From the NCBI RefSeq assembly GCF_014203095.1, contig NZ_JACHIG010000001.1, positions 186,001 to 250,000 of the forward strand: DNA of 64,000 bases. The letters run 5' to 3'. Below the pieces are notes generated by a model that did no database searches, was not told the DNA's origin, and worked only from the letters and a program-made list of their open reading frames with translations. Both the position numbers and the translations under genes were made by a program. Of the stretch, positions 1 to 64,000 are shown in pieces. This DNA is from Prosthecobacter vanneervenii (GTDB lineage: Bacteria > Verrucomicrobiota > Verrucomicrobiia > Verrucomicrobiales > Verrucomicrobiaceae). Position 1 is the first letter of the stretch, and every line of letters begins with the position of its first letter.

Positions 1-416
1 TTCAGATCAGCCTGCCTCCATTCATTCACGAATTCTACTCGCAGGTGCAAGAAGCTGTTCTCGTCTGGCGGAACATCATTCACATCCTGCCTCCTGAGGA
101 AGTGATTGCCTGGGAGCGGCAAAACCGGGAATGGGAGGGTAAGGGAAACGGGCCTGTCAGGCTCGTACGGTTCATAAAGTCCTACAGTGTTTCAGGAGAC
201 ATTGCGATTCGTAGAAGTGTCAGTGATGACAAGTGGCGTATGTTTTATGTGAGTGTGGATGATGAAGCGAACTACGAGGAGGCAAGGCTTGATCACTATA
301 CGTTGGCAGAGGATTTGGACTCATGGCTGCAGTATCTGATGACAAATGATGGCGCCTATTCACAAGATGAGTTTCATCAGTCTGAAGCGGCGTATTTGAT
401 GACTCGAGTCACGTGA
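1..416 (+). CDS. hypothetical protein, 5' end outside the window
   Basis: The frame is open from the first bases of the window to the stop at 414-416, so the protein probably begins upstream. The first internal start codon is a GTG at 45, giving 123 residues. The visible part is acidic and rich in aromatic residues (Trp in EVIAWERQN, SDDKWRMFYVS, LDSWLQYLM), with no signal peptide or membrane segment. I do not recognise the family. Short, acidic, aromatic-rich cytoplasmic proteins like this include SMI1/Imm-type immunity proteins, but no motif proves that here. The next gene is more than 150 bp downstream and probably has its own promoter. Confidence 0.6.
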   Translation, partial: QISLPPFIHEFYSQVQEAVLVWRNIIHILPPEEVIAWERQNREWEGKGNGPVRLVRFIKSYSVSGDIAIRRSVSDDKWRMFYVSVDDEANYEEARLDHYTLAEDLDSWLQYLMTNDGAYSQDEFHQSEAAYLMTRVT

Positions 417-520
417 TCTAAGCTTTCGTTACCCCCGACGAGCTGCTCCTCAAGCGGGAGCGACTGGAGATCGTAGGGGTGGCCGGATTTAATGGATGGA
501 AAGCGGTCAAAAAGCGTGTT

Positions 521-550
521 TTGACAATCACTTCACAGCCGACATTTCTA
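521..550 (+). promoter_or_regulatory. candidate sigma-70-type promoter
   Basis: A perfect TTGACA at 521-526 is followed after 18 bp by the weak -10-like hexamer TTTCTA (545-550). The ATG of the next gene is at 568, so the leader would be very short and has no ribosome binding site. The call is weak because the -10 box matches poorly. Confidence 0.3.
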
Positions 551-567
551 GTTAGACATAGTGCGCC

Positions 568-1287
568 ATGAGAACTCTGAAAACCATCTTGATCCTGCTG
601 TCTTTGTTTGGCATCCAGGCGTCGGCACATGACTTGGAACGGGATGCATCTTCATCCATATGGCAGGTGCGCTACTGTCTGACGGGCAGGTTTGCAGTAG
701 CGGACTCCACGGCGCGGCGGCTCCTCGAAAAATTAAGCTTGGATTCCCATTCAGGCGTGGCAAGTCAGGCTTTTGCACATTATTCCGGCCTGTTCCTTGA
801 TCTTGACCAACAAGTGGTGCTGGCAGCTTTTCGACGCGGCGAATTCGATCTTGTGGGTATTAACATGAAGGATCGAAAGGCGTTCGAGACGCCAGGCTTT
901 TGGGCGTTGAATCTCAGGCGAGTGGAAGCGCCTGATCTGCAAGCGCGCGCCATTCGCGCCCTGGGCCTGTGTGGCAGCCAGGAAAACCTTTCTCTGCTGC
1001 AGGAATATCGAAACTCGGACAATCCCTACCTGCTGCACGAACTGGCCAAGGCATTGCATCGTCTCGGTGATGAAGCGGGGTATCTAAATGTCATTGAGGC
1101 CATTCTACGTCTGCCGCCTGCATCGGCCGTGCACTACCAGACCCTTGCGATTGACTGCCTGATTCAAAGTCATCCCGCCAAAGCCCGTGAAAGCTGGAAT
1201 AAGCTGCACGCTGCGATCGCGTCCATGCCTGATCTCCAGCCCAACTGGATGTGCGGCCACATTTTCCAGGAGGAGCGATTGCCGTAA
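568..1287 (+). CDS. secreted hypothetical protein with HEAT-like helical repeats
   Basis: This 239-residue protein starts with a typical signal peptide (Lys/Arg-containing N-terminus, then LILLSLFGIQASA, probable cleavage after ASA near residue 20). The rest is predicted to be mostly helical. The stretch AIRALGLCGSQENLSLLQEY...LLHELAKALHRLGDEAGY reads as two helix-turn-helix units like HEAT or PBS-lyase repeats, at roughly residues 130-180. No catalytic motif is visible. It is convergent with the zinc-ribbon gene that follows, 43 bp away. It is probably a periplasmic scaffold or binding protein, but the function is unknown. Confidence 0.7.
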   Translation: MRTLKTILILLSLFGIQASAHDLERDASSSIWQVRYCLTGRFAVADSTARRLLEKLSLDSHSGVASQAFAHYSGLFLDLDQQVVLAAFRRGEFDLVGINMKDRKAFETPGFWALNLRRVEAPDLQARAIRALGLCGSQENLSLLQEYRNSDNPYLLHELAKALHRLGDEAGYLNVIEAILRLPPASAVHYQTLAIDCLIQSHPAKARESWNKLHAAIASMPDLQPNWMCGHIFQEERLP

Positions 1288-1330
1288 ATCGAGAGGCTGA
1301 AACCACGATACGCAGCGGCATTGCGGGCAA

Positions 1331-1834
1331 TTAGCCGCTCACTTCAGTGCCGCAGTTTGGGCATGCGTCCGCACCTTCCGCGATGCCGTAGCCGCAGCGT
1401 GTGCAGTCCGCTACAATGCGCCGGCGTTGTGTGTCCATGAATCCGGTTTCAGGCTCAGCCTTCCTGGACTTGTCCATGGACCAAGGGGGATCCTTCCAAA
1501 AGACGCCGCTGGAGAGTCCGCAGCTGCATTCAGTGGTGACACGTTTCCCAGAGGGCAGGGCGATGGTTACTTCATAGTATGAGGGGCCACCCCGGTTCCC
1601 CAGGAGGGTTGGCAGCCAGTGGATGCGCAGGTGCCTGGCCCCTTTTTTGCGGATGACAGCACGGATTTCCGCCTTGTGGCATCCGATTTCCAGCCATTTC
1701 AAAATAACCACCACACCGATGAACAGGAAGAACCCCCAGCCGGAAGTCTGTGATGTCGATGCCGGGTGGGGCATTCGCATAAAGCTACGGGGCGGGAGGG
1801 CTTTGTCGATTCCATTAGCAGCCGCCGTTTCCAC
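1331..1834 (-). CDS. membrane-anchored zinc-ribbon protein
   Basis: The longest reading is 167 residues. In-frame ATGs at 1780 and 1774 would place the start just before the only membrane segment (GWGFFLFIGVVVILKWL) and look at least as likely. The C-terminus carries a classic zinc ribbon, CTRCGYGI...ACPNCG, with two CxxC pairs. Another Cys pair (CSC) lies in the middle of the protein. The domain order is a short N-terminus, one transmembrane helix, a probable beta-rich middle (YYEVTIALPSGKRVTTE) and the zinc ribbon. It runs opposite to purQ and its N-terminus lies about 70 bp from the purQ start. Function unknown. Confidence 0.6.
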   Translation of the reverse strand: METAAANGIDKALPPRSFMRMPHPASTSQTSGWGFFLFIGVVVILKWLEIGCHKAEIRAVIRKKGARHLRIHWLPTLLGNRGGPSYYEVTIALPSGKRVTTECSCGLSSGVFWKDPPWSMDKSRKAEPETGFMDTQRRRIVADCTRCGYGIAEGADACPNCGTEVSG

Positions 1835-1901
1835 TCAGGCCGTGCGCAATGGGTGGTTGCATCCAGCGGCGGCTTCGCCTAGATGCTGGCAGCCACAACC
1901 C

Positions 1902-2612
1902 ATGCCCCACGCCCTTCTTCTCAAGTTTCCTGGAACCAATTGCGATGCCGAAACCGCCCGCGCTCTGGAGGCGGCGGGCTTCACCTCCGAGGTGCTGCCA
2001 GTGGCTCTGCTGGAGCCCTCCTCCCTCGACAAGGCGCAGATGATCGTTTTCTCAGGCGGCTTCAGCTACGGCGATTACGTGATGTCAGGCCGCATCGCCC
2101 AGTTGATCACGAAGTCGAAGCTCGGCGACCGTCTCAAGTCCTTCGTGGAAAAGGGCGGATACGCTCTCGGCATCTGCAATGGCTTCCAGATCCTCACCCA
2201 GCTCGACCTCCTGCCCAAGGGCAGCCTCATCCACAACACCAGCGGCCGCTTCATCTGCCGCTGGGTGGGTCTGAAAAAGACCAAGACCAAGGCCAGCCCC
2301 TACCTGAGCAAGCTGCCTGAAAACTTTGAGCTGCCCGTGGCGCACGCCGAAGGCCGCCTCGTCACCGAAGGGGACGCCGCCGCTGGCTATGTGAAGTCCG
2401 GCCATGCCGCGCTGCTTTACACGAACAACGTCAACGGCTCCACCAGTGCCATCGCCGGACTGCAGGACGACACAGGCCGCGTCTTTGGTCTCATGCCGCA
2501 TCCGGAGCGTTTCATCTTCAAGAGTCAGCACTATGATCCTGACTGGGCTGGAGACACGCAGTATGGCTGGGGTCATTACCTCTTCCAGTCAGCGCGCGAG
2601 GCGTTGAATTAA
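1902..2612 (+). CDS. purQ: phosphoribosylformylglycinamidine synthase subunit PurQ (glutaminase)
   Basis: PurQ is the class I glutamine amidotransferase subunit of FGAM synthase. It releases ammonia from glutamine for the PurL subunit in the fourth step of purine biosynthesis. The 236-residue length fits PurQ. Visible motifs are the N-terminal FPGTNCDAE, FSGGFSYGDY, the nucleophile elbow GICNGFQIL with its catalytic Cys, and the C-terminal MPHPERF carrying the catalytic His and Glu. The frame is open for a further 279 bp upstream, but family alignment favours the ATG at 1902 (MPHALLLKFPG). No Shine-Dalgarno is visible, and purL and purS are not adjacent. Confidence 0.95.
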   Translation: MPHALLLKFPGTNCDAETARALEAAGFTSEVLPVALLEPSSLDKAQMIVFSGGFSYGDYVMSGRIAQLITKSKLGDRLKSFVEKGGYALGICNGFQILTQLDLLPKGSLIHNTSGRFICRWVGLKKTKTKASPYLSKLPENFELPVAHAEGRLVTEGDAAAGYVKSGHAALLYTNNVNGSTSAIAGLQDDTGRVFGLMPHPERFIFKSQHYDPDWAGDTQYGWGHYLFQSAREALN

Positions 2613-2696
2613 GCACTGTTTTTCGCGCAGCGACAGAGGCTAAAAACTTGGGGCTGGTGAGCCCTATGCGCACTTTTGCGCTCTGCATGGAGCGAA

Positions 2697-2751
2697 TCTA
2701 TTTGTCATTAATATGGTATTTATATAAATTACCAGTTAATTATTTAGATTC
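2697..2751 (+). promoter_or_regulatory. AT-rich promoter region of the spermidine-synthase-like gene
   Basis: A short, very AT-rich patch in an otherwise G+C-rich region directly precedes the ATG at 2752. It contains TTGTCA (2702-2707) as a possible -35 box, TATAAA (2723-2728) or TAAATT (2725-2730) as possible -10 boxes, and the perfect 12-bp palindrome ATTTATATAAAT at 2718-2729. Confidence 0.4.
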
Positions 2752-5700
2752 ATGAAGTCTCCTGCCGCGCTTGTTTCCACACATTCCAGCGTCCGCCTCA
2801 CCCAGTTCATGCTGGCGTGCATTTTGATGCTTTCCGGCTTTTGCTCGCTGGTTTATCAGACGGTCTGGCTCCGGGAGTTTCGGCTGGTCTTTGGTGGTGC
2901 AGCCCCGGCAGCGGCGGCGGTCATGGCGGTCTTCATGGGCGGGCTGGGTTTTGGCGGCAAATTCTTTGGCTCCTGGGTCGAGCGCGTAGGGCGGCCCTTC
3001 CGGTTTTACGCACGGCTGGAGGTGGGCATCGCCCTGGCGGCGGCTGCTTCTCCGGCGCTGCTCGGGCTGGCGCGCTCCCTTTACCTCAAGACCGGCGGCA
3101 CCGCAGGCATGGGCCTTGGGCCGGCCACCTGCCTGCAGCTCCTCATCACCGCGCTGGTGCTGGGCGCTCCCTGCTTTCTCATGGGCGGCACGCTTCCAGC
3201 GGCCATGAAGTTCGCGCAGCACGATGACGACCCCCGCCGGTCCACCACCGCGTTCTTTTATGGCATCAATATCGCCGGAGCGGTGTGCGGTGCGCTGCTG
3301 AGCACCTTCTGGCTGCTGCCAAACCAGGGAAACCACAGCACGCTGACGATCGCCGTGCTGGCCAATCTGGGGATCGCCCTGGCGGCTTGGGGCATCTCTG
3401 CGGTACAAGAAAAAGAGCCGCGCCTGCAGGCCGAAGCCAGCGGGGCAGGGCAGGCGAGCGTGGCCGCGCAGGCACCCGCGCCCTTTGTGCTGGCGGCGGC
3501 CTTCATGAGCGGCTTCACCTTCTTTGTGGCGGAGCTGGTATGGTACCGTGTGTCCACACCGCTGCTGGGCGGCTCGGTGTATGGCTTTGGGCTGGTGCTC
3601 TGCGTAGTGCTGGCCGGCATGGGCACGGGTGGGCTGCTCTACGCGCTGATGCTCAAAAAGGCCGAGCCCGGCATCGCGGGTTTCACCCTCGTCTCCGCGC
3701 TGCAGGCGCTGGCCATTCTGCTGCCCTATGCACTGGGGGACCGCATCGCACATCTGGCGCTCATCTTGAATGACAGCCTGCGCGGCCTGGGGTTGGGACA
3801 CATGGCCCTGGGCTGGGCGGTGGTCATGTCTCTGCTGGCATTTCTGCCCTCGCTGCTCAGCGGCATACAGTTTCCGCTGCTCGTCAGCCTGCTGGGGCGT
3901 GGAAATGCCGGGGTAGGCCGGCAACTGGGGCGCGCGTATTTGTGGAATACCTTTGGCTCCATCACCGGCTCGCTGCTGGGGGGCTTCATCCTCGTGCCGT
4001 GGCTGCAGCTCACCGGCTGCTGGCTGCTGGCCGCGCTGCTGGTGGCTGCGATGTCTGCTGCTTCCCTCGTGCTGCAGCTGCGTCGCAATTCTTCTGCCGA
4101 AACCTCATCTGCACCCGCCCCGCGCCTGAGCTGGAGTGGCGGTGTGGCTTTTGTACTGCTGGCCGTCAGTGGCTTTTGCGCGCTGGGAACCACCGGACCC
4201 ACGGCCATGTGGATGCAGTCGCCTATCGGCTACGGCCGTGTGACGCATGGTGAATTCAACACAGCGCTCAGTTTGGAGAATCTGCAGCGCAGCACGCGCC
4301 GCACCCTGGTGCAGGCCTACGATGGGCGCGAGACCAGCGTGGCCGTGGTGGGCGGGCTGCAGTACTCCTTTCTCACCAATGGCAAGAGCGACGGCTCCGC
4401 TGTGATGGATGCCTCCACCCAGGTGATGCTGGGCCTTACTGGTGCCATTCTGCACCCGCACCCGCAGCAAGCCTGCGTCGTGGGCCTGGGCACCGGCACC
4501 ACCGCCGGATGGCTGGCCGACGTGCCCGGCATGCAGCGCGTGGACGTGCTGGAACTGGAGGAGGAGATCCGCAAAGTGGCGCGCTACTTTGATCCCGTGA
4601 GCCGGAATGCCACGCAGCACCCGCGCATCCGCAACATCACCGGAGACGCGCGCGAATTTCTCCTCACCCGCGGGCAGGACTACGACCTCATCGTCTCAGA
4701 GCCCTCCAACCCCTGCCGCGCCGGCGTGGCCAATCTCTACACCCGGGAGTTTTACCGCAATGCCAGCCAGCGCCTCGGCCCCGGCGGCATCTTCTGCCAG
4801 TGGGTGCAGGGGTATGAGGTGGAGCCCGAGGCCATCACCACCGTCATCAGCACCCTGCGCCAGGTCTTTGCCAAGGTGGAGGTCTGGTCCACCCAAGGCT
4901 CCGACATGCTGCTCGTCTGCTCCAATGACGAAGCCCCCTGGCAGATCGAAAGTGTGCGCCAGCGCATCAAGCAGGAGCCCATGGCCGAGGCCCTGCGCCG
5001 CCTGTGGAAAACGGACACGGCCGAGGGCTTCTTTGCCAGCTGTATCGCCAGCAGCAGCTTCTGCACCGCGCTTGCCGCCACCGGCACTACCATCAACACC
5101 GACGATATGAACCGGTTGGAGTTCAGCTTTGCCCGCACTGTGGCGCGTGGAGACAACTGCGCCCTGCAGCTCGCCCGCGCCGCCACCCGTGCCGGTGGCA
5201 GCCTGCCACGCGTGCAGGGGGCGCTGGACCTGCCCCTCTACTACTCCGAGCGCCTGCACCTGCCCGGCCGCCTGTGGGAGTCCGCCACCGCCGACCTCCT
5301 CCCCGCCGAAGCCCCAGCCGACGTGCGCGACCGCGTGCCCTCCCTGAAGAGCTACTGGCGACGCGACTACGCCGCCTATTTGGCCGCCCCCATGCCCGCT
5401 GCTACCGTGCTTTCAGACCGCGTTCTCCAAGCCTATGCCCGTGCCCGTACCGGCGCACCAGATGCTCAGGAGGCCATCGCCGTCGCCACTCCGCTCTCGG
5501 TGGTGGACGCCTGCCTGCTCCGCGCATTGGCCAGCCATCACCAGCGGCAACCCCAGCCCATCCTCGACCACCTCACTGAGGGGCTCGATGCCCTCATGAC
5601 CAGCCCGTGGTGTGACCTGCCGCTGCTCAATGAGGCGCTCGGCCTCCTCGGCCCGCTCTCCCAGTTCCCACCAGCGGTCAAAGACCCGCGATTCCGCGCC

Positions 5701-6054
5701 CTCTTTGACAAGCTGGACCGCACCTACCCCGCGGGCGTGGCGCGCGATACCATGCTCAGCACCCGCTGCGAGATGGCCATGCGCCTGCCGCTGCAGCAGC
5801 AACTCGCCGCCGTGCACAGCTACGGCCAGCCCTTCCCCTGGCAGGGGCGTGCCCTGGCCTTGCGTGTCAGTGCCTACATGCAGGCGCAGGACCCCCGCCT
5901 CGATGAAGCCGTGGCAGACCTCAATCGCTACCTCGCCCAAGGTGGCCGCGTCGGCGGCGAATCCCCCCCATTCACCGTTCAGCTCCAGCAGACCGCACCT
6001 GATACCATGCCGCAGGCCGAGGGTATCACTGTCGGTGCCAAGGCCGGAAAGTGA
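2752..6054 (+). CDS. membrane protein fused to a spermidine/spermine synthase-like domain
   Basis: This 1100-residue protein has three parts. Residues 1-445 hold about twelve hydrophobic helices, starting FMLACILMLSGFCSLVYQTVWLREF, the usual opening of the fused MFS/spermidine synthase family. Residues about 480-760 form a Rossmann methyltransferase-like domain with the nucleotide loop VVGLGTGTTAG, the acidic strand-2 end DVLELEEE, and DLIVSEPSNPCRAGVANLYT, which matches the aminopropyltransferase gatekeeper loop. Residues about 770-1100 are a helical region, possibly TPR-like. The family name does not establish polyamine synthesis, because many members have unknown substrates. No speD or other polyamine gene is nearby. 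The gene stands alone behind an AT-rich promoter. Confidence 0.75.
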   Translation: MKSPAALVSTHSSVRLTQFMLACILMLSGFCSLVYQTVWLREFRLVFGGAAPAAAAVMAVFMGGLGFGGKFFGSWVERVGRPFRFYARLEVGIALAAAASPALLGLARSLYLKTGGTAGMGLGPATCLQLLITALVLGAPCFLMGGTLPAAMKFAQHDDDPRRSTTAFFYGINIAGAVCGALLSTFWLLPNQGNHSTLTIAVLANLGIALAAWGISAVQEKEPRLQAEASGAGQASVAAQAPAPFVLAAAFMSGFTFFVAELVWYRVSTPLLGGSVYGFGLVLCVVLAGMGTGGLLYALMLKKAEPGIAGFTLVSALQALAILLPYALGDRIAHLALILNDSLRGLGLGHMALGWAVVMSLLAFLPSLLSGIQFPLLVSLLGRGNAGVGRQLGRAYLWNTFGSITGSLLGGFILVPWLQLTGCWLLAALLVAAMSAASLVLQLRRNSSAETSSAPAPRLSWSGGVAFVLLAVSGFCALGTTGPTAMWMQSPIGYGRVTHGEFNTALSLENLQRSTRRTLVQAYDGRETSVAVVGGLQYSFLTNGKSDGSAVMDASTQVMLGLTGAILHPHPQQACVVGLGTGTTAGWLADVPGMQRVDVLELEEEIRKVARYFDPVSRNATQHPRIRNITGDAREFLLTRGQDYDLIVSEPSNPCRAGVANLYTREFYRNASQRLGPGGIFCQWVQGYEVEPEAITTVISTLRQVFAKVEVWSTQGSDMLLVCSNDEAPWQIESVRQRIKQEPMAEALRRLWKTDTAEGFFASCIASSSFCTALAATGTTINTDDMNRLEFSFARTVARGDNCALQLARAATRAGGSLPRVQGALDLPLYYSERLHLPGRLWESATADLLPAEAPADVRDRVPSLKSYWRRDYAAYLAAPMPAATVLSDRVLQAYARARTGAPDAQEAIAVATPLSVVDACLLRALASHHQRQPQPILDHLTEGLDALMTSPWCDLPLLNEALGLLGPLSQFPPAVKDPRFRALFDKLDRTYPAGVARDTMLSTRCEMAMRLPLQQQLAAVHSYGQPFPWQGRALALRVSAYMQAQDPRLDEAVADLNRYLAQGGRVGGESPPFTVQLQQTAPDTMPQAEGITVGAKAGK

Positions 6055-6136
6055 GCGTGCCACCAAGCACTGGGCGTGCTGATTTTTCATCGGCTCCGGG
6101 AAGCTCCGCCGCACATAGCGCTCGCAGAGCTGACGT

Positions 6137-6161
6137 GGACATCGGCACTCCCAGCAAAGAG
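6137..6161. repeat. 25-bp intergenic repeat, copy 1
   Basis: This block, beginning GGACATCGG and ending AGCAAAGAG, matches 7654-7678 at 21 of 25 positions without gaps. The two copies lie in the intergenic regions on either side of the permease gene. Each region also contains CGCCGTATGT, but in the opposite order relative to the block. Confidence 0.4.
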
Positions 6162-6238
6162 CTCTGCTAAAGTCGCCAGCGAGAGATCGTGGCAATTTCC
6201 CGCACCTGCCGCCGTATGTAACGCTGCTCCCCCAAAGA

Positions 6239-7564
6239 ATGTCTTTTTTCGCCGCACATCCCGTACTCCGTCTCCTCTTCTCGCCCCAGCATCTGTGGCG
6301 CACCCTTTCCCTGGGCATCAAGACCATCTGGCTGCACAAGCTGCGCTCCTTTCTGACCGCGCTCGGAGTCGTCTTTGGCGTCGCCTCTGTGGTGGCCATG
6401 CTCGCCATTGGCGAAGGCGCCAGCTACGAAGCTCAGGAGCAGATCCGCAAGCTCGGCAGCCAGAACATCATCCTCAGCAGCGTCAAGCCCCCGGACGGCC
6501 AGGGCTCCAGCGGCGAGTCCCGCAGCATGATCAGTGAATACGGCATCACCCTGCGCGACATCCAGCAGATCCGCCAGACCGTGCCGGACATTCACGTCGT
6601 CGTCCCCAGCCGTTACATCTCCGAAAACATCTGGAATCTCGACCGCAGCATCGACGGCCAGGTCATGGGGGTGCTGCCCATTTATCCTGAGATGCGCAAC
6701 CGCCGCATCACCCAGGGGCGCTTTTTCAACGACCTCGAAATGAAAGACACCGTGCCCGTCTGTGTCATCAATCAGACCGTGGCAGACCGCCTCTTCATGC
6801 TCTCCACACCCGTGGGGAAATCCGTCCGCGTCAAAGGCTTCTACTACAAGGTCATCGGCATCATTGAAGATGAAGGCCAGTCGGTCGGCACAGACGCTGG
6901 AGGCGCCAGTGCCTCCGCCTCCTCTCCGGCGCAGATCATGATCCCCTTCAGCACCCTCATGGACCAGTACGGCGAGGTCTTCTTCCGCTTCCGCACTGGC
7001 AGCTTTGAGGCGGAAAAGGTCCAGTTTCACGAAGCCGTCATCCGCGTGGACGACGTCAACAAAGTGGAAAGCCGCGCCGAGGCCATCCGCCACCTCATGA
7101 CCAGCAACCATAAAAAGGAAGACTGGCGTATCATCGTCCCCGTGGAGCTGCTCAAACAAGCCGAGCGCACCAAGCAGATCTTCAGCATCGTGCTCGGAAG
7201 CATCGCCGCCATCTCCCTGCTCGTGGGCGGCATCGGCATCATGAACATCATGCTCGCCAGCGTGACCGAGCGCACCCGAGAGATCGGCATCCGTCGCGCC
7301 CTCGGTGCTCGGCAAAACGACATCGTGGTGCAGTTCCTTATCGAGACCGTCCTGCTTGCCGGCGTCGGCGGTGTGCTCGGCGTCGTCCTCGGTCTCAGCA
7401 TCCCGCTCGCTGTCACCAAATTTGCGGGCGTCACCACTGTCATCAAGATGTGGTCCCCCATCCTTGCCTTCTCCATCTCCGTTCTCACGGGCGTCGCCTT
7501 CGGCATCTACCCTGCACGCCGTGCCGCCCAGATGAATCCGGTGGAGGCGTTAAGGCATACGTAG
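6239..7564 (+). CDS. MacB/FtsX-type ABC transporter permease
   Basis: This 441-residue protein has the permease layout of the MacB family. One N-terminal helix follows SLGIKTIWLHKLRSFLTALGVVFGVASVVAMLAIGEG (residues about 25-60). A large periplasmic domain covers about 65-310, and three C-terminal helices follow, starting at IFSIVLGSIAAISLLVGGIGIMNIMLASVTERTREIGIRRALGA. That last block is the conserved FtsX-domain signature. Partners are normally a separate ABC ATPase and a membrane-fusion protein driving export or mechanotransmission. Neither is encoded beside it, so the ATPase must be elsewhere. Intergenic gaps of about 180-220 bp with a shared repeat flank the gene. Confidence 0.85.
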   Translation: MSFFAAHPVLRLLFSPQHLWRTLSLGIKTIWLHKLRSFLTALGVVFGVASVVAMLAIGEGASYEAQEQIRKLGSQNIILSSVKPPDGQGSSGESRSMISEYGITLRDIQQIRQTVPDIHVVVPSRYISENIWNLDRSIDGQVMGVLPIYPEMRNRRITQGRFFNDLEMKDTVPVCVINQTVADRLFMLSTPVGKSVRVKGFYYKVIGIIEDEGQSVGTDAGGASASASSPAQIMIPFSTLMDQYGEVFFRFRTGSFEAEKVQFHEAVIRVDDVNKVESRAEAIRHLMTSNHKKEDWRIIVPVELLKQAERTKQIFSIVLGSIAAISLLVGGIGIMNIMLASVTERTREIGIRRALGARQNDIVVQFLIETVLLAGVGGVLGVVLGLSIPLAVTKFAGVTTVIKMWSPILAFSISVLTGVAFGIYPARRAAQMNPVEALRHT

Positions 7565-7653
7565 GAGGGTGGCTCCACATTATGAGTCTGCGCCGTATGT
7601 GCTGGCAGGCTTGTTTGTGGATGAGTGGCAGGGAGCACGCCCGGAGCCGGTGC

Positions 7654-7678
7654 GGACATCGGAGCTCTTAGCAAAGAG
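7654..7678. repeat. 25-bp intergenic repeat, copy 2
   Basis: This is the partner of 6137-6161 (21 of 25 identical). The copy contains CTCT-N6-AGAG, which can pair as a small hairpin. It lies downstream of the permease gene, 25 bp before a fragment that resembles the REPIN-like core. Confidence 0.4.
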
Positions 7679-7702
7679 ATTTGTCATCGAGAACGGTACC
7701 TG

Positions 7703-7715
7703 CGAAAGCGGTAGC
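7703..7715. repeat. fragment of the REPIN-like repeat core
   Basis: CGAAAGCGGTAGC here is identical to the inner part of the right arm of the two full repeats at 11368-11572 and 19530-19732. A 13-bp match is not expected by chance in 64 kb, so this is probably a decayed copy. No outer arms are recognisable. Confidence 0.4.
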
Positions 7716-7781
7716 AACTTGCTGTAGTAAGCATGACATTTGCTCTCGACGAAAAGCTGTGGGGACGAATAAGCTGGCGGC

Positions 7782-10514
7782 ATGAGCTGGCGCTTTCTTT
7801 TTTATTCGTGCTGGGTGGCGCTTTGTCTGATAGGGGCCGCGGCGCAGGCTGCGAAGACTGAGGTGAAGAGCGAAGCTGCAGAGCTGAAGACGCGCATCTT
7901 CCACAAGGTGCCGCCTGATCTTTTGTCGATCACGGAAGAGGTGGATCAGGATGCTGTGGCTGCAGATCCCTTTGCAACGACACCACCGCGGAAGCGCAAG
8001 CCGGGCGAACCTGTGCCGCTGATCAAGTCAGCACGGGATAAACTGGTTGAGGTGGGGGTGACCTTTCCAGATGGTGCCAGCGCCTCCTTTGATTCCTATT
8101 CAGGCACGCTCACCGTTGTGAACACGCAGGCAAATCTGGATCTGTGCGAGGCTTATTTTGACAGCAGCGGCCTGCACTATCCACACCACGTGAGCTTCGT
8201 GCTGACCGTGGTGGAGGGGCCGGGGGAGATCATCCGGGAGGCGAGTGCAGCGGTGGCGCAGGAAGATGCCGCCAGCGCGCTCGCGGGCCTGATGCAGCAG
8301 GCGGCCACGGCGGAGCCGCAGGTGCGCGTGGTGCAGGATGCCTATTTGGAAACGAAGTCCGGCACACGTGCCACGACGCGGTCGGTGAAGGAGCATGCCT
8401 GCCCCATCTTCAGCATGGATGATCAAGGCCACCTCTCCTCCGATCATGAAATGCGGAGCATCGGCCTGAATTTGGAAATGGAGCCATCCATCGGGGCTGA
8501 CGGAAAGACCATCGACCTCAGCTACACTCTGGAGCTGAGCCCTGCTCCTCCTCAGGAACGCAAGATGACTTCAGCCGATCCCACCACGGGAAGTCCCGTC
8601 GAGTTTCCATTCGTCGCGGTGCCCATGCTGCGTCTGGTGGCAGAGGCCACTGTGCAGGCGGGCAGCACGCGGCTGCTCGGGGTGGTCAGCCCCTATGGCA
8701 AGGCAGGTGCCGGGCGCAGAGATGTGCAGTGGGCGGCTTTCCTCACCACGAACATCGTGAAGGTGGACAAAGCTTCGCGTGTCAGGCCCAGGCTCCCTGA
8801 GGCGGAGCTGCAGGTGCCCTCCGGCATGCGCAGGCTGGCGCTGAGCGTGACGCCCGGGCTTTTGGAAAATGAATGCCTGAAATCCGGGCAGACGCTTCAG
8901 CCTTACTTCGACACTCACGGCATTCTGCCGGTCGCGGGCGCAGCGGCGGTGATCCATGAGGAGGTGCTGACGGTGGTGAATACGCAGGAGAACATCGAGC
9001 GCATCGTGGCGCTGGTCGATTACCTGACCTTGAAGCTGCCGCGCACCGTGGCGCTGACACTGCACAGCGTGCGTGGCTCAGGCGCATTCCTCCGCAGCCT
9101 CGCCGCACAGGCCGCAGCCCAGTATGACCACGACGCGCAATGGCGGCAGGTGCAGCAGGCGCTGGATGCCGGGCTCCATGACCTCAGGCGGGTCGGCACC
9201 AGCCGGATGGAAACCAAGTCGGGCGCACGCGCCAAGCTGGAGGCCGTGCAGGAGTACTCGTTTCTGAGCCACTACGGGCAGGACAAGGCGGGCCGCATGG
9301 CGGCGCAGTTTGAAACCAGCCGGGCGGGAGCCATCCTGGAGTTTGAGCCCACGCTGAACAGCTGGGATGACAGCATGGAGCTCAATCTCTCTCATGAATT
9401 TCATCCTCTGCCGCCAGAGGTGGCGCACGTCGTCATGCTGAGTCCCGGTGCCAAAAAGAGGCAGAGCTTTCCCATCATGCACGCGCATGCCCAGCAGACG
9501 GTGACCGGGTGGCATGTGAAGAATGGCAGCACGCGGCTGTTTGCCCTGCTCAAGCCTCCAGGAGAAGAGGCGGCGGGAGATGAGCTGATCGCCACCTTTC
9601 TGCATTGCGATGTGATGCCCCAAAGCGCACGCATCAAGCCAAACGGCCCCACGCTGGAGCAGATGCTGGCCACTGTGGCAAAGGTGGAGTCGCAGGAGCA
9701 GTTTGTGCGCAGCTTCAGGGTGTCGCCGGATTTTATTTCAGGATCTGAAAACGAGAGCGTTCATGATCAGATCACGGACCGCTCAAAGCATAAGAGCGTG
9801 CAGGAGATTCTGGTAGAGCATGGTATTTCATTTCCGCAGGGCGCATGGGCGCGCAGCGGCGGTGCCGCCAGCCAGATCACGGTCAGAAACACCGCGGAGA
9901 ACCTGGACAAGGTGCAGAAGTGTGTGGAGTGGATCGAGCGTGAAACAGCCCTCGCCCGTGTGGTCGTCACATCTCAGGTGGTGGAGGCACCGGGCCCGCT
10001 GGTGCAGCGGCTCATGGCGGAGACCGCTGGCCGGTGCGATCATCGCAGGGAGATGCAGCAGGTGCTTGAGGCCGTGCATCAGGGCAGCGCCAGGCATCTC
10101 GGCCTCTCCCGCATCGAGACCATGGCTGGAGCCAAAGGCAAGGCGGAGCAGGGTGTGCAGCATCCCTACTTTACGGGAGCAGTGGAAAACGATGCGCGCC
10201 TCGTCGGCTCATGCACCGAGGTGGAGGCCGCAGGCAGAGCAGGGGATTGTGTGGTCAGTCTCGTGCTCAACTCAGAATTCCACACCGCTGATCCGCACGA
10301 GCACAAGGAGGAGGTCATCGACACCGCAGGCCGCCGTCTGGAGCTGACGCTGACCGATTTCTACCTCATGCAGCTATCCGCCGAAACGGTGGTGCCCGAT
10401 GGCTGTGCCCGCATGCTCGCTGTGTGGAAGCCGCTCGGAAAGCAGGATGCGGAAAACGCAGATGTGCTGCAGGTCTTGTTCATCACCTGCGATCAGGTGC
10501 GTGGCCGGGAGTGA
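7782..10514 (+). CDS. secreted protein with three tandem secretin-associated modules
   Basis: This 910-residue protein has a signal peptide (FLFYSCWVALCLIGAAAQA). It contains three repeated modules of about 280 residues each. Each opens with a short beta-alpha domain like the secretin/TonB N0 fold: GVTFPDGASAS...LTVVNTQANLDL (near residue 90), EEVLTVVNTQENIERI (near 395) and GISFPQGAWAR...ITVRNTAENLDKV (near 680). Each then has a longer region with a recurring pattern: a VVEGPG-like strand, TKSGTRA/TKSGARA/TMAGAKG, and a GSTRLL-like strand near the end. The N0-like motif is typical of PulD-related proteins in Verrucomicrobiota and Planctomycetota, but there is no secretin pore domain. It is likely periplasmic; its role is unknown. 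Confidence 0.7.
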   Translation: MSWRFLFYSCWVALCLIGAAAQAAKTEVKSEAAELKTRIFHKVPPDLLSITEEVDQDAVAADPFATTPPRKRKPGEPVPLIKSARDKLVEVGVTFPDGASASFDSYSGTLTVVNTQANLDLCEAYFDSSGLHYPHHVSFVLTVVEGPGEIIREASAAVAQEDAASALAGLMQQAATAEPQVRVVQDAYLETKSGTRATTRSVKEHACPIFSMDDQGHLSSDHEMRSIGLNLEMEPSIGADGKTIDLSYTLELSPAPPQERKMTSADPTTGSPVEFPFVAVPMLRLVAEATVQAGSTRLLGVVSPYGKAGAGRRDVQWAAFLTTNIVKVDKASRVRPRLPEAELQVPSGMRRLALSVTPGLLENECLKSGQTLQPYFDTHGILPVAGAAAVIHEEVLTVVNTQENIERIVALVDYLTLKLPRTVALTLHSVRGSGAFLRSLAAQAAAQYDHDAQWRQVQQALDAGLHDLRRVGTSRMETKSGARAKLEAVQEYSFLSHYGQDKAGRMAAQFETSRAGAILEFEPTLNSWDDSMELNLSHEFHPLPPEVAHVVMLSPGAKKRQSFPIMHAHAQQTVTGWHVKNGSTRLFALLKPPGEEAAGDELIATFLHCDVMPQSARIKPNGPTLEQMLATVAKVESQEQFVRSFRVSPDFISGSENESVHDQITDRSKHKSVQEILVEHGISFPQGAWARSGGAASQITVRNTAENLDKVQKCVEWIERETALARVVVTSQVVEAPGPLVQRLMAETAGRCDHRREMQQVLEAVHQGSARHLGLSRIETMAGAKGKAEQGVQHPYFTGAVENDARLVGSCTEVEAAGRAGDCVVSLVLNSEFHTADPHEHKEEVIDTAGRRLELTLTDFYLMQLSAETVVPDGCARMLAVWKPLGKQDAENADVLQVLFITCDQVRGRE

Positions 10515-10760
10515 GGGCTGGCCGGATAGTGGTCGGCACAATTCTATGTGTGGTGCGTGGTATTCAGAATCGGCTTCTTTCCAAATTTCCGCTTGCCGAT
10601 TCAGCCGAATGGGATGCTCGGAATCCAACTGCCAGATAGCATTGGATTCTGCATTGAGTGTGTTTTGGAGGTGTTGAATTGGCGGTTTCGTTTTGCTTTC
10701 CATGCTCGTCACTTGTTGAATCCGCTGGCATTGGTGGCAGCTCCGGGCATGGGTTTGCAC
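10515..10760. other. intergenic region, no supported gene
   Basis: This 246-bp gap is open in the frame of the following gene from 10548. The upstream codons do not look like a natural N-terminus, so I treat it as leader or promoter sequence. I see no clear hairpin or promoter box. Confidence 0.4.
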
Positions 10761-11336
10761 ATGGACACATCGCTCAAGGATTATCTCATGGGGCTGGCAC
10801 CGGGTGCGCCGCTGGAAGTGGGGGAGATTGAGTTTTTGCTGGCTGAGGCGTGGCGGTCTCTGCGGGGATCGCGGGCCGGGGGCATGCAGGCGCAGAAGAT
10901 CCGGGGACGCACAGAGGACATGGCGTGGAATCCGCCGTCGCTGACCTTCAGCATCGAGCGTCATGGCGGTACGGTGAATGGATCGACACGCGCAGAGATT
11001 CAGCGCTGGTGCGTGAATGTGGAGGCGCACACCGCCGAGATCACATCCACCGGCAGGCGGCAGCTGCATGCGATGGCGAAACGGGTGAACGTCAAAGGAC
11101 CGGCGGCGGAGATCGCCGAGGCCATTTTGAAGAACCTGGAGTCTCCCATGCTGAAGAGGTTTCCCGATGGCCGCGTCAAGGTGCTGATCAGCTCGGTCTT
11201 TCCGCATGGGAGCGACTTCAAGCAGACCGTGTCAGGTCGAAGAAAGCGCTTTCGCGCCGCGCTGGAGGCGCTGATCAAAGAGCATGGGTGGCGGGAGGTC
11301 GGGACCAACACCTACGCGCGGCTTGAGGAGAAGTAA
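10761..11336 (+). CDS. hypothetical protein, basic and soluble
   Basis: From the ATG at 10761 (MDTSLKDYLMGL) the protein has 191 residues. An ATG at 10749 would add four residues, and the frame is open back to 10548. There is no signal peptide or membrane helix. The middle is beta-like (PPSLTFSIERHGGTVNGSTRAEIQRW). The C-terminal half is basic and helical (GSDFKQTVSGRRKRFRAALEALIKEHGW) with probable nucleic-acid-binding character. I do not recognise the family. A REPIN-like repeat follows 32 bp after the stop. Confidence 0.6.
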   Translation: MDTSLKDYLMGLAPGAPLEVGEIEFLLAEAWRSLRGSRAGGMQAQKIRGRTEDMAWNPPSLTFSIERHGGTVNGSTRAEIQRWCVNVEAHTAEITSTGRRQLHAMAKRVNVKGPAAEIAEAILKNLESPMLKRFPDGRVKVLISSVFPHGSDFKQTVSGRRKRFRAALEALIKEHGWREVGTNTYARLEEK

Positions 11337-11367
11337 GGGCGCTCCATAGGGGGCAGATCGGAAAGAT

Positions 11368-11572
11368 ATTTGGAGTGTGGTTGCGGAGCGAGGCGCGAAC
11401 GCAGCTACCGCTTTCGCATGGTGAACGGTGGGCGAATAGTTTCATGCCATGCAAGTAGAAGACTGCTCTGGACGCAAGATTGCTCTTTGTGTTTGCGGGT
11501 GCTAGGAGCCGCTCGAAAGCGGTAGCTTCGATGCAGGCTTGCGCCGTGCATCTGCGCGACCGCACTCCAAAT
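11368..11572. repeat. REPIN-like intergenic repeat, copy 1
   Basis: This 205-bp element has inverted ends, ATTTGGAGTG at 11368-11377 and CACTCCAAAT at 11563-11572. Inner arms carry AGCTACCGCTTTCG on the left and CGAAAGCGGTAGCT on the right. The right arm has an extra hairpin segment not present in the left arm. A second copy at 19530-19732 has the same arms but an unrelated middle of about 95 bp. Paired inverted arms around a variable spacer are typical of REP doublets (REPINs) or small MITE-like elements. No protein is encoded. Confidence 0.75.
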
Positions 11573-11604
11573 GAGGTGCGCGCTGGCAGCCGTTCCTTGT
11601 GCCT

Positions 11605-12867
11605 CTACTTCTTCAGCCCCTTCCACACCGCAGGCAGTCTTTCCTTCACCAGGCGGGCGCTGGCGGGGGGCATGAGGGCTGGGGTGAGGGGGATGTTTTT
11701 GGTGTCTTCAAAGTCGAAGTGGCCGGGGCTGCGGGAGTATTTGTAGTCCTTGTCCAGGCTGCCGTCTCCGGAGAGCTGGATGCCCACCTCCTCCACATGG
11801 GGGACGGAGAGGTAAAAGAGGCCGCGCTCCATCACGCAGGATTCGCCGGGCTTGAGGCGCAGTTTGGCGCGGGCCAGCTCCTGAAAGAGCTCGCGTGCGG
11901 TGGACTGCGCGGGATTCACAAAGGTGCGGTGCTCGGCGATGAGGTCGTGGTAGGCGTCCTCTTTCCGCAGCGCGGCAAAGGCGGTGTCGATCTCGTCCTG
12001 CGCCAGCGGGAAGTGGGTGCAGCCCAGCACGATGGTCTGCAGCGGCTGCCGGGGCTTGGCGGCGCTGTAGGCGGCGGTGAGGGCGCGGGCTTCCTTGAGT
12101 GCGTAGGAGGAGACGGATTCGGGAAAGGCGGTGTCTCCTTCGATGGCCCCGGCCAGCGTGGTGCTGCCCTGCTGCACGATCAGCGGCACGCTGTGGCCCG
12201 CACGGCCCAGCGTGGTGGAGATGGTGCGCGGATACACCTTGCTGGCGCAGGTGCCCACAGTGGCCAGGATGCCGATGCCGCCGTCTGAGTTTGACTCCAG
12301 CACGCCGCGTGCTCCGGCCTCCACCACACCCACCACGATCACCGGCAGCCCCCAGGCGGCCACGGCTTTGCGCACGTCTTCCAGGCCGTAGGCGGTGGCG
12401 GTGTTGCAGGCGATCACGATGGCCTTCACGGGCGGCTTGTCGTAGTGCGGGGTGTCGCCCTCGGCAGGCCACGCACGGCGGCCCAGGAGAAAGATGGCGT
12501 CTTTGAGGATGAGCTCCTTGAGGTAATCGGTGCGCTGCACGGCGGAGTAGTTGCCGTAGGGCATATTGGCCTGGTCGCCAAAGTAGATGAATCTCTCCTG
12601 CGCAAAGTCGGGCACACCATCGGCACCGGGCTGCAGGGTGTTGTTGTCAAAGGCGTCCATCGTCAGCAGCGCCTCCAGCACGGTCAGCCCGCCGATGCCC
12701 GAGTCAAACACGCCGATGGGCAGATGGCGTGTGGCATCGGCATCGCTCCACGCGGTGGTGTCCACGGTGAAGGCCGCTTTGCCATCAGGATGGCTGCGCA
12801 CATGATCGATGAGGTCTGCGGCCTGGGCGGCGGTGGCCAGCAGGATCAACGTGGTGATTGTTTTCAT
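11605..12867 (-). CDS. exported glutamate racemase (MurI) homologue
   Basis: From the ATG at 12867 this 420-residue protein starts with a signal peptide (MKTITTLILLATAAQAA). It then shows all the core Asp/Glu racemase motifs: GVFDSGIGGLTVL, IACNTATAYG with Cys154, and LGCTHFPL with Cys283. Both Cys residues of the two-base racemase mechanism are therefore present. Standard MurI makes D-glutamate in the cytoplasm and has about 265 residues. This one is longer, with a C-terminal extension of about 110 residues (residues 310-420), and is predicted to act in the periplasm. That makes a role in extracellular D-amino-acid chemistry, not precursor synthesis, more likely. The frame also extends 18 codons upstream, but that start would spoil the signal peptide. 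Confidence 0.8.
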   Translation of the reverse strand: MKTITTLILLATAAQAADLIDHVRSHPDGKAAFTVDTTAWSDADATRHLPIGVFDSGIGGLTVLEALLTMDAFDNNTLQPGADGVPDFAQERFIYFGDQANMPYGNYSAVQRTDYLKELILKDAIFLLGRRAWPAEGDTPHYDKPPVKAIVIACNTATAYGLEDVRKAVAAWGLPVIVVGVVEAGARGVLESNSDGGIGILATVGTCASKVYPRTISTTLGRAGHSVPLIVQQGSTTLAGAIEGDTAFPESVSSYALKEARALTAAYSAAKPRQPLQTIVLGCTHFPLAQDEIDTAFAALRKEDAYHDLIAEHRTFVNPAQSTARELFQELARAKLRLKPGESCVMERGLFYLSVPHVEEVGIQLSGDGSLDKDYKYSRSPGHFDFEDTKNIPLTPALMPPASARLVKERLPAVWKGLKK

Positions 12868-12953
12868 GGGGCGGCCAGGGGGTGGGGGTTGGAGATTCGC
12901 TGCATTATTCGTGCCAATCAAGCCCGCTCCCGGTGGTTACTCCATGACGGTCA

Positions 12954-14378
12954 TTAGGAGAAGGCAAATAACAGCCGCCCAAAGAACACGGCGGCCACCA
13001 TGCCCACAAAGTCGGCCGTCAGCCCTGCCACCAGCGCATGGCGAAAGCGGCGCACGCCCACGCTGCCGAAGTAAACGGTCAGCACGTAGAAGGTGGTCTC
13101 CGTGGAACCATACAGGATGCCGGCGGTGAATTTCACCATCTCGCTCAGGTCCGGGCGGGTCAGGATCTCATTCAGGATGCCCTGCGCGCCGCTGCCGCTG
13201 AGAGGGCGCATCAGCGCCAGGGACAGCAGCTCCACGGGAAAGCCCAGCACATTCAGCACCGGGGCCAGCAGGTACTCCAGCAGCTGGAAGGCACCGGATT
13301 CCCGCAGAATGGCCAGCACCGTGAGCATGGCCACGAGGTAGGGCATGATGCGCACCGCCACCTGAAAGCCCTCCTTGGCCCCGTCCACAAATTCCTCATA
13401 CACCCGCACCCCGCGCGCCCAGGCCACGCCCACGGCCAGCATGAGGATGGCGGGGATGGCCAGGCCGGAGGCTCCGTCCATGACCCGACGCCACACGGGC
13501 GGCTCTTGCGGCCCCTGCGCTGTGGCGGCGGTGCGTGCCTCCTTCTTCTTTAAAGAGAGCGCCTTTTCCGCATCCGCCTTGCGTTGCGCGGCCTTCGTCA
13601 TCATGCCGGAGATGCCGGTCTGCTGCAGCACCGTCTGCCGCCAGGAGGGCGGGCCCAGCTCCAGCACCGTGACGCCGAGAAAGAGCACGCCCAGAACGGT
13701 GAGCCAGAAGCCCCCCCGGCCTGTGATGCCCGCAGGCCGCGTGCTCGTGGCCGCGCCCTCTGCCGCCAGCTCGTCCGGCTGCACGGCAAAGCCCGGCAGA
13801 CGCTGAAAGCTCTTGGCCGCCAGCACCGCCGCCACGGAGGCGCAGGCCGTGGCCAGGATGGTGGGCACGATGACGCGAAAGCTGTGGCTCACGCCCGCCG
13901 CATTAAGAAAATTCATCGCCGTCATGGGGATGAGCGTGAAGGCCCCAGTGTTCAGCGCCAGAAAGGTGATCATGGCATTGCTGGCGCTCTGCTTGTGCGG
14001 GTTGATCTCCTGCAGGTGGCCCATGGCCTTGAGGCCCAGAGGCGTGGCGTTGTTGGAAAGGCCCAGCATGTTGGCGGAGAGATTCATCACCATGGCGCTC
14101 ATGGCCGGGTGGCCGGTGGGCACATCGGGAAAGAGGCGGCGCAGCAGCGGGGAGAGCACGCGCACCACGGCCTCCAGCACGCCCGCCTTTTCCAGCAGGC
14201 GCAGGACCCCCAGCCAAAACATCATCATGCCCGCCAGCGGCAGGGCGATGCCCATCACCGCCTTTTCCGCGCCCTTCATCGCCGCATCGATGACGCTGGC
14301 GTCTCCCGACACCCGCCCCATGAGCCCGGCGACGAGGAGACCGGTAAAGAGAAGTGTGGCCCAGATGTAGTTCAGCAT
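12954..14378 (-). CDS. SpmA-SpmB fusion, nucleoside-recognition (Gate) domain membrane protein
   Basis: About 474 residues from the ATG at 14378 (MLNYIWATLLF). An in-frame ATG at 14492 would add 38 residues and overlap the promoter of the divergent regulator. The N-terminal half matches SpmA (GRVSGDASVIDAAMKGAEKAV; MNLSANMLGLSNNATPLGLKAM). The C-terminal half matches SpmB (VRIMPYLVAMLTVLAILRESGAF; MRPLSGSGAQGIL; ILYGSTETTFYVLTVYFGSVG). A charged linker of about 70 residues joins them. In Bacillus these are two spore-maturation proteins. Fused forms occur in many non-sporulating bacteria, where their substrate is not settled. The protein is integral to the inner membrane with about ten helices. 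Confidence 0.85.
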   Translation of the reverse strand: MLNYIWATLLFTGLLVAGLMGRVSGDASVIDAAMKGAEKAVMGIALPLAGMMMFWLGVLRLLEKAGVLEAVVRVLSPLLRRLFPDVPTGHPAMSAMVMNLSANMLGLSNNATPLGLKAMGHLQEINPHKQSASNAMITFLALNTGAFTLIPMTAMNFLNAAGVSHSFRVIVPTILATACASVAAVLAAKSFQRLPGFAVQPDELAAEGAATSTRPAGITGRGGFWLTVLGVLFLGVTVLELGPPSWRQTVLQQTGISGMMTKAAQRKADAEKALSLKKKEARTAATAQGPQEPPVWRRVMDGASGLAIPAILMLAVGVAWARGVRVYEEFVDGAKEGFQVAVRIMPYLVAMLTVLAILRESGAFQLLEYLLAPVLNVLGFPVELLSLALMRPLSGSGAQGILNEILTRPDLSEMVKFTAGILYGSTETTFYVLTVYFGSVGVRRFRHALVAGLTADFVGMVAAVFFGRLLFAFS

Positions 14379-14428
14379 GCTATGGAGGAGGAAAAAATGA
14401 CAACATAGTAACCAGAAGATGGGGTAAT

Positions 14429-14444
14429 GCGTAAACGTTAGCGC
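14429..14444. promoter_or_regulatory. candidate operator between divergent genes
   Basis: GCGTAAACGTTAGCGC matches its own reverse complement at 12 of 16 positions (GCG..AACGTT..CGC). It lies in the 116-bp gap between the SpmAB-like gene and the MerR-type regulator, 50 bp before the regulator start. This is the usual place for an autoregulatory MerR-family site, but the assignment is inference only. Confidence 0.3.
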
Positions 14445-14494
14445 GCCAGACAAAAACTCCTCCCCTCCGATTTTCTGATTCCGCCACTTCATTC

Positions 14495-15496
14495 ATGCCC
14501 TGTCCCATCCAGCTAGCCAGCAAACTCAGTGGCCTCAGCCAGCATGTCATCCGCATCTGGGAGAGGCGCTACAGTGCACTGAGCCCCAGCCGTACCTGCA
14601 CCAACCGGCGCATGTACTGCGATGAAGCCGTGAAGCGCCTGAAGCTGCTCAAGACCCTGACGGAAAACGGCCACCGCATCGGCGGTGTGGCACGGCTGAG
14701 CACCGCCGAGCTGGAGGCGCTGGTGCAGGACCTGACCGCTGTGCCCCAGGCCGCGCAGGCACCGGCACCCGCCCCTGCTGTGGCACCCGGCACCACCCTG
14801 CCGGCAGAGCCCGCCACCCCGCAGCCTGTGGCCGAGCCCGCCAGCCCCGCCGCCCCTGCGCAGGTGAGCCCCGAGCAGTGCGTGGAGGACGCCCTGGAAG
14901 CCTCCAAGCGCTATGACTGCGAAGGCCTGCGCCGCATCATTCTCCAGGCCCGCATGCAGTATGGTCAGCGCGGCATGCTGCACCGCGTCATCTGCCCCAT
15001 GCTGATCAAGGTGGGCAGCCAGTGGCAATTTGGCGAGATGCGCCCCGGCCACGAGCACATCCTCACCGCCGTCATCCGCGAGATCCTGCTCACCCCGGTG
15101 CCCGGCAGCCAGGTGCCGCTGCATGCGCCGGAGCTCATCGTGGCCACACCCGCAGGGGAGCTGCACGAGCTGGGCGCGCTCATCGTCGCCGCCTCCGCAC
15201 GGGATCTCGGCTGGTATGTGACCTACCTCGGCCCCAATCTGCCCGTGGAGGAGATCGCCGCCTGCGCCATCGCGAGGAATGCCACCGCCGTGGCGCTCAG
15301 CGTCGTGTATCCCGAGGGCTGCCCCGTCATCACCGAAAAGCTGCGCCGCATCCGCGACCTGCTGCCGGCCAATATGCGCCTCATCGTGGGTGGGCGCTCC
15401 GCCGAGAGCTACCGCACCCTTTTGCCCGAGCTGGCCATCAAGTGGGTCAGCTGCCTGCACGGCTTGGACGACGCCCTGAGCAAAACCCCGCGATGA
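14495..15496 (+). CDS. MerR-family regulator with cobalamin-binding light-sensor domain (CarH/LitR type)
   Basis: This 333-residue protein has a MerR helix-turn-helix at residues 1-75 (LASKLSGLSQHVIRIWERRYSALSPSR; wing TNRRMYCDEAVKRLKLL). A Pro/Ala linker covers about 85-125. A four-helix B12-binding module follows, carrying W177-x9-E187-H188, the signature of adenosylcobalamin-dependent photoreceptors. A Rossmann cobalamin domain then has E222-L-H224-E-L-G227, where His224 would be the lower cobalt ligand, and ends in LIVGG. In CarH, B12-bound tetramers repress promoters in the dark and light breaks the complex. The target here may be the divergent SpmAB-like gene, the downstream FAH gene or its own promoter. 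No carotenoid or photolyase gene is in the window. Confidence 0.85.
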   Translation: MPCPIQLASKLSGLSQHVIRIWERRYSALSPSRTCTNRRMYCDEAVKRLKLLKTLTENGHRIGGVARLSTAELEALVQDLTAVPQAAQAPAPAPAVAPGTTLPAEPATPQPVAEPASPAAPAQVSPEQCVEDALEASKRYDCEGLRRIILQARMQYGQRGMLHRVICPMLIKVGSQWQFGEMRPGHEHILTAVIREILLTPVPGSQVPLHAPELIVATPAGELHELGALIVAASARDLGWYVTYLGPNLPVEEIAACAIARNATAVALSVVYPEGCPVITEKLRRIRDLLPANMRLIVGGRSAESYRTLLPELAIKWVSCLHGLDDALSKTPR

Positions 15497-15620
15497 GTGG
15501 CAGCGCCCAACATGGGTGTGCAGAAGGGGGAATGGGACGCGTGATCTCGCCCGCCGCCACAGACTATTAAAAACTCGTGCCTGTTGCGCGTATTGAGCAT
15601 CCCTCTACTCTGCACGTCCC

Positions 15621-16448
15621 ATGCTTCTTTACCGCACCACCACCGGCATCTTCATTCAGTCCGCCACCACCTGGCACGCCGTGCCGGAAACCAACTGGGA
15701 CGCCCTGCTCGAAGTCGTGGGTCTTCCCGCTTACCTTGCACAGATCGCCACCACCACGCCCGTCGTGGAAGCCCCCGCGCCCGAAAGCATTCTGGCTCCC
15801 ATCGTTTCCCAGGAAGTGTGGGCTGCAGGCGTGACCTACTTTCGCAGCCGCACCGCACGTATGGAGGAGAGCAAGGACGCAGGCGGCGGCAGCTTCTACG
15901 ACCGCGTGTATGCCGCCGAGCGCCCCGAGATTTTCTTCAAGGCCACCCCGCAGCGCGTGGCGCATCCCGGGCAGGCCATGCACCTGCGCAGCGACTCCAA
16001 ATGGATGGTGCCCGAACCCGAGTTGACCCTTTGCATCAACAGCCGTGGCGACATCATCGGCTACACCGTGGGCAATGACCTATCCTGCCGCGACATCGAA
16101 GGCGAGAACCCTCTCTATCTGCCACAGGCCAAGTGCTTCAAGCTCTGCGCCGCCCTCGGTCCCGCCATCCTCATTCAGAACGAGCCCCCCGCGCCCACCA
16201 CCCGCATCCATCTGCAGATCGACCGCGCCGGAGCCGCCGCCTTTGAGGGGGAGACCACCCTTTCCCAGCTCAAGCGCACCCCCGCAGAGTTGGCCGGTTT
16301 CCTCTTCCGCGACAACACCTTCCCCACCGGCACCTTCCTCATGACCGGCACCGGCATCGTCCCCGGAGACGAGTTCACCCTGCAAAGCGGAGACGTCATC
16401 AGCATCACGATTGACGGCATCGGCACGCTGGTGAATCCGATGGCGTGA
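15621..16448 (+). CDS. fumarylacetoacetate hydrolase-family protein, probable 2-keto-3-deoxy sugar acid dehydratase
   Basis: The 275-residue length and the motif [15 protein letters not shown] match the FAH-superfamily branch that includes 2-keto-3-deoxy-D-arabinonate dehydratase (KdaD). Likely metal ligands are the two Glu of PEPELTL and the Asp of [21 protein letters not shown] is also conserved in the superfamily. The expected reaction converts a 2-keto-3-deoxypentonate to 2,5-dioxopentanoate. A 2,5-dioxovalerate dehydrogenase is encoded 1.4 kb downstream on the same strand, which supports this reading. Two secreted-protein genes lie between them. The exact sugar substrate cannot be told from sequence. 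Confidence 0.75.
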
Positions 16449-16540
16449 GGATGAAGCGGGCAATGGCAGAGCGGGGGGGGCATCCAGATCCTCCTGGCTC
16501 AGTGCCGCCCGTTTCTTGAGAAGCCGGGCATCGCAGCAGC

Positions 16541-16789
16541 TCACCTGATGAATTTGCTTCGTTCGATCTTCCGGCTCTCCATCTCCCTGCTGCCCATTTC
16601 CATGGCTGCCGCCTCCCGCTCATGCGGAGTCAGGGAGTTCAGGTAGCCACGTGGATTGATGTTTCTCAGATCCGACATGTTCACGGGCTTGGACAGGTAA
16701 GTCTTGTCGGAGGAGCAGTGGGTCAAGGCACCGGAGGCAGTGATCAGCACGAGCATCCCGAAAATGCATGGACGGGGCAATGGCTTCAT
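16541..16789 (-). CDS. small exported hypothetical protein
   Basis: This 82-residue protein has an N-terminal hydrophobic segment (IFGMLVLITASGALTHC) after Lys/Arg/Pro-rich residues. The Cys at the end suggests a lipoprotein, but ALTHC is a poor lipobox. The mature part is short, charged and Met/Glu-rich (TPHEREAAAMEMGSREMESRKIERSK). No family is recognised. It is divergent from the Cys-cluster lipoprotein gene 195 bp away and convergent with the FAH gene. Confidence 0.55.
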   Translation of the reverse strand: MKPLPRPCIFGMLVLITASGALTHCSSDKTYLSKPVNMSDLRNINPRGYLNSLTPHEREAAAMEMGSREMESRKIERSKFIR

Positions 16790-16984
16790 GGCGGCGGGTG
16801 GTGTGTAGCATCGGCAGAAACGAGATCGGCCCGGACTTCTTGCTTCGGCTGTTTCCCGTTATTCGGTGCGGGAATCGAGCGTTTCATGCCGCGATGGATC
16901 GAGCGGACATCGAATGGGTGTGGACGTCTTGGTTTGAATAAAAAGTCTAAGCCAGCGTCTGAAAATGCTGTGCCCCTCCCGACC

Positions 16985-17773
16985 ATGAAGCCTGCGGCTC
17001 TGCATTCCACGTTTGTCCTTTTCCTGCTCTCTTTCTGGCTCAGCAGCTGCCGGTCCGACCCCACGCTCTCGGTCACCAGCAGTCTGCCAAAGCAGGGGCT
17101 GCGGGGGCGGACGCTGGCGGTGGGCGGGCTCACGGCACCGGGGGTGAATGTTTACCCCGGGCAGACGGAGGAGAGCATCATCCTGATGAATGCAGAGGAG
17201 GAGATGCAGCGGCGGCTCAGGCGCTCGCGCGTGCTCAGCATGGCGGCGGTGCAGCAGGCGGTGGGCTCTGCGCCCACAAGGTTCAGCTCGGGCGTGCCCA
17301 TCGTCCTCGGCAGCAAGCTCAGCCCCGGATTCATCCGCAAGGTGCAGGCCCGGGGCATCGACTACCTGCTGTGGATCGATCTTCGGGACAACTTCGTGGA
17401 GCAGGACTCGCGGCAAAACAGCTTCATCAAAACCGCCAGCTCCAGCTGCTGCTGTGGAAAGGTGAACGGCAAAACCTGCCGCACAGGGGCCTGCGCCAGC
17501 GGGTGTGGCAGCTCCTGCCGCAGCAGCTCCAGAGTGGTGGAGAATGTACTGAGCGCGGTGGCCCGGCGCACCGTGGCCGCCAGCTACTCGCTGCTGGACA
17601 CCGCCACCGGCCATGTGACCTGGCAGGCGGAGTCCATGCTGACAAAAAGCAGCATCCACTCCAACAGCTCCACCACAGGCACTCCGCTGATGCCCGTCAT
17701 GCCGCTGCCACCCACGGAATCCGAGATCATGAAACGCATGACCAGCGCCGCGCTGAAAAAGCTGCCGCAGTAG
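16985..17773 (+). CDS. lipoprotein with a dense cysteine cluster
   Basis: The ATG at 16985 gives 262 residues beginning with a lipoprotein signal (FVLFLLSFWLSSC, lipobox LSSC). The N-terminal half, with the strand-like GRTLAVGGL and a helical EEEMQRRLRRSRVLSMAAVQQAV, resembles the layout of periplasmic nucleotide-fold lipoproteins such as CsgG-type proteins; this is only a shape resemblance. Around residues 155-178 there is an unusual Cys-rich loop: CCCGK, then CRTGACASGCGSSC. The C-terminal part (AASYSLLDTATGHVTWQAES) again looks like a CsgG-type strand. The frame is open 363 bp further upstream, but the signal sequence fixes this start. Confidence 0.65.
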   Translation: MKPAALHSTFVLFLLSFWLSSCRSDPTLSVTSSLPKQGLRGRTLAVGGLTAPGVNVYPGQTEESIILMNAEEEMQRRLRRSRVLSMAAVQQAVGSAPTRFSSGVPIVLGSKLSPGFIRKVQARGIDYLLWIDLRDNFVEQDSRQNSFIKTASSSCCCGKVNGKTCRTGACASGCGSSCRSSSRVVENVLSAVARRTVAASYSLLDTATGHVTWQAESMLTKSSIHSNSSTTGTPLMPVMPLPPTESEIMKRMTSAALKKLPQ

Positions 17774-17861
17774 GCGGGGCGGAGGAGAGTGGCGGAGTCA
17801 TCCACACCACACGCAACCGTGCTGGACGAGGCCGCATTTCTCTCTAGACACTCCGCCATCC

Positions 17862-19445
17862 ATGACACTCACCGGACACCACCTCATTGCCGGCCGCGAG
17901 GCTGCTCCCCACGGCCATTTCTTCCACGCCTTCAATCCCACCACCGGCGCGCAGCTGGAGCCCGTCTTTGGCGACGCCACCCATGCCGAGGCCGATGAAG
18001 CCCTGCAGGCCGCAGACGCCGCCTTTGACGCCCTGCGCACCGCCACGCCTGAGACACGCGCCAAGCTGCTGGACACCATCGCCGAAGAGATCACCGCCCT
18101 CGGAGACGCGCTGCTGGAGCGCGCCCATGCCGAGTGCGCGCTGCCCATGGCACGCCTGACCGGCGAGCGCGGACGCGCCATCGGCCAGCTCAAGCTCTTC
18201 GCCGCCCTGATCCGCGAAGGCTCCTGGGCGCAGCCCAGCGTGGACCACGCCATACCGGACCGCCAGCCGCTGCCAAAGCCAGACGTGCGCCGCGTGCTGC
18301 TGCCCATCGGCCCTGTGGTGGTGTTTGGCGCGTCCAATTTCCCCTTCGCCATCGGCGTCATCGGCACGGACACCGTCTGCGCCCTGGCCTCCGGCTGCCC
18401 GGTGGTGGTGAAAGGCCACCCCGCACACCCCGGCACCTGCGAGATGCTCTCCCGCGCCGTGCTGGCCGCACTGCACAAGGTGGGCCTGCCTGCAGGCTGC
18501 TTCTCCCTCGTGCACGGAAAGGGCAATGACATCGGCACCACGCTGACGAAGCACCCGCTGACCCAGGCCGTGGCCTTCACCGGCTCCCTGCGCGGTGGCC
18601 GTGCGCTCATGGACGTGGCTGCAGCCCGCGCACACCCCATCCCCGTGTATGCGGAAATGGGCTCCGTGAACCCCGTGTATGTGCTCCCCGGTGCGCTCAA
18701 GGAGCGTGCCGCCAAGATCGCCGAGGCCTACATCGGCTCCGTGACCATGGGCGTGGGCCAGTTCTGCACCAATCCCGCCGTGGTGCTCGGCCTCAAGAGC
18801 GACGGGCTCAAGGAGTTCATCAGCAGCGCCTCCTCCTTTGCCGCCAAGGTGGCACCCCAGACCATGCTGCATCGTGGTATCTGCGAAGCTTACGACGCAG
18901 GCACCGCCGTGTGGCAGACGATTGACGGCCTGGAGCTGGCTGGACAATCCGAAGCCCCCGCCAGCGAGGAGGCCTCTCAGGCAGCCTGCCGCATCTTCAC
19001 CACCACCATCGACGTGCTGGAGTCCAACGCCGAGCTGCGCCGCGAGGTCTTCGGCCCCTGCTCCATCATCACCGAATGCGCCACGCTGGACGACATGCTG
19101 CGCTACACCGCCGGACTGGAAGGCCAGCTGACCGCCACCATCCAAGGCACCGAGCAGGACCTGCGAGACTACGCCCCGCTCATCCGCGCGCTGGAGCGCA
19201 AGGTGGGCCGCATCATCTTCAATGGATTCCCCACCGGCATCGAGGTCTGTCCCTCCATGCACCACGGCGGCCCGTACCCTGCCGCCAGCCACAGCTTCTT
19301 CACCAGCATCGGCACCGGCAGCATCTACCGCTTTGTCCGCCCCGTGTGCTACCAGGGCTTCCCCGAAGAAGCGCTTCCTGAGCTCATCAAGGATGCCAAT
19401 CCCCGTGGTGCCATGCGCATCGTGGATGGTGTGCTGACGCGGTAA
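17862..19445 (+). CDS. 2,5-dioxovalerate (alpha-ketoglutarate semialdehyde) dehydrogenase
   Basis: This is a 527-residue aldehyde dehydrogenase. The opening (GHHLIAGRE), VFGASNFPFAIGV at the cofactor site, the catalytic Glu in AEMGSVNPV and the catalytic Cys302 in GQFCTNP are characteristic of the NADP-preferring alpha-ketoglutarate semialdehyde dehydrogenase branch. It oxidises 2,5-dioxopentanoate to 2-oxoglutarate, the last step of non-phosphorylative pentose, glucarate and hydroxyproline pathways. Together with the FAH-family dehydratase upstream it would complete a Weimberg-like route. The korAB genes 5.5 kb downstream could use 2-oxoglutarate, although a functional link is inference. Confidence 0.9.
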   Translation: MTLTGHHLIAGREAAPHGHFFHAFNPTTGAQLEPVFGDATHAEADEALQAADAAFDALRTATPETRAKLLDTIAEEITALGDALLERAHAECALPMARLTGERGRAIGQLKLFAALIREGSWAQPSVDHAIPDRQPLPKPDVRRVLLPIGPVVVFGASNFPFAIGVIGTDTVCALASGCPVVVKGHPAHPGTCEMLSRAVLAALHKVGLPAGCFSLVHGKGNDIGTTLTKHPLTQAVAFTGSLRGGRALMDVAAARAHPIPVYAEMGSVNPVYVLPGALKERAAKIAEAYIGSVTMGVGQFCTNPAVVLGLKSDGLKEFISSASSFAAKVAPQTMLHRGICEAYDAGTAVWQTIDGLELAGQSEAPASEEASQAACRIFTTTIDVLESNAELRREVFGPCSIITECATLDDMLRYTAGLEGQLTATIQGTEQDLRDYAPLIRALERKVGRIIFNGFPTGIEVCPSMHHGGPYPAASHSFFTSIGTGSIYRFVRPVCYQGFPEEALPELIKDANPRGAMRIVDGVLTR

Positions 19446-19529
19446 CGAAGAGGCGGCTACGCGCTGTTGAAAGTTTCAGGTTGTCCCCCGAGCAGGCGCG
19501 GCTCGGGGCATTGCTGATGTGTGCCGCTC

Positions 19530-19732
19530 ATTTGGAGTGCGGTCGCGGAGCGAGGCACGAGCGCAGCTACCGCTTTCGCAGGCATGATGTCGTGTCATAG
19601 CGCATACTCTCCGGACACAACACCTCTCTGGGCACACGCCAGTACGAAGGGGTTACGCCTGCCTGGAGCCGTTCGAAAGCGGTAGCTCCGATGCAGGCCT
19701 GCGCCTTGCATCTGCGCGACCGCACTCCAAAG
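19530..19732. repeat. REPIN-like intergenic repeat, copy 2
   Basis: About 200 bp with inverted ends TTTGGAGTGCGGTCGCG (left) and CGCGACCGCACTCCAAA (right), and inner arms AGCTACCGCTTTCG and CGAAAGCGGTAGCT. The right arm contains a nested inverted repeat, GATGCA...TGCATC. The spacer differs from that of copy 1 (11368-11572), while the arms are nearly identical. It lies downstream of the dehydrogenase and ends 32 bp before the stop of the minus-strand AAA ATPase gene. Confidence 0.75.
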
Positions 19733-19763
19733 ATGCTGCGCATCGGCACCGATTTGCCGCCTC

Positions 19764-21206
19764 CTACCGCTCCTTCTTCGTATTCGACGGCGCGTTGAGG
19801 AATTTGCGCATGTCGTTGAAGATGCTGTCGGGGTTGTCCGGGGTGTTGTGGGCGTGGGTGCGCACACCGTCAAACCACTCCTGGGTGGTGGGCGTGTGGG
19901 CTTTGGCCACGGCCAGCAGCAACTCCTCGGTGATGGGCACCGGGTGGCCGGTGTGGATGGCGGCGGAGAGCGCCAGCTCGGCGGCACGGTCAAACACCCA
20001 CTTGAGGTCAGCACCAGAGAAGCCGTTCGTAGCCTCGATCAGCTCGGCGGTGTCAAATTCGGCGATGGGCTTGTCCTTGGCAAGCAGCTCGATGATCTGC
20101 GCGCGGGCAGGGGCATCTGGCGGCGGCACAAAGATGGCCTGGTCAAAACGGCCGGGACGGCGGAAGGCGGGGTCCAGCGCCCAGGGCTGGTTCGTGGCAC
20201 CGATCACCAGCACGCGCTGGTTGTCGCTGCGGATGCCGTCCATCTCGTGCAGGAACTGGTTCACCAGATTGCGCATCTGGCTCTCGCGGATCTGGCGGCG
20301 GTCCATGGCCAGGGAGTCGATGTCGTCAAACACCAGCACGCAAGGCGCATTGGCGCGGGCGGTTTCAAAGATCTGGTGCAGGTTCCGCTCGGTGCTGCCA
20401 AAGTAGGGGTCAAAGATCTCGTGCAGACCCACGGAGAGGTAGTTGCACGGCACCTCGCCAGCCACGGCGCGCAGGATCAGCGTCTTGCCACAGCCGGGCG
20501 GTCCGTAGATGAGGATGCCTCCGCCGGTCTTGCGGCCATAGGCCTTGTAGAGATCGGGGAACTGCAGCGGGTAGGTGATCTTAAGGCGGATTTCCTCCTT
20601 GAGCTCCTCCATGCCGCCCACATCGGCAAAGGTCACATTGCCGCGTTCGGGGTCGCCTGGGGCGTAAAAGGTCTCGGGACGCCAGTCATAGGGCGGATCG
20701 TCAAAAGGAGGCTCAAAAAACTCGTCGGGGTCTCCCGGGCCGGTGCTGGCGGTCTGCTCCTGGCCGGTGGGCTCGGGGGCGGGAGCCGGGGCGGTCTTGC
20801 GGGCATCGCGGGCGGTACGGCCCAGCTCGCGCTCCAGCGCGGGATCGCTCATGGTACCGTCGATCTGGGCGGCGCGGTCAAAGTGTTCGATGGCCTTGGC
20901 GCGGTCGCCTTCGCTGAGGTACACGCGGCTCAGCAGCAGGTGGGCCTGGGCATTGGTCGGCTCCAGCAGGATCACACGCTCGGCACGCACAGCCGCGCCG
21001 GAGGTGTCGCCTTCCAGAAAGAGCACCCGGGCGATGCCCAGCAGCGCATCTGTTTGATCCGGGGCCAGCTCCAGAGCGCGGGAGAAAACCTCGCGCGCTT
21101 CGTCCAGATGCAGCTCTTCCAAGCAGGCACGACCATAGAGCAGCAGCAGCGAAAGGTTGTTCGGAGACTGTGTCAGCGCGTCGCGGAGGGCGGAGGAGGT
21201 TGGCAT
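19764..21206 (-). CDS. TPR-AAA+ ATPase
   Basis: From the ATG at 21206 the protein has 480 residues. Residues 1-120 form about three TPR units (LLLLYGRACLEELHLDEAREVFSRALELAPD and two similar units). A Pro/Ala linker follows. Residues about 195-440 are a FtsH/Cdc48-type AAA domain: VTFADVGGMEELKEEI, Walker A GPPGCGKT at 235-242, Walker B LVFDDID with D294-D295, sensor 1 GATN, and the arginine-finger region AFRRPGRFDQ. The second acidic residue of Walker B is Asp where Glu is normal, so hydrolysis may be slow or altered. No protease domain is present. Substrate unknown; the TPRs suggest a protein-remodelling role. Confidence 0.8.
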   Translation of the reverse strand: MPTSSALRDALTQSPNNLSLLLLYGRACLEELHLDEAREVFSRALELAPDQTDALLGIARVLFLEGDTSGAAVRAERVILLEPTNAQAHLLLSRVYLSEGDRAKAIEHFDRAAQIDGTMSDPALERELGRTARDARKTAPAPAPEPTGQEQTASTGPGDPDEFFEPPFDDPPYDWRPETFYAPGDPERGNVTFADVGGMEELKEEIRLKITYPLQFPDLYKAYGRKTGGGILIYGPPGCGKTLILRAVAGEVPCNYLSVGLHEIFDPYFGSTERNLHQIFETARANAPCVLVFDDIDSLAMDRRQIRESQMRNLVNQFLHEMDGIRSDNQRVLVIGATNQPWALDPAFRRPGRFDQAIFVPPPDAPARAQIIELLAKDKPIAEFDTAELIEATNGFSGADLKWVFDRAAELALSAAIHTGHPVPITEELLLAVAKAHTPTTQEWFDGVRTHAHNTPDNPDSIFNDMRKFLNAPSNTKKER

Positions 21207-21392
21207 GGATGTAAAGTTAGACCGCCAGGGGGCCGGTCTGCTGAGATTTAATACGAGTGCACCAAGCGTGCCGCCAATGATTTCTTGATGCAACTAGCAG
21301 CATGGCAGCGTGTGGCGCTGCATGGCTTGGAGGCAGATGGAAACTTGATGTTTCGCCTGTGACAAAGCATCTTACGCGGGGTTTGTCCCTGC

Positions 21393-22043
21393 ATGCCGAT
21401 GAAAGCCTGTCTTTGCCTGATGATGATGCTGCTAGCGGGGGTGCTCTCCGGGGCGGAGCCTGCATCGGCTCAGGACCCGCTGCTTTCTCCTACGCTGGCG
21501 CTCTGCCTGCGACCACTACGGCTGGCGGATGAGCCGGAGATGAATCATGCGGTGGAGACGGTCAAGAGGCTCACCTCATTCTCCCAAACGCAGACTGGCA
21601 ATGGCCGCAAGGCCGTGGATGCGCTCATCACCATTTTCAAGGATCTCTTTCTCAAGGAACAGGAATACGCCAGCGCGCATCAGGCCTTCATCACTGCCAA
21701 TCGACAAGCCCTGGCCAAAGAGCTTCAGGCTGAGCAGGCCGAAAGTCCCAGTGGTTCCCTTTCAGGCCCCAATCCACGACTGGGCGGCATCTTGCGCAAG
21801 GAAGCCGCAGACATCCGTACCAAGTCCACCAAGCTGCGCGATGCCGCGCTGGCGATGCTGAAGGAGAAGATCACCGCCTACAACGTCTCTGTGAGTTATT
21901 TCCAGAACCAAGGGTACAACGAAGTGGTCGTCGTTCTGGCCAATTCGATCTATGCCGTGGTGGACCGCCAGATGCCCAGCTTTGACTTCAAGCCCACCGT
22001 CACGCGCGCCTGGCTGCGGCAGCAGCGGGCCTCCTCCTCGTGA
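21393..22043 (+). CDS. secreted hypothetical protein, helical
   Basis: This is a 216-residue protein with a signal peptide (LCLMMMLLAGVLSGAEPASAQ). Starts at 21393 or at 21399 (two residues shorter) are equally plausible. The mature part is predicted to be nearly all helix, with charged heptad-like segments (KAVDALITIFKDLFLKEQEYASAHQAF; KEAADIRTKSTKLRDAALAMLKEKI). It has no catalytic motif and its family is not recognised. It is divergent from the AAA ATPase gene and convergent with deaD, whose terminator lies just beyond its stop. Confidence 0.65.
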   Translation: MPMKACLCLMMMLLAGVLSGAEPASAQDPLLSPTLALCLRPLRLADEPEMNHAVETVKRLTSFSQTQTGNGRKAVDALITIFKDLFLKEQEYASAHQAFITANRQALAKELQAEQAESPSGSLSGPNPRLGGILRKEAADIRTKSTKLRDAALAMLKEKITAYNVSVSYFQNQGYNEVVVVLANSIYAVVDRQMPSFDFKPTVTRAWLRQQRASSS

Positions 22044-22068
22044 TGGGCGGAAAGCATCGCGAGGGGTG

Positions 22069-22102
22069 AAAACAAAAAGACCGTCCGGGCTGCGGACGGT
22101 CT
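22069..22102 (-). terminator. rho-independent terminator of deaD
   Basis: AGACCGTCCG (22078-22087), loop GGCTG, CGGACGGTCT (22093-22102): a perfect 10-bp stem. On the minus strand it is followed by a T-rich tail (complement of AAAACAAAAA, 22069-22078). It lies 49 bp after the deaD stop. Confidence 0.85.
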
Positions 22103-22150
22103 CATGGTGAAAACTTGGGGTTTTAGTTCAGCCGGAGGCAGGGCTGCGGG

Positions 22151-24544
22151 CTACCACTTCTTTTTGAAGCCGCCACCACCACCGCCGAAGCGGTTGCCAC
22201 CGAAGGGGCGCTTGGGAGGGCCGCCGTAGCCGCCACCGCCAAAACCACCACCGCCGCCTCTGTCGGCATCTTCACGGCGTGGGCCGCCCTCATCGCCGCC
22301 GTAGCCGGGGCTGGGGCCTTCGCCTTCGCGGTTCTGCCATGGCTTGCTGCCAAAGCCGCCCTTCTTGAAGCCACCGCCGAAGCCGGGCTTTTTGAATCCG
22401 CCGCCTTGGCCGCCGTAGCCTTTGAAGCCACCGCCACCACCACCGCCGAATCCGCCTTTGTTGAAGCCACCTTTGTTGAAGCCGCCGCCAAAGCCGGGCT
22501 TCTTGAAGCCGCCACCGGCACCACCGCCGAAGCGCTTGGGGCGGATGCCGCTGGTGTCGTCAGGACGGTCGGCGTGGTCCATGCGGACATCACGGCCGCG
22601 CAGCTGCGCACCGCGCACGCCTTCCAGCACGGCTTCCACGGAGTCGTCCGGGACTTCGACAAAGCTGCATTTCTCCAACACGTCGATGGCGCCAATACTG
22701 CCGGGGCGGAGGTCCTGGATGGTGTTGTAAAGCATGCCGGCGATGTCCTGCGGGCGCACCTGATCCATGCCGCCCACATTGATGAAGAGGCGCACCATGC
22801 CGGAGCGCGGGCCTTTCTGCACCCAGCTGGTCTGCTTCTTGGGCAGGGGGCGCTCGTCTGCAGCGTCTTCGTGGTCGGAGTCGTACTCGTTGTCAAATCG
22901 GGCCGGAGTCATGCGCGGTGCCGGGGCAGGGGAGGCGGCCTGGGGGTTCACCGGGCCGGAGTCTTCCTCTTCCGCAGGAGCGGCGGATGCCGCAGGGGCT
23001 TCTGCAGACGGTGCAGGAGCGGACTCGGTGCTCTCAGCGCCTGCGGCAGGGACCTCAGCGGCGGAGGCAGCTTCTGCCACCAAAGCGGGGGCGGCAGCTT
23101 CTGCCACCAAAGCGGGGGCGGCTTCGGCCTGCGGTGCAGGGGTGGCAGCTGGGGCCGGTGCCGGTTTTGGGGCGGGCGCAGCAGCCTGCGGGCGCGGCTT
23201 GGGCTCAAATTTCTTTCCAGCGCGATCTTCCACTATCTGCTCGGTTTCACGCACCTGATCCTTCATGAGGAGGTCCATCAGCGCGCTGGCGATCTCCGTG
23301 GGGGAGAAGCCGATGTCCAGCAGGCGCTGGATGCTGTGCTCGTGGTTGGTGTAGCTGGCGCCTTCCAGCACGGCCTTCACCTTCTCAAAAGTCTTGTCCA
23401 CGCGGGTGGCTTCGAGCTCCTCCTGCGAGGGCACTCGGGCGCGCTCCACGCGGATGTTGATGAAGCGCTGGATGCGCTGCATGAGGTAGATTTCACGGCC
23501 TGCCACGAGGCTCACGGCCTTGCCACTGCGTCCGGCACGGCCGGTGCGGCCGATGCGGTGAACGTAGTCTTCCGCATCGTAGGGCAGCTCCAGATTGACG
23601 ATGAGGTCGATGTCATTCACGTCCAGGCCACGGGCGGCTACGTCGGTGGCCACGAGGACCTCCACGTTGCCATTGCGGAAGTTGCGCATCACGCGCTCGC
23701 GCATGGTTTGGTTGATGTCGCCATGCAGGCGGTCGGCGGCGTAGCCACGGGCCACGAGGGCGTCGGTGGCGTCGTCCACAGCGCGCTTGGTATTGGCAAA
23801 CACGATCGTCAGGCGCGGGGCCTCGATGTCGATCACGCGGCAGAGGACCTCCAGCTTGGAGCGGCCCTGTACTTCGTAGTAGCGCTGCTCGATGGTCGGG
23901 GTGGTCAGCGCCTTCTGCTGGATGGTGATGGTGGCGGCGTTGCGCGTGTAGTTTTCCACCAGACGGCGGATGCGCGGCTCAAAGGTGGCGGAGAAGAAGA
24001 TAGTCTGGCGCTCCTTAGGTACGGCGGCCATCAGGCGGTCGATGTCGTCGCTGAAGCCCATGTCCAGCATCTCATCGGCTTCGTCAAAGACGAGGGCCTT
24101 GAGGGCGTCGAACTTGATGAGTCCGCGCTCCATGAAGTCGAGGATACGGCCCGGGGTGCCCACCACGATCTGGGAGCCGCTCTGCAGCGCGCGGATCTGG
24201 CGGTCATAGGAGGCGCCGCCGTACACAGGGGTGGCGCGCACGCCTTCCTTGAAGGAGGCCAGCTTGTGGATCTCAGCGCACACCTGCATGGCCAGCTCGC
24301 GTGTGGGGCAGAGGATGAGGGCCTGCACCTGGCGCAGAGAGCCGTCCACGCCCTGCACCACCGGGATGCCAAAGGCCATGGTCTTGCCGGAACCGGTCTG
24401 GCTCTGGCCCACCACATCGCGGCCGGTCAGCGCCACGGGAATGGCCTGGGCCTGGATGGGAGAGGGCTGCTCAAAGCCGAGGGATTTGACGGCTTCAAGA
24501 AGCTCAGGGGAAATTCCCAGTTCAGGGAAGGTGTGTGTACTCAT
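22151..24544 (-). CDS. deaD: DEAD-box ATP-dependent RNA helicase DeaD
   Basis: This 797-residue protein has a complete helicase core at residues 1-370: Q motif FEQPSPIQAQAIP, motif I SQTGSGKT, DEAD in LVFDEADEMLDMGF, SAT in FFSATF, and HRIGRTGRAGRSG. After a DeaD-type helical region comes an Ala/Pro-rich linker containing a 27-bp DNA duplication. A DbpA-type RNA-binding domain follows (RLFINVGGMDQVRPQDIAGMLYN...SFVEVPDDSVEAVLEGV). The tail of more than 100 residues is Gly/Phe/Lys-rich and likely disordered. DeaD proteins act in ribosome assembly and mRNA decay, often after cold shock. A GGTGTCA-N3-TGACACC palindrome sits 70 bp before the start. Confidence 0.9.
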   Translation of the reverse strand: MSTHTFPELGISPELLEAVKSLGFEQPSPIQAQAIPVALTGRDVVGQSQTGSGKTMAFGIPVVQGVDGSLRQVQALILCPTRELAMQVCAEIHKLASFKEGVRATPVYGGASYDRQIRALQSGSQIVVGTPGRILDFMERGLIKFDALKALVFDEADEMLDMGFSDDIDRLMAAVPKERQTIFFSATFEPRIRRLVENYTRNAATITIQQKALTTPTIEQRYYEVQGRSKLEVLCRVIDIEAPRLTIVFANTKRAVDDATDALVARGYAADRLHGDINQTMRERVMRNFRNGNVEVLVATDVAARGLDVNDIDLIVNLELPYDAEDYVHRIGRTGRAGRSGKAVSLVAGREIYLMQRIQRFINIRVERARVPSQEELEATRVDKTFEKVKAVLEGASYTNHEHSIQRLLDIGFSPTEIASALMDLLMKDQVRETEQIVEDRAGKKFEPKPRPQAAAPAPKPAPAPAATPAPQAEAAPALVAEAAAPALVAEAASAAEVPAAGAESTESAPAPSAEAPAASAAPAEEEDSGPVNPQAASPAPAPRMTPARFDNEYDSDHEDAADERPLPKKQTSWVQKGPRSGMVRLFINVGGMDQVRPQDIAGMLYNTIQDLRPGSIGAIDVLEKCSFVEVPDDSVEAVLEGVRGAQLRGRDVRMDHADRPDDTSGIRPKRFGGGAGGGFKKPGFGGGFNKGGFNKGGFGGGGGGGFKGYGGQGGGFKKPGFGGGFKKGGFGSKPWQNREGEGPSPGYGGDEGGPRREDADRGGGGGFGGGGYGGPPKRPFGGNRFGGGGGGFKKKW
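23066..23119. repeat. exact 27-bp tandem duplication inside deaD
   Basis: Two identical 27-bp units, 23066-23092 and 23093-23119, encode repeated APALVAEAA-like residues in the disordered linker of DeaD. Exact identity points to a recent slippage event that stays in frame. Confidence 0.9.
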
Positions 24545-24613
24545 AAAACGAAACTAACGGACTCACGAGCGGTCGGATTCGACTGTTAACAATGCTCGCC
24601 CCAGAATTTGAGG

Positions 24614-24630
24614 GGTGTCACATTGACACC
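24614..24630. promoter_or_regulatory. palindrome upstream of deaD
   Basis: GGTGTCA-CAT-TGACACC is a perfect inverted repeat with a 3-bp centre, 70 bp upstream of the deaD start and 259 bp upstream of korA. It could be an operator or the stem of a 5' leader hairpin. The rest of the 344-bp gap 24545-24888 shows no gene. It also has GGAGAG/CTCTCC pairing around an A-rich stretch near 24776-24801. Confidence 0.4.
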
Positions 24631-24888
24631 GAAAAGGGAGATAGCAAGGTGTTTGATCTTGGGGGCAGGCCTTGGGTGGCTCCCTAGGCGCGCAGCCAGG
24701 GGCACGGATGAAGAGTGATCGAAGGTGCGAAAACACTGCCAAAACTACCCTTATGACCTGCGGCTGTGTTCACGGAGAGAGCAGAAAAAAGCCACTCTCC
24801 AGCATGGACGGCGGCAAAACATCCCCTAGAATGCGCGTTTTCACCCAGCCAACCAACCTGCGGGCGATACCTCGCCTGCGTACCCGTC

Positions 24889-26682
24889 ATGTCTTCAGTC
24901 TCAGCTCCTTCGTCGTCGTCAGCCCCCACCTCTCTTCGCAACGCCGTCATCCGCTTTGCCGGAAACTCCCAGGACGGAATCCAGTCCATCGGGGGCTTCC
25001 TGGCCCGTCTGGCAGGCCGCACGGCCCAGGAGGTGATGACCTACATGACCATCCCGTCCACGATCTCCGGTGGCCCGTCCATCTTCCAGGTGCATCTGGG
25101 CTCCGGCGAGGTGCTGCATGAAGGCGACGAGGCGGACGTGCTGGTGGCCTTTTACAAGCACAGCTACCAGAACCACATCGGCTCCCTGCGCAAAGGCGGC
25201 ATCTGCTTCTACGACACCGCCGACATGACCGCCGAGGACCTGAACCATGACCGTGGCATCATCCACATCGGCGTGCCCTTCACCTCCGCCACCGTGGAGG
25301 CCGTGGGCGGCTCCACGCGTGACCGCGGCAAGAACATGTTCGTGCTCGGCATGGTCTGCGCCGTCTTCAATCTCGACAAGGAAAAGCTCGTGGGCATCGT
25401 CAGCCGCCAGTTTGGCCGCAAGGACGAGAGCGTGCTGCGCAATGCGCTGCTGGCCTTTGACGCCGGTTTTGCCTATCAGGTGGGCGACGTGGAGAAGTTC
25501 TCCTTCGTCCCTGGCGAGGCCCCAGGCAGCCACCGCATCAGCGCGGACGGCAACCAGATGATGACCCTCGGCCTGATCGCCGCCGGTGTGCGCTACGGCT
25601 CCGCCTACCCCATCACCCCGTGGTCCTCCATCATGGAAACCCTCCGCGTGGAGCTGCCAAAGTATGGCGGCATCTACGTGCAGGCAGAGGACGAACTGGC
25701 CGCTGTGGCCATGACCATCGGCGCTGCCTTTGCAGGTCACCTGGCCATCACCGGCAGTGCAGGCCCCGGCCTGAGCCTGAAGATGGAAGCCCTGGGCTAC
25801 GCCAGCATGGCGGAGATCCCGCTCATCGTGGTAAACGTGCAGCGCGGCGGCCCCTCCACGGGTCTGCCCACCAGCGTGGAGCAGTCCGACCTCATGCAGG
25901 CCATCTACGGCAGCCACGGCGACAGCCCGCGCATCGTGCTTGCGCCCAAGGACGTGGAAGACTGCTTCTACATCGCCCTGGAGGCCGGCAAGCTGGCCAA
26001 GAAATATTCCTGCCCCGTCATCATCCTGAGCGATCAGGCCCTGAGCAGCCGCATCGAGGCCTTTGAAGAGCCTGATCTGGACAAGCACTGGGTGGAGCCC
26101 GAGCTGGACCTGGCCACCCGCCCGGCTGACTTCAAGCCCTACCCGCTGGACGCCATCACCCGCCACGCCCCGCCGGGAGCCAAGATGGCAGGCGGCAAGT
26201 ACCCCATCGCCACCGGTCTGGAGCACGACGAAATGGGCCACCCCAGCGGCAGCCCCAAGATGCATACGCTCATGACGGCCAAGCGCCGCAACAAGCTGGT
26301 GCAGCTTTCCAAGGAACTGCCGCTGCCCGAGATCCATGGCGACACCACCGGTGACGCCCTCGTGGTCGGCTGGGGCAGCACCTTTGGCCCCATCAAGGAA
26401 AGCGTGACCCGCATGCGCAGCGAAGGGCACAAAGTGGGGGCCATCCACCTCCGCCACCTGCACCCCATGCCCGCCGGTCTGGGCGATCTCTTCAAGCAGT
26501 ACAAGCATGTCGTCTGCGTGGAGATGAACGACTCCGGCCTCTACGGCTACGGCCAGCTGGCCACCCTTCTGCGCGCCAGCCTGGCAGATCCCCGCATCCA
26601 GTCCGTCTGCAAGACCGACGGCCTCGCCTTCCGCATCCGCGAGATCGTCACCGGCGTGGAAAAGATCATGACCCAGGCCTGA
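24889..26682 (+). CDS. korA: 2-oxoacid:ferredoxin oxidoreductase, fused gamma-alpha subunit (KorA type)
   Basis: From the ATG at 24889 (MSSVSAPS) the protein has 597 residues. Residues about 15-195 form the gamma domain (NAVIRFAGNSQDGIQSIGGFLARLAGR...GGPSIFQVHLGSGEVLHEGDEADVLVAF). Residues about 205-590 form the pyrimidine-binding alpha domain (GNQMMTLGLIAAGVRYGSAYPITPWSSIMETL; VQAEDELAAVAMTIGAAFAG; VNVQRGGPSTGLPTSVEQSDL). With KorB, 51 bp downstream, it decarboxylates a 2-oxoacid, most likely 2-oxoglutarate, to the acyl-CoA and passes electrons to ferredoxin. The same two-gene form is found in aerobes. The frame runs 41 codons further upstream, but homology begins here. Confidence 0.9.
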   Translation: MSSVSAPSSSSAPTSLRNAVIRFAGNSQDGIQSIGGFLARLAGRTAQEVMTYMTIPSTISGGPSIFQVHLGSGEVLHEGDEADVLVAFYKHSYQNHIGSLRKGGICFYDTADMTAEDLNHDRGIIHIGVPFTSATVEAVGGSTRDRGKNMFVLGMVCAVFNLDKEKLVGIVSRQFGRKDESVLRNALLAFDAGFAYQVGDVEKFSFVPGEAPGSHRISADGNQMMTLGLIAAGVRYGSAYPITPWSSIMETLRVELPKYGGIYVQAEDELAAVAMTIGAAFAGHLAITGSAGPGLSLKMEALGYASMAEIPLIVVNVQRGGPSTGLPTSVEQSDLMQAIYGSHGDSPRIVLAPKDVEDCFYIALEAGKLAKKYSCPVIILSDQALSSRIEAFEEPDLDKHWVEPELDLATRPADFKPYPLDAITRHAPPGAKMAGGKYPIATGLEHDEMGHPSGSPKMHTLMTAKRRNKLVQLSKELPLPEIHGDTTGDALVVGWGSTFGPIKESVTRMRSEGHKVGAIHLRHLHPMPAGLGDLFKQYKHVVCVEMNDSGLYGYGQLATLLRASLADPRIQSVCKTDGLAFRIREIVTGVEKIMTQA

Positions 26683-26733
26683 TGCCCGCCCTGCCACCCG
26701 CAGCCTCACACATACACCTTTTTTAAATCATCC

Positions 26734-27642
26734 ATGTCCACCGCCATCGACACTCCTGCTGCTCCCGCCACGGAAAAGCTCACGAAAAAAGCCCTCACTG
26801 CCGACCATCCCACGTGGTGCCCCGGCTGCGGCGACTTCGCCGTGCTGAACATCTTTTACCGCGTGCTGGAAAAGCTGCAGTATCCCCATGAAAACATCGT
26901 CTGCGTGGCCGGCATCGGCTGCTCCAGCCGCTTCCCGTATTTCATGAACACGCACGGCATCCACTTCATCCATGGTCGTGCGCTGCCCCTGGCCACCGGC
27001 ATCTCCCTGAGCCGCCCCGACGTGCACGTCTTCGTCTTCGGCGGTGACGGCGACGGCTTCTCCATCGGCGGCAACCACCTCAACCACGCTGCGCGCAAAA
27101 ACATCAAGCTTACCTACGTCATCATGGACAACTTCGTCTATGGCCTGACCAAGAAGCAGACCAGCCCGACGAGCCCCATCGGCTTCAAGAGCAAGACCGA
27201 CCCCACCGGCAGCATTGACCGTCCCATCAACCCCATGCGCCAGCTCCTCGCCAGCGGCGCCACCTTCATCGCCCGCACGCATGCTGCGCAGGTGAAGCAC
27301 ATGGAGGCCATGTTTGAGCGCGCCATCCTGCATGATGGCTTCAGCGTGGTGGAGTGCCTGAGCGAGTGCGTCATGTTCTACTCCGGCGCTTTCGACGACA
27401 GCACCCCGCGCAAAGGCGGCACCTACGAACTCATCGATGAAACGCAGCACGACGTCACCGACGAAACCGCCGCTTTCAAGATGGCCGAAAACCTCGCCCC
27501 GGGGAAATTCGGTGTCTATTATCAGGTGAACCGCCCCACCAAGAACGCCCTGGAGCAGAAGTGGATCGACGAGACTCAGTCCAAGCTCGGCGGCGTCTCC
27601 CAGAAGGAGATCCTCAAGAAGCGCTTTGAGGCTATGAGGTAG
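26734..27642 (+). CDS. korB: 2-oxoacid:ferredoxin oxidoreductase, beta subunit (KorB type)
   Basis: This 302-residue protein is the thiamine-diphosphate-binding subunit. It shows the N-terminal Cys motif WCPGCGDFAVL, GIGCSSRFPYFMNT with a further cluster Cys, the TPP/Mg motif GGDGDGFSIGGNHLNHAARKN, and VYGLTKKQTSPTS. KorB carries the catalytic thiamine and one 4Fe-4S cluster. It forms an operon with korA and ends in a strong terminator, so the unit is just these two genes; no ferredoxin gene is adjacent. Confidence 0.93.
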   Translation: MSTAIDTPAAPATEKLTKKALTADHPTWCPGCGDFAVLNIFYRVLEKLQYPHENIVCVAGIGCSSRFPYFMNTHGIHFIHGRALPLATGISLSRPDVHVFVFGGDGDGFSIGGNHLNHAARKNIKLTYVIMDNFVYGLTKKQTSPTSPIGFKSKTDPTGSIDRPINPMRQLLASGATFIARTHAAQVKHMEAMFERAILHDGFSVVECLSECVMFYSGAFDDSTPRKGGTYELIDETQHDVTDETAAFKMAENLAPGKFGVYYQVNRPTKNALEQKWIDETQSKLGGVSQKEILKKRFEAMR

Positions 27643-27679
27643 CCCCGAGGCTGGGCCATCAAGGCGCAGTCAAGACTTC

Positions 27680-27708
27680 AAGCCCCGCCATGACAGGCGG
27701 GGCTTTTT
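27680..27708 (+). terminator. rho-independent terminator of korAB
   Basis: AAGCCCCGCC (27680-27689), loop ATGACA, GGCGGGGCTT (27696-27705): a perfect 10-bp stem followed by a T run. Confidence 0.9.
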
Positions 27709-27755
27709 GTTGTAGGGAAGTGGTGCAGGTGCTGCTGCCTGCAAGGCTTGATGTC

Positions 27756-28259
27756 ATGAAATCTTCTGTTCGAAAATGTCTGTTCCGATTGGGGCTGGGC
27801 ATTCTCATCATCTATGCTGCCCTGAGTCTCGTCGGAGCGGGCTTGTTGAGCCGAGACGCGACGCCGTCTGTTTCAGACGCAGATATTTCAAAGCTGGCGG
27901 CAAGGCCGATTGATGTGCGGTGGCAGGATACCTGCGAGGTCATGGAAAATGCTTTGCCAAAGGGAACGCCACTGACGTGGGCGGAACTGGAATGCGCCCG
28001 AAAGCTTGTGCAAGTGGCCCTCACAGCAGTGCCGGATGAATGGGAGGGGCGTGATCTGGCTCCTGCGTCGTCGGGGACGGTTCAATACCTGCGACTATTG
28101 TATCCGGAGCTCAATCGGCATGTCATTCACGGGCGCGGAAATGAGCCCTATGATCTCCTTCGCTTGGGCGTGGTGCAGCAGCACATTTCCTCTCAAGGTC
28201 CGCACTACTGGCTCGTGCCTCTTGTTGAAGCATCAAGGTGGCTGAATCCAGCGCTCTAA
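27756..28259 (+). CDS. hypothetical protein with one N-terminal membrane helix
   Basis: The ATG at 27756 gives 167 residues: a basic start (MKSSVRKCLFRLG), one hydrophobic helix (LGILIIYAALSLVGAGLL), then a soluble part with no known motif. It could be a membrane anchor or an uncleaved signal. Upstream in-frame codons from 27690 overlap the korAB terminator and are unlikely to be translated. Convergent with the next gene. Confidence 0.55.
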   Translation: MKSSVRKCLFRLGLGILIIYAALSLVGAGLLSRDATPSVSDADISKLAARPIDVRWQDTCEVMENALPKGTPLTWAELECARKLVQVALTAVPDEWEGRDLAPASSGTVQYLRLLYPELNRHVIHGRGNEPYDLLRLGVVQQHISSQGPHYWLVPLVEASRWLNPAL

Positions 28260-28269
28260 TGCGTGGGAG

Positions 28270-28288
28270 GCGGGTGACTCACACCCGC
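28270..28288. terminator. weak hairpin between convergent genes
   Basis: GCGGGTG, loop ACTCA, CACCCGC forms a 7-bp stem across the stop codon of the minus-strand gene. There is no T run, so any terminator role is uncertain. Confidence 0.35.
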
Positions 28289-28794
28289 ACCAGGCTCACG
28301 ATCTGCGCGGCGCTGAAGGTGTGGCCTGCCAGCACGAGGCGCAGGTCTTTGACGGAGGTGGTGGCGGTTTTTTCTGGCGGCTCTTCGGCCAGGCGGAGAA
28401 GGCCCTCGCGCTCACGGGATTCGCCGCGGAGCAGTACGCGCACCATTTTGCCGGGAGGGATGCCCCAGCGTTTTTCAAAGGCGCGGCGGGCCTCCTCGGC
28501 CTCCTGCCGCCAGCGGGCGAAGCCGTCTGCATCGGCCTGCACGGGAAGCTCGGTGCTGCGCTTGCGTGCCTGCTCTGCTGCTTTCTCGGCGGCCATAGCG
28601 GACTTCCAGGCGGTGTAGCCGTCGGTGGTGGCTTCGGTCTCGGCTGCAGGCGCGGCCTGAAAGAGATCCAGCCCAGCGGTCACGTCCTTCTGCGGCACGG
28701 GCGGCAGAGAGCCTGTGCCCGTCAATGGCGCGCCGGCCACGGCCCAGGAGCGCGGCGTGAAAAGCGGCAGAGAGGGGGCTTCGGAGTCGCTCAT
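28279..28794 (-). CDS. hypothetical protein, charged and Ala/Glu-rich
   Basis: Start set at the ATG at 28794 (MSDSEAPSLPLF), giving 171 residues. The frame stays open far upstream, but that part is antisense to nrnA. The protein has a Pro-rich N-terminus, a central charged helix likely to form a coiled coil (DGFARWRQEAEEARRAFEKRWG), and a C-terminal part with LRLVLAGHTFSAAQIVSLV. No known domain and no signal peptide. It is divergent from nrnA, about 220 bp apart. Confidence 0.55.
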   Translation of the reverse strand: MSDSEAPSLPLFTPRSWAVAGAPLTGTGSLPPVPQKDVTAGLDLFQAAPAAETEATTDGYTAWKSAMAAEKAAEQARKRSTELPVQADADGFARWRQEAEEARRAFEKRWGIPPGKMVRVLLRGESREREGLLRLAEEPPEKTATTSVKDLRLVLAGHTFSAAQIVSLVRV

Positions 28795-29016
28795 GCGCGC
28801 AGGGCTGGGGGCTGCACCCGCTGCGGTGCGGGCAGGGGTGTGCGGGAGCTGGCGGCGGGCTTTTTCCTCATGCGTCTGGGCCGCGCATTCAAGCGCACGA
28901 AGGTGAAACGCCAAGGCCGAACTGCATCCGTGTGTGCATGAGTGAACGCGAAAGTGTCTCATCTTCGCCTTGCACGTTTCTGCCGCTGGTGCTTTGTGCG
29001 CACCCCCCGGATTCTG

Positions 29017-30003
29017 ATGCCCGCCAACGCCACCACCGCTGAAATCGTCGCCGCCATGCGCTCTGCGCAGCGTATTGCCGTGGTGGCCCATGTCCGCCCG
29101 GATGGAGATGCCGTGGGCTCTGTGCTCGGCCTCGTGCTGAGCCTGCGTGCGCTGGGAAAAGACGTCATCGCCATTCTGGAGGATGGCGTGCCGGGGCATC
29201 TCGCCTTTCTGCCCGGCACAGACACGGTGGTGCAGCCCGGCACCGAGCCTCTGGGGCTGGACCTCGCCATCGCACTGGACACCTCCACCCACGAGCGCGT
29301 GGGGGCCAAGACCAAGGCGTTGCTGGATGCCGCCCCGCTGCTGGTCAATATCGATCACCATCCCACCAATCCCGGCTACGGCCAGCTTAATCTCATCGAT
29401 GCGGACTCCCCCGCCACCGGCCAGATCATCTACAATCTCCTGAGCGAGCACGGACTGCCCATCGACGATGCCGTGCTGCAGAATCTCTTTGTGGCCATCT
29501 CCACGGACACGGGCTCCTTCCAGTTCTCCAATGTGAATGCGCGCACGCACCGCATCGTGGCGGAGATGATCGAGGCCGGGCTGGACACCGCGCGCCTGGC
29601 GCAGCTCGTCTATCAGTCCTACCCGCTGCGCCGCCTGGAGCTCATGCGGGACATGCTCAACCACATGAAATTCAGCGCCGACGGCCGCGTGCTGAGCTGG
29701 CAGCTCCGCCGCGAGCTGATGGAAGCCGTGGGCATGCAGGCCGGAGACACCGAGGGGCTCATCGACATCCTACGCATGGTGGACTCCGTGGTGGGCTGCG
29801 TCATTTTTGAAGACATGCCGGATGGCAAGGTGCGTGTGAGCGCCCGCTCCAAGGACAGCCGGCTGGACGTCTCCGTGGTCTGCGGCCACTTCGGCGGCGG
29901 CGGCCACCGCATGGCCTCAGGCACCCGGATGAAAGGCCCCATCGAAGAGGCCGCACAGAAATTTTTGGAAGTACTCGAACATGAAGTCAGACGAATTGAT
30001 TAG
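29017..30003 (+). CDS. nrnA: DHH-family phosphoesterase, NrnA-type oligoribonuclease/pAp phosphatase
   Basis: From the ATG at 29017 (MPANATTAEIV) the protein has 328 residues, the usual NrnA length. DHH motifs are visible: HVRPDGDAVGSVLGL, IALDTSTHERVG, NIDHHPTN, and ISTDTGSFQFSN. The DHHA1 substrate domain ends in CGHFGGGGHRMASGTRM. NrnA degrades nano-RNAs and dephosphorylates 3'-phosphoadenosine 5'-phosphate. The gene overlaps truB by 23 bp. The nrnA-truB order, usually downstream of rbfA, is common in bacteria, but rbfA is not present here. A further 25 open codons upstream are not supported by family length. Confidence 0.88.
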   Translation: MPANATTAEIVAAMRSAQRIAVVAHVRPDGDAVGSVLGLVLSLRALGKDVIAILEDGVPGHLAFLPGTDTVVQPGTEPLGLDLAIALDTSTHERVGAKTKALLDAAPLLVNIDHHPTNPGYGQLNLIDADSPATGQIIYNLLSEHGLPIDDAVLQNLFVAISTDTGSFQFSNVNARTHRIVAEMIEAGLDTARLAQLVYQSYPLRRLELMRDMLNHMKFSADGRVLSWQLRRELMEAVGMQAGDTEGLIDILRMVDSVVGCVIFEDMPDGKVRVSARSKDSRLDVSVVCGHFGGGGHRMASGTRMKGPIEEAAQKFLEVLEHEVRRID

Positions 30004-30712
30004 CGGCGTCCTCCTGGTGGACAAAGGCCAGGACATGACCTCACACGATGTGGTGGCCGTGGCCCGGCGCTGCCTGAACATGAAGAAGATCGGCCACTGC
30101 GGCACGCTCGATCCCATGGCCACGGGCATGCTCATTCTCGTGCTCGGAAACGGCACCCGCCTCTCTGATCTCCTCATGTCCGAGGACAAGGAATACGTAG
30201 GCACCCTCAAGCTCGGGCAGACCACCAACAGCCAGGACGCCGAAGGTGAAGTGACCGAGGAGAAGCCCGTGCCCGCCGATCTCACGCTTGAGCAGGTGAA
30301 GGCCGCCTTTGACACCATGCGCGGAGATTTCTACCAGATGCCGCCCATGGTCTCCGCCATCAAGGTGGACGGCGTGCCGCTCTACAAGCTGGCCCGCAAA
30401 GGCCAGGAAGTCGAGCGCGAGCCCCGCTTTGTGCGCGTGTACGACTACGAGATCACCCGCTTTGAGCCGCCGTATGTGGACTTCCGCGTTGTGTGCAGCA
30501 AGGGCTTCTACGTCCGCACCTACGCGCACGATGTGGGTCAGAAGCTCGGTTGCGGCGCGCACCTCAGCGCCCTGCGCCGCACCCGCTCAGGCCACTTCCG
30601 CCTGCTGCCCGGCAAGTACGTCACCTTTGACCAGCTCAAGCAGGGGAAGAAAGACGAAGTCCTCTCCTCCATGCTCACGCTCTATGATGTGAGCAAGCTG
30701 CGCGGGGCGTAA
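29981..30712 (+). CDS. truB: tRNA pseudouridine(55) synthase TruB
   Basis: TruB converts U55 of the tRNA T-arm to pseudouridine. The 243-residue protein carries the catalytic loop HCGTLDPMATGML with Asp44, the conserved GVLLVDKGQDMTSHDVV start, EYVGTLKLGQTTNSQDAEG, and GFYVRTYAHDVGQKLGCGAHLSALRRTRSG. The ATG lies 23 bp inside the end of nrnA, so translation is probably coupled. The C-terminal PUA domain of longer TruB forms is missing, as in many short bacterial versions. Confidence 0.95.
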   Translation: MKSDELISGVLLVDKGQDMTSHDVVAVARRCLNMKKIGHCGTLDPMATGMLILVLGNGTRLSDLLMSEDKEYVGTLKLGQTTNSQDAEGEVTEEKPVPADLTLEQVKAAFDTMRGDFYQMPPMVSAIKVDGVPLYKLARKGQEVEREPRFVRVYDYEITRFEPPYVDFRVVCSKGFYVRTYAHDVGQKLGCGAHLSALRRTRSGHFRLLPGKYVTFDQLKQGKKDEVLSSMLTLYDVSKLRGA

Positions 30713-30877
30713 GTGCTTGGTCAGAGTGTCTTGATTCTGAAAAAGGGATTCGGTTCGGCTGTGCGCCTATTTCGCATCGGTGCTGGTTTACTGGCCTCGG
30801 TGTTAAGTTCCTGCTAACGGGGTGTTTCATCCGCCAAGGCTGGGATGCATCTTGGCTACGACTTCACTTTTCCGACC

Positions 30878-31093
30878 ATGAAACTCTGCCTCACCCAAAG
30901 GCTGGCTTTGCTTCTCTCTCTATTTGTCAGCCATACTGGTTTCACATCCAGCGCTGCGGCACAAACGGCGGCCCCGGCTTCATCTTCGGCATCGGCACAG
31001 CCTGCTGTCGCACCAGTTGGACAAAGTTGTTATTTCGCAATTTGTTTGCAGTCTCTATTCACCCGTCAGGAATACACTTTAGCCATCCAATAA
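30878..31093 (+). CDS. short exported ORF, possibly a truncated gene
   Basis: The ATG at 30878 gives 71 residues: a convincing signal peptide (MKLCLTQRLALLLSLFVSH...AAAQ), then a Ser/Ala/Pro-rich linker typical of the start of a mature exported protein. The final stretch (GQSCYFAICLQSLFTRQEYTLAIQ) is of different composition and AT-richer. It looks as if the gene lost its body. The rest of 30713-31192 holds no other gene that I can support. Confidence 0.35.
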   Translation: MKLCLTQRLALLLSLFVSHTGFTSSAAAQTAAPASSSASAQPAVAPVGQSCYFAICLQSLFTRQEYTLAIQ

Positions 31094-31192
31094 ATGAAGC
31101 ACCATGTGCGTTGCAGCGGGGAGCGAGTCCTTTCCGAAAAGCCCATCGCACACTCGACAAAGTCTGCCCAGCTTCAATAGTCCTACTATCCA

Positions 31193-31678
31193 ATGCCTGA
31201 CAAGACCGCCAAGACAGCCGCCGCTACGGACAAAGATGAAAAACTGCCGCCCACGCCTCCTGCAGTCATGGCGGTGCTCATCGTCATCCTCATTGGCCTG
31301 ATGTTCGCCACCTACCAGGCGTATTTCTATCCCAGCCTGCCTTCTACCTGGAAGGCCATTCATGAGAAGCCTGATCTTCCCATGACTCAGGTGAACGATA
31401 TTCTTTCCAAAAGCGGAGCCACGATCGACTCCATCAAGCCCCTCCCGGAAGGTACTCTGGAGACTTGGCAGCTCAAGCATCGGACTGGTACGTGGACGAT
31501 CGAGGTCAGGCTGAAGAAGACACCTGCAGGTGTTGTTTACGGCTCTGAGCAGGTCCGCTGCTACATCACCAATTTTCCCAGCTTTACCCGCACGTGGGAC
31601 TACCCGGCCACAGCAGCTACTGCTGGATCAGCATCTGCCGCAACACCTTCGCCCGTGGCTACAGCGCCAGCCAAGTGA
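31193..31678 (+). CDS. hypothetical membrane-anchored protein
   Basis: This 161-residue protein has a charged N-terminus of about 24 residues (cytoplasmic by the positive-inside rule), one membrane helix (PAVMAVLIVILIGLMFATYQAYF) and a periplasmic domain of about 95 residues with beta-like segments (WQLKHRTGTWTIEVRLKKTPAGVVYGSEQVRCYI). The tail is Ala/Thr/Pro-rich. No family is recognised. It ends at a bidirectional terminator. Confidence 0.6.
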   Translation: MPDKTAKTAAATDKDEKLPPTPPAVMAVLIVILIGLMFATYQAYFYPSLPSTWKAIHEKPDLPMTQVNDILSKSGATIDSIKPLPEGTLETWQLKHRTGTWTIEVRLKKTPAGVVYGSEQVRCYITNFPSFTRTWDYPATAATAGSASAATPSPVATAPAK

Positions 31679-31706
31679 CTGCTGATTCTTGAAGCCTTAG
31701 GGCAAT

Positions 31707-31740
31707 AAAAAACGCCGGCAGATAACCTGCTGGCGTTTTT
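31707..31740. terminator. bidirectional rho-independent terminator
   Basis: An A run, then CGCCGGCAG, loop ATAAC, CTGCTGGCG (one mismatch) and a T run. A on one side and T on the other lets it serve both convergent genes. Confidence 0.88.
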
Positions 31741-31764
31741 CAATTTAAAGCGAAGCGCTGTTCT

Positions 31765-32151
31765 TCAGTGCCAAAAGTGGAACCACTGATTAAGCCATCC
31801 CACCACGGCAGCAATGGAACCTAGGACAATAAGACCTTCGGTGAGCATGCGGAGTTGCACGCTGCGGCGGGCGCGGCGCTGGGCGATGGGCACACGACGA
31901 TTGCTGCGTGGTGCTGGGGAGGAAAGCTCCATCGGTGGCACCATGTTGATGTTTTCCAGACGGTGCTTGCTCTTGAGGCGCGGGGCGTCGGTGATGAAGC
32001 ACTCGAGGCGGTGGATCTGGTCGCTGAGCTCATCGGAGCGGCGGGCCAGCTGGCGGCTCTTGCGCTTGGGGGATTCCTCCTGCTTCAGTTGTTCTTGAGC
32101 CGATTTGGCGCGACGGGAGCGCACTTTGCGATTGCCGGAGAACAGAGACAT
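31765..32151 (-). CDS. small basic membrane-anchored hypothetical protein
   Basis: This 128-residue protein has a strongly basic N-terminal half (GNRKVRSRRAKSAQEQLKQEESPKRKSRQLARRSDEL) that should be helical and cytoplasmic. A C-terminal membrane helix follows (LRMLTEGLIVLGSIAAVVGWLNQW), making it tail-anchored. It is the last gene of a minus-strand run with the coiled-coil protein and the exporter-like permease, 67 bp after the former. Confidence 0.55.
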   Translation of the reverse strand: MSLFSGNRKVRSRRAKSAQEQLKQEESPKRKSRQLARRSDELSDQIHRLECFITDAPRLKSKHRLENINMVPPMELSSPAPRSNRRVPIAQRRARRSVQLRMLTEGLIVLGSIAAVVGWLNQWFHFWH

Positions 32152-32218
32152 AAGCGTGCAGGAAGAAAGGGTGGAGACGAGTAGGGAGAGATCCTCACAT
32201 TCTGCCAGGAGGCAGAAA

Positions 32219-32908
32219 TCAGAACATCAGGCGGATGAGGACGATGGCCACGATCACGGTGCCCATGAGGGGCAGGGTGAAGGCAAAGCCACGGCGCATC
32301 CAGGTCTTGAGGTCATCGGCCTCGGGAGCGAAATAGGAGGGGGCTGCCACGGAGACGCCGCCTTCGTCCATGCTGGAGGAGCCAGTGGAGATGGGCTCCT
32401 GCGGGCCCATGGCGTGCAGGCGGCGGATGCCTTTGGCGTAGCCGCTTTCGGCGTCTTCGATGGCGGCCAGGGCATTGTCCAGCTCTTCGCTGACCTGGGC
32501 GCGGTGCCACTTCTCGGGCTGGAGCGATTTCAAAATTTCCAGATGGCGGCGGAACTCATCATGCGTCAGGGCAAACTCCTCCACGCGCTTCTGGGCGTCA
32601 TAAAGCTCGCGCTCCACGAGGCTGGCGGAGCGGCTGATCTTGTCCATGAGCTCTCGCTTGCCAGCGACGAAGCGCTCCTGCTTCACGCGCAGGGCTTCCA
32701 GGTGCTGCTTCTGGCGCTCGATCTCCTCCTGCTGGCGGCGCAGTTCCAAGAGCTGCTCCTGGGCGGCCTTCACTTTGGAATCGACGTTCTCCAGAGAAGT
32801 GGTCTGGGTGTGATCCTCCATAAATTCTGGAGCATCTTCGAAGACCAAAAGATTGTCCTCTTGAGGGCCAGAGGCTGTGGCGAGAGCAGGCGCTTTGCGG
32901 GTGATCAT
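32219..32908 (-). CDS. coiled-coil protein with C-terminal membrane anchor
   Basis: This 229-residue protein has a long coiled coil at about residues 40-140 (SKVKAAQEQLLELRRQQEEIERQKQHLEALRVKQE and onward), a Gly/Ser loop, and one C-terminal helix (GFAFTLPLMGTVIVAIVLIRLMF). The topology is a cytoplasmic rod tethered to the inner membrane. It lies 35 bp after the exporter-like permease and shares its architecture with the next small gene, suggesting a joint membrane-linked role. Function unknown. Confidence 0.6.
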   Translation of the reverse strand: MITRKAPALATASGPQEDNLLVFEDAPEFMEDHTQTTSLENVDSKVKAAQEQLLELRRQQEEIERQKQHLEALRVKQERFVAGKRELMDKISRSASLVERELYDAQKRVEEFALTHDEFRRHLEILKSLQPEKWHRAQVSEELDNALAAIEDAESGYAKGIRRLHAMGPQEPISTGSSSMDEGGVSVAAPSYFAPEADDLKTWMRRGFAFTLPLMGTVIVAIVLIRLMF

Positions 32909-32943
32909 GGGACGTGCTGGAAATTATTTCCAGTCCGCTGATA

Positions 32944-34665
32944 CTACAGATACCTTAAATATTCCAGATTTTTCGTCTGTTTTTTGGCAAAAAAGTAGGG
33001 GATCCCCCCAAATAGGGTGGTCAGCAGGCAGAGGCCGACCAGCGCGGCCAGTTCGATGCGGTTGTCATATTGCAGGAGTGTGACGGCATCCTGCCGCAGG
33101 TTTTGCCAGGAAGGGATGAGCAGGAGCGTCATGCCGCCCACGATGTAAACGAAGCTGGCGATGAGGCATACCGTGCCGCCGAAGCCGGAGACAATGCGGG
33201 CGGGATTTGACTCACGAAAATTGGGCACCAGTGCGCCGAGGCTGAGAGCCAGGGAGGTGAGGCCGTAGCTCATCAGAAAGATAGAGGCGCTGAAAAAGAG
33301 GATGCGCTGGCCGGGCAGGCCCAAGGAAACGCCGGAGGTGATGACCAGCACCACCATGATGATGGAAAGCACGCTGGCGCTGAGGCGCAACTTCAGCGCC
33401 AGCACACGATGCAGAGGCAGGGGAGAGAGGCCCAGGATCCACAGCCGCTGGCCCTCCAGGCTGAACTGCGGGTAGATGAAGCGGGTGGTGAGCGTGGAGA
33501 GCGCCAGGCAGCACACCAGGAGGTTCAGATGGCTGATGACGGTGATCCAGAAGGGATTTTGCAGATCATAGCCCATCTTTCGCAGGTTCATGGAATAGAT
33601 GAGCAGCAGGCCGAAGACGATGGCGGTCTGGCCCCACTGTACGGGCTCTCGCCAGAAGGTACGCACTTCCTTGACCAGCAGGGCGTAGGAGGGGCGGTCC
33701 AGCCCCAGCATGCGGCGCATCCAGAGGCTGAAGCGTCCGGGGCCGGTGCTCGTGAAGGTTGCCTTGCGCTTGCTCACCACGCCCGGGGCGGCACTCATCA
33801 CGCGGTTCCAGGCAGGGTAATACCCTGCGCTGGCCACTCGGGTGGTGATGAGGATGCTCATCAGCGCATTAGCCAGCAGTACGAGATTGTAGAATCCGGT
33901 GCGCGCATAGATGCCACGTCCGGCGGCTTGGATGGTTTCCGCCACCCAGGAGCTGGGCAGCAGCGGGTGCATGCAGATCTCCGTGTGTTTCAGGATCTGG
34001 TTCAGGCTGGCGCTGAGATCTCCGGAATTCAGCGTGTCCACGCTGGTGCGCCACACGGGCAGGGTCTGGATCAGCAGCACGGCCAGGAGGAGGACGAGCG
34101 GCTTCCACATCCAGCGGCGTGCCCAGAGCACGAGGGCGATGAGCAGCCAGGTGGAGACATTGGCGGCGATGGTGACGAGTGCCAGCAGCGCGGGCACCAC
34201 GGCCAGCATGAACCGGGCATCCGCCTTGTAGCTCTGCGCCAAAGCCAGCAGGATGGGTGTGCTGAGCAGCATGAGGCCCCAGCTGGCCAGCAGCATGCCC
34301 TCCAGCGTCTTCCACAGCACGAGGCTGCGAGGCTCCAGCGGCAGGGCTATCTGCCACTCCATGTCCTTGCGCCGGAAGAGGCTCATGCCGGTGATGGTGG
34401 CATTGGACACGATGAGCATCACAAAGAAGAAAAAGAACAGCAGGAAAACCAGCCGCTCGGTGAGCAGCGGGCCCACCAGCGGCAGCTTCATGATGAAGTC
34501 CAGCCCGCGCCCCACCAGCAGGTAGGCCGCCAGGCTGTAGAGTCCTAGAAAGCCGCCCACCGTAGCCCCCAGCAGCCGGTTCTCACGCACGCCCTGGCGT
34601 ATCTTGTGCCGCAGCATGCGCCCGTGGGTGCGGGCAAGCAGGCTGGTGGTGGAGGCGGTGGTCAT
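32944..34665 (-). CDS. ABC-exporter-like multi-pass membrane protein
   Basis: This 573-residue protein has about twelve hydrophobic helices. The conserved core resembles the putative ABC exporter permease family: RRKDMEWQIALPLEPRSLVLWKTLEGML near the N-terminus, LLVKEVRTFWREPVQWGQTAIVFGLLLIYSMNLR in the middle, and LEGQRLWILGLSPLPLHRVLALKL. These charged loops are typical ATPase-contact regions of ABC-2-type permeases. No ATPase gene is adjacent. It starts 18 bp after the beta-helix gene, so the two are probably co-transcribed. Confidence 0.7.
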   Translation of the reverse strand: MTTASTTSLLARTHGRMLRHKIRQGVRENRLLGATVGGFLGLYSLAAYLLVGRGLDFIMKLPLVGPLLTERLVFLLFFFFFVMLIVSNATITGMSLFRRKDMEWQIALPLEPRSLVLWKTLEGMLLASWGLMLLSTPILLALAQSYKADARFMLAVVPALLALVTIAANVSTWLLIALVLWARRWMWKPLVLLLAVLLIQTLPVWRTSVDTLNSGDLSASLNQILKHTEICMHPLLPSSWVAETIQAAGRGIYARTGFYNLVLLANALMSILITTRVASAGYYPAWNRVMSAAPGVVSKRKATFTSTGPGRFSLWMRRMLGLDRPSYALLVKEVRTFWREPVQWGQTAIVFGLLLIYSMNLRKMGYDLQNPFWITVISHLNLLVCCLALSTLTTRFIYPQFSLEGQRLWILGLSPLPLHRVLALKLRLSASVLSIIMVVLVITSGVSLGLPGQRILFFSASIFLMSYGLTSLALSLGALVPNFRESNPARIVSGFGGTVCLIASFVYIVGGMTLLLIPSWQNLRQDAVTLLQYDNRIELAALVGLCLLTTLFGGIPYFFAKKQTKNLEYLRYL

Positions 34666-34683
34666 GCCATTAGCACTGGGCTA

Positions 34684-36045
34684 TTATTTGTTTCCGAGCA
34701 TGTTTTGCTCGATGAGGTTTCTCTTTCCTCCGATGGTTTCCAGCGAGGGTAGCTTGCTGCGCAGTTCCTTGTCGCGGTCGTCCTGGATGAGGTTTCCGGT
34801 GATGAGGCTGTTGCTCACCTGCTCCAGGCGGATGCCGATGCCGTCGGAGTCGAGCACGCTGTTGTGGCAGATCTGCATGCGGTTGCAGGATTCCACATCC
34901 ACGGCGGCGCGCTGCTTCCACACACCGCTGATGACGTTGTTGCTGATGATGCTGTCCTCGCAGCGCTGGATGAGCAGGCCGTTGTTCTCGGCGTTGTCGT
35001 TGCCATTGACGAGATAGCGCGGGTTGCGGTCAAAGTTGTTGCCCGTGACCACGATATTGCTGCTGTCCTGGATGATGAGGTCGCGCTGGAAACCCTCCCA
35101 GAAGGTGTTGCCGCTGATGGTCACTCCGCGAGAGTGCTGCACCTCCACATTCACTTGCACGTCACTGAAGACATTCGCCGTGATCGTCACATTCCCTTCG
35201 CGTGTGTGTTCGCGTCCGCCGCGGCGCAGCAGGGAGGGATCAGTGCCGCTGCCGATGATGCGGATATTGGCAGAATCGGGCGACTTGTGCGTGTGCTGCA
35301 GGGTGCAGCCGGTGATGGCCACCTCTCCGATGGAGCCGCCGCGAGAGTCGAGCATGACATTGGCGCTGGGCGGGCCATCCTTGGCGTGGTTGCCCTCGAT
35401 GTCGCAGGTGCCGATGTGGAGATTGCGCACATTCCCGCCTACTGAAACGACTCCGCCGCCGCCATTGTAGCTGATGTGGCTGCCCACGATGTTGGACTGG
35501 TGCAGGTTCACATTGTCGTAGAACACACCGATGCCTGTATTGTGGTAGAAGTGGCAGGCGCTGATGAGCACATTGCGGTTGCGCACGGAAAGATGCACCG
35601 CATGCCGGCACTCGCGCACGACCACACGGCTCAGGGTGATCTGCATGGTGCCAGTGGCCTCGATGCCGTCGGCCTCGGCGTGTGCGCCGATGATCTCGAT
35701 GCCCTCCACCATGGGGGAGCGCTCGTTGTCCCATACTTGTGGCTTGAAGGAATCCGGAGCTGCCGAGCCCTCGTGCGTGCCGATGAAATGCAGCGCGGGG
35801 CCTGCCGCAGCCATGATGAGCTGCACGGTGCCGTCTCCGCTCACGGCGGCGTAGCCCGTCTTGGTGAGATCTACCTTCAGTGTCTGGGTGATGCGGTATT
35901 TGCCTTTGGCCAGCTTGACGCTGCCTGTGGTATCGATCAGATGCTGGATAGCCGCCGTGTCGTCTGCCTTGCCATCACCCACGGGCTGCTGTGCCAGAGC
36001 CGCGCTCGCTGCCATCAGCAGCAAGAGAAAAGATTTTGTCATCAT
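34684..36045 (-). CDS. secreted right-handed parallel beta-helix protein
   Basis: This 453-residue protein has a signal peptide (MMTKSFLLLLMAASAALAQQ) and then the pectate-lyase-like opening PVGDGKADDTAAIQHLIDTTGSVKLAKGKYRITQTL. A series of about ten beta-helix rungs follows, with repeating xNxI/VxxN patterns (NVLISACHFYHNTGIGVFYDNVNLHQSNIVGSHISYNGGGGV; SNIVVTGNNFDRN; CEDSIISNNVISG; SNSLITGNLIQDD). Such proteins bind or cleave polysaccharides, or serve as secreted scaffolds. No catalytic triad can be assigned by eye. First gene of a minus-strand run of four. Confidence 0.8.
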   Translation of the reverse strand: MMTKSFLLLLMAASAALAQQPVGDGKADDTAAIQHLIDTTGSVKLAKGKYRITQTLKVDLTKTGYAAVSGDGTVQLIMAAAGPALHFIGTHEGSAAPDSFKPQVWDNERSPMVEGIEIIGAHAEADGIEATGTMQITLSRVVVRECRHAVHLSVRNRNVLISACHFYHNTGIGVFYDNVNLHQSNIVGSHISYNGGGGVVSVGGNVRNLHIGTCDIEGNHAKDGPPSANVMLDSRGGSIGEVAITGCTLQHTHKSPDSANIRIIGSGTDPSLLRRGGREHTREGNVTITANVFSDVQVNVEVQHSRGVTISGNTFWEGFQRDLIIQDSSNIVVTGNNFDRNPRYLVNGNDNAENNGLLIQRCEDSIISNNVISGVWKQRAAVDVESCNRMQICHNSVLDSDGIGIRLEQVSNSLITGNLIQDDRDKELRSKLPSLETIGGKRNLIEQNMLGNK

Positions 36046-36210
36046 TCTTTAAGCCTAGACGTCCGCGCGGGTTTCCGTCAATTTTAAGCTGATTTAGATG
36101 CTGAGAATTCATCTCGGCCATTAGGAAGAGCGCAATCAGTTGAAACCAATCGGTTTAACGCGACGTATCGACCCGACGCGCTATCACCAGCACCAGATCA
36201 TATCACTCCC

Positions 36211-37233
36211 ATGCAAAACACCGCTCGTATTCTTGCCCTTGCTGTCGGCCTGAGCTCCGCCTCCGCCTTTGCGCAGGCTGATCTCTCCGAGGCCTTTCTG
36301 CCCATGTTCTCCCCGCTGCCTGCCGAAGCGGCCAGCGGCAGCAATGAGCTCTCTGAAGCCCGCATCAATCTGGGCCGCCAGCTCTACTACGAGACCCGTA
36401 TCTCGAAGGGCGGCAAGATGTCCTGCAACTCCTGCCACATCCTCGACAAATACGGCAACGACAACCTGCCCTTCTCCCCCGGCCATGAGGGCAAGCTGGG
36501 CGGCCGCAGCTCGCCTTCCGTGTACAATGCTGCGCTGCACGTCGCGCAGTTCTGGGACGGTCGTGCCCCCAGCGTGGAAGAGCAGGCCAAAGGGCCGGTG
36601 CTCAATCCGGTGGAAATGGGTGCGCCCAGCGAAGAGTTTGTGATCAAGGTGCTCAAGAGCATGCCCGGCTATGTGGACGCCTTCAAGGCCGCTTTCCCGG
36701 GCGAAGCTGATCCGGTGAACTACAACAACTTCGGCAAGGCCGTGGGTGCCTTTGAGCGCAAGCTGCTGACCCCCAGCCAATGGGACACCTTCCTCAAGGG
36801 CAACAAGCAGGCCCTCAGCGCCGAGGAGAAGAAGGGATTTGCCACCTTTGCCAAGGTGGGCTGCGTGACCTGCCACAACGGCGTGGGCGTGGGCGGCATG
36901 ATGTATCAGAAGCTCGGCGTGGTGAAACCCTGGCCGGATCTCAAGGACAATGGCCGTGCTGACGTGACCAAGAACGAGGGTGAAAAGGGCTTCTTCAAGG
37001 TGCCCAGCCTGCGCAACATCACCGAAACCGGCCCGTATCTGCACGACGGCTCCGTCAAGACTCTGGAAGAGATGGTCAAAAAGATGGCCGAGCATCAGTT
37101 GGGCAAGCAGCTCTCCGATGATGAAACGGCCTCCATCATTACCTTCCTCAAGGCCCTGAAAGGCGATCTTCCCACCGAATACATCAAAGCTCCGAAGCTG
37201 CCCGAAAGCACTGCCGATACGCCCAAGGCGTGA
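36211..37233 (+). CDS. di-haem cytochrome c peroxidase (MauG/CcpA family)
   Basis: This 340-residue periplasmic protein has a signal peptide (ILALAVGLSSASAFAQ). It has two c-type haem sites, C72-N-S-C75-H76 and C218-V-T-C221-H222, spaced as in bacterial cytochrome c peroxidases. Other family motifs are GRQLYYETRISKGGKMSCNSCH, LGGRSSPSVYNAA, FWDGRAPSVEEQAKGPVLNPVEM and VPSLRNITETGPYLHDGSVKTLEEMV. It reduces hydrogen peroxide with electrons from soluble cytochrome c. Monocistronic, with a strong terminator. Confidence 0.9.
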   Translation: MQNTARILALAVGLSSASAFAQADLSEAFLPMFSPLPAEAASGSNELSEARINLGRQLYYETRISKGGKMSCNSCHILDKYGNDNLPFSPGHEGKLGGRSSPSVYNAALHVAQFWDGRAPSVEEQAKGPVLNPVEMGAPSEEFVIKVLKSMPGYVDAFKAAFPGEADPVNYNNFGKAVGAFERKLLTPSQWDTFLKGNKQALSAEEKKGFATFAKVGCVTCHNGVGVGGMMYQKLGVVKPWPDLKDNGRADVTKNEGEKGFFKVPSLRNITETGPYLHDGSVKTLEEMVKKMAEHQLGKQLSDDETASIITFLKALKGDLPTEYIKAPKLPESTADTPKA

Positions 37234-37266
37234 TCGCTGCCAAGACATCGTAGTTTGATTCACTCA

Positions 37267-37300
37267 TCAGCCGGGCTTGCGAGCCCGGCTGATTTGTTTT
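37267..37300 (+). terminator. rho-independent terminator of the peroxidase gene
   Basis: TCAGCCGGGCT (37267-37277), loop TGCG, AGCCCGGCTGA (37282-37292): a perfect 11-bp stem followed by TTTGTTTT. It also separates the gene from the convergent PEP-CTERM gene. Confidence 0.9.
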
Positions 37301-40300
37301 CAGCGCCGCCGTTTTGCCAGCAGGAGCGCGAGCGCCAATCCCATCAACAGCAGCCGTGAAGGCTCGGGCACGGCAACGATGGAGATGGAGCCGTTGGTGG
37401 TGAAGCTGCTGATGTCCCAGAAGAAGCCGGAGCCGGAGATGTCGGGAAGGTCGAGGCCGGTGGCTTCATCGCCATTTCCCAGGAGGAGGCCGGTGGAGGT
37501 GTAGCGGCTGGCAAAGGTGGGGCTGGCGGAGAGGCCGGTCCAGTCGAGCAGATTGAAAACCGCCGGTGCGGTGGGCGTGAAGGCCGTGGCGGTGATGGTG
37601 AGGTTGCCATTGAAGAGCAGGGTGTTGGTGCCGGTGCCGATGATGTTGAGCAGGTCCGAGGTGCCGCCGGGATTGATGCCGAGAATGATCGTGCTGCCGG
37701 ACTGGAAATTGATCGCACCGGAGCCGGATGCGGGCGTGAAGGTCAGTGTGCCGTAGTTTGCCTGCGCAGTGCCATCTCCGGCCTGCACGATGGAGCCGCT
37801 GGCGGCGGTGAAGCTGGTGCCCTGCACGATGCCTGTGCCGGTGAGCGTGCCGCCATTCTGCACGGTCACTGCTCCCGTGCCAGTGGTGCCTGCGCCGCTG
37901 CTGCCGATCTGCAGCACGCCTGCGCTGACCGTGGTGACTCCGGTGTAGGTGTTTGTGCCGTTGAGCACCTGGGTGCCCGTGCCGGTTTTGACGAAGGCGA
38001 GCGTACCATCCGTACCTGTGCCATCGCCATTGCGCAGCGTGCCGCTAAAGCTCTGCGTGCCGGAGGCGACGTTGACGGTGAGCGTGCCGGTGGCGGCGCT
38101 GCCGGATTCGTTTTCCACGATGCCTGCACCGCCTGTGCTGCTGAGGCCGCCGAGGGTTTCACTCAGGTTGTTGAGGCGCAGGATTCCAGCAGTGGCGCCG
38201 CTGCCATTGAAGGTGACCACGCTCGTGTCGGCGATCTGCTCGCTGTTGATGAGTTTTAATACTGCGGATGCAGTGCCATCCCCCACGGTGATGTTTCCGG
38301 CGATGGCGGTGACACCATTGTTTTTGGCCAGGTCCACCTCTCCTGCTTTGATGGTGGAGTCTCCAGTGAAGTTGTTGGCCGCAGAGCCGGAAAGCGTCAG
38401 TGTGCCGAGGCCGTTTTTGGTCAGGCCGCCGGAGGTGTTGGCCGCTGTGGTGATTGTGCCGAGTGCTGCGCCACTGCCACCACCGCCGAGCAGCGCCACC
38501 GTGGGTGTGGAGGTGTAGCCCACGCCCGGATTGCTGATGGTGATGCTGAGGATCTGACCATAGGTGGGGCTGGCGGGATCGAGATCCACATTGGCATAAG
38601 CCGTGGCCCCGGTGCCGCCTCCGCCGCTGATCTCCACATAGGGCGCGCCGTAGTAGCCGCTGCCACCGCTGCTCACGGCGATGCTCATGACGCCATTGCC
38701 CGTGGGAGTACTGAGTGCGATGGGGATGGTGACATTGAAGGTGTTTGTATTGATGACCGCACCACCGCTAAAGGAGCCGAAGGCACCGTTGACATAAGCC
38801 GTCAGCGTGCCTGTGCCGCCGGTGCCGCTGTCGCTGATGAAGGCGGTGGTGTTTGCTCCGGCCTGCAGAGTGCCGCCGTTGAAATTAATCACGGTTTTGT
38901 TGGTGGCTCCGGTGCCGTTGTAGTGCACGATCTGGTTGTTGATCAGGGTGCCGGCATCGAGATTGAGATAGGTGGTGCCCAGGGCGGTGTTGTTGTTCTG
39001 CTGGGCGATGGTGATGTTGTATCCGGCATTGTTGACTACGCCGCCTGCCATCGTCATGGCCCCCTGCGCCGTGGTGGTGGCTGTGGCTGAAGTGCCACCG
39101 CTGCGGAAGCCCAGCGCGATGGCGTCTCCGGTGCGTACTACCTGGCCGCCTGTCACGGTGAACTCCCAGCGCTCATTGCGAAACATGATGTAGTTGGAGG
39201 TGTTCAGCGTGCCGCCGCTGATCTGCAAGACTGCGATGGAGGCGGTGGTGGTGCCGTCGAGGGAGTCCACCCGCTTGGTGTTGATGGTGCCGGAGGACAG
39301 AAACAGGCTGCCATAGCCCGGGCCACCCAGGGAGATGCCTGTCTGGTTGTCCGTGGTGGTGAGTGTCAGCGTGCCGCCGCGCATGAGGAGGGCACCCTGG
39401 AAGCCGGCGCTGCTGCCGATGGCGAGCGTCTTAGTGGAGTAATCGGCCCCGGTGCTCAGCAGGAGCATGCCAGGCGTAGACACCGCGCCCAAGGAGGTGC
39501 TGCTGGTGCCATTGGTAAACGTGCCCGCGATCTCCAGCACGCCGCTGGAGACGGTGACGCCGCCTGCGATGTTCACGCCGCCGCTCAGCAGCAGATTGCC
39601 CATGCCAGTTTTGATGATGCCATAGGCACCTGCCACCGAGGTGATGGCGGAGGAGATGGTGAGATCGTGCGCGGCATTGCTGCTGTCATTGATGGCAAAG
39701 GTGCGTGTGGCGGCACCGAGATCCAGCGTGCCGCCGGTGATCTGTGCGCCCAGAGGATTGTTGGTGCTGCTGACAGTGACCGTGCCGCCCAATGTTAGTG
39801 TGCCGCCGCTGCCGATGCTGATGGTGCCCTGGCTAGCGCTTGTTGAGGTTGCATCATAGAAAGTGATGCCTGCGGAGGTCCAGTTGAAACCATTAAGCGA
39901 AAGTGTGGCCGCGCCGCTGCCGGTCGTGCCATTTAGGATCAGTGCTGAGCTGGAGGAGATGGCACCGCTGATACCAAACTGCAGCGTGCCCTCGCTGATG
40001 GTGGTGCCGCCCGTATAGGTGCTGGCTCCGCTGAGGATCTGCGTGCCTGCGCCGCTTTTGATCAATGACAGCGCCCCAGCCAGTGTGCCATTGCGCAGCA
40101 GGCCGCTGAAGGTCTGGGTGCCGGTGACCTTCAGCGTCAGGGCCACGCTGGTGGCGCTTTCATTTTCCACGATGCCTTCGCCACCTGTGCTGATGAGTCC
40201 GCCGATGGTCTCCGCCTGGGCATTGAGCCGGAAGACGCCGGCATTTGAACCACTGCCGACAAGCGTGATGACGCTGGTGTCGGCAATCTGCTCACCCGTG

Positions 40301-41793
40301 ATGAGCTTGAGCATGGCGGTGGTGGTGCCATCGCCGATGGTGATGAGCCCCGCGATGGCATTGATCCCGGCGGTCTTGGAGAGGTCCAGCTCGCCTGCGC
40401 TGATGAGCGTGGTGCCGGTGTAGGTGTTGGCGATGCTGCCTGAAAGTGTGAGGATGCCCAGCCCGCGCTTGGTCAGGCCGCCGTCCGTGGCATTGTCTCC
40501 GCCGATGCTGGAATGCGTCAGCGCCTTGGCGATGCTGACATTGAAGCCGTTGGTGTCGATCACCGCGCCGCCGTTGCGCACATTGATGGTGGTCAGGGTG
40601 GTGCTCAGCGTCATGGAGGTGCCGTTGGCCTTGAGGGTGCCGCCGTTGAAGTTGAAGATCGAGGCGGCGTAGAGTCCGCCCGTGATGGTGCGCATTGTGG
40701 CCAGAGTGCCTCCGTCCAGATTGATGGTGCCGGAGCTGGTGGTGTTTCCGCTGAGATTAGAGCCGAGCAGGATGTTGCCGGTGGAGGTGCCGCTGTCGAA
40801 CAATCCGGTGCCGGAGAGCGTCATGACGCTGGCTCCGCTGCTCTCGGTGTCCGCATAGCCTGCGCCGATGCGGATCACGTTTGAAGTGCTTGCCACAGTG
40901 ACCGTGCCGCCGGAGATGTTCATGAACCCGGTGCCCGCCGTGGCGCTGCGCCCCAGCACAAAGCCGCCTGAGCTGGTGCCGATGGTCAGCGTGCCTGCGG
41001 TCACATTCACCGTGGCGCTGGTGCCTTCCCCCACACGGAAGGTGGCGGATGATCCGGAAAGATACGCCGTGCCGGAGAAATTGGTGGTGCTGCCGCCGGA
41101 GAAGGCCGTCTGCCCCAGGGGATTGGCGGCGGAGGAGCCCAGCGTGCCTGTCACATTCAGCGTGCCGCTGGTCACAGAAAGGCCGGCGGCGTTGGAGTAG
41201 GTGGCGCGGGTGTAGCTGCCGGAGAAATTGGTGGTGCCGCCACTGATGGTCAGCGTGCCCGCGTCGGTGATGGTGCCTTTGATGTTGAGAGTGCCCGTGC
41301 CGGTTTTGGAAACACCGAAGCCGCCGCCGGTGACGTTGTAGCCGGTGTCAAAGGTCAGGTTTCCCGAGCCGGTGAAGGTGGTGGCGGCAGCCAGAGCCAG
41401 ATTGGCCTGGATCAGGGCCAGTTGATTCGCGGTGGTCACGGTCACGCTGCCGCCGAGGGTCAGTGTGCTGCCATTTCCTACCAGAGTGTAGCCGTCTGTG
41501 TTAAAGGTCAGGCCGCCTGCCGTGATGGCCTCTCCGAGAGTGATGGTGCCCGCCGTGCCGCCAAAGATGGCGATGTCGCTGTTGGCATTCACCCATGAGA
41601 CCATCGTGCCGGATTTGTTCCAGAGCGCGGTGGACGTGCTCCAGGTGCCGGTGCCACCGGTGCTGCCGCCTGCGGTTCCATCCGCGTCCCAGGTCAAGCT
41701 GGATGCTGCCGTACTCCTCCCCGGCATGGCCAGAGCGGCGAGCATCGAGACAAAGACGAGAGTGCGATGATGAGGGATGGAAAAGCGGCACAT
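37300..41793 (-). CDS. giant PEP-CTERM protein with autotransporter-associated strand repeats
   Basis: From the ATG at 41793 the protein has 1497 residues with a signal peptide ([19 protein letters not shown]). Its body is repetitive, Gly/Ser/Thr-rich and almost free of Cys. Units such as [33 protein letters not shown] and [51 protein letters not shown] match the autotransporter-associated beta-strand repeat, forming a beta-solenoid. It ends [23 protein letters not shown], the exosortase sorting tail. No outer-membrane barrel is present, so this is a surface or matrix protein, not an autotransporter. The upstream start of the open frame overlaps the shared promoter element and is rejected. 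No exosortase gene is in the window. Confidence 0.88.
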
Positions 41794-41821
41794 GGGGGGG
41801 CATGGATTTGGCCCCTCATGA

Positions 41822-41882
41822 CTAAGCATGTGGGAGACCATGCATCCGGGCATGCCGACCCTTTTTTGCGCAAAGGAGACCC
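41822..41882 (-). promoter_or_regulatory. shared 61-bp promoter element A, sigma-54-like
   Basis: Read on the minus strand it has three boxes at 21-bp steps: GGGTCT (41882-41877), GGGTCG (41861-41856) and TGGTCT (41840-41835). The palindrome TTTGCGCAAA lies between the first two (41865-41874). The last box begins TGG-N10-GC (41825-41840), the spacing of a -24/-12 promoter. The expected transcript start, near 41814, gives a leader of about 21 nt to the ATG at 41793. The element aligns without gaps to 53008-53068 and 54113-54173. Confidence 0.6.
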
Positions 41883-41935
41883 TAAATGCGCACTCGTTCC
41901 TCGGCTGTCCCTGCGGGCGTGACAGAGGTGTCATG

Positions 41936-44900
41936 CTACCTTCTCCGGCGGCGGAGCAGGCTCAGGGCCAGGCTCATGCCGAGCAGCATCCAGCGCGAGG
42001 GCTCCGGCACGATGGCGATGGTGCCGTTGGTGATGAAGCCGCTGATGTCCCAGGCGAGGCCGGAGCTGGAGATGTCCGGCAGGTCAAAGCCGCTGGCTTC
42101 ATCTCCATTCCCTGTAAGCAGGCCGAGGTAGGTGAAGCGGCTGTCAAAGGTGGGAGCGGAGGCGAGGCCGGACCAGTCGATGAGATTAAACACCGCAGCG
42201 ACTGTGGGGGTGAAACCAGGAGCGGTGATGGTGATGTTGCCATTAAAGAGGAGGGTGCTGCTGCCAGTGCCGATGATGTTGAGCAGATCGGAGGTGCCGC
42301 CGGGATTGAGATTGAGGACGATCGTGCTACCCGCCTGGAAGTCGATGACACCTGAGCCCGAGGAGGGCTTGAAGGTCAGTGTGCCAAAGCTGCTGGCGGC
42401 AGCTGCATCGCCCGCCTGCACGGTGGAGCCGCTGAGTGCGGTAAAGCTGGAGCCCTGCACGGTCCCGGTGCCGAGCAGAGTCGCGCCGTTCTGCACAGTG
42501 ACGGCCCCCGTGCCGGTGCTGCCTGCGCCAGAGCCGCCCACCTGCAGCGAGCCGCCCTGCACAAGGGTGGCTCCGCTGTAGGAATTCCACCCGCCGAGAA
42601 GGCTGCTGCCTGCGCCGGTCTTTGTCAGGGCCATCGTGCCACCGCTGCCGGAGTTGTCGGCAATCGTTCCCAGGAACTGGCCGCCCGTGGCATCATTCGA
42701 GCCGATGGTGAGCGTGGCGGTGGTGCTGGCGGCGTTGTTGACGATGGTGCTGCCGGGCGTGCCGTTCAGATTGCCGACGGCCTGATTGTAGCCGTTCAGA
42801 TTCATGGAAGACCCGGCATTGATGGTCACCGCAGCCGTGCTGGCGATCTGATTGCTGCCATTGGTCTGAAGCGATGCCGTGCCGTTGTTTCCATTGACAG
42901 AGCCGAGGGTGAGATTGGTCGGGATGGCGACTGCGCCGCCCGTTTTGGCCAGGATGACGGCACCGCTGGTGATGACCGTGCCGGAGGATCCGGAGTAGGT
43001 ATTGGAGGAAGAGCCGCCGATGGTCAGGCTGCCGGAGCCGGTCTTGGAGATGGACACGCTGCCGGAGAGCACGCCGTTGAAGGTGGAGTTGCTCACCGTA
43101 GGGCTGGCCAGATTGCCAATCGTGAGGATGGAATCGACCGAGGCAGTCACCGTGCCTGCACCATTGAGAGAGGCAATCGTCTGTGCCGCACCGAGGGACA
43201 GTGTGTTGCCGCTGCTAACGCTCACCTGTGCAAAGCTGCCAAGCGCTCCTGCGGCGTTTAAGTTCACCGTAACCGCACTGCCGGTGCTGGCCAGATTGAC
43301 GATGGTGCCGTCCACCAGGCTGGTGGCCGCAGCGGTGAGCGTGACGGTGCTGGCTCCGGTGCCGCTGTTTTGGAAGGTGAGCGTGCGTGCCGTGATGGAC
43401 TGATCCGTGATGGCCCCCAATGCTAGCATGGCTGTGGCGCTGGCGGAGCCCTGCACGTCAAAGACCGGATTGCCGCCTTGCATGGAGGAGCCGCCGATGC
43501 TTACGGCACCGAGCGTCAGGCCGATCGTGCCGCTGGTCACATTGCCGCCAGCCTGTATAGTCAGGGTGCTGCTGCCGATGGTCAGCGCGCCCAGGGTCAG
43601 AGCATAGCCTCCCGCACCTGCACTGGCGCGGTCTGCGATGATGGTGGAGCTGGTCAGCACGTTCACCACACCGCCGACGGTTCCCCCGGCATCGTAGCCC
43701 AGGCTGAGCGTGCCGCCGTTCAGAGCCATGGCCCCAGTGCCGATAGTGGCAATGGCGGTGGCAGCCTGAAGTCGCAAAGTGCCGGCGTCGATTTGATTGG
43801 CACCGCTGCGTGCGCTGGCTGCAGTGCTGATGAAGGTGAGCGTGCCTGTGCCAAACTTGGTCAGAAGCGCATTGCCCGTGAGGCCTCCGGTGTTGCTGAC
43901 GGTGATGTTTCCTGTGCCGCCGATTTTTGCAACGGCACCCAGCACGGTGGTCCCGGTGATCGTGGCGGTGGTGGCGCTGCTGTTGGTGATGGCTCCAGCA
44001 CCGTTTTGTCCATAACCGCTGATCGAGGTGAAGTTGCGGTCGGTGCTCTGGCCATTGAGATCCATCGTGCCGCCTGCGCTGATGGTCACACCTGTGGTGG
44101 CTCCCAGCGCGGTGGCGTTGTTGAGTTTCAAAACACCCAGGCTCACGATGGTGGCTCCTGAGTAGGAGTTCGCCCCGCTGAGGGTCAGAGTGCCCAGGCC
44201 GTTTTTGGTCAGCGCCAGAGTTCCAGTGCCATTGCCCAGCGTGCCGGTGAATTCGGTGCTGAGCACCGTGCTGCTGCTCACGCTGCCGATGGTCAGCGTG
44301 GCGGCGGTGCTGGCATTCACCGTGCCATTGCCTGAGAGGGAGCCGAGCACGATGCTGGAGATGCCTGCGGTGAAGATGCTGCTGCCATTGACATTGAGCT
44401 GCGCCAGGGAGCCGAGTGCTGTGGCGGCGGTGATGACGTTTAGCGTCACACCCGCATTGGTGCCGCTGTTCAGATTCACCACCGTGCCATCCACTAGGCT
44501 GCCGGTGGTGGAGGCCAGCGTCACGAGGCTATTGGTGGTGGCGCTGCCGGTGTTGGTAAAGGTGAGGGTGCGCGGGGCGATGGCCACATCGCTGATCGCC
44601 CCCAGTGTCAGGCGCGTGGTGGCTGTGGCGGAGTTCTGCACGTCAAAAGTCACATTGCCGTTCAGCGTCACCCCTCCGAGTGTCAGTCCCTGCGTGCCAC
44701 CGGCTGCCACATTGCCGCCGGTCTGCACGGTGAGCGTGCTGTTGTTGTTCACCACCATGCTGCCCATTGTCTGGGTCACGGCGGCGTTGTTCAGCGTGGC
44801 CACGTCGGTGACGATGGTGGCATTGGCATTGAGGGTGATGGTGCCCGTCATCAGGTTGTTGGCTGTGTCAAAGCCCAGGCTGAGCGTGCCTCCATTGAGC

Positions 44901-47900
44901 GTCCACGCGCCGGTGGTGCCCAGCGGGCTCACTGCGGTGAGTGCAGCGGACTGCAGGCGCAGTGTGCCGTCGTTGATCTGATTGGCTCCGGTGCGGGCGC
45001 TCGTGGTGGTGGTGTCGATGAAGGTCAGCGTGCCCGTGCCGATCTTGGTGAGCTGGAAATTGCCCGTGAGGCCGGTGGTGTTGTTGATCGTGATATTGCC
45101 TGTGCCGCCCATGCTGGCGGCTGCGCCCAGCACCATGCTGCCGGTGATGGTGCCCGTGGTGGAGCTGCTGTTGATGATGGCACCGCCATTGTTGAAGCCC
45201 GCACCATTCACCGAGGTGAAATTTCGTCCTGTGCTCTGCCCATTGAGATCCAGCGTGCCGCCTGCGCTGATGGTCACGCCACTTGTCGCGCCCAGTGCGC
45301 TGCTGCTCCCTAGCTGCAAGATGCCGAGCGTCACCGTGGTCGATCCTGTGTAAGCGTTCGCGCCGCTCAGGGTGAGTGTGCCAATGCCGTTTTTGTTCAA
45401 GCCTGTGCCCACGCTGCCAAAGCCGAGAACGCCGGAGTAGGTGGTGCTGAAGGCCGTGCCACTATTGGCATTTCCTACCGTGAGCACAAAAGCTCCTGTG
45501 ACTCTTCCGCTGCCTGAGAGGGAAGCGATGGTCTGCGCCGCACCGAGATTGAGGATGCTGTTCGTGCCGATGTTCACCTGGGCCAGCGTGCCCAGCGCGG
45601 CGGCGACGTTCAGATTCAGCGTCACTCCCGCGCTGCTGCCTGCGTTGAGATTCACCAGCGTGCCGTCGATGAGGCTGACCATCGCTGTGCCGAGAGTGAC
45701 GATGCTGTTGGTGGAGGAACTGCCGGAATTGGTGAAGGTCAGCGTTCTGGCCACGCCGAGGTCGCTCAAGGCTCCGAGGGTGAGCGTGGTCGTGCCGCTG
45801 GTGGCGGTAGAGGGGCTCTGCACATCAAAGGTGGGATTTCCCAGCAGGGAAGTGGCTCCGAAGGTCACGCCCGCATTGGTGCTGGCGGTGGTGACATTGC
45901 CACCGGCGGTGATGGTCAGCGTCTGTGTGCCGATGGTGAGCGCCCCCAGCGTGTGCGTGAGGCCCGCGCCTGCGGTGAAGACATCCGACACGATGGCGGA
46001 GCTGGCGGTGACATAGACGGGATAGGCCACGACAGAAGCCGTGCTGCCGAGGCTGAGAGCGCCGCCATTGAGAATGACGGCCGCAGCGGTGGTGCCGAGC
46101 GCGGAGGTGGAATTGCTGATGCGCAGGGTGCCTGAGTCGATGCGCGTTGCTCCCACACGCGTGCTGGCCAGCGCAGTGCCGGCGTTGTTGCCAAAGGTCA
46201 CGGTGCCTGTGCCAGTCTTGACGAGAAGATTGTCCCCCGTGAGCACTCCCGTGGAGGTGATGCTGCCGCTGCCGCCGATGCTGGCCCCGATGCCGCCTGT
46301 GCCATTCCCCAGACCAATGGTGAGCGCGCCGATGGTGGCTGCGGTGCCGCTGTTGTTGATCAGCGCGCCGCTGCTGCTGATGCCGGTGCCGTTCAGTGTC
46401 ACGGCATTGGCGGCCAGCTGGCCGTTGAGGTCCAGCACACCGCCCACCTGCACGGTGGCGGCTGAGGTGCTCAGGGACAGGGCATTGCCGAGGATCAAGG
46501 TGCCTGCATTGATGCTGGTGGCTCCAGTGTAGGTGCTGGCCACGGAGAGGGTCAGTGAGCCTGCGCCATTCTTTGTCACGCCGCCCGTGGTGCTGCTGGT
46601 CACCGGCACCTGGAGAGTCAGACTGTCGGCTGCTGTGGCTGTGTAGATCACGAGATCGCCGCTGCCGCCGGTGCTCAGGCCGCTGGCACCGCCGCCGTCG
46701 GCGATCACATCCGACGCGCCGCCGCTGACGAGGATGCCGCCTGCGGTGTTGGTGCCGTTGTTGATCGTGAGCAGCACGCCGTTGCTGATGGTCAAAGTGT
46801 AGCTGCTGGCAAATTTCAGACCCGCATTGATGATGGCGGAGGTGGTTTGTGCAAAGGAGCTGCTGATGAGGTAAGGCGTGGTATTTCCTGCTGTGAGGCT
46901 GCTGGTTGCCGTGGTGGTGGCCGCCGCACCGATAAGGCCGGAGGTGGATGCGGCAAAGTCGGCCCCGTTGTAAATGATGCGCGGGTCCAGGATGCCGTTG
47001 GTGTTGCTGCTGCCGGTGATGGTGACGCTGGTGCTGGCAGGAGAGAGGATGTTTAATCCGGTGCCATATGCCGGGGATGCCAGGGAGGCGAAGGTGAGGG
47101 CATTGGTGCCCGATGAGGGCGCATCCACTCTCAGTGTGCCTCCGCCGCTGGTGAGTGTGAGTGCGCCGAGACCCTGTGTTCCGCCTCCCAGAGCTATACC
47201 ACCGTAGGCAAATGTGCCGCTGCCTGTGTAAGTCAGGCCCAGGGCATTGTTCCAGCTTCCGGAGATGCCGTCGCCGAGCTTCAGCGTGCCCGCATTGATG
47301 GCGATGCCGCCGGTGCTGGTGTTTACTCCTTTGAGGGTCCAGGTGCCGGTGCCGTTCTTGGTCAGCACGCCAGTGGTGATGCCGATGATGCTGGAGATGC
47401 TGCCATCTCCCGCGCCTGCGAGCGTGAGCCCCAGGCCCGCGCCGGAGATGGTGCCGGTGTTGGTCAGGTTCAGCGTGCCGCTGTCGGATGAGATGGTGGC
47501 CGCGCCTGTGGAGAGGCCCACGAGGCCGGTGTAGTTGTTGACGCCGCTCACGTTCACCAGCGCGCCGGTCTGGATGTTAATGCCAGTCACGCCGGCAAAG
47601 CCCGTGCTCCCCGCCAGCGTCAGACCTTCTGCCGTAGTGGTGATTCCGCCCTGGATCTGCAGCGTGCCCCCGGAGTTGACCACCGTGCCTGCCGCCGTGG
47701 TGCCCAGCGCCGTGGCGCTGCGTATGTTGAGGATGCCAGCAGTGACGGTCGTCAGGCCGGAGTAGCTGTTGTCCCCGCTAAAGATCAAGGTGCCGGAAGT
47801 TGTCTTGTTAAAAGAGCCCGCGACTCCCGCGGCCTGGGTGATCGAGCCGCTGATGGTAAGCTGGTCCACCACATTGGTGACCTGCATCGTGCGCAAGGCC

Positions 47901-50900
47901 GAGCCGCTGCCGGTGGAGGTGGTGATCTGCAGCGTGCTGCTGATGCTGCTGATGCCGCCAAAGGTGATCGTGCCCCCCGTGCGGTTCACAGCCACGGTGC
48001 CGCTGCCTGTGATGGTGGCACCAAAGCCGGCGAAGGAGTTCAGCGTCAGCCGGTATCCATTGGTGTCCAGCGTGCCGCCTGCATTGATGGTGAGGAAGTC
48101 GTCCTGGCCCGACGTGGTGTAGGCCATCTGATTGTCCGCTCCCAGGCGCACGGTGGCATTGCCAGCCGTGGAGGCAGCCGCAACACCGATGCTCATGATG
48201 GTGGTGACTGCCGTGGCACCACCGGTCTTGGCCAGCACGAGAGTGCCGGAATTTACGGAGGTGGAGCCCGTGAGGGTGTTGGAGGCGCTGCCGCTCAGTG
48301 TCAGCGTACCGTTGCCGGATTTCACCAGCGTGAGTGTGCCGGTGCCGTTGCTGAGCACACCGCTGAAGGTGGTGCTCAAAGAGCTGCTCGTGCTGGTGCT
48401 TCCAATGGTGAGCGTGTAGGCACCGTTGGCGTTCACCGTTCCGTTTCCACTCAGGGAGCCGAGCACGATGCCGGTGACTCCCGCCGTCAGCACGCTGCTG
48501 CCGTTCACACTCACCTGGGAGAGCGGGCCCAGTCCTGTGACGGCGCTCACAGTCACGGTCACACCAGCATTCGTGCCGCTGTTGAGATTGATCACCGTGC
48601 CATCCACCAGACTGGTGGCAGAGTTTCCTAGAGTCACGAGGCTGTTGGTCGCGGCCGTGCCGGTGTTGGTAAAGGTGAGCGTGCGTGGCGCGATGGCGAG
48701 GTCCGTCCATGCTCCCAACGTCAGCCTTGTAGTGGCAGAAGCTGAGTTCTGCACGTCAAAGGTGGCATTGCCATTCAGCGTTACCGTTCCCATTGTCAGC
48801 CCCTGAGTTCCACCGGAGGCAACGTTGGAGCCGGTCTGCACGGTGAGAGTGCTGTTGTTGTTGATGACGAAATTTCCCAGCGTGTGCGTCACCGCAGTGT
48901 TGTTCAGCGTGGCCACGTCGGTGATGAGGCTGATGCTGTTGTGTACTGTGGCTGTTCCGCTGATAGTGCTGTTGGCCGTATCAAAACCGAGGCTGAGGGC
49001 GCCGCCAAAGAAGATCCAGCCTCCCGTGCCAACGGGGTTAAGCGCAGTGGCCGATGCGGACTCCACACGCAGCGTGCCTCCATTGATTTGATTGGCTCCG
49101 GTGCGTGCGCTCGTGGTGGTGGTGTCGATGATTCTGAGCGTGCCGCTGCCAAACTTGGTGAGCTGGAAGTTGCCGGTGAGACCGGTGGCATTATTGAAGG
49201 TGATGTTGCCGGTGCCGCCAATGTTGGAGCCACTGGAGATGGCCGTCGTGCCTGTAATGGTGGAAGTTGTGCTGCTGCTGTTGATGAGGGCGCCGTTGCT
49301 GTTGAGGCCCGTGCTGCCGATGGTGAAATTGCGGTCGGTATTTTGTCCGTTCAGGTCCAGCGTGCCCGCGGTGCTGATTGTCACGCCGGAGGTTGCTCCC
49401 AATGCGGTGGCGCTGGCCAGTTTGAGTGTGCCGAGATTAACGGCGGTCGCTCCGGTGTAGGCATTGACGCCACTGAGCGTGAGCGTGCCCAGCCCTGCCT
49501 TGGTCAGACCGGTGCCCGATCCTCCAAAGCCCAGTACGCCGGAGTAGGTGGTGTTATACACGCTTGCGGTGGCGGCATTTCCCACGGTAAGCACAAAAGC
49601 GCCGGTGATGTTTCCACTGCCGGACAGCGAGCCGATGGTCTGCGCTGCTCCTAGATTCAGCGTGTTGCCGCTGCCGACGGTGACTTGCGCCAGGGTGCCC
49701 AAAACGGAGGCGACGTTCAGATTCAGCGTCAATGCACCACCCGTGCTGCCAAGCGTGATCGCCGTGCCATCCACCAGGCTGGCGGCCGCCGTGCCCAGGA
49801 TGACGCTGCTGGCTGCGGAGCCGCTGTTTTGGAAGGTGATGGTGCGTGGGCCGATGGCTTGATCACTCAGGCCACCGAGTGTCAGCGTCATTGCAGCATT
49901 GGCGGAGCTCTGCACATCAAAGGTGGGGTTTCCCGGTGCAAGCGAAGGGCCGCCGATGGTTGTCGTGCCCAGCGTCAGGCCGATGGTGCTGCTGGTCACA
50001 TTGGCGCCGGTGGTCACGGTCAAGGTGCTGCCGCCGATGGTGAGCGCGCCCAGTGTCTCCACGATGCCGCCAGCACCAGCGCTGGCACGATCTGCCGTGA
50101 TGCCGGAGCTGGCGAGCACGTTCACCACATTGGTCATGGTGTTGGTCACATCAAAGCCCAGGCTGAGCGTGCCGCCATTCAGCACATAGGCACCGGTGCC
50201 GATGGGGGCGATGGCCAGCGCGGACTGCACCCGCAATGTGCCAGCATCGATCTCATTCACTCCAGTGCGTGCGCTCGTGGTGGTGGTGTCGATGATCGTC
50301 AGCGTGCCGCTGCCGATCTTGGTCAGCAGAAAGTTGCCGGTAATGCCGGTGGTGTTGTTGAGGGTGATGTTGCCGGAGCCGCCTGCCGTGGAGGCGGCTG
50401 TGAGGCTCACGAGCCCGGTCGTGGTGGTGCCCGTAATGGTGGCTGCCGAAGCGCTGCTATTGATCAGGGACCCGACGTTCAAGGCACCCGCTCCGGAAAG
50501 CGTGTAGTTGCGGTTGGCGATCGACTGCCCGTTGAGATCCAGCGTGCCTCCTGTGCTGATGGTGATGATCGGGATGGTGGTGGAGGTGGTGGCCGCGCCG
50601 AGTGCGTTGGCATTTCCCAGCATCAGAGTGCCGCCGCTGATGGTGGTGCCGCCTGTGAAAGAGCTGTCTCCATTGAGGGTCAGAAGACCGGTGCCCACTT
50701 TTGTCAGAGTGCCTGTGCTGATGGCGATGCGCCCACCTATGGTAATGGTTCCCGCTCCGCCCAGCGTGAGAGGAAACGTCCCGTCGATGGCATTGGTAGA
50801 GGACGTGGTGGCGGAGATGTTCAGCGTGGCTCCGGCATCGGCACTGATGTAGCTGGCCCCGGTCTGCGTGATGAGAGCGGAAATGGTGTTTGTTCCGCTC

Positions 50901-52978
50901 AGGCTGCGAATGGCTCCGTTGCCGCCATCCCCAAATCCACCAGTGCCAGCCACGGCGCGATTGAGCGTGACGCCGCCGGAAAGTCCCAGCGTGCCTCCGC
51001 CTGACTCGATGATGGCCACCGTGCCGCTCGTGCCCAGAGCCCCCGCACTGCGGATCTCCAGGATGCCGCTGTAGATCTGCGTGCCGCCTGTGTAGGTATT
51101 CGTTCCCGTCAGCACGGTGCGTGAGCCCGGCGCTCCATTCACCACCAGCGTCACAGCACCGCTGCCGTTGTTGGCGATGGCGGAGTTGATCGTGAGCACG
51201 GAGGTGTCGGATTCATTGCTGAGAAACAGAGGGGCCGCAGTGTTGTTCACCGATCCACCTGCGGAGAGCGTGCTGGTCTGGCCGCTGATACCCACCGTCA
51301 GATTCAGTGCTCCGTTGATGATCTGAATACCGCCCGAAGTGCTAAAGCGCAGCGTCTGCCCCGTGCCCAGGCTGATCTGGCGGTCCGATTGCAGGTCATA
51401 CATGGAAAGCGTGTTGAGGTAGGTGACACCCGCAGCCAATGCCACAGCACCAGTGGAGGTGTTGTCGATCGTGGCATTCGAGGTGATGCTAAAGGGCGTG
51501 GTGCTAAGGCTGCCGCCCGTGGTATAGGCCGCGCTGCCGCTGTAGCCGCTGCTGAGCAGGCCTGTGCTTGTGGCCTGCGCCCAGCTGCGGCGGCCCATCT
51601 CGCCAGTGTAGGTGAGCCAGGGGCCAAAGAAGCCCGGTGCGGACGTGGTGGAGAGGCTGTTGGAGGCCAGCGGGTTGTACACCGATAGCGCGCCCGCCGT
51701 GGAGGTTTGCGTGATCGTGCCGAGAGACACATTTACATTTCCGCCCACGCCGGGCAGCAGTTCCAGCGTGCTGAAGGTGCCGCCGACGGTGACATTTCCA
51801 AACCGCTGGCTGTTGGTCTGTCCGTCTTTGCCTGCGAGTCTAAGAGTGGTTACTGCGCCACCGCCGATGAAGCTGAGCGCCCCCGGTGTGGTCACCCCAT
51901 TGTAGAGGATGTCATTCTGAGGAGAGGTGGCGGCGGTGAAGTCCAGGATGGTCACGCTGCCGGTGGTGCCGCTGACAGCCCGCCCCAACACCGTGGCACC
52001 GCTGTAAGTGTTTGCGGCCGCCATGGAGAGCGTCCCGTTGCCATTGAAGGCAAAGCGGCTGAAGGAAAAGCTGCCGCCGCTTTCAGTAATCGGGGCATTG
52101 ATGACGATGCCGGTCGAGTTAGAGCCGCTGCTGGAAGTGTTTACCCCGGCATCTGCCGTGAGCGTGAATCCGCCGCTGTAGGTAATGTTGCTGGCGATCA
52201 TGCGGATGGCTCCGTAGGCGGTGCCGTTGTTCAGCAGGCCGCTGCCATAGCCCGCCAGGCTGAAAGGCTGAAACCAGGTGGAGCCTGCGGTGTTGGTGAC
52301 CAAGGAGCCACCGTACTCCACGATGATTCGGCTCACATTCTGCAGTGTGTTTGGTACGGTGATATTGGCGTAGATGCTGCCGCCTACGGTAAATGTGCCC
52401 GTGAGGTTCGGATTCTGCGACATGCCCAATGTGATAAACTGCATGACGGTGCCGCTGCCATACTTTTGGATGCGCAGGTTGGTGCCCTGCAGCCGCAGAT
52501 TGGACCCCAGTGTGACAAACTGTGATCCGCCGGAGGAGCGGTCTTCCATCTGGATCAGCCCGTTGGTGCCAAAGTCGATGATACGTCCAGCTACATCTCC
52601 GTTGAGCGTGTATTGCTGCCCCGCAGCGATGGAGCCAGTGGTGACGGCGAGAAAGCGCAGCTCCGCGAGCTGGATGTCCGAGGCGATGCTGACTGGGTTG
52701 GCATTTGCCGGTGTCGGCACGCTGGTGCCAAATTGTGCGATGGCGGAGGCGGAGTTTACCCAGGCCACATTACTGGTGCCATTCCACCAGTTCAGATTGG
52801 AGGTGTTCCAGATCAGCGTGGCCGTGGTGCCATCGGTGTTTTGCGGGCCGGTGGTGCCGGTGTTTGCGTCCCATGTGAGGGCGGTCTGCGCTGCTGCATT
52901 GCATGCGAACAGCAAAACCAGCAGGGCTGACAACCATTGAATGCGGGATGAATGACCAACGAAGGAGAAGGTGCGCAT
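41936..52978 (-). CDS. giant PEP-CTERM beta-strand-repeat protein, 3680 residues
   Basis: The ATG at 52978 starts a signal peptide ([19 protein letters not shown]). The protein then runs for more than 3600 residues of Gly/Ser/Thr/Asn-rich strand repeats ([32 protein letters not shown]-type units) and ends [24 protein letters not shown], a PEP-CTERM tail. Five degenerate super-repeats of about 390 residues fill residues about 810-1580 and 2180-3330, with a different repeat region between them. Each contains LDLNGQ, an LTKIGTGTL...[12 protein letters not shown] segment and an [10 protein letters not shown] segment. The likely fate is export, sorting by exosortase and surface or matrix anchoring. 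It is followed 142 bp later by a shorter relative in the same orientation. Confidence 0.88.
42990..50545. repeat. five degenerate coding super-repeats of about 1.17 kb
   Basis: Approximate units are 49360-50545, 48240-49360, 45255-46440, 44070-45255 and 42990-44070. Unit 3 is the most divergent; it lacks the TTTSARTG form and has ASTRVG. Anchors encoding the conserved SARTG-like segment sit near 50265, 49100, 46150, 44990 and 43800, so neighbouring units are 1165-1190 bp apart. About 1.8 kb of other repeats separates units 2 and 3. All units stay in frame, consistent with growth by unequal recombination. Confidence 0.7.
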
Positions 52979-53007
52979 AGAGGGGGGCTTTGTGAAGCGC
53001 CCCCATG

Positions 53008-53068
53008 CAAAGCACATGCGGGACCAGTCCTCCGATCTCATAGTCCCTTAATTGCGCAAATCAGGCCC
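53008..53068 (-). promoter_or_regulatory. shared 61-bp promoter element B, sigma-54-like
   Basis: Minus-strand boxes GGGCCT (53068-53063), GGGACT (53047-53042) and TGGTCC (53026-53021) are exactly 21 bp apart. TTGCGCAA is at 53052-53059. TGG-N10-GC spans 53011-53026 and predicts a start near 53000, a 22-nt leader for the 3680-residue gene. About 41 of 61 positions match element C by hand count. Confidence 0.6.
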
Positions 53069-53136
53069 TTATCGTGCATTCAGGATGACAGGCTGGCACG
53101 GTGTGCCAGATCATGCGCCGCGTGCATCATGCCGCG

Positions 53137-54051
53137 CTACTTTGTCATTGCCGGACGCGGGCGCGGGTAGGCGATCTCGGTGCGCTGGTTTGGGTGCTTG
53201 GCGCCGTGCCTGGTCTGCGCGCTGGCATTGTGGTGAGAGAGGAACTGCAGGCGGCTGCTGCTTGTGCCCTGACCACGCAGCTCCTCCAGCAGCTCGTCCA
53301 CGCCCTCGAGGACGCAGGTGGGCTGATAGACGTAGTTGCTGAGATCTTCGAGGCGTGTGGAACCTGTAAGCACAAGGCATGCCTGCATGCCGACTTCGAT
53401 GGCGCCACGGATGTCTGTCTCCATGGTATCTCCTACCATCATGACCTCGTCGGTGTGGCGCTGCAGCAGCCGGCGTGCGCGCTGAAACATGTAGGGGTTG
53501 GGCTTGCCGAGGAAGTAGGCGCGCTGTCCGGTGCTGGCTTCCAGAAACGAGGCAAGGGCACCTGCGCCAGGGCGTGTGGCCTCCTGCTTCACCGGGCACC
53601 AGTTGTCAGGATTGGTGGCCACGAGGCGCGCACCTTTTTCGATCAGTTCATGCGCCTTGGACAGCTTCTCCGTGGACTGCATGCCACCCTCTCCCACGAC
53701 CACATAGGTGGGGCGGATGGAGTCATTGGGTATGCCCGCTTTTTGCAGCGCCAGGGTGAGTCCGGCGTCTCCCATCACAAAAGCGGTGCAGCATGGATGG
53801 TTCTGCGCCAGGAAGTCGGCGGTGTTCATCGCAGCGGTGTAAAAATGGCGTGCGGAGATTCCGTTGATACCGAGATGATTGAGCTTCACCACCAAGTCCT
53901 CGGGAGTGGGGGCGGAGTTGTTGGTGACGAAGACGAACGGGGTCGATGTCTCGATGAGATGATGAATGAATTCCGCCGCCTTGGGCAGCAGATGATTTTC
54001 ACGGTAGATCACACCGTCCATGTCGATCAGGAGTCCTTTGGTTTGTTGCAT
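53137..54051 (-). CDS. NagD-like HAD phosphatase (HAD-IIA)
   Basis: This 304-residue protein has HAD motif I LLIDMDGVIYRENHLLP (Asp nucleophile and second Asp), motif II FVTNNSAP, the C2-type cap typical of class IIA, the motif III Lys in FLGKPNPYMF, and motif IV MMVGDTMETDIRGAIEVGM. The NagD/AraL/phosphoglycolate phosphatase group removes phosphate from nucleotides or sugar phosphates. The last 40 residues are Arg/His/Pro-rich and not part of the fold. It follows the AraC-type gene on the same strand, with its own sigma-54-like element in the gap. Confidence 0.85.
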   Translation of the reverse strand: MQQTKGLLIDMDGVIYRENHLLPKAAEFIHHLIETSTPFVFVTNNSAPTPEDLVVKLNHLGINGISARHFYTAAMNTADFLAQNHPCCTAFVMGDAGLTLALQKAGIPNDSIRPTYVVVGEGGMQSTEKLSKAHELIEKGARLVATNPDNWCPVKQEATRPGAGALASFLEASTGQRAYFLGKPNPYMFQRARRLLQRHTDEVMMVGDTMETDIRGAIEVGMQACLVLTGSTRLEDLSNYVYQPTCVLEGVDELLEELRGQGTSSSRLQFLSHHNASAQTRHGAKHPNQRTEIAYPRPRPAMTK

Positions 54052-54112
54052 AAATTCAGAAGGAAAAATGAGTTTGAAACATGGGCCATACCGGGCCGTG
54101 ACACTTCATTGG

Positions 54113-54173
54113 CTAAGCATCTCCGGGACCAGTGCCTTGATGATGCAGACCCCAAATCGTGCAAATCAGACGC
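54113..54173 (-). promoter_or_regulatory. shared 61-bp promoter element C, sigma-54-like
   Basis: Minus-strand boxes GCGTCT (54173-54168), GGGTCT (54152-54147) and TGGTCC (54131-54126) are exactly 21 bp apart. The palindrome position holds the degenerate TTGCACGA. TGG-N10-GC lies at 54116-54131. It sits between the AraC-type gene and the HAD phosphatase gene, with a predicted leader of about 54 nt before the ATG at 54051. Confidence 0.55.
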
Positions 54174-54188
54174 TCTTTGTGCAGTCTC

Positions 54189-55058
54189 TCAGGGCTGCTG
54201 CACCACGCGGCTGCGGTAGGCCAGCGGGACGCAGTGCTGATGCTCTTTGAACTGACGCTGAAAATGTGCGGGAGAGACAAAGCCGCAGTCCATGGCGATC
54301 TGGCTTACTGTCAGGTCCGTTTCTGCCAGCAGCAGGCAGGCGCGCGCAATGCGCAGCTCGTTCACATACTGAGGCACGGTGCGGCCGGTGCCTTTTTTAA
54401 AGAGGCGGCTGAAAGCGCTCTTTCCCAGGCCCACGATGGCGGCCAGATCCGCCACATAAATGGGCTCCGGCAGATGCGTGGCGATGTATTCGCAGGCCAT
54501 GCTCACTCGGTCCGAGGCTCCGGGCCGAGGTTGAGGCATCACGGCGGATGAGATCTCATGAACCTCCTCGGAATTTGACAGCAGGTCGATGAGTTGCAGC
54601 AGCAGGATCACGCGCTTCATGCCATGCACTTCCAGCATCTCGTGCATCATGCGTGTGGCGGTCAGCCGGGTGATGCCCGTTATCACCAACCCTTGCTCGG
54701 CGCGCTGAAAGAGGCGCCTCACCGGGATCATGGTGGAGCGGTTCATCCAGTCTTCGTGACCTGGGAGCTGCGGCATGAACTGCACCACGATGGCCTCCAC
54801 CTCCTGCGCTGCCAATCCTGCATCGCTTTGATTACGGTAGTCGTGCGGCACATTGCTGCCCAGCAGCACCAGGTCTCCCGGCTCGATGGCGGAGATGTTG
54901 TTGCCCACGAGTCTTTCGGTGCCGCCCTTGATCACCAGCGTGATCTCACACTCAGGGTGGTAGTGCCACACGCAGCCAAAATCGGGGCCGCGTACCAATT
55001 CACATACCACAGGCTCTGCGGTTGATAACGGAGAGAGCTTTTCGACGATGGGTTTCAT
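54189..55058 (-). CDS. AraC-family transcriptional regulator with cupin sensor domain
   Basis: This 289-residue protein has an N-terminal cupin (VWHYHPECEITLVIKGGTERLVGN; EPGDLVLLGSNVPHDYRN) that should bind a small ligand, probably a sugar. The C-terminus (about residues 185-285) has the two AraC helix-turn-helix motifs: VADLAAIVGLGKSAFSRLFKKGTG and LTVSQIAMDCGFVSPAHFQRQFKEHQHC. It is the only transcription factor encoded near the three 61-bp elements. Direct repeats at 21 bp would suit an AraC dimer, so it is a candidate regulator, but a sigma-54 activator elsewhere is equally possible. Confidence 0.9.
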   Translation of the reverse strand: MKPIVEKLSPLSTAEPVVCELVRGPDFGCVWHYHPECEITLVIKGGTERLVGNNISAIEPGDLVLLGSNVPHDYRNQSDAGLAAQEVEAIVVQFMPQLPGHEDWMNRSTMIPVRRLFQRAEQGLVITGITRLTATRMMHEMLEVHGMKRVILLLQLIDLLSNSEEVHEISSAVMPQPRPGASDRVSMACEYIATHLPEPIYVADLAAIVGLGKSAFSRLFKKGTGRTVPQYVNELRIARACLLLAETDLTVSQIAMDCGFVSPAHFQRQFKEHQHCVPLAYRSRVVQQP

Positions 55059-55391
55059 TGGCGGCGGGAGCTGAAGACGCCCGGGGCGTCGTGCCCGCCA
55101 GAGTGAGATGCTGGCGCGTGAATTTCGCTGCGAGTGGAGATACGTCTGCCGTGCTCAGCCTGGGGGGGAATTCCAGGGCGAGGCGTTAGGTTGCACGATG
55201 ATTTAGGGGTTAAATATTGATTCAACAGGGCAGGGGGCTGCGTTTTTTGAGGGAGTTCAGACGCTCCAAACACGTTGCAGCATGCGTGCCATATTTGTGC
55301 ACTAGGCCTATGCTCCGCACGGATGAGTGTTCATCGGTGACAATTGTATCAATCCGTGGCGGGAGGCGCTCTCTCGATCTGGAGTTTGCTC
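55059..55391. other. intergenic region upstream of the AraC-type gene
   Basis: No gene is supported in these 333 bp. A perfect inverted repeat, GACGCCC-G-GGGCGTC, lies at 55076-55090, 18 bp before the regulator start, where it could act as an operator or leader hairpin. An AT-rich patch around 55200-55222 (GATTTAGGGGTTAAATATTGATTC) may hold the promoter. Confidence 0.4.
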
Positions 55392-56615
55392 TTACTCTGC
55401 CCAGCTCTTCAAGCCTGTTACCGGCAGCAGTGCATCCGCTGAAGCACGCCATTCCGCCGTGCCTGCCTTCAGGAAGAGATCATAAATCAGCTTCTTGCTA
55501 TGCGGGGTGGCGATGGAGTTGGGTGCATTGCGCCATAGGCCCAACCGCAAACCGCCCTCCTGGGCATGGTCCACATGGCGGTGGTAAATGAAGGCATCCA
55601 CGGTGGGCAGCGTCTGAATTTTTTCCCAGGCATAAGCGTAGGCTGCGGCCTGCAGTTTTTCTCCTTCAGGCGTGAGAAGGGTATGGAAGCCCTGCTCGCT
55701 GAGGATGATGCGGCGTGGCTTTCCATCATAAAGCAGCTCGGGCTTGGCCAGATGTTTGGCCAGCACCTCCAAGTTTTTAAAGGTGACCTTGTTGCTGCTG
55801 TCATCGTGAGTCACGGTTTTGTCCGTCCAAGCGCGCGGGTTTCCCAGATCTTCGGGGTAGGGGTGCCAGGCCACATTCCAGTCGAAGTCTCCGCGCTCGC
55901 GCACCAGCCGTGCAAAGGTGTCGAGAAACTCCCGGCCCGGTGTGGCCTCCTGCACGCTGACATTGTGCATGCTGCTCGTCCAGTGATGATCGGAGGAGAG
56001 ATAAGTGCGCGCATGCAGCGAGTGCCTGCGGATGGCGCTATGCATGATGCGGAAAGCCTTTTCATATTCGCTGGCGGCGGTTTCAAGCGGTACGAGGCCC
56101 ATGTTGTTCCAGAGGAAGTGGGAGTTCACCTCGTTGCCGATGATCCAGCCCCACACGCGCCCATGCTCCGGGTGCGCGCCGCTCCAGTATTCCGCCAGCA
56201 GGTTCATCACCGCATTGAGATAGCCGTTGGTCGTGTTTACCGCGCCGACGCTGAACTTGTAGTCTTTGCGGTGCCCGGGATGCAGCACCACGGAGTCGAT
56301 GGCTGGATTCTTGGAAGGATAGGCGATGAGGATGAGATACACCACCACGCCTTTGGCGGAGAGCGGCTTGATCTGACGGTCCAGAGAGGCGAGGTACTTT
56401 TGATTGAAAACAAAGCTGCCGCTCTCAGGCTTGGATGCCGCATCATACAGCGCCGTCAGATTCACATTGATCCCCGCATGGTGGATGCCCAGCGCCAGCG
56501 CATCATCGACCATCTGCACCTGCAGGCCCTTCTGATCTGGCGGGGTGGGGAATGGGTCCGTGTTTTGGGCAAACACGGATTGCACAAGCAGGAGGGCGAG
56601 AAGAAGATGACGCAT
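55392..56615 (-). CDS. secreted DUF5722-type glycosidase-like protein
   Basis: From the ATG at 56615 the protein has 407 residues with a signal peptide ([16 protein letters not shown]). The body reads as a TIM barrel: QMVDDALALGIHHAGINVNLTALY, RQIKPLSAKGVVVYLILIAYP, WGWIIGNEVNSHFLWNNMG with a glycosidase-like Asn-Glu pair, WHPYPEDLGNPRAW, and ILSEQGFHTL with a second Glu in the position of a nucleophile. This matches DUF5722, a domain of unknown specificity related to clan-A glycoside hydrolases. The open frame extends 33 codons upstream, but the signal peptide fixes the start, which overlaps the start of the divergent small gene. Confidence 0.75.
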   Translation of the reverse strand: MRHLLLALLLVQSVFAQNTDPFPTPPDQKGLQVQMVDDALALGIHHAGINVNLTALYDAASKPESGSFVFNQKYLASLDRQIKPLSAKGVVVYLILIAYPSKNPAIDSVVLHPGHRKDYKFSVGAVNTTNGYLNAVMNLLAEYWSGAHPEHGRVWGWIIGNEVNSHFLWNNMGLVPLETAASEYEKAFRIMHSAIRRHSLHARTYLSSDHHWTSSMHNVSVQEATPGREFLDTFARLVRERGDFDWNVAWHPYPEDLGNPRAWTDKTVTHDDSSNKVTFKNLEVLAKHLAKPELLYDGKPRRIILSEQGFHTLLTPEGEKLQAAAYAYAWEKIQTLPTVDAFIYHRHVDHAQEGGLRLGLWRNAPNSIATPHSKKLIYDLFLKAGTAEWRASADALLPVTGLKSWAE

Positions 56616-56766
56616 GAGTGAAGAGACAATCAGCGCAGCCAAGGAGCAACCGCAAGCCGCCTGCTGCACGCATTGTGGTGCACTGGAGGCCACGAAGGTG
56701 GGAGACGAGCACATCTGCGACGACTGTTACATCGCCTGCGGCTCCTGCTGTGCGGGGGATGAGTAG
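56614..56766 (+). CDS. 50-residue Cys-rich zinc-ribbon-like protein
   Basis: ATG at 56614 to TAG at 56764. The protein contains [30 protein letters not shown]: two CxxC pairs that suit a zinc ribbon, plus a Cys-rich tail GSCC. Very similar miniature proteins (CxxC...LCxDCY...GSCC) are widespread in Verrucomicrobiota and have no known function. Its ATG overlaps the start codon of the minus-strand DUF5722 gene by two bases, so the two genes share one divergent start point. The ADP-forming synthetase begins 77 bp downstream. Confidence 0.75.
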
Positions 56767-56843
56767 TCCGGAAAAGGCCAGAAACTTCGCAGCAAAGCAC
56801 AACATGCGTTGAGACGCGGGGAGGTTCGTCCGTAGGTTGCGGT

Positions 56844-58952
56844 ATGTCTCTTGCTTCTTTTTTCCAGCCACGCAGCATCGCCCTCGTCGGAGCCACGGAG
56901 CGCGCGGGCAGCGTGGGGCTGGCCATCTGGGAAAACCTGCGCGGCTTTGCGGGCACGGTGTATCCGGTGAATGCCAAGCGGGCGGAAGTCTGCGGTGTGC
57001 GGGCTTATCCATCTATCGCCGCACTGCCGGAGGTGCCGGAGCTGGTGGTGATCGTGACGCCTGCGCCCACCGTGACTGCGCTGGTTGAGGAGGCCGGTGC
57101 TGCCGGAGTGCGGGCGGTGGTGGTGATCTCTGCTGGATTTAAGGAAACCGGTGCCGAAGGTACGCGGCTGGAGGCCGAGGTGCTGGCTGCGGCACGCAAG
57201 CATGGCGTGCGCCTTATTGGGCCCAACTGCCTCGGTCTCATGAACCCGCATGCGGGGCTGAATGCCACCTTTGCCAGCAGCCGGGCGCTGCCGGGACGCG
57301 TGGCCTTTCTGAGTCAGAGCGGTGCGCTGTGTACAGCCATCCTCGACTGGAGCCACGATCAGTATGTGGGCTTCAGCGCCTTTGTCTCCACCGGGGCCAT
57401 GGCCGATGTCGGCTGGGGAGATCTGATTCGCTACTTTGGAGAAGATCCGCACACCAGCAGCATCGTGATCTACATGGAATCCGTGGGCGCGGATGCGGCG
57501 GCGTTTCTCGCGGCGGCACGCGCCGTGGCGGCGCAGAAGCCCATCGTGGTGATCAAGGTGGGACGCACCGCCGAGGCTTCCCGTGTGGCGGCCTCCCACA
57601 CCGGCGCTCTGACAGGCAGCGATGCCGTGCTGGATGCCGCGTTGCGCCAGAGTGGGGTGCTGCGGGTGGACACGATCGAGGAGCTTTTTGACATGGCCGA
57701 GGTGCTGGCCAAGCAGCCACTGCCTACCGGCAGGCGGCTAGGCATTGTGACGAATGCAGGCGGCCCCGGCGCGCTGGCCACGGATGCGCTTGTGCTGGGC
57801 CAGGGCCTGCTGGCGGAGCTCTCCGCGCAGAGCATGGCGGCGCTGAATGCCGTGCTGCCCCAAAGCTGGAGCCACAACAACCCGGTGGATGTGCTGGGCG
57901 ATGCCGATGCCGCTCGCTTTGCGCAGGCGCTGCGCATTGTGGCCGGAGATCCGGGCGTGGATGGCGTGCTGGCCATCCTCACGCCGCAGGCCATGACGCA
58001 GCCCACGGAGATCGCACGCGAGGTGGCGCAGATCGCGGCAGGTTTTGGCAAGCCGCTGCTGGCCAGCTGGATGGGTGCGCAGTGTGTGCAGGAGGGGCGC
58101 GGCGTCCTGAACGCTGCAGGCGTGCCCACCTATGACTACCCGGATGAGGCCGCGCATGCCTTTGTGCGCATGCGGGAGCACCGCATCCGCCTCACGCTGC
58201 TGAGCGAGACTCTCAACGCCCACGCTGAAGACGATGACGTGGAACTGCCGCTGGTGGGAGACATGATCGATGCTGTGCTGAAAAGCGGACGCACCCTGAT
58301 GAATGAACAGGAGGCCAAGCAGCTGCTCAGCGTGGCGGGCATTCCCATTGTGGAAACACGCATCGCCTACACCGAAGACGCCGCCGTCGAGGCTGCGGAG
58401 GCCATCGGCTACCCTGTGGTGCTGAAGCTGCTGAGCAGCACCATCACACACAAAAGCGACTGCGGTGGTGTGCAGCTCAATCTCATGAATGCTGCCGCCG
58501 TGCAGCAGGCGTGGAGGCTCATCCGTGACAATGTCACGCATGTGCATGGTCTTGCTGCTTTTGATGGAGTTACCGTGCAGCGCATGATGACGCAGAAGGG
58601 CGTGGAGCTCATTCTGGGGGCCAGCACGGATGCGCAGTTTGGCCCGGTGCTGCTCTTTGGCGCAGGAGGCACGCTGGTGGAGGTGCTGAAGGATCATGTC
58701 CTGGCACTGCCACCGCTGAACCACGCCCTGGCGCGCCGCTGGGTGGAGCAGACGAGGATCTCCAAAGTGCTGCATGGCGTGCGCGCTCAGCCTGCGGTGG
58801 ATCTTTCGGCGCTCGATGCGGTGCTGGTCAAATTTGCCCGCCTGCTGCAGCACGAGCGCCGAATCGTGGAGCTGGACATTAATCCCCTCCTGGCCACAGC
58901 CGATGGAGTCGTGGCGCTGGATGCACGCGTGCTTCTAAGATCCGGGCTGTAG
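56844..58952 (+). CDS. acyl-CoA synthetase (ADP/NDP-forming), acetate-CoA ligase family
   Basis: This 702-residue protein fuses the alpha and beta parts of NDP-forming acyl-CoA synthetases. It has a CoA-binding domain ([28 protein letters not shown]), a succinyl-CoA-ligase-like domain with the phospho-His site [10 protein letters not shown] (His252), and a C-terminal ATP-grasp domain ([49 protein letters not shown]). It interconverts acetyl-CoA or another acyl-CoA with the free acid, making ATP or GTP. Working with KorAB it could turn 2-oxoacids into acids with energy gain; this link is inference because the genes are 30 kb apart. Confidence 0.9.
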
Positions 58953-58970
58953 GAGCTGAGGTGGCATAGG

Positions 58971-58982
58971 TGACCTAGGTCA
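58971..58982. promoter_or_regulatory. palindrome upstream of the RND operon
   Basis: TGACCTAGGTCA is a perfect 12-bp palindrome flanked on both sides by CATAGG. It lies about 150 bp before the adaptor gene and 20 bp after the synthetase stop. It is a plausible repressor site, but no regulator gene is adjacent. Confidence 0.35.
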
Positions 58983-59130
58983 TAGGTGCTCGGCCGCGTC
59001 TTCTTGTGGCGGCGGGCATGTGTTTAAAATGAAACCACCGCACAGTTGGCACACAGACGGGTTGCTGGTATGGACTGCGTCTTAAAGATGCCCCGCATCC
59101 ATGTAGGCGCATCAAACGAACTCTGTGAGC

Positions 59131-60306
59131 ATGAAGACCCTTTTGAAGCATCCCCTGATCGTTCTGGCGCTGGGTCTCGCGAGCTGTGGGAAGCCCTCCT
59201 CCGGCCCGCCGCCTGCCGCGCCCATGGCCGCCGGTCCCCTCGAAGTGGGAGTCATTACCGTGAAGACTTCCCCCGTCACTCTCACGCAAGATCTGCCGGG
59301 GCGCATCTCGGCCTTCCGCGTGGCGGAGGTGCGTGCGCGCGTGAGCGGCATTGTATTGAAGCGTCTCTTCAAAGAGGGCAGCGATGTGAAGGAAGGGCAG
59401 GTGCTCTATGAAATCGACCCCGCGCAGTATGAGGCCTCTCTGGAAAGCGCGCAAGGAACCCTGGCGCGTGCCGAGGCCAGCCTGAACTCCGCCATGCTCA
59501 AGCTCAACCGCATGCAGTCGCTCATCGACTCCCGTGCCATCAGCAAGCAGGACTTTGACGAGGCATCCGGCAGCAAGCGCGTGAACGAAGCGGAAGTGCT
59601 GCTGGGAAAAGCCGCCGTGAAGACCGCACGCATCAATCTGGACTACACCAAGGTCACTGCGCCGATCACCGGCCGCATCGGCCTCTCTCAAGTGACGGAG
59701 GGTGCCTACGTGCGCACTGATCAGGCCACGCTGCTGACCACCGTGCAGCAGATCGACCGCGTGTACGTGGACGTGAACCAGCCCAGCAGTGACCTGCTGC
59801 GGCTAAAGCAGGCGCTGACCAGCGGCAAGCTGAAGGCCGATGCCGCCGGTCAGGCGCGGGTGAAGCTCGTGTATGAAAACGGCGAGATCTATCCTGAGGA
59901 GGGTTCTCTGGAAGTTTCCGACGTGACGGTGAATACGCTGACCAATTCCGTGACTGTGCGTGCGGTCTTTCCCAATCCGCGCAATGAACTGCTGCCCGGC
60001 ATGTTTGTGCGTGCGCGGCTGGAAGAAGGCACCACACCAGATGCCATCCTGGTGCCGCAGCTGGCTGTGACGCGCAACTCCAAGGGCGAGCCGACGGCGA
60101 TGGTCGTGGGTGCTGAGAGCAAGGTGGAGCTGCGCGTGCTGGAGACGCCCCGCGCCGTGGGGAACCAGTGGATGGTGACCTCCGGCCTCAAGGCGGGAGA
60201 CCAGCTCATCATCAACAACCTTCAAAAGATCCGTCCCGGTGCGCCGGTGAAGGTGGCTGCCCCTGACTCTGCCGCGCCTGCTCAAACCTCCAGCGCTGCC
60301 AAATAA
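59131..60306 (+). CDS. RND efflux periplasmic adaptor lipoprotein (AcrA/MexA type)
   Basis: This 391-residue protein has a lipoprotein signal (LIVLALGLASC, lipobox LASC, Cys19). Then come the first barrel-sandwich half (VTLTQDLPGRISAFRVAEVRARVSGIVLKRLFKEGSDVKEGQVLYEID), an alpha hairpin (ASLESAQGTLARAEASLNSAML...), the second half (LDYTKVTAPITGRIGLSQVTEGAYV) and the beta-barrel/membrane-proximal domains ending in IINNLQKIRPGAPVKV. It couples the RND pump to an outer-membrane channel. The ATG at 59131 is preferred to a GTG six bases earlier. The pump gene begins 6 bp after the stop. Confidence 0.93.
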   Translation: MKTLLKHPLIVLALGLASCGKPSSGPPPAAPMAAGPLEVGVITVKTSPVTLTQDLPGRISAFRVAEVRARVSGIVLKRLFKEGSDVKEGQVLYEIDPAQYEASLESAQGTLARAEASLNSAMLKLNRMQSLIDSRAISKQDFDEASGSKRVNEAEVLLGKAAVKTARINLDYTKVTAPITGRIGLSQVTEGAYVRTDQATLLTTVQQIDRVYVDVNQPSSDLLRLKQALTSGKLKADAAGQARVKLVYENGEIYPEEGSLEVSDVTVNTLTNSVTVRAVFPNPRNELLPGMFVRARLEEGTTPDAILVPQLAVTRNSKGEPTAMVVGAESKVELRVLETPRAVGNQWMVTSGLKAGDQLIINNLQKIRPGAPVKVAAPDSAAPAQTSSAAK

Positions 60307-60312
60307 CCCACG

Positions 60313-63300
60313 ATGTCCCGCTTCTTCATCGACCGGCCTGTCTTCGCGTGGGTCATCGCCATCATCATCATGCTGGCGGGGGCGCTCTCGATCGAGACCC
60401 TGCCCATCGCGCAGTATCCCAACATTGCGCCGCCCACCATCGCCATCATTGCCACGTATCCCGGTGCCTCGGCCAAGACACTGGAAGACACCGTGACGCA
60501 GGTCATCGAGCAGCGGCTCAATGGCATCGACCATCTGCGCTACATCGAAAGCTCCAGCACCTCGGACGGCACGGCCACCATCACCGTGACGTTTGACGGC
60601 GAGGCCAATGCGGACACCGCGCAGGTGCAGGTGCAGAACAAAGTCTCGCTGGCGCTGCCCTCGCTGCCGCAGGAGGTGCAGCAGCAGGGCGTGCAGGTGA
60701 ACAAATCTGTGCGCAATTTCCTCATCGTGGTCGGCCTCATTTCCACGGACGGCAGCATGAGCAACACCGACCTCGCTGACTACAATGCCAGCGTGATGCG
60801 TGATCCCATCAGCCGCCTGCAGGGGGTGGGGGAGATTCAGGCCTTTGGCACGCAGTACGCCATGCGCATCTGGCTGGACCCCGACAAGCTGAACAAATAC
60901 CAGCTGACCTCCAATGACGTCATCCTCGCCGTGCGTGCGCAGAATGCCCAGGTTTCCGCCGGGGCGCTGGGCGCTCTGCCGGCCGCGCAGGGGCAGCTGC
61001 TCAATGCCACCGTGATGGCGCAGAGCAGGCTGCAGACGCCGGAGCAGTTTGGCGGCATCCTCCTGCGCGTGAGCCAGGACGGCTCGCGTGTCTTTCTGCG
61101 GGATGTGGCCCGCACCGAACTGGGCAGCGAATCCTACAACGTGATGGCGCGCTACAATGGCATGCCCGCCAGCGGCATGGCCATCCGCCCTGCGCTGGGG
61201 GCCAATGCGCTGGAGACCGTGGACATCGTGAAAAAGAAGGTGGAGGAGCTCTCGCAATTCTTCCCGCCCGGCGTGAAGGCCATCTTTCCGTATGACACCA
61301 CGCAGTTTGTCCGCATCTCCGTGGAGGAGGTGGTCAAGACTCTGATCGAGGCCATCGTGCTCGTCTTCCTGGTGATGTTCATCTTCCTGCAGAGCTGGCG
61401 CGCCACGCTGATCCCCACCATCGCCGTGCCGGTGGTGCTGCTGGGCACCTTTGGTGTCATGGCGGCGGCGGGCTACTCCATCAATACGCTCACCCTCTTC
61501 GGCCTCGTGCTGGCCATCGGCCTGCTGGTGGACGATGCCATCGTGGTGGTGGAAAACGTGGAGCGCGTGATGCAGGAGGAAGGGCTGTCTCCGAAGGAGG
61601 CCACGCGCAAGTCCATGGATCAGATCAGCGGTGCGCTCGTCGGCATCGGTCTGGTGCTCAGCGCGGCCTTTGTGCCCATGGCCTTCTTCACCGGGTCCAG
61701 CGGCGTCATCTACCGGCAGTTCTCACTCATCATCGTCAGCTCGGTCACGCTCTCCGTTCTCGTGGCCCTCATCCTCACGCCCGCGCTCTGCGCCACGCTG
61801 CTCAAGCCCGTGGCCAAGGATCATGGCATCACCAAACGCGGCCCCTTCGGCTGGTTCAATCGCGGCTTTGAGCGTGTGGCCGACAGCTACGCGCATGCGG
61901 TGGGCAAGTTCCTCAAGCATTACGTGCTCGCGCTCATCCCCTACGCAGCCATCGCTGCAGCGGTGGTGTATCTCTTTGAGCGTGCGCCCACCGGCTTCCT
62001 GCCGGACGAGGACACCGGCGTGCTCTTTGCCATGGCGCAGCTGCCACCCGGCTCCACACGTGAGCAGGCCGATGAGGTGCTCAAGAAAATGGAGACGCAT
62101 TTCTTCGAGGAGGAGAAGGAGGTGGTGGAAGGCGGCTTTGGCGTGCTGGGGTTCAGCTTCAGCGGCAATGCGCAGAACCAGGTGCTCATGTTTGTGAAGC
62201 TCAAGCCCTGGGACGAGCGCAAGCTGCCCTCTCAAAAGGTCAAGGCCATCCAGGGCCGCGCCATGGGCAAGTTCATGCAGATCAAGGAGGCGCTGGCCTT
62301 TGCCTTCGCTCCGCCCGCCGTGCTGGAGCTGGGCACCGCCACCGGCTTTGACCTCCGTCTTGTCGATCTCGGTGGTCTGGGGCATGACGCGCTCATGGCC
62401 GCGCAGGGCCAGCTGCTCGGCATGTCGGCGCAGAATCCCATCCTCACCTCCGTGCGTCCCAACGGGCTGGCAGACACCTCCGTGTATCAGATCGATGTGG
62501 ATCAGGAGAAAGCCAGCGCGCTGGGCCTCTCTCTCGCGGAGATCAATGCCTCCCTCAGCACCATCCTCGGCTCCACCTACGTCAATGATTTCATCGACAA
62601 GAACCGCGTGAAGCGCGTCATGCTGCAGGGAGATGCGCCCTACCGCATGCTGCCAGAGGATATTGGCCGCTGGTATGTGCGCAATGCCCAGGGCGGCATG
62701 GTGCCGTTTTCCGCCTTTTCCACCGGATCATGGAAAATGGGATCGCCCAAGCTGGAGCGTTTTAATGGAGCCTCCTCCCTCTCCATCCAGGGAGAGCCAG
62801 CGCCCGGCCACAGCTCCGGCGAGGCCATCAAGGAGATCGAGCGCATGGCCAGATCTCTGCCCGTGGGCATCGGCGTGGCCTGGGCGGGGCTGTCGTATGA
62901 GGAGCAGCTTTCCGGCTCCAAATCCGCGCAGCTTTACATCATCGCGCTGCTCATGGTCTTCCTCTGTCTGGCGGCGCTGTATGAGAGCTGGGCCATCCCG
63001 TTTTCCGTCATGATGGACATGCCCCTCGGTGCGCTGGGTGTGGTGGCGGCCACGCAGTGGCGCGGCATGCCCAATGACATCTACTTTCAAATTGGCCTCA
63101 TCACCATCATCGGCCTCTCCGCCAAAAACGCCATCCTCGTGGTGGAGTTTGCCAAGGAGCACTTTGACCGGGGAGCCACGCTCATCGAGGCCGCGCTGCA
63201 CGCCGTCCGCCAGCGACTGCGCCCCATTCTGATGACCTCCATCGCCTTCGGCCTGGGCGTGCTGCCCCTGGCCACGAATACCGGCGCAGGCTCCGGCAGC

Positions 63301-63435
63301 CAGAACGCCATCGGCACCGGCATCGTGGGCGGAGCCGTGACCACCACGCTGCTGGGCCTGTTCTTCGTGCCTCTCTACTTTGTGGTCATCCTGCGCCTCT
63401 TCCGCGTGAAGCCGCTGAAGGCGGAGGTGAAGTAG
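60313..63435 (+). CDS. RND multidrug efflux pump, HAE1/AcrB type
   Basis: This 1040-residue inner-membrane protein has twelve helices in the usual pattern: one helix, a large periplasmic loop and six helices, repeated twice. The start [41 protein letters not shown] is typical. The proton relay Asp pair is at D407-D408 in [16 protein letters not shown] and the relay Lys at about 938 in [21 protein letters not shown]. The sequence is intact with no lost key residue. Co-transcribed with the adaptor; no TolC-like gene follows, so the outer-membrane channel must be encoded elsewhere. Confidence 0.95.
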
Positions 63436-63456
63436 CCCAGTTGCGCCGCAACTGGG
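63436..63456 (+). terminator. inverted repeat after the RND operon
   Basis: CCCAGTTGCG-C-CGCAACTGGG is a perfect 10-bp inverted repeat directly after the stop codon. The T run is weak (only TT), so termination is likely but not certain. It also lies downstream of the convergent last gene. Confidence 0.6.
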
Positions 63457-63470
63457 TTGGCTGGCGAATC

Positions 63471-64000
63471 TCAGAGAAGAATGGCTTCTGTGTTTGGTGA
63501 TGTGGCATTCTCGAGATGGCGCATGAAGCGTAATGTTCGTTCATCGTCTCCGTGAAAGACAATGCAAAAACCTTCCACGTACGGTTGGGTATTCTGCTCG
63601 TACGGGATGTCCGCCAACACGAGCGCAGACTTTCGGTCATCAGCTAGCAGCATGAGATAGGTGGCACCACCCTGATCAGCGGGTTCACTGTGCAACAGGC
63701 CAAGTATCCAGGGTAGGTAAAGTGGTTCTGAATTTAACTTTTGGATACGCCCGATCACCCAACACGCACCGTCGTGGCAAAATACCTGGACCAAATGACT
63801 GGAGGTCTCAGCTAGGTAGGTGCTTAGTCCTCGAAAGAACACGTCGCTTACTTTTTGAGTCACTCCTGCCCACTCTGGTCGTTGCGATGGGATGCCGTCC
63901 AGCAGGGCTGTTAAAAAACTGCCGGCCTTGCTCTGCTTATAAATAAGGCTGGAATCGCCAATGATTTCGGGATGAAAATCGTAGTCCACTAAAAGAGTGT
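63471..64000 (-). CDS. hypothetical protein, start uncertain at the window edge
   Basis: A GTG at 63989 gives 172 residues, but the frame has no stop before the window end, so the true start may lie outside. There is no signal peptide or membrane helix. The sequence has mixed alpha/beta character (VFCHDGACWVIGRIQKLNSEPLYLPWIL; GATYLMLLADDRKSALVLADIPYEQN), ending in a charged helix (DDERTLRFMRHLENA). It resembles the size and style of small cytoplasmic immunity or adaptor proteins, without a recognisable motif. Its G+C content is lower than that of the adjacent RND genes. Confidence 0.55.
   Translation of the reverse strand, partial: TLLVDYDFHPEIIGDSSLIYKQSKAGSFLTALLDGIPSQRPEWAGVTQKVSDVFFRGLSTYLAETSSHLVQVFCHDGACWVIGRIQKLNSEPLYLPWILGLLHSEPADQGGATYLMLLADDRKSALVLADIPYEQNTQPYVEGFCIVFHGDDERTLRFMRHLENATSPNTEAILL

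Follow-up and report, generated by a model that had tools for sequence, protein, structure and literature searches.

The window that we analysed, a stretch of 64,000 nucleotides from Prosthecobacter vanneervenii, contains a gene for a CarH-like regulator (carH) standing divergently beside the gene of an SpmA/SpmB-like membrane protein (gate), and this pairing is conserved in the Verrucomicrobiaceae. With confidence slightly better than even, we favour the reading in which the regulator senses light through bound AdoCbl and represses both its own promoter and the divergent gate, a racemase being the probable second gene of the repressed unit. The likeliest mechanism of gate control would be repression in the dark, exerted from the intergenic region that the two genes share. 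In the dark, the AdoCbl-loaded oligomer would occupy this region, most likely over the element TACG-N19-TAC; in the light the Co-C bond would be broken, the oligomer would rearrange and the gate would be expressed. The features of the locus are the following.

11605..12867, minus strand: glutamate-racemase-like protein with an apparent signal peptide (Asp_Glu_race 1e-12; TIGR00067 95.7 bits, under the cut-off of 146.65)
12954..14378, minus strand: gate, a fused SpmA/SpmB-like membrane protein and probable elevator-type transporter (474 aa; PF07670 9.9e-19)
14379..14494, no strand: divergent intergenic region common to carH and gate (116 bp)
14408..14434, minus strand: conserved bipartite element TTACGC-N15-GGTTAC (core TACG-N19-TAC), a putative promoter of gate (19-bp spacer) or putative operator half-sites
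14495..15496, plus strand: CarH-like regulator (333 aa; MerR HTH and B12-binding domain)
15621..16448, plus strand: sugar-acid dehydratase of the FAH family (2-keto-3-deoxy-D-arabinonate dehydratase, 2q18, is the closest solved structure, 1.9e-58)
17862..19445, plus strand: aldehyde dehydrogenase (its best matches, all under cut-off, include the 2-oxoglutarate-semialdehyde type)

The CarH-like regulator and its putative cobalt ligands

The regulator gene proposed by the sequence-only reading, 333 codons on the plus strand, was borne out, and Pfam recognises both of its domains (B12-binding 6.7e-14, MerR_1 6.8e-14). With an N-terminal MerR HTH and a C-terminal B12-binding domain with a helical cap, the protein has the domain plan of the broad CarH/LitR MerR-B12 photoreceptor family. 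Its domains and ligand codons are placed as follows.

Residues 7-69: HTH
Residues 84-119: disordered linker
Residues about 123-330: helical bundle and B12-binding Rossmann domain
15023-15025, plus strand: W177 codon
15053-15058, plus strand: E187-H188 codons
15164-15166, plus strand: H224 codon

The top PDB sequence matches were T. thermophilus 3whp (5.7e-27) and CarH 5c8d (7.1e-27). In the AlphaFold model (mean pLDDT 84.5, pTM 0.60), residues 123-333 superpose on photocobilin 8j2x (Z 21.4, rmsd 2.5, 204 aligned), CtMerR 8jbt (Z 20.8, rmsd 2.8, 211 aligned) and TtCarH 5c8e_H (Z 20.2, rmsd 2.8, 201 aligned). Furthermore, the gene is the sole match at E <= 0.001 in its own 6.66-Mb genome, which also carries a gene for a PduO-type adenosyltransferase. 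The ligand residues, the fold, the single copy and this adenosyltransferase all argue for the light-sensor reading. Against it counts the score for NF052513, the NCBIfam equivalog of CarH, which was 109.2 bits and thus below the cut-off of 400; therefore, we call the protein CarH-like and not CarH.

Regarding the ligands, W177-x9-E187-H188 is present just as had been claimed, together with ELHELG from residue 222, which contains H224. According to the available part of PMC11796333, the CarH/LitR signature is GxxW/EH/GxxH/GxxxP, with W131, E141, H142 and H177 in TtCarH; the protein studied here has it complete (G174-W177, E187-H188, G221-H224 and G246-P250). W, E, H and H were all kept in 97 of 100 aligned relatives, which represent 98 distinct places (L151/L084 and L161/L083 are identical places). 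The exceptions were L046, where the equivalents of W, H188 and H224 are lost, and L089 and L206, where H188 is replaced by Arg. Judged from this alignment, such conservation means that the signature is not due to chance. By comparison, the ligand residues, the PDB sequence matches and the model fold support the CarH/LitR-type sensor identity that had been proposed from the sequence alone.

The residue directly after W177 is Q178. It aligns with H132 of TtCarH, so the protein lacks the His of the bis-His light state, and His was found at the equivalent position in 3 of the 100 relatives. In TtCarH the change H132A abolishes monomerisation, and CtMerR, with Arg at this position, loses the adenosyl group in the light with neither bis-His ligation nor monomerising, a result obtained from crystals illuminated anaerobically (both from the available part of PMC11796333). 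The same part of that paper describes SasPcob, like CtMerR, as having no His there; SasPcob has Gln. Therefore, with Q178 a tetramer-to-monomer readout is not assured, and given the behaviour of TtCarH H132A, missing monomers would be no argument against light sensing, which is plausible for this protein from its residues. The test for a change from tetramer to monomer that the sequence-only reading proposed presupposes the chemistry of TtCarH. Because of this Gln, which also counts against the main reading, the light state would probably be nearer to that of CtMerR or a photocobilin, with no bis-His cobalt, than to that of TtCarH.

The gate protein and its pairing with carH

The divergent SpmA-SpmB-like membrane protein noted earlier was confirmed, and we set its start at MLNYIW. 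It contains two fused Gate stretches (PF07670, 68.2 bits against a gathering score of 29.6) and is therefore a Gate-domain protein; it also has a partial YjiG match under the cut-off (PRK10519, 1e-9). Its profile found no match among PDB sequences at E 0.1. The model (pLDDT 71.9, pTM 0.65, from a 14-row alignment) gave weak E-values with Foldseek, the best being 0.013, and Z 6.4-12.8 among the 50 VIA-align matches listed, with Pho90 8r35_A as the best (rmsd 5.4, 315 aligned). Nearly all of these 50 are transporters, one row being an integrative model of another kind. They include Pho90, NaS1, NaDC, INDY, CNT, TRAP, ArsB and MtrF, which we take to be elevator-type transporters, presumably of a DASS/CNT/TRAP grouping. 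Mainly helical models may reach such Z by chance, so what counts here is how uniform the list is, and on this ground the gate is a probable elevator-type transporter as far as the model goes.

The racemase gene, whose start we re-set by eye to MKTITTLI, follows 86 bp behind the gate on the same strand and is the probable second gene of the gate unit. Its product (11605-12867, minus strand) starts with what looks like a signal peptide, MKTITTLILLATAAQA, and contains ACNTAT and GCTHFP, presumably both catalytic Cys motifs. A secreted racemase is unusual. The relative in G025 also has a signal-peptide-like N-terminus, and the racemase of the gate unit is probably periplasmic.

A CarH relative was found in 55 of the 68 genomes of the family, the other 13 having no match or one at E 1.9e-5 or weaker. 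For the gate the count was 61, to which G038 adds a fragment, the first 40 residues seen at a contig end (L145). Both genes were present in 54 genomes, carH alone in one (G025), gate alone in 8 (G009, G024, G026, G043, G050, G051, G054 and G058) and neither in 5; these counts are not independent, since the genomes are related and many are incomplete MAGs. In 50 of the 54 genomes carrying both, the genes are adjacent and divergent (48 measured loci, G038 with its contig-end fragment, and G066 from match coordinates), the other four being G003, G004, G005 and G012. Among the 48 measured loci, 41 have 96-152 bp between the two genes and the other 7 have 175-379 bp. The flanks vary, with 23 gene clusters beyond the gate (43 loci) and 15 downstream of carH (48 loci), some of them possibly spurious as the flank gene calls are heuristic.

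In a phylum sample of 387 genomes, CarH was found in 16 and gate in 20 at E <= 1e-20, a threshold that weaker relatives would escape; the 6 genomes with both were all Verrucomicrobiaceae and none lay outside the family. A scan of 84,980 species genomes gave, in the best 80 of 489 stretches, 79 loci, 38 with the gate and 41 without it in the stretch; these 41 include the family places L135, L144, L151 and L161, and the others cover at most 6 kb on each side. The frequency of divergent pairs amid varying flanks, and their restriction to the family among the 387 genomes, speak for the main reading. The eight gate-only genomes count against it, since there the gate is able to do without carH. The sequence-only reading had suggested a possibly new output and pointed to both neighbours of carH. 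Comparison supports this for the gate, a lasting partner, and less well for the dehydratase, whose cluster stands after carH in 24 of 54 loci. In literature titles and beginnings of abstracts, a scope mostly leaving subscription papers aside, we found no CarH-Gate or CarH-SpmAB link.

Judging by gene neighbourhoods, CarH relatives elsewhere often adjoin photoprotection-type genes. We took a census of the neighbours at 44 CarH loci without the gate, including the places in G003 and G004. The 81 nearest neighbours comprised 11 fasciclin, 9 sigma-70 region 2, 6 amine oxidase, 5 SRPBCC (Polyketide_cyc) and 2 photolyase proteins, and the 75 second neighbours 6 amine oxidase, 3 SRPBCC, 2 fasciclin and 1 DUF1365; these figures are among the 25 commonest families listed, most neighbours fall in none of those named, and the amine oxidases are CrtI-like among others. 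Fasciclin, sigma-factor, CrtI-like, SRPBCC and photolyase neighbours are typical light or singlet-oxygen genes. The fasciclin-domain proteins were the commonest immediate neighbour of CarH relatives of other groups (L154-L203, 11 of 81 proteins), and we know of no fasciclin-CarH link in the literature.

This census bears on another explanation, in which B12 supply (or redox) and not light is sensed, and AdoCbl binding sets both the DNA binding of the regulator and the expression of the gate. Photolysis would then be a side effect, and the cargo of the gate would be tied to cobalamin or nucleoside metabolism. The same ligand residues would serve, and the Gln at the H132 position, the transporter partner, the CNT-like nucleoside carriers among its fold matches and the location of photoprotection genes away from carH all fit. 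Furthermore, no cobalamin riboswitch (RF00174) was found in the genome, which means that B12 might be sensed otherwise. However, the photoprotection-type company of the relatives elsewhere argues for light, and AdoCbl bound in this manner is light-labile in the CarH, CtMerR and photocobilins studied (PMC11796333, available part). We regard the B12-supply explanation as possible, if rather improbable.

Among near relatives two gate types occupy the same place, with 85-89% and 59-65% identity to the gate of the window (types A and B, our own label, with the boundary at 68%). This split is not followed by carH (66-75%), the racemase (75-82% where found), the dehydratase (83-95%) or the intergenic region. 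A CarH tree for 46 loci shows 7 changes of gate type, of which well-supported branches force at least 4, and the gate tree shows 2; both are quick trees with some long branches flagged. It is therefore probable that the gate ORF has been exchanged several times while the switch stayed in place, and this exchange between fixed neighbours speaks for the main reading. The two types are about 60% identical and are swapped at a fixed locus (12954-14378; L034-L056), where selection by phage or substrate is conceivable.

The pairing might also be mostly vertical inheritance, the regulator acting on itself and on distant genes and the gate merely sharing the promoter region. The genomes are related, 8 of the family retain the gate without carH, and the one photolyase gene is located elsewhere, about 726 kb from carH on the same contig, all of which agrees with such a view. 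However, the flanks vary on both sides while the pair stays together across a short gap, the gate ORF appears to have been swapped in place several times with the pairing never lost, and the element in the gap has, in its extended form, a single copy in the genome. We consider mere inheritance quite unlikely.

Returning to light-dependent repression, two genomes serve as natural controls. In Brevifollis gellanilyticus (L046:7843-8799, minus strand) the equivalents of W, H188 and H224 are A, C and Q, and this protein is likely a B12-blind descendant, CarA-like in plan, as far as residues can tell. It retains both the gene pair and the element despite the ligand loss; therefore, B12 is not needed there at least, and this counts against the main reading. 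In G025, H188 is replaced by Arg and the gate is absent; the TGA of its carH is the terminal stop.

The intergenic region and the TACG-N19-TAC element

The 116-bp gap that the sequence-only reading placed between the divergent genes is there. Gapped-word enumeration in 31 non-redundant intergenic regions found TACG-N19-TAC in 13, and any word in 30 shuffled sets reached at most 7. Spacing 19 between TACG and TAC occurs in 22 of the 44 short intergenic regions, with none of the other spacings from 5 to 39 above 3 of 44, and in 300 shuffled sets no TACG/TAC spacing ever exceeded 3 of 31. The extended form TTACGC-N15-GGNTAC has one genome copy, in the carH-gate gap; as the reversed pattern, used as a control, has 2 copies, isolated occurrences of the extended pattern are to be expected by chance.

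None of 9 gate genes that have no carH alongside shows the element in the 160 bp upstream. Seven of these genes belong to gate-only genomes (all 8 of them except G043) and two to G003 and G012, where carH lies elsewhere; only 6 of the 9 belong to the genus of the window, and deeper genera are without the element even beside carH. In G025, where the gate is gone, the element is present, with a racemase divergent to carH directly behind it. Because of these absences at gates lacking an adjacent carH and its presence in gate-less G025, the element seems, by comparison, to go with carH, which is in favour of the main reading. At the 5 carH places away from the gate it is absent in four (L074, L083, L084 and L085) and present in L089. 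Its absence from half of the regions, deeper genera among them, counts against the main reading, and part of its conservation is shared descent. Six hexamers, chosen post hoc, were found in 35 of 44 regions and in 0 of the 9 gate regions lacking an adjacent carH, with a shuffled expectation of 0.11.

The element may be read in two ways. As a promoter it would have a -35 TTTACG and, after 19 bp, a -10 TACTAT that starts 32 bp upstream of the gate ATG; as an operator its blocks would be two putative half-sites. The promoter way leads to an explanation by MerR-style activation, in which one state of the regulator would activate a gate promoter with a 19-bp spacer, on the model of the metal- and drug-sensing MerR proteins that act on their transporters. 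The spacing, fixed at 19 bp in half of the 44 regions, is consistent with it, and the available parts of PMC1526738 and PMC8113463 give a spacer of 19-20 bp, along with genes for a regulator and a transporter, as the MerR pattern. However, a palindrome in the spacer was not robust (p 0.014 with letter shuffles, p 0.36 with column permutation). Furthermore, the model predicts a disordered linker behind the HTH and no long dimerisation helix, and the presumed -35 is variable in its first bases whereas TACGC and GGnTAC are nearly invariant, which suits protein half-sites equally. Activation of this kind is in our judgement unlikely. A sigma-70 scan of 14300-14560, with 16-18-nt spacers only, gave 0 sites.

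A CarH-type operator was also rejected for this region: neither TnnACA nor TGTnnA occurs between carH and gate, and elsewhere there are scattered single sites. TnnACA pairs 11 bp apart, as in the TtCarH/BmCarH tandem nnnnTnnACAn, were found in none of 48 intergenic regions, where imperfect repeats are possible, and this counts against the main reading; one region, L059, has a TnnACA-type pair 22 bp apart. In the whole genome there was no exact operator triple, of which about one or none is expected by chance, and 11 was not among the 8 highest spacings listed for periodicity in the intergenic regions. In other systems one or two operator repeats can suffice (PMC9304148, available part).

Known systems and the other genes of the locus

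TtCarH/LitR of Thermus thermophilus (5c8d, 5c8e, 3whp) shares with the regulator the MerR HTH, the B12-binding domain and the residues W, E, H and H, but the protein of the window differs in its Gln at the H132 position, in the lack of TnnACA tandem repeats and in its transporter partner. CtMerR of Chloracidobacterium thermophilum (8jbs, 8jbt) has the same signature and likewise no His at the H132 position, which is Arg there. The photocobilins (8j2w, 8j2x, 8j2y) share the fold of the cobalamin domain and, in SasPcob, the Gln; they add a bilin-binding part and enzyme outputs (PMC10979010, available part), whereas here a MerR HTH is present. The domain plan is also that of the myxobacterial CarH/CarA, with a B12-independent CarA there and the ligand-less L046 here, but those proteins repress carotenoid genes (PMC9304148, available part) and no carotenoid gene is nearby here. 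The MerR-type transporter circuits (PMC1526738 and PMC8113463, available parts) resemble the locus in the regulator beside a transporter and in the fixed 19-bp spacing of promoter-like blocks; the locus differs from them in its B12 sensor domain, in the lack of a robust palindrome and of a long dimerisation helix in the model. The SpmA/SpmB and YjiG/YjiH Gate-domain proteins are similar in the two PF07670 stretches and the partial YjiG match, but here both halves are fused and the gene is next to a B12 regulator.

Such a durable association with a transporter would, if true, widen the purpose of B12 light sensing; light may control small-molecule traffic rather than pigment. The family forms a natural series (intact, B12 ligands lost, regulator lost, transporter lost, transporter swapped), and the poorly understood Gate/SpmAB proteins would gain a regulatory handle through the pairing with carH. 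To our knowledge, the targets of CarH/LitR systems are genes for pigment, photolyase or other photoprotection. A broader scenario is that an ancestor of the Verrucomicrobiaceae moved a B12 photoreceptor away from photoprotection genes and into a transporter circuit with MerR-like 19-bp promoter geometry, so that light would gate metabolite traffic, with a secreted racemase in the unit and an interchangeable transporter ORF; we put this forward tentatively, as a doubtful possibility.

The statement that no carotenoid gene lies near carH proved correct. A carotenoid target elsewhere in the genome was rejected after searching for synthases and CrtI: the two SQS_PSY genes match best with HpnD and squalene synthase and not CrtB, both under the family cut-offs, and no crtI_fam match reaches the cut-off.

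The sugar-acid dehydratase reported as the neighbour of carH is present, and the aldehyde dehydrogenase gene is often the next one after it. Together (15621-16448 and 17862-19445, plus strand) they might complete an oxidative pentose route; only some members of the family have them downstream of carH. Finally, a 910-aa protein at 7782-10514 (plus strand) matches Secretin weakly (2.1e-6, 27.9 bits against 27.5).
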